This document shows positions 1 to 8,813 of a stretch of DNA of 8,813 nucleotides, in pieces. Every line of letters begins with the position of its first letter. Positions within the stretch are counted from its first letter, which is position 1. Made by a program: the position numbers and the translations under genes. Under the pieces are notes generated by a model. It worked only from the letters and a program-made list of their open reading frames with translations, ran no database searches and was not told the origin of the DNA. The DNA is from a bacterium (lineage in GTDB: Bacteria > UBA9089 > CG2-30-40-21 > SBAY01): the NCBI GenBank assembly GCA_040757115.1, contig JBFLYA010000155.1, positions 1 through 8,813 on the forward strand, read 5' to 3'.

Positions 1-49
1 ATTTTGATATTTATATTTGATATTTAATATTTGATATTTGATATTTATT
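1..49. repeat. AT-rich heptamer array (ATTTGAT units)
   Basis: From 15 to 49 there are five consecutive 7-bp units, ATTTGAT, ATTTAAT, ATTTGAT, ATTTGAT and ATTTATT, with looser units from 1. It resembles the right arms of the inverted heptamer pairs further along the window (for example 4435-4490), so its inverted partner may lie just outside the window. No gene is visible from 1 to 124; bases 50-124 show nothing recognisable. Confidence 0.7.
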
Positions 50-124
50 TGTTGTCTCCCTCAAATCCTATTTTGCAGAACCCTATACACTATTTTAACC
101 TTTATGCTAGATTAAGACACCACC

Positions 125-314
125 AAAGTCTGATGATTTTTTTTGCAACTTATCCTTTGAAGTTGAGTTGATAAAAAATGCTTTACCTATTTTCTTCCCT
201 TTGTGTCCTTTGCGATTTATCCTTTTTTAATCGCAAAGAACGCAAAAGAAATCCACCGCAAAGAACGCAAAGATTAAAGACAAAAGGAATCATAAAAAAT
301 TCACGAAACACCAG
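125..314 (+). repeat. Left arm of long inverted repeat flanking the DUF488 operon
   Basis: This 190-bp arm is the reverse complement of 2494-2657. By eye the arms differ at only two substitutions, one base in a T-run (8 T against 7), and a 25-bp extra block here. The extra block is a tandem duplication: CGCAAAGAACGCAAA begins at 232 and again at 257. A perfect 10-bp hairpin (208-217 with 229-238, 11-nt loop) lies inside. No target duplication is evident at the outer ends, and the arm itself has no obvious terminal inverted repeats. It could be the end of a cassette or one of two copies of a dispersed repeat inserted in opposite orientation. Confidence 0.9.
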
Positions 315-347
315 GTCGTCTTATTTTTGTTACCTCTAGGAGAAATA

Positions 348-476
348 TTACTCCTTGAGCAACTCCTCTTGACATAACATGATAAACTGCATCTTCTTAT
401 TGTACTCTCCATTATCTGACCATAACATATAATCAAAGTTTGACCCCAATCCCCTCTGAAATATTAGAGTTGTGAG
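348..476 (-). pseudogene. Open frame fragment downstream of the dual-OB gene
   Basis: On the minus strand, in a different frame from the 464-1186 gene, an uninterrupted frame runs from a TGA at about 477-479 to a TAA at 348-350. Its tail reads SNFDYMLWSDNGEYNKK followed by MQFIMLCQEELLKE, which has the composition of real protein (acidic/aromatic and amphipathic stretches, normal codon mix) rather than of the surrounding repeats. The only ATG that opens it is at 428, giving 26 residues; a TTG at 449 would give 33. I do not recognise the family. It is most easily read as the 3' remnant of a fourth operon gene whose 5' part was lost, or as a very small gene. Confidence 0.35.
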
Positions 477-1186
477 AAGTCAATTTCTGCTTTATATTCA
501 GGAATGGTATGGACACCAATTATCATCAGCCAATTTTCACCCTGATATAACCGCGTTAAACCTAAACTAAAGAATATATTGGCATATCCTTTCTTTAAAA
601 AATCCTCAAGACTAAGAGAATGTGAGGACTTTTTAAGATATTGTAAAACATATCTACCAAAGGCACGCAGTTTAATATCCGGGCACGGCTTTTCTTTCCA
701 CCTCTCTTTCCCTAATGTAAAATTTATCCGAACAGCAATATCATCACCTTTTTTATTTGGTTTAAAATGAATTAAAAAGTCATCTGGCTTGATCAATCCT
801 AAGGAACATTCTTTAGCCTGAAGTCTATTTAAATCCTCTTGATGAGAATGGGTATTAAGGAAATCAATCTTTTCTTTATCGTTAAGTTGTCTAACTAATC
901 TGGGTTTAAATCGCCTATCAATAATCCAATCCTCAATATGAGGCGGGGAAGGGTTTGGTTCTTTAAGAAAAACTTCAGATACAGCCAATAATTTTATCCG
1001 TGGCTCTCCTTGAATAATAAAATCTGTCAATTGGACACAATGTTCCATCGGGTCACTAATGTCTAATCGAACAGGCCGAATCCATTTGCCGGTGTTAGAC
1101 TCTATTCCTGCAGTACAAATTCCATTAGCCATTTTGGTCATAGCTAAGATAACTAATTCTTTAGATATAGTTTCTTTTGACATCAT
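464..1186 (-). CDS. Probable dual-OB-domain protein, DUF488 operon partner
   Basis: This 240-residue protein opens with a beta-rich segment (ELVILAMTKMANGICTAGIE, then TGKWIRPVRL) and ends with a second segment containing LGLTRLYQGENWLMIIGVHT and IPEY. This matches my recollection of the dual-OB (DuOB) family: an N-terminal CIAGID...GKWIRPV strand set and a C-terminal GLTRP...W...GI.T.PDY set. OB folds usually bind nucleic acid or nucleotides, and dual-OB proteins are found beside DUF488 genes; the molecular role is unknown. It is the last gene of the three-gene minus operon, 49 bp after its neighbour. No Shine-Dalgarno is visible before either ATG (1186 or 1183); a short heptamer array (1193-1213) occupies the place where one would be. 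No signal peptide or membrane segment is seen, so it is probably cytoplasmic. Confidence 0.7.
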   Translation of the reverse strand: MMSKETISKELVILAMTKMANGICTAGIESNTGKWIRPVRLDISDPMEHCVQLTDFIIQGEPRIKLLAVSEVFLKEPNPSPPHIEDWIIDRRFKPRLVRQLNDKEKIDFLNTHSHQEDLNRLQAKECSLGLIKPDDFLIHFKPNKKGDDIAVRINFTLGKERWKEKPCPDIKLRAFGRYVLQYLKKSSHSLSLEDFLKKGYANIFFSLGLTRLYQGENWLMIIGVHTIPEYKAEIDFSQL

Positions 1187-1192
1187 ATTTTA

Positions 1193-1216
1193 TAGTAGTT
1201 AGTAGTCAGTAGTTAG
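1193..1216. repeat. Short heptamer array (TAGTAGT units)
   Basis: Three 7-bp units (TAGTAGT, TAGTAGT, CAGTAGT) followed by TAG fill most of the 49-bp gap between the two operon genes. The array lies directly upstream of the dual-OB start and may have displaced its ribosome binding site. Confidence 0.6.
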
Positions 1217-1235
1217 CAATATTCTCTCTACTTTC

Positions 1236-1679
1236 TTACAGGTGATAAACTTCAATATCTGGTAAATTTTTAGCCCAAAATTCTGCTATTAATCGACGAT
1301 GACATTTATCCACAGTCGGCTCGGTGCAAAGCAGGCAAATAGTCTGGTTTTTCATCAGTTCTTTCCCTAATTTTAGAATACTAACTTTATTTTTCTCAAG
1401 TGATTTCAGGAAATCATTCTCATATCTATTCCAATTATTGTCCTTTTTATATTGGTTAAGTATATCTTCAATGGGAGCAAGTTGTAGTTCATGGCGATAG
1501 TTAATACCAAAGCCGGCATTAAGTAAAAACTCCAAATCCTTCCCTTTGGAATAACCTGCTAATTGGGAAGTATTATTTAATCGAATATCCACTACTAAGG
1601 TTATTCTTGCCTTCTGCAGCAATTTTATAAATGTCTCTAAACTCTTCCTGGTAAATCCAATGGTGTATATTTTATGCAT
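1236..1679 (-). CDS. DUF488 family protein (middle gene of operon)
   Basis: The 147-residue product has the DUF488 layout: N-terminal KIYTIGFTRKSLETFIKLL, a VVDIR strand-end, and the C-terminal signature ICLLCTEPTVDKCHRRLI (Cys118, Glu120, Cys126-His127-Arg128). In typical members these read IGHS, DVR and CAE.P..CHR; here IGHS is IGFT and CAE is CTE, a divergent paralogue of its neighbour. Biochemical function is unknown. I place the start at 1679 rather than the longer ATG at 1718, because the first 11 codons of the longer form lie inside an inserted mobile element or its duplicated target. GGAG (1686-1689) is spaced 6 nt from the 1679 ATG, and family members begin with this M.KIYTIG. The gene was originally about 21 bp from the upstream DUF488 gene; a 266-bp insertion now separates them. 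Confidence 0.88.
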   Translation of the reverse strand: MHKIYTIGFTRKSLETFIKLLQKARITLVVDIRLNNTSQLAGYSKGKDLEFLLNAGFGINYRHELQLAPIEDILNQYKKDNNWNRYENDFLKSLEKNKVSILKLGKELMKNQTICLLCTEPTVDKCHRRLIAEFWAKNLPDIEVYHL

Positions 1680-1685
1680 TTTCAT

Positions 1686-1689
1686 CTCC
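1686..1689 (-). promoter_or_regulatory. Ribosome binding site formed by a target-site duplication
   Basis: GGAG on the minus strand lies 6 nt before the ATG at 1679. It is inside, or at the edge of, the 8-bp direct repeat (TCCAAACT, 1687-1694) made when the 1695-1960 element inserted, so the insertion kept the Shine-Dalgarno next to its gene. Confidence 0.75.
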
Positions 1690-1694
1690 AAACT

Positions 1695-1960
1695 GTAACC
1701 GTTCAGGTGATAATTCACCGCAGAGACGCAAGAGTTCGCAGAGAAGACATAGAAATAAATTAGATAACATAAAAGATTATTGATGCAGACATGGAAATAC
1801 TTATGACCTGCTTGCCCAATGTTCAGCAGGCAAACCAGATTTGTTAATCAATTTTAATGTTATTGTACTCAAGAGCTTGCCCTGATGAAAATCAGGGATG
1901 TTAAGCGTCTCGTCAATAGATTTTAATTTTTTTCTCTGTGTCTCTGCGGTGAACAGTTAC
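1695..1960 (-). mobile_element. MITE-like element, copy A, IS66-type ends
   Basis: This 266-bp non-coding element starts GTAACCGTTCAGGTGA and ends GGTGAACAGTTAC; the outermost 11 bp are inverted repeats with one mismatch. It is flanked by perfect direct repeats TCCAAACT at 1687-1694 and 1961-1968. IS66-family elements are known for GTAA ends and 8-bp target duplications, so mobilisation by an IS66-type transposase in trans is the inference; no transposase is present here. Each end carries a sub-terminal CACCGCAGAGAC motif, but one end has an extra 12 bp (AGGTGATAATTC). A 7-bp hairpin with a GAAA loop lies at 1880-1897, and CCTGCT/AGCAGG can pair around 1810. The reverse complement aligns along its length with copy B at 3188-3441. 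Confidence 0.88.
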
Positions 1961-1974
1961 TCCAAACTAAACAC

Positions 1975-2472
1975 TTACTCAAAAAGCGATAATTGTTGCA
2001 CTTCATTTTTAAACTCTTCTAATTTTGGGTAGTCCAGGGTCCCATCCGCCAGGATATGAATTACATCTATCTCTTTTTCTAATAAAGATTTTGTAATCAG
2101 GAGATGGCGATGGCATTGTCTTGGGTCTGCTTCAGCACACATAATAGCGGCTCTTTTACCCACCGTTTCCTCAACTAAAAATTGTAAGGTGTTAAGATAT
2201 TCTTCACTTTGAGCATATTTTTTATAATCTGTTTTCCCAGTGGCAGTGATATATTCTGAATTAGAAGGATACCCCCCCAATCCTTTCCCTAAGTATAGGT
2301 ATTCCATATTATTTTTCTCAATGATTGGTGCTAATTCATTTTTATTAAACCAGGTGGCATATTTACAATAAGGGGAGGTTCGGACATCAACCAATATTTG
2401 AATTTGATGGAGTTGTAATAATTTAATAAAGTTTTCTAATGAATGATTACTATGTCCGATTGAAAAAATCAT
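1975..2472 (-). CDS. DUF488 family protein (first gene of operon)
   Basis: The 165-residue product is a canonical DUF488 protein: MIFSIGHSNHSLENFIKLLQ at the N terminus, ILVDVRTSPYCKY with the DVR motif, YLYLGKGLGGYP in the middle, and AAIMCAEADPRQCHRHLL near the C terminus (Cys112, Glu114, Cys120-His121-Arg122). Function is not established; conserved Cys, His and Arg residues suggest a small catalytic or metal/nucleotide-binding domain, which is inference. I choose the ATG at 2472 over 2487: a GAGGT is spaced about 8-9 nt upstream of 2472, nothing comparable precedes 2487, and family members start at MIFSIG. The right arm of the long inverted repeat ends only 21 bp upstream, so the arm forms most of the 5' untranslated region. 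Co-transcribed with the second DUF488 gene and the dual-OB gene. Confidence 0.92.
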   Translation of the reverse strand: MIFSIGHSNHSLENFIKLLQLHQIQILVDVRTSPYCKYATWFNKNELAPIIEKNNMEYLYLGKGLGGYPSNSEYITATGKTDYKKYAQSEEYLNTLQFLVEETVGKRAAIMCAEADPRQCHRHLLITKSLLEKEIDVIHILADGTLDYPKLEEFKNEVQQLSLFE

Positions 2473-2493
2473 TAAATGAAACCTCATTTAAAT

Positions 2494-2657
2494 CTGGTGT
2501 TTCGTGAATTTTTTATGATTCCTTTTGCCTTTAATCTTTGTGTTCTTTGCGATTAAAAAAGGATAAATCGCAAAGGACACAAAGGGAAGAAAATAGGTAA
2601 AGCATTTTTTATCAACTCAACTTCAAAGGATAAGTTGCAAAAAAATCATCAGACTTT
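2494..2657 (-). repeat. Right arm of long inverted repeat flanking the DUF488 operon
   Basis: This 164-bp arm is the near-perfect reverse complement of 125-314 (two substitutions, a 1-base T-run difference, and absence of the 25-bp tandem duplication). It lies between the operon promoter (2757-2785) and the first gene, so it should be transcribed as 5' leader. The left arm would form the complementary 3' end of the same RNA if transcription continues past the last gene. Confidence 0.9.
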
Positions 2658-2756
2658 TGAGCCTAATTTTGCCATCTTTGAGCAAAATAAACAGATTGAT
2701 AAGGATAAAGAGAAGTTTAGAAATAGCATAAAATTTACGAAAATCCAGTTAATATA

Positions 2757-2785
2757 AAGATATCATAAAAAAATTTATATGTCAA
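2757..2785 (-). promoter_or_regulatory. Sigma-70-type promoter for the DUF488 operon
   Basis: On the minus strand TTGACA (2780-2785) and TATCTT (2757-2762) are separated by 17 bp in an AT-rich context. The -35 is a full consensus match and the -10 matches 4 of 6. Transcription would start near 2750 and pass through the right inverted-repeat arm before the first DUF488 gene. Confidence 0.65.
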
Positions 2786-2805
2786 GAAAAAAAACTTTAG
2801 GTATC

Positions 2806-3112
2806 TGTAATTCAGACACTGGACATCAGACATAAGACTATAGACTCTATTTATGGAGGAAATTAGTGACATTTGGGAAACCATCCTCAAAACTTCACTC
2901 CCTGAATTTTTCCTAAGCCTTACCTATGTCAGTGACAGTGTCAGTGTCAGTGAAGAAACTTCTTCAACTCATCCAACACTTTCAACTCTTTCTACTCTTT
3001 CAACTCTTCCAGCAGAAGAAGTATAGGCAGGTCTCCTAATCCTTCATTCTTCTGCAATTTCTGCCTGCTTTAGTCTGAGGTCTGATGTCTATAGTCTATT
3101 GTCTGAATCACA
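2806..3112. repeat. Element bounded by inverted heptamer arrays (CAGACAT units)
   Basis: Left arm 2813-2847 contains five 7-bp units (CAGACAC, TGGACAT, CAGACAT, AAGACTA, TAGACTC). Right arm 3071-3105 contains five units of the complementary type (TAGTCTG, AGGTCTG, ATGTCTA, TAGTCTA, TTGTCTG). The arms are imperfect inverted repeats, with outer TGTAATTCAGAC matched by GTCTGAATCACA. The 223 bp between them hold a small open frame (2853-3026) and further short tandem repeats, a 6-bp CAGTGA/CAGTGT type near 2930-2956 and a 9-bp TTTCAACTC type near 2980-3008. Confidence 0.7.
2853..3026 (+). CDS. Possible small protein inside the heptamer-bounded element
   Basis: A 57-codon frame opens with MEEISDIWETILKTSLPEFF, which has an amphipathic, protein-like pattern. 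It then runs into a Ser/Thr-rich tail made by the in-frame 6-bp and 9-bp tandem repeats (SDSVSVSEE, STLSTLSTL), ending PAEEV. No Shine-Dalgarno or promoter is seen before the ATG, and I do not recognise the family. It may be a decayed coding fragment carried by the element, or chance. Confidence 0.25.
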   Translation: MEEISDIWETILKTSLPEFFLSLTYVSDSVSVSEETSSTHPTLSTLSTLSTLPAEEV

Positions 3113-3187
3113 GGATTGATAGGGGTGCAGGTAATAAATATGGGTAACTTTTTTTACCACAAAGGCATAAAGACACAAAGTTTTTCG

Positions 3188-3441
3188 GTAGCCGTTCACC
3201 GCAGGGATACAGAGACGCAGAGAAAAAATTAAAAACTATTTACCAGACGCAGAATTCCATCACGGATTTTCATCAGTGCAAGCTTTTGAGGACCGACATA
3301 TCATGATTGATTAACAAATTTGGTTTTGATGTCCTATGTATTACAAAGATTACCTCAATAATCTTTTCTGTTATCTGATTTATTTCCATGTTTTCTCTGT
3401 TCCTCTGCGTCTCTGCGGTAAATTACCACCTGAACGGTTAC
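3188..3441 (+). mobile_element. MITE-like element, copy B, IS66-type ends
   Basis: This 254-bp element starts GTAGCCGTTCACCGCAG and ends CACCTGAACGGTTAC. Its flanks are GTTTTTCG (3180-3187) and GTTTTTTG (3442-3449), an 8-bp direct repeat with one mismatch. It aligns along its length with the reverse complement of copy A, with substitutions and small indels. Shared landmarks include the CACCGCAG sub-terminal motif, GATTGATTAACAAAT in the middle and ATCTTTTNTGTTATCT towards the end. The open frame at 3336-3551 that reads through its right end is a by-product of the repeat, not a gene. Confidence 0.85.
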
Positions 3442-3835
3442 GTTTTTTGGTAATTGTTCAAAGACGAAGATTAGAACTTAACTCCTTTGCGATTTGTGTT
3501 CCTTTGCATCCTGACGAGAGGTCTTTTTATGAGGACTATAACGAAGTATAACTTCAATAAAGGCAATTCTGATTTTATCTAAGAGTGTTGTAGATAAGGG
3601 AGAGGAACAACAAGAAGGATGTAATTCTTTTTATAAAAAGTAAAGTAAAATATTAAAAGGTAAAACAAATATAAAAATATACAACACGCAAATTTTCGAC
3701 CTGTGCAGGTAGAAAATTAAGGAAGATGTTCTGGGGCTTGTACTTGTTTAGCGTGTTCTGAATGACGCTAATTTAAGGCGTAACTCTTTGGTAAATAATA
3801 GCATACCGATGTAAAATATAGCACTTATTAATTGG
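3442..3835. other. Gene-free stretch with small hairpins and an extra IS66-like end
   Basis: No gene is supported here. Immediately after copy B's duplicated target, GTAATTGTTCA at 3450-3460 resembles the element end GTAACCGTTCA (9 of 11); its exact reverse complement occurs at 4035-4045. A hairpin at 3691-3718 pairs AATTTTC with GAAAATT around an inner ACCT/AGGT stem, and TAGCGT (3749-3754) pairs with ACGCTA (3765-3770). Neither is followed by a T-tract. Confidence 0.45.
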
Positions 3836-3843
3836 AATTTGAC

Positions 3844-4134
3844 GTAACCGTTCAGGTCTTGAGTTACTAATATTGATTGAGATTTCGGAACACTTACAAA
3901 ATATTGAATGTAGAATGTAGAATATCGAATGTAGAATGTTCAAAGTATAAAAACGGCCAAACAGAAAAATCCAGAAACTTCATCATTCTACATTCAGTAT
4001 TCTACATTCGATATTCAATATTATTTCTGTTACCTGAACAATTACAGAAAAAGAATTATATGCCATCAAAACATGAAGGTTGAAACCTTGTTTTTAATTT
4101 GATTTTCTTAGTGTCTTTGTGGCTGAACGGTTAC
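3844..4134. mobile_element. MITE-like element, copy C, IS66-type ends with a different core
   Basis: This 291-bp element has a perfect 12-bp terminal inverted repeat (GTAACCGTTCAG, CTGAACGGTTAC) and a perfect 8-bp target duplication AATTTGAC (3836-3843 and 4135-4142). Its core is unrelated to copies A and B. It contains an inverted pair of GAATGTA heptamer arrays (3899-4022), an internal end-like sequence ACCTGAACAATTAC (4032-4045), a small AAGGT-TGAA-ACCTT hairpin followed by TTTTT (4076-4095), and a sub-terminal GTGTCTTTGTGGC motif. No coding capacity is seen; the 3877-4083 open frame only translates the repeats. Confidence 0.88.
3899..4022. repeat. Inverted heptamer arrays (GAATGTA units) inside copy C
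   Basis: The left arm (3899-3938) is built of GAATGTA, GAATGTA, GAATATC, GAATGTA, GAATG. The right arm (3984-4022) is the imperfect reverse complement of about 40 bp. The 45-bp spacer shows no gene. The transcript would fold into a long stem. Confidence 0.75.
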
Positions 4135-4156
4135 AATTTGACATAGATATGACTAT

Positions 4157-4291
4157 GAAATTCCAAATCACAAATTCCAAATTCCAAATAAATTCAAATA
4201 ACCAAAATTCAAAACATTACTCCCATAGTTTGTATTTAGGACTTGAAATTTGGTGTTTATTTGAAATTTGGTGCTTGGGATTTGGGATTTT
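4157..4291. repeat. Inverted heptamer arrays (CAAATTC units)
   Basis: The left arm has contiguous 7-bp units GAAATTC, CAAATCA, CAAATTC, CAAATTC, CAAATAA (4157-4191). The right arm (about 4241-4291) carries complementary GAAATTTG/GGGATTTG-type units. The 4119-4313 open frame is a translation of these repeats and is not listed as a gene. Confidence 0.7.
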
Positions 4292-4355
4292 TTTACTTAT
4301 CCACTCTGAGTAAAGTTTTGACTAATAACTGCTATATTCCATGAAGAGCTTAATG

Positions 4356-4490
4356 CAAATATCAAAATGTCCAAAGCAAAATGACAAAGTAAAATGCAAA
4401 AGTACTTGTAAGTCAATAAATTACACACGAAGTCGATATTTTTGATATTTGATATGTCATTTTGCATTTTAATATTTAATTTTTGATTTT
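4356..4490. repeat. Inverted heptamer arrays (AAAATGC / GATATTT units)
   Basis: On the left, CAAAATG, TCCAAAG, CAAAATG, ACAAAGT, AAAATGC form about six 7-bp units. On the right (4435-4490) the units are GATATTT, TTGATAT, TTGATAT, GTCATTT, TGCATTT, TAATATT, TAATTTT, TGATTTT, all exactly 7 bp. Segments such as GCAAAATGACA and TGTCATTTTGC are exact reverse complements. Confidence 0.6.
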
Positions 4491-4491
4491 G

Positions 4492-4530
4492 TATTACAAA
4501 ACTTATTGGATTTCAAATAGTTTTGTAATA
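4492..4530. repeat. Perfect 12-bp stem hairpin
   Basis: TATTACAAAACT (4492-4503) and AGTTTTGTAATA (4519-4530) are perfectly complementary with a 15-nt loop. There is no T-tract outside the stem, so it is not a standard terminator. It closes the repeat-rich region; 4531-4725 shows no gene or further structure that I can support. Confidence 0.7.
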
Positions 4531-4725
4531 ACTCAATACTTTTTCTTCATATTCTCTGACCACGCTAAACAGGTACGGGGCAGCGTCCCCAAAATATTAT
4601 CTCTTTATTTCTCATTGCACAGGTGGAAAAAAAATTTTTATGATTTAATGTTTATAAGTTATTGATAATAATAATGTTATTAGTTTTAAATTCTAACCTA
4701 TTTTTGATCTCTTCAAAAATTTCTC

Positions 4726-4754
4726 TTGACAAAATTGCAATAATGTGGTATATA
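4726..4754 (+). promoter_or_regulatory. Sigma-70-type promoter for the excisionase-like gene
   Basis: TTGACA (4726-4731), 17-bp spacer, then TATATA (4749-4754, overlapping TATATT). A start near 4761 gives a leader of about 225 nt before the 4987 start codon, long enough for RNA-level control. Confidence 0.7.
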
Positions 4755-4764
4755 TTAATCAAAT

Positions 4765-4910
4765 GAAGTAAAAAAAGGCTAAAATTGGTTAATTTTACTC
4801 AAGAAAAATAAGTCTCCCTTTAAATAAAAGATATTATTTATCCAGAGTGAAGTAAGACAGCAGAACCTACCAACATTCCCAGTTGTTTTACTTCGGAGAG
4901 ATAGGTAGTT
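4765..4910 (+). promoter_or_regulatory. Structured 5' leader with competing pairings
   Basis: GAAGTAA occurs at 4765-4771 and 4849-4855, and its complement TTACTTC at 4888-4894. In addition, AGTAAAA (4767-4773) can pair with TTTTACT (4793-4799). The first GAAGTAA can therefore pair either locally or with 4888-4894, in competition with the second copy. AACCTACC (4864-4871) and GGTAGTT (4904-4910) can close an inner or adjacent stem. I recognise no known riboswitch class; the role as a switch or attenuator is inference. Confidence 0.4.
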
Positions 4911-4986
4911 ACAATAAAACTAATGAAGAAAGATTTTTTAGATAACAAAAAAGTGGAGGTATTGATAATTTAAAGGAGAAGCGGTC

Positions 4987-5202
4987 ATGACGAGTAGACC
5001 TACTATTATGACATTAAAAGAGGTAGCTGATTATCTGCGTCTTCATGAATCAAGTATTTATCGACTATCAAAGGCGGGTAAAATACCTGCTTATAAAGTA
5101 GGGAGAGGCTGGAGATTTAAAAAAGATAAAATTGATGAATGGTTACATCAATCAGTTATAATCAATAAAAATAAACCCTTTGGTGAGGGAAAAAAAAGAT
5201 AA
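4987..5202 (+). CDS. Excisionase-family helix-turn-helix DNA-binding protein
   Basis: This 71-residue protein consists almost entirely of a MerR-like/HTH_17 (excisionase-type) domain: MTLKEVADYLRLHESSIYRL (helix-turn-helix), KAGKIPAYKVGRGWRFKK (wing) and DKIDEWL (closing helix), followed by a basic tail. Such proteins bind DNA as small regulators or recombination directionality factors; with no integrase nearby, a transcriptional or phase-control role is at least as likely as excision. The ATG at 4987 has GGAG at 4975-4978, 8 nt upstream. It is monocistronic: it has its own promoter at 4726-4754, a long structured leader and a terminator that overlaps its last codons. Residues 8 onward align with the family, so the ATG at 5008 is a possible but less likely start. 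Confidence 0.9.
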   Translation: MTSRPTIMTLKEVADYLRLHESSIYRLSKAGKIPAYKVGRGWRFKKDKIDEWLHQSVIINKNKPFGEGKKR

Positions 5203-5222
5203 CGCTCACTAAAGGGTTTTTT
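5173..5222 (+). terminator. Strong intrinsic terminator overlapping the stop codon
   Basis: Positions 5173-5187 pair with 5205-5219 in a 15-bp stem with one G-T wobble; the 17-nt loop contains the TAA stop (5200-5202). The stem runs into TTTTTT (5217-5222), then G and TTT. The 5' arm is coding sequence (the codons for KPFGE), so terminator and C terminus evolved together. Confidence 0.9.
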
Positions 5223-5470
5223 GTTTATAAAACAGGAAGGAAAGGGAGAAAACCTTAAAGGTTAAGAAATTGTGACTTTTTTTTAAAGTTTTTGGTAACT
5301 CCCTTTAGTTTATAACTTATTTATATAGAGGACGGAAATCAGAAACCAGAAGTCTGCCCTGGCTTCTGACCTCTGCCTGATTAATCATAATTTATGAGGC
5401 AAGGAAGTATAGTTACTATATAATGTGTATCTTCGTATCTGGGTGGTAAGTATTTTCAAAGGGGAAAAAG
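5223..5470 (+). promoter_or_regulatory. Upstream region of the prepilin genes, possible -10 element
   Basis: No gene is present. A consensus -10 TATAAT lies at 5419-5424, 46 bp before the first prepilin ATG, but no recognisable -35 occurs 16-18 bp upstream (GAGGCA), suggesting an activator-dependent or alternative-sigma promoter. A small repeat block at about 5338-5380 pairs CAGAAG with CTTCTG. Confidence 0.35.
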
Positions 5471-6814
5471 ATGAAATATCCTGATAATGAAAAAGGGGAA
5501 GTAATTTTATTATTGGTTGTTTTCATTAGTGTAGTTCTTTTTATGTTAGTTTTCTCTTTTTATTTATTATCTAAAGTAGGGTATAGTAATGCGGTTTTAG
5601 AGGAAGGTTATTGCGTGGCACTGCCATTAGCCGAGGCTGGGGCAGAAAGGGCTATGTGGCACTTAACTCAAACTCCATCCTGGCGAGCAGGCTATGGCAA
5701 TCCTCATGGAGCAGGTGAGCCTTTTTATTACCCAAATTCTACTTATGAAATAGGGCAGTATTGGGTGACTCTTTCTACTGTTTTACAGACAGTAGATTAT
5801 AGCATTGTGCGGATTACCAGCCGGGCACAGGTTAAAGGTCCTAAATTATTTGGTGTAGGGGTAGGTTTTGGGGCAACTAAAATGATAGAGGAAGTAGTAA
5901 AAGTAGTTTTTACTGTTAAGCCTGTCGGGGCGCGATATGCAATTATGACAGGTGGGAAACTAAATCTTAATGCCAACTCTATTATCTATGGAAGTATTCG
6001 GGCAAATGATACAATCCAGATTGATGCAAAAACAGATATTTATCCTGACCCTTTCTATCGTGAAGGCCGTGTTTTGACCAGTAAAAATATTGGAGTTAAG
6101 GCAAACCTGTTTCTTCATGATACATCTAATGATTTGCAGGATGTAAGAGCAAAGGGAACTATTACTGATAAGTCTAAAATAAGTGGAACCGCTGATGGTA
6201 TTTTTGAGTATGATACAACTTCAGATACAGATGGGTTGATTAATGATGGTAGTATTAAGCCGGGTGAATCAGGAACTTACATTCCTAATCCGAATATGAA
6301 TGAGATTATGGCGGCAGTTACGCAGGTTCATACTGAAACCAAACTTCAAAATTTTGACCTCGCCGGTGGGGTGCATCTTTTCCTTAATGGGATTGAGTTT
6401 ACACCAGGAAAAATTTCTGGTAAAGGAACAATTATTGTTATTAATAACAAAGATGTAGTCTTTTCTACGCCAGTGGGAAAGGAAGGTGAGCCAGTTGAAA
6501 TGAATATCATTGTTATCAGTGGAACAGATGGGGTAATTGGCACAGGTGATATTTATTTTAATCAAAGTTCACATCTGAAAGGGTTGATTTATTGTCATGA
6601 TAGTATCTATGCTCAGGCTAATTTTTCAGTTACGGGCTCGGTGATAAGTTATGATGGAGAATTGATATTACCTAAGGCACAGTCGGAATATACGCTAAAT
6701 CCATTTATGCCAGTTACTCCACCTGGATTTAGTAATTGGTGGGATCCAACGGGCAATGTCGTCGGTAGTGGTGGTAGTCCGGTTACAGTTCTCTCATGGA
6801 GGGAATTATTATAA
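5471..6814 (+). CDS. PilX-like minor prepilin with long beta-rich passenger region
   Basis: The 447-residue protein begins MKYPDNEKG, a prepilin leader ending in the peptidase glycine (Gly9), followed by a hydrophobic helix (about residues 11-33). AEAGAERAMWHLTQTPSW (about 54-71) is typical of the PilX N-terminal region. Glu at mature position 5 is absent, as in PilX and GspK proteins, which sit at the pilus or pseudopilus tip. From about residue 155 the protein is beta-rich, with Asn/Ser/Gly-rich turns (LNLNANSIIYGSIRANDTIQ, then LHDTSNDL, GTGDIYFNQSSHLKGLIYCH) reminiscent of stacked-strand or bactofilin-like surface domains. It would be inserted in the inner membrane and processed by a prepilin peptidase. 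GGGG (5461-5464) precedes the ATG. It is the first gene of a three-gene prepilin cluster; adhesion or tip function is inferred. Confidence 0.85.
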   Translation: MKYPDNEKGEVILLLVVFISVVLFMLVFSFYLLSKVGYSNAVLEEGYCVALPLAEAGAERAMWHLTQTPSWRAGYGNPHGAGEPFYYPNSTYEIGQYWVTLSTVLQTVDYSIVRITSRAQVKGPKLFGVGVGFGATKMIEEVVKVVFTVKPVGARYAIMTGGKLNLNANSIIYGSIRANDTIQIDAKTDIYPDPFYREGRVLTSKNIGVKANLFLHDTSNDLQDVRAKGTITDKSKISGTADGIFEYDTTSDTDGLINDGSIKPGESGTYIPNPNMNEIMAAVTQVHTETKLQNFDLAGGVHLFLNGIEFTPGKISGKGTIIVINNKDVVFSTPVGKEGEPVEMNIIVISGTDGVIGTGDIYFNQSSHLKGLIYCHDSIYAQANFSVTGSVISYDGELILPKAQSEYTLNPFMPVTPPGFSNWWDPTGNVVGSGGSPVTVLSWRELL

Positions 6815-6832
6815 TGTGTTTAAGCAATGGTT

Positions 6833-6865
6833 ATGTCCTCGGGGAGTGGACGCAAAGGGGAATGA
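6833..6865 (+). promoter_or_regulatory. Leader micro-ORF MSSGSGRKGE before the second prepilin
   Basis: ATG at 6833 opens ten codons encoding MSSGSGRKGE, and its TGA (6863-6865) overlaps an in-frame ATG (6862) of the next gene in an ATGA arrangement. The same motif recurs at 8673-8708 (MSTGSGHKVLW): 24 of 29 bases agree between the two sites. GTCC and GGAC can form a small stem within it. It may be a translational-coupling leader, an RNA element or a dispersed repeat. Confidence 0.35.
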
Positions 6866-6867
6866 AA

Positions 6868-7422
6868 ATGTATTTAAGGAGTGATACTGGTGGGAATGCT
6901 GAAGTCGAGGCAGCGCAGGCTCGGGGCACCCATGCAGAGCATGGGTCGTGTGGCTACCAGCCTTCCCGAGTCCCGAACCCCGAGTCCCGAGTCCCTATTT
7001 TCAGGGAAAATGAAAAAGGAATAGGTTTGATAGAAATTCTCTTGATGGTAGTTGTTTTAGTTTTTATTGTCATGGTGGTGATGATGGTGCTTTATACGGG
7101 CTCAAAGAAGGTAGTCAGCACAGGGAATTCGACTATCGCGGTTAAATTATGTCAAGAAACCATTGAGATAATCAGAAAGATGGAGACCAAAGGTATTCCT
7201 GAAGGAACTTTTCCTCCAGATACTTCTTTATTGTTTCCTCAAGGAACCTATGGCCCAGTAACCGTAGGTAAAGAAAATGGAACAAGAACAATCTCGGTGA
7301 GGAAAATTATCGACCCGGAATCTACCGGAACAAATACAGGTTATCTCGAAATAATCACAAGTGTTACCTGGCAGGAAGATGAAAGGATAAGAAGTCGATT
7401 GTTAGCTACCTATAAGAAGTAG
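6868..7422 (+). CDS. Type IV prepilin / pseudopilin-like protein with an unusually long leader
   Basis: The prepilin signature ENEKG followed by IGLIEILLMVVVLVFIVMVV places the peptidase glycine at residue 51 and Glu at mature position 5 (residue 56), followed by about 20 hydrophobic residues. The C-terminal part is a compact globular domain (TISVRKIIDPESTGTNTGY, then SVTWQEDERIRSRLLATY), as in PilV-type minor pilins. I put the start at ATG 6868 (AGGGG at 6856-6860, 7 nt spacing); 6862 is also possible, and the 6796 start that overlaps the preceding gene is unlikely. A usual leader is far shorter than 50 residues. Here about 40 residues come from a GC-rich, structured, repeat-bearing segment (about 6880-6996) that looks inserted. 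The NEKG cleavage context matches the preceding gene, so the frame is genuine. Confidence 0.8.
   Translation: MYLRSDTGGNAEVEAAQARGTHAEHGSCGYQPSRVPNPESRVPIFRENEKGIGLIEILLMVVVLVFIVMVVMMVLYTGSKKVVSTGNSTIAVKLCQETIEIIRKMETKGIPEGTFPPDTSLLFPQGTYGPVTVGKENGTRTISVRKIIDPESTGTNTGYLEIITSVTWQEDERIRSRLLATYKK
6885..6996 (+). repeat. GC-rich structured insert and heptamer array within the prepilin leader
   Basis: This segment is markedly more GC-rich than its surroundings. ACCCATGC pairs with GCATGGGT around a 3-nt AGA loop at about 6928-6946. The outer segments GGCTCGGG and CCCGAGTC can pair around it. At 6968-6995 there are four 7-bp units (GAGTCCC, GAACCCC, GAGTCCC, GAGTCCC). All of it is read in frame as RSDTGGNAEVEAAQARG and then SRVPNPESRVP. 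Confidence 0.65.
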
Positions 7423-7445
7423 ATAGCGAGAGACAGTAGTCAGGA

Positions 7446-7450
7446 GGAGG
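7446..7450 (+). promoter_or_regulatory. Strong Shine-Dalgarno before an apparent CTG start
   Basis: AGGAGGAGGTGA (7442-7453) is an excellent ribosome binding site. GGAGG at 7446-7450 lies 10 nt before the CTG at 7461, which is the only in-frame codon that gives a complete MKKG-type prepilin leader. A GTG at 7450 is too close and is out of frame. Confidence 0.6.
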
Positions 7451-7460
7451 TGAAAAAAGA

Positions 7461-8339
7461 CTGAAAAAAGGTTATACTTTGATAGAAACATTGGTTAGTC
7501 TTATAATCACAGGAATTGTTATCCTGGTAATTGTATTTTTCTTTAGTGGTGGAATAAAAGATTATATGCAGACAGTTAGAAAACCTCAGGTGAAAGCACA
7601 GGAGATTGTGAGGGAGACGATGAGTGGCAGGGTAGGAGATAAAAGAGGTGGAATGTTAAAAGAGATGCGGAATCTTATGGGACTATCTTTTGCCGATAGG
7701 CGAAATATTACTTTTGTCCTAAATTTTGGTGAAAGATATGCCGATATAAATAGTAATGGTAAATTTGAGAGTAATGAAGCAATTATTTTTGATGAGGATG
7801 GAAATTTTAGTTATGAGCAAGGCACAGATACAGTTAAAACAGGGAGTTCTCCACCGGAAGGAACACCACTTTTAAACTTCTATAATTTAGAAAAGCATTC
7901 AGATGAGGGTGAAAATAACTATAAATTTGATAGTGGTGAGACAGTTATCCGTGATTTAAACGATAATAATCAATATGATACAGGAGAGGAAGTTTTAGTA
8001 GGTGGTGTTCTGGCTAATGCAACTAAACTTGTACCATTTGGTAATACCATTACTTATGAGTTAGATATAGCCAATAAAGAGATAAATAGGCTTGAGAACG
8101 GAACACATACGGAGATAGTAGCTGATAATATATTAGTTGATGCCGTGAATAATTCCTTTGGCTTAGAATTTCGATATTTTGATACTAATGGGGCTGAACT
8201 TGCATATTTGCCGCTAAGTCTTAGTGATAAACAGGTAGTTTGCTTCATAGGAATAAGGATAGCTACAGATGTTGATGATGACCAAAAGAGTGATTTTGAA
8301 TTAAAGACCAGGGTTTTTCTGAGAAAGCTTATGAAGTAA
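7461..8339 (+). CDS. Prepilin-like protein with EF-hand-like acidic loops
   Basis: Read from CTG 7461, the 292-residue product begins (M)KKG followed by YTLIETLVSLIITGIVILVI: peptidase glycine at residue 4, Glu at mature +5, then a hydrophobic helix to about residue 28. It is a PilW/PulG-type minor pilin or pseudopilin. Three segments resemble calcium-binding loops: DINSNGKFESNE (95-106), DLNDNNQYDTGE (165-176) and DVDDDQKSDFEL (270-281), with Asp/Asn at loop positions 1, 3 and 5. Ca2+ binding is known for some pseudopilins and minor pilins but is inference here. A TTG start at 7479 would cut into the conserved signature and remove the cleavage glycine, so it is rejected. The gap to the preceding gene is 38 bp. 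Alternatively GTG 7450 plus a one-base shift in the A-run gives VKKRLKKG. Confidence 0.8.
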   Translation: MKKGYTLIETLVSLIITGIVILVIVFFFSGGIKDYMQTVRKPQVKAQEIVRETMSGRVGDKRGGMLKEMRNLMGLSFADRRNITFVLNFGERYADINSNGKFESNEAIIFDEDGNFSYEQGTDTVKTGSSPPEGTPLLNFYNLEKHSDEGENNYKFDSGETVIRDLNDNNQYDTGEEVLVGGVLANATKLVPFGNTITYELDIANKEINRLENGTHTEIVADNILVDAVNNSFGLEFRYFDTNGAELAYLPLSLSDKQVVCFIGIRIATDVDDDQKSDFELKTRVFLRKLMK

Positions 8340-8356
8340 AAGAGATTTTAAAGAAA

Positions 8357-8446
8357 AACCACTAAGGCACTATGAACAGAAAGAAACACGAAGGAATAAC
8401 ATAGAAATCCTTGTAAATCTTCGTGTTCTTCGTATCTTCGTGGTAA
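8357..8446. repeat. Inverted repeat block of CTTCGTG-type units
   Basis: AACCAC...AAACACGAAGG at 8357-8394 is imperfectly complementary to the 8417-8444 segment, which is a tandem array CTTCGTGTT, CTTCGTAT, CTTCGTGG (8-9 bp period). It lies directly after the last prepilin gene. There is no clear T-tract, so it is not a confident terminator. Confidence 0.55.
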
Positions 8447-8479
8447 AAAAGGTATTTTCAGAAAAGAAAGGAAGTTTCA

Positions 8480-8539
8480 CGCAAAGACGCAAAGGACACA
8501 AAGAAAAATAAAGGAGAGAATTACCTTTGGGCCTTTGCG
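8480..8539. repeat. Inverted repeat block of CGCAAAG units
   Basis: CGCAAAGACGCAAAGG (8480-8495), followed by ACACAAAG, faces CCTTTGCG (8532-8539). The same CGCAAAG vocabulary is used in the long inverted-repeat arms at 125-314 and 2494-2657. The open frame at 8370-8618 on the minus strand is a translation of these repeats. Confidence 0.55.
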
Positions 8540-8590
8540 AGAGAAAATTATTTTTTTCTGTGTTCATCTGTGATTGATGCAAAAAGATGG

Positions 8591-8648
8591 AACCACGAAT
8601 GGACACGGATGAAGACAAAATTTATAATTCGTGTTAATTCGTAGTTAA
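8591..8648. repeat. Inverted repeat block of CACGAATNNACAC units
   Basis: AACCACGAATGGACACGGA (8591-8609) is imperfectly complementary to ATTCGTGTTAATTCGTAG (8627-8643). It is the third repeat block in a row, each with a different unit and an 8-10 bp period. Confidence 0.55.
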
Positions 8649-8660
8649 AACCTATTTTTA

Positions 8661-8708
8661 GGAGAAACGGTCATGTCCACAGGGAGTGGGCACAAAGTCT
8701 TATGGTGA
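8661..8708 (+). promoter_or_regulatory. Second copy of the MSxGSGxK micro-ORF motif
   Basis: AGGAG (8660-8664) precedes an ATG at 8673 encoding MSTGSGHKVLW and a TGA at 8706-8708. TGTCCAC (8674-8680) and GTGGGCA (8686-8692) can form a 7-bp stem with one G-T pair and an AGGGA loop. The upstream AGGAGAAACGGTCATG also matches the start region of the 4987 gene (AGGAGAAGCGGTCATG, 15 of 16). No longer gene follows within the window. Confidence 0.4.
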
Positions 8709-8813
8709 AATGTCAAGTAAAAAATTAAGTTTTTTTAAAAATATTTTTCTTGACTTATATCCCTAAAAAGGCACAAAAATAGTATGTTCGGATACAAGTG
8801 AATTTTTTAAATA
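8709..8813. other. AT-rich end of window, no supported gene
   Basis: GTCAAG (8712-8717) and CTTGAC (8749-8754) with adjoining A/T runs form an imperfect inverted repeat. TTGACT at 8750 could be a -35 box, but no -10 occurs at the right distance. An 18-codon frame at 8710-8766 has no support. Confidence 0.35.

What the first reader, a model, noticed from the sequence alone, without database searches (positions are those of the whole stretch)
1687..4142. Three IS66-type MITEs with 8-bp target duplications in 2.5 kb
Elements at 1695-1960, 3188-3441 and 3844-4134 share GTAACCGTTCA-type inverted ends and are bounded by TCCAAACT (perfect), GTTTTTCG/GTTTTTTG (7 of 8) and AATTTGAC (perfect). IS66-family insertion sequences are known for GTAA termini and 8-bp duplications. 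No transposase is present, so these are probably non-autonomous elements moved in trans. The common intergenic CTCTGCGTCTCTGCGG motif turns out to be their sub-terminal sequence, which would explain its dispersal.
Basis: partly seen in the sequence, partly recalled or inferred. Interest (0 to 1): 0.78.

Follow-up and report, generated by a model that had tools for sequence, protein, structure and literature searches.

The report
MITEs bearing IS66-family (ISBst12-type) ends
Three short DNA elements in this window belong to a population of several hundred gene-less jumping elements in one bacterial genome, each duplicating 8 bases of its target and carrying the ends of a known insertion-sequence family (IS66), so the finding is real and of a known kind, though unusually abundant.

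Summary
Elements 1695-1960, 3188-3441 and 3844-4134 have GTAACCGTTCA-type inverted ends and 8-bp flanking duplications (8/8, 7/8, 8/8). In the same 4.32-Mb draft genome the 11-mer occurs 1,019 times at <=1 mismatch, against 65 for the reversed pattern. In a 1.89-Mb sample, 47 of 112 end pairs carry a perfect 8-bp duplication (shuffles: mean 0.5, maximum 4); no other length stands out. Element 3 lies in another dispersed repeat whose empty copies hold a single AATTTGAC. The ends have an owner: the genome's only copy of one IS66 transposase (single-ORF ISBst12 type, two in-frame stops) lies in a 1,563-bp element with exactly these termini. Intact relatives in Omnitrophota, Planctomycetota and others share the termini, several with 8-bp duplications. 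The interiors fall into several unrelated families and match the IS only in the terminal ~11-16 bp. One 237-bp family is 99.6% identical and absent from three sites in a sibling genome, so movement was recent. The CTCTGCGTCTCTGCGG motif is sub-terminal in two families (63 of 70 exact copies), but also occurs in other repeats. Trans-mobilisation is inferred; no intact matching transposase was found in this assembly. Verdict: new member of a known kind.

The parts
1687..1694 (.). left 8-bp target duplication TCCAAACT of element 1
   Evidence: sequence
1695..1960 (+). element 1: 266-bp MITE of family A, ends GTAACCGTTCAGGT / GTAACTGTTCACCG, between two DUF488 genes
   Evidence: same insertion in sibling genome G001 with 264/265 identity
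1961..1968 (.). right 8-bp target duplication TCCAAACT of element 1
   Evidence: sequence
3180..3187 (.). left 8-bp target duplication GTTTTTCG of element 2
   Evidence: sequence
3188..3441 (-). element 2: 254-bp MITE of family A in the opposite orientation to element 1, ends GTAGCCGTTCACCG / GTAACCGTTCAGGT
3442..3449 (.). right target duplication GTTTTTTG (7 of 8) of element 2
   Evidence: sequence
3836..3843 (.). left 8-bp target duplication AATTTGAC of element 3
   Evidence: sequence; single copy in empty paralogous sites
3844..4134 (.). element 3: 291-bp MITE with both ends GTAACCGTTCAG and a long internal palindrome (3900-3943 / 3979-4022)
4135..4142 (.). right 8-bp target duplication AATTTGAC of element 3
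   Evidence: sequence

Best explanation
The three elements are MITEs: non-autonomous elements that carry the terminal inverted repeats of a single-ORF IS66-family (ISBst12-group) insertion sequence. A transposase of that group binds the ~11-16 bp ends in trans and inserts the element at an AT-rich target. Staggered cutting and repair duplicate 8 bp. Because only the ends are needed, several unrelated interiors have been multiplied by the same machinery. Shown: ends, 8-bp duplications, genome-wide copies, empty sites, an IS66 element with the same ends, recent presence/absence differences. Inferred: transposase binding, action in trans, and which transposase copy did it.
For: Copy number and ends. 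Duplication of exactly 8 bp. IS66 element L061:893-2455 in the same genome with GTAACCGTTCAGGTA at both ends and a PF03050 transposase. MITEs match it only in the terminal 11-16 bp. Relatives of its transposase with GTAACCGTTCA ends and 8-bp duplications (L244 AATTCTTT, L260 CTTCCGGG, L267 CCCGTTGC). A more distant one (31% identity) has GTAACCATTCAGGGGG ends and 8-bp duplications (GGATAATC, CATGATTC, AAGTAAAC, CCGTGACC, GTTGGTCG). Empty sites with a single target copy for element 3 and others. A 237-bp family at 99.6% median identity is absent from three orthologous sites of sibling genome G001. ISDge4 of the ISBst12 group, shown to transpose, has ends GTGACTACTCAGCA / GTAACTGCTCAGCA, one ORF and an 8-bp duplication (PMC12898284).
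Against: The only transposase found in this genome with exactly these ends has two in-frame stops and no flanking duplication. Genome G008 has 375 exact 12-mer ends and 8-bp duplications but no PF03050 match, and sibling G001 has only weak matches. About half the sampled pairs lack a duplication, including 13 of 21 copies of the near-identical family. Two of those show neighbouring DNA missing up to the element's end; the rest are unexplained. No movement was observed directly.
Confidence: 0.93

Rival explanations
1. Transposon-like elements, but owned by a transposase family other than IS66 that also makes 8-bp duplications (for example IS256 or IS6); the IS66 link would be a chance likeness of ends.
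For: G008 is full of these elements but shows no PF03050 match.
Against: The exact 11-mer bounds an IS66 transposase gene on both sides in the own genome, in G004 and in about a dozen relatives from other phyla. The published ISDge4 ends match the pattern.
Confidence: 0.04
2. Not mobile elements but structured intergenic repeats (RNA hairpins, REP-like or regulatory sites) whose inverted ends come from strand pairing and whose flank matches are accidental.
For: Elements 1 and 3 fold better than shuffles (z -5.5 and -6.2). Insertions avoid ORFs: 14 of 54 against 63% of random points.
Against: Duplications of exactly 8 bp far above shuffles, empty sites with one target copy, presence/absence in a sibling genome. 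No Rfam match.
Confidence: 0.02
3. The elements are extinct relics: all copies were spread by a transposase now dead in this lineage, and nothing moves today. (A variant of the best explanation rather than an exclusive alternative.)
For: Only a pseudogene with the exact ends is present. Family A copies have diverged (median 76% identity). Element 1 predates the split from G001.
Against: The 237-bp family is 99.6% identical and differs in presence from sibling G001. Other IS66 fragments sit at contig edges, as multi-copy elements lost in assembly would.
Confidence: 0.25

Closest known systems
ISBst12 group of the IS66 insertion-sequence family (e.g. ISDge4 of Deinococcus geothermalis, PMC12898284)
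   Same: GTAAC-type ends (GTAACTGCTCAGCA in ISDge4), 8-bp target duplication; the owner L061 has one transposase ORF with a PF03050 DDE domain.
   Different: The window elements carry no transposase and are 254-291 bp.
Bacterial MITEs, e.g. MITECca01 of Cardinium (PMC9769881) and MITEPsy1 of Pseudomonas syringae (PMC3189936)
   Same: Short, gene-less, multi-copy, with ends matching an IS; MITECca01 is also mostly intergenic, and MITEPsy1 makes a target duplication.
   Different: Those derive from other IS families (IS982; probably IS5). MITECca01 has 169 copies of one family, whereas here several unrelated interior families share one end sequence.

Membership tests
MITE | short, no transposase gene | tested here: met
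   254-291 bp; no transposase among the Pfam matches of the window's main ORFs
MITE | terminal inverted repeats matching an autonomous IS | tested here: met
   identical 11-mer at both ends of the IS66 element L061:893-2455
MITE | target-site duplication of the parent IS's length | tested here: met
   8 bp in the MITEs and in relatives of the IS
MITE | many dispersed copies with precise insertion | tested here: met
   1,019 ends; empty sites
MITE | mobilised in trans | not testable with these tools
   needs a transposition assay; the only matching transposase found is a pseudogene
IS66 family, ISBst12 group (owner L061) | IS66 DDE transposase domain | tested here: met
   PF03050 at E 1.9e-39 in the read-through search; D, D and E columns kept
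IS66 family, ISBst12 group (owner L061) | single transposase ORF, no tnpA/tnpB | tested here: met
   the 1,563-bp element is mostly filled by one ~473-codon frame; no separate tnpA/tnpB search was run
IS66 family, ISBst12 group (owner L061) | 8-bp duplication around the IS itself | tested here: not met
   L061 flanks TTATTTTT / AAAAACTT differ; relatives do show it, so L061 is probably an old or rearranged copy
IS66 family, ISBst12 group (window elements as full members) | encodes a transposase | tested here: not met
   none encoded; they are non-autonomous elements with IS66 ends, not IS66 elements

The most novel reading that the evidence does not exclude
One short end sequence recognised by ISBst12-group transposases has, in several families of one bacterial phylum, repeatedly captured unrelated interiors and driven hundreds of MITEs per genome, and some insertions come with loss of neighbouring DNA up to the element's end. 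MITE formation here would be recurrent end capture, not internal deletion of a parent IS.
Probability: 0.4. Interest if true: 0.55.

Novelty: new member of a known kind. Interest (0 to 1): 0.4.

Why it matters
The 11-mer hits alone suggest on the order of 475 elements; paired elements cover about 1.7% of the sampled sequence. In the papers I could search I found no MITE assigned to IS66. The case names the owner of a large intergenic repeat class in an uncultured lineage, largely explains the CTCTGCGTCTCTGCGG motif, and gives a concrete test of how little sequence an ISBst12-group transposase needs.

Tried and rejected
I looked for gene-carrying versions with these ends: no excess of duplications beyond 600 bp (one 859-bp pair). 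I tested whether duplication-free copies of the 237-bp family come from exchange of flanks between copies: no cross-matching flanks. Sibling G001 showed missing neighbouring DNA in two cases instead. Rfam found nothing. Searches for the 11-mer and the motif in papers gave nothing relevant. Han et al. 2001 on IS679 was not held.

Full report
What was checked. The window is contig C155 (8,813 bp) of a draft genome, G000, of 4.32 Mb in 462 contigs. Elements 1 and 2 are two copies of one family in opposite orientation (73% identity). Element 3 shares only the terminal bases and about 40 bp of its right side, and has its own long palindrome.

More than chance. The 11-mer GTAACCGTTCA (<=1 mismatch) occurs 508 times forward and 511 reverse, against 32 and 33 for the reversed pattern. 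I took 1.89 Mb of the genome and paired adjacent convergent ends. Of 112 pairs, 47 have identical flanking 8-mers; 500 reshufflings gave a mean of 0.48 and a maximum of 4. Testing 4 to 14 bp, only 8 stands out. A second scan that assumed only GTAA...TTAC and a 10-of-12 inverted match found 54 perfect 8-bp duplications against 1 in a one-base-shifted control. It also showed further end classes, GTAACTATTCA[C/G] and GTAATRCGTCA.

Insertion into a pre-existing site. Joining the flanks of element 3 and searching the same genome found 25 places where the sequence runs through the junction, the best at 94.6% over 129 bp (overlapping loci are partly counted twice). Most of those printed carry a single AATTTGAC. 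Element 3 therefore jumped into another dispersed repeat. At least four other elements have empty counterparts. Element 1 lies between two tandem DUF488 genes, just upstream of the second gene's start. Sibling genome G001 has the same insertion (264/265 identical). G002 (79% identity) lacks it at the orthologous place and has a different, shorter palindromic filler.

Whose ends. IS66 transposases (PF03050) were sought in the genome. The best hit lies in a 1,563-bp element, L061:893-2455 (contig C277), bounded on both sides by GTAACCGTTCAGGTA. It holds a single ~473-codon transposase frame with two stops in which the catalytic D, D and E columns are kept. It is the only such copy found and has no flanking duplication. 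MITEs match it only over the terminal 11-16 bp. Edge-of-contig fragments of other IS66 genes carry GTAACTATTCA (L065) and GTAACTGCTCA (L064) ends; the first of these also bounds MITEs. Outside the genome, relatives of this transposase in Omnitrophota, Planctomycetota, a gammaproteobacterium and others have GTAACCGTTCA(C/G) at both sides of the gene, three with perfect 8-bp duplications. In the single-contig genome G065 a 31%-identical relative has GTAACCATTCAGGGGG ends and perfect 8-bp duplications at five sites. The published ISDge4, assigned to the ISBst12 group of IS66 on its single ORF, has matching ends and an 8-bp duplication and was seen to transpose (PMC12898284). The owner is therefore an ISBst12-group IS66 element.

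Population structure. Clustering put the paired elements of the sample into several families with unrelated interiors, about 237-254 bp or 158 bp long. The families of G008, another family of the same phylum, are separate, although its ends are identical and 22 of 51 pairs have perfect 8-bp duplications. Exact 12-mer ends are counted in hundreds in G000, G001 and G008, in tens in G003, G005, G013 and G017, and near zero outside the phylum. Elements under 1 kb make up 32,646 of 1,886,853 sampled bases. After rejoining the target, 14 of 54 insertion points fall inside ORFs of >=100 codons, against 680 of 1,080 random points.

Recent activity and missing duplications. The 237-bp family has a median pairwise identity of 99.6%, yet 13 of 21 copies lack the duplication. 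In sibling G001 the copies corresponding to L092:13425, L112:15324 and L132:6440 are absent. At the two duplication-free sites, 158 bp (the left part of a family A MITE) and about 528 bp of DNA present in G001 are missing in G000, up to the end of the new element. Two cases do not settle whether this is part of transposition or later recombination between like ends.

The motif. Exact CCGCAGAGACGCAGAG lies 11 or 23-24 bp inside one of these ends in 63 of 70 places (263 of 322 at <=3 mismatches). The rest include another dispersed repeat with ends CACCTGTGCGATTA. Element 3 and several families lack the motif.

Verdict. Real, well explained, and a new member of a known kind: MITEs of the ISBst12 group of IS66, in unusually large numbers and with several unrelated interiors. 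Movement in trans remains inferred.

Noticed in passing
window 138-314 and 2494-2645: Two inverted copies (97-99% identical) of another dispersed repeat, carrying a TTTGCGTTCTTTGCGG-type motif, flank the DuOB-DUF488-DUF488 gene block.
   Followed up: no
window 464-2487 (minus strand): Gene block of a dual-OB domain protein (PF22557) and two DUF488 proteins; element 1 separates the two DUF488 genes, and its target duplication repeats the bases just upstream of the second gene's start.
   Followed up: partly
L084, L087, L100, L111, L115, L116, L117: Another repeat family with ends CACCTGTGCGATTAGACTAATTCATCGCAGAGACGC shares the CGCAGAGACGC motif without GTAAC ends.
   Followed up: no
window 3836-3843 and 4135-4300: Element 3 sits in a dispersed AAATTCCAAATCAC-type quasi-palindromic repeat present in about 20 other places in the sampled sequence.
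   Followed up: partly
L161:4223-4976: Nested MITEs: an element with GTAACTATTCAG ends (duplication CGTGGTTA) lies inside one with GTAACCATTCAG / GTAACCGTTCAG ends (duplication AAAATTAT).
   Followed up: yes
L112:15324-15560 and L132:6440-6676: Recent MITE copies without duplication where 158 bp and about 528 bp present in sibling G001 are missing up to the element's end.
   Followed up: partly
G000 contig C26, about 12563-14766: The flanks of a duplication-free 237-bp MITE copy occur three times in a row, as in a tandem array.
   Followed up: no
window 2780-2940: The inverted repeat ATCAGACATAAGACTATAGACT belongs to a further dispersed repeat (many copies).
   Followed up: no
window 5471-8339: Three adjacent plus-strand ORFs with hydrophobic N-terminal stretches (two of them pseudopilin-like by eye) have no Pfam match.
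   Followed up: no
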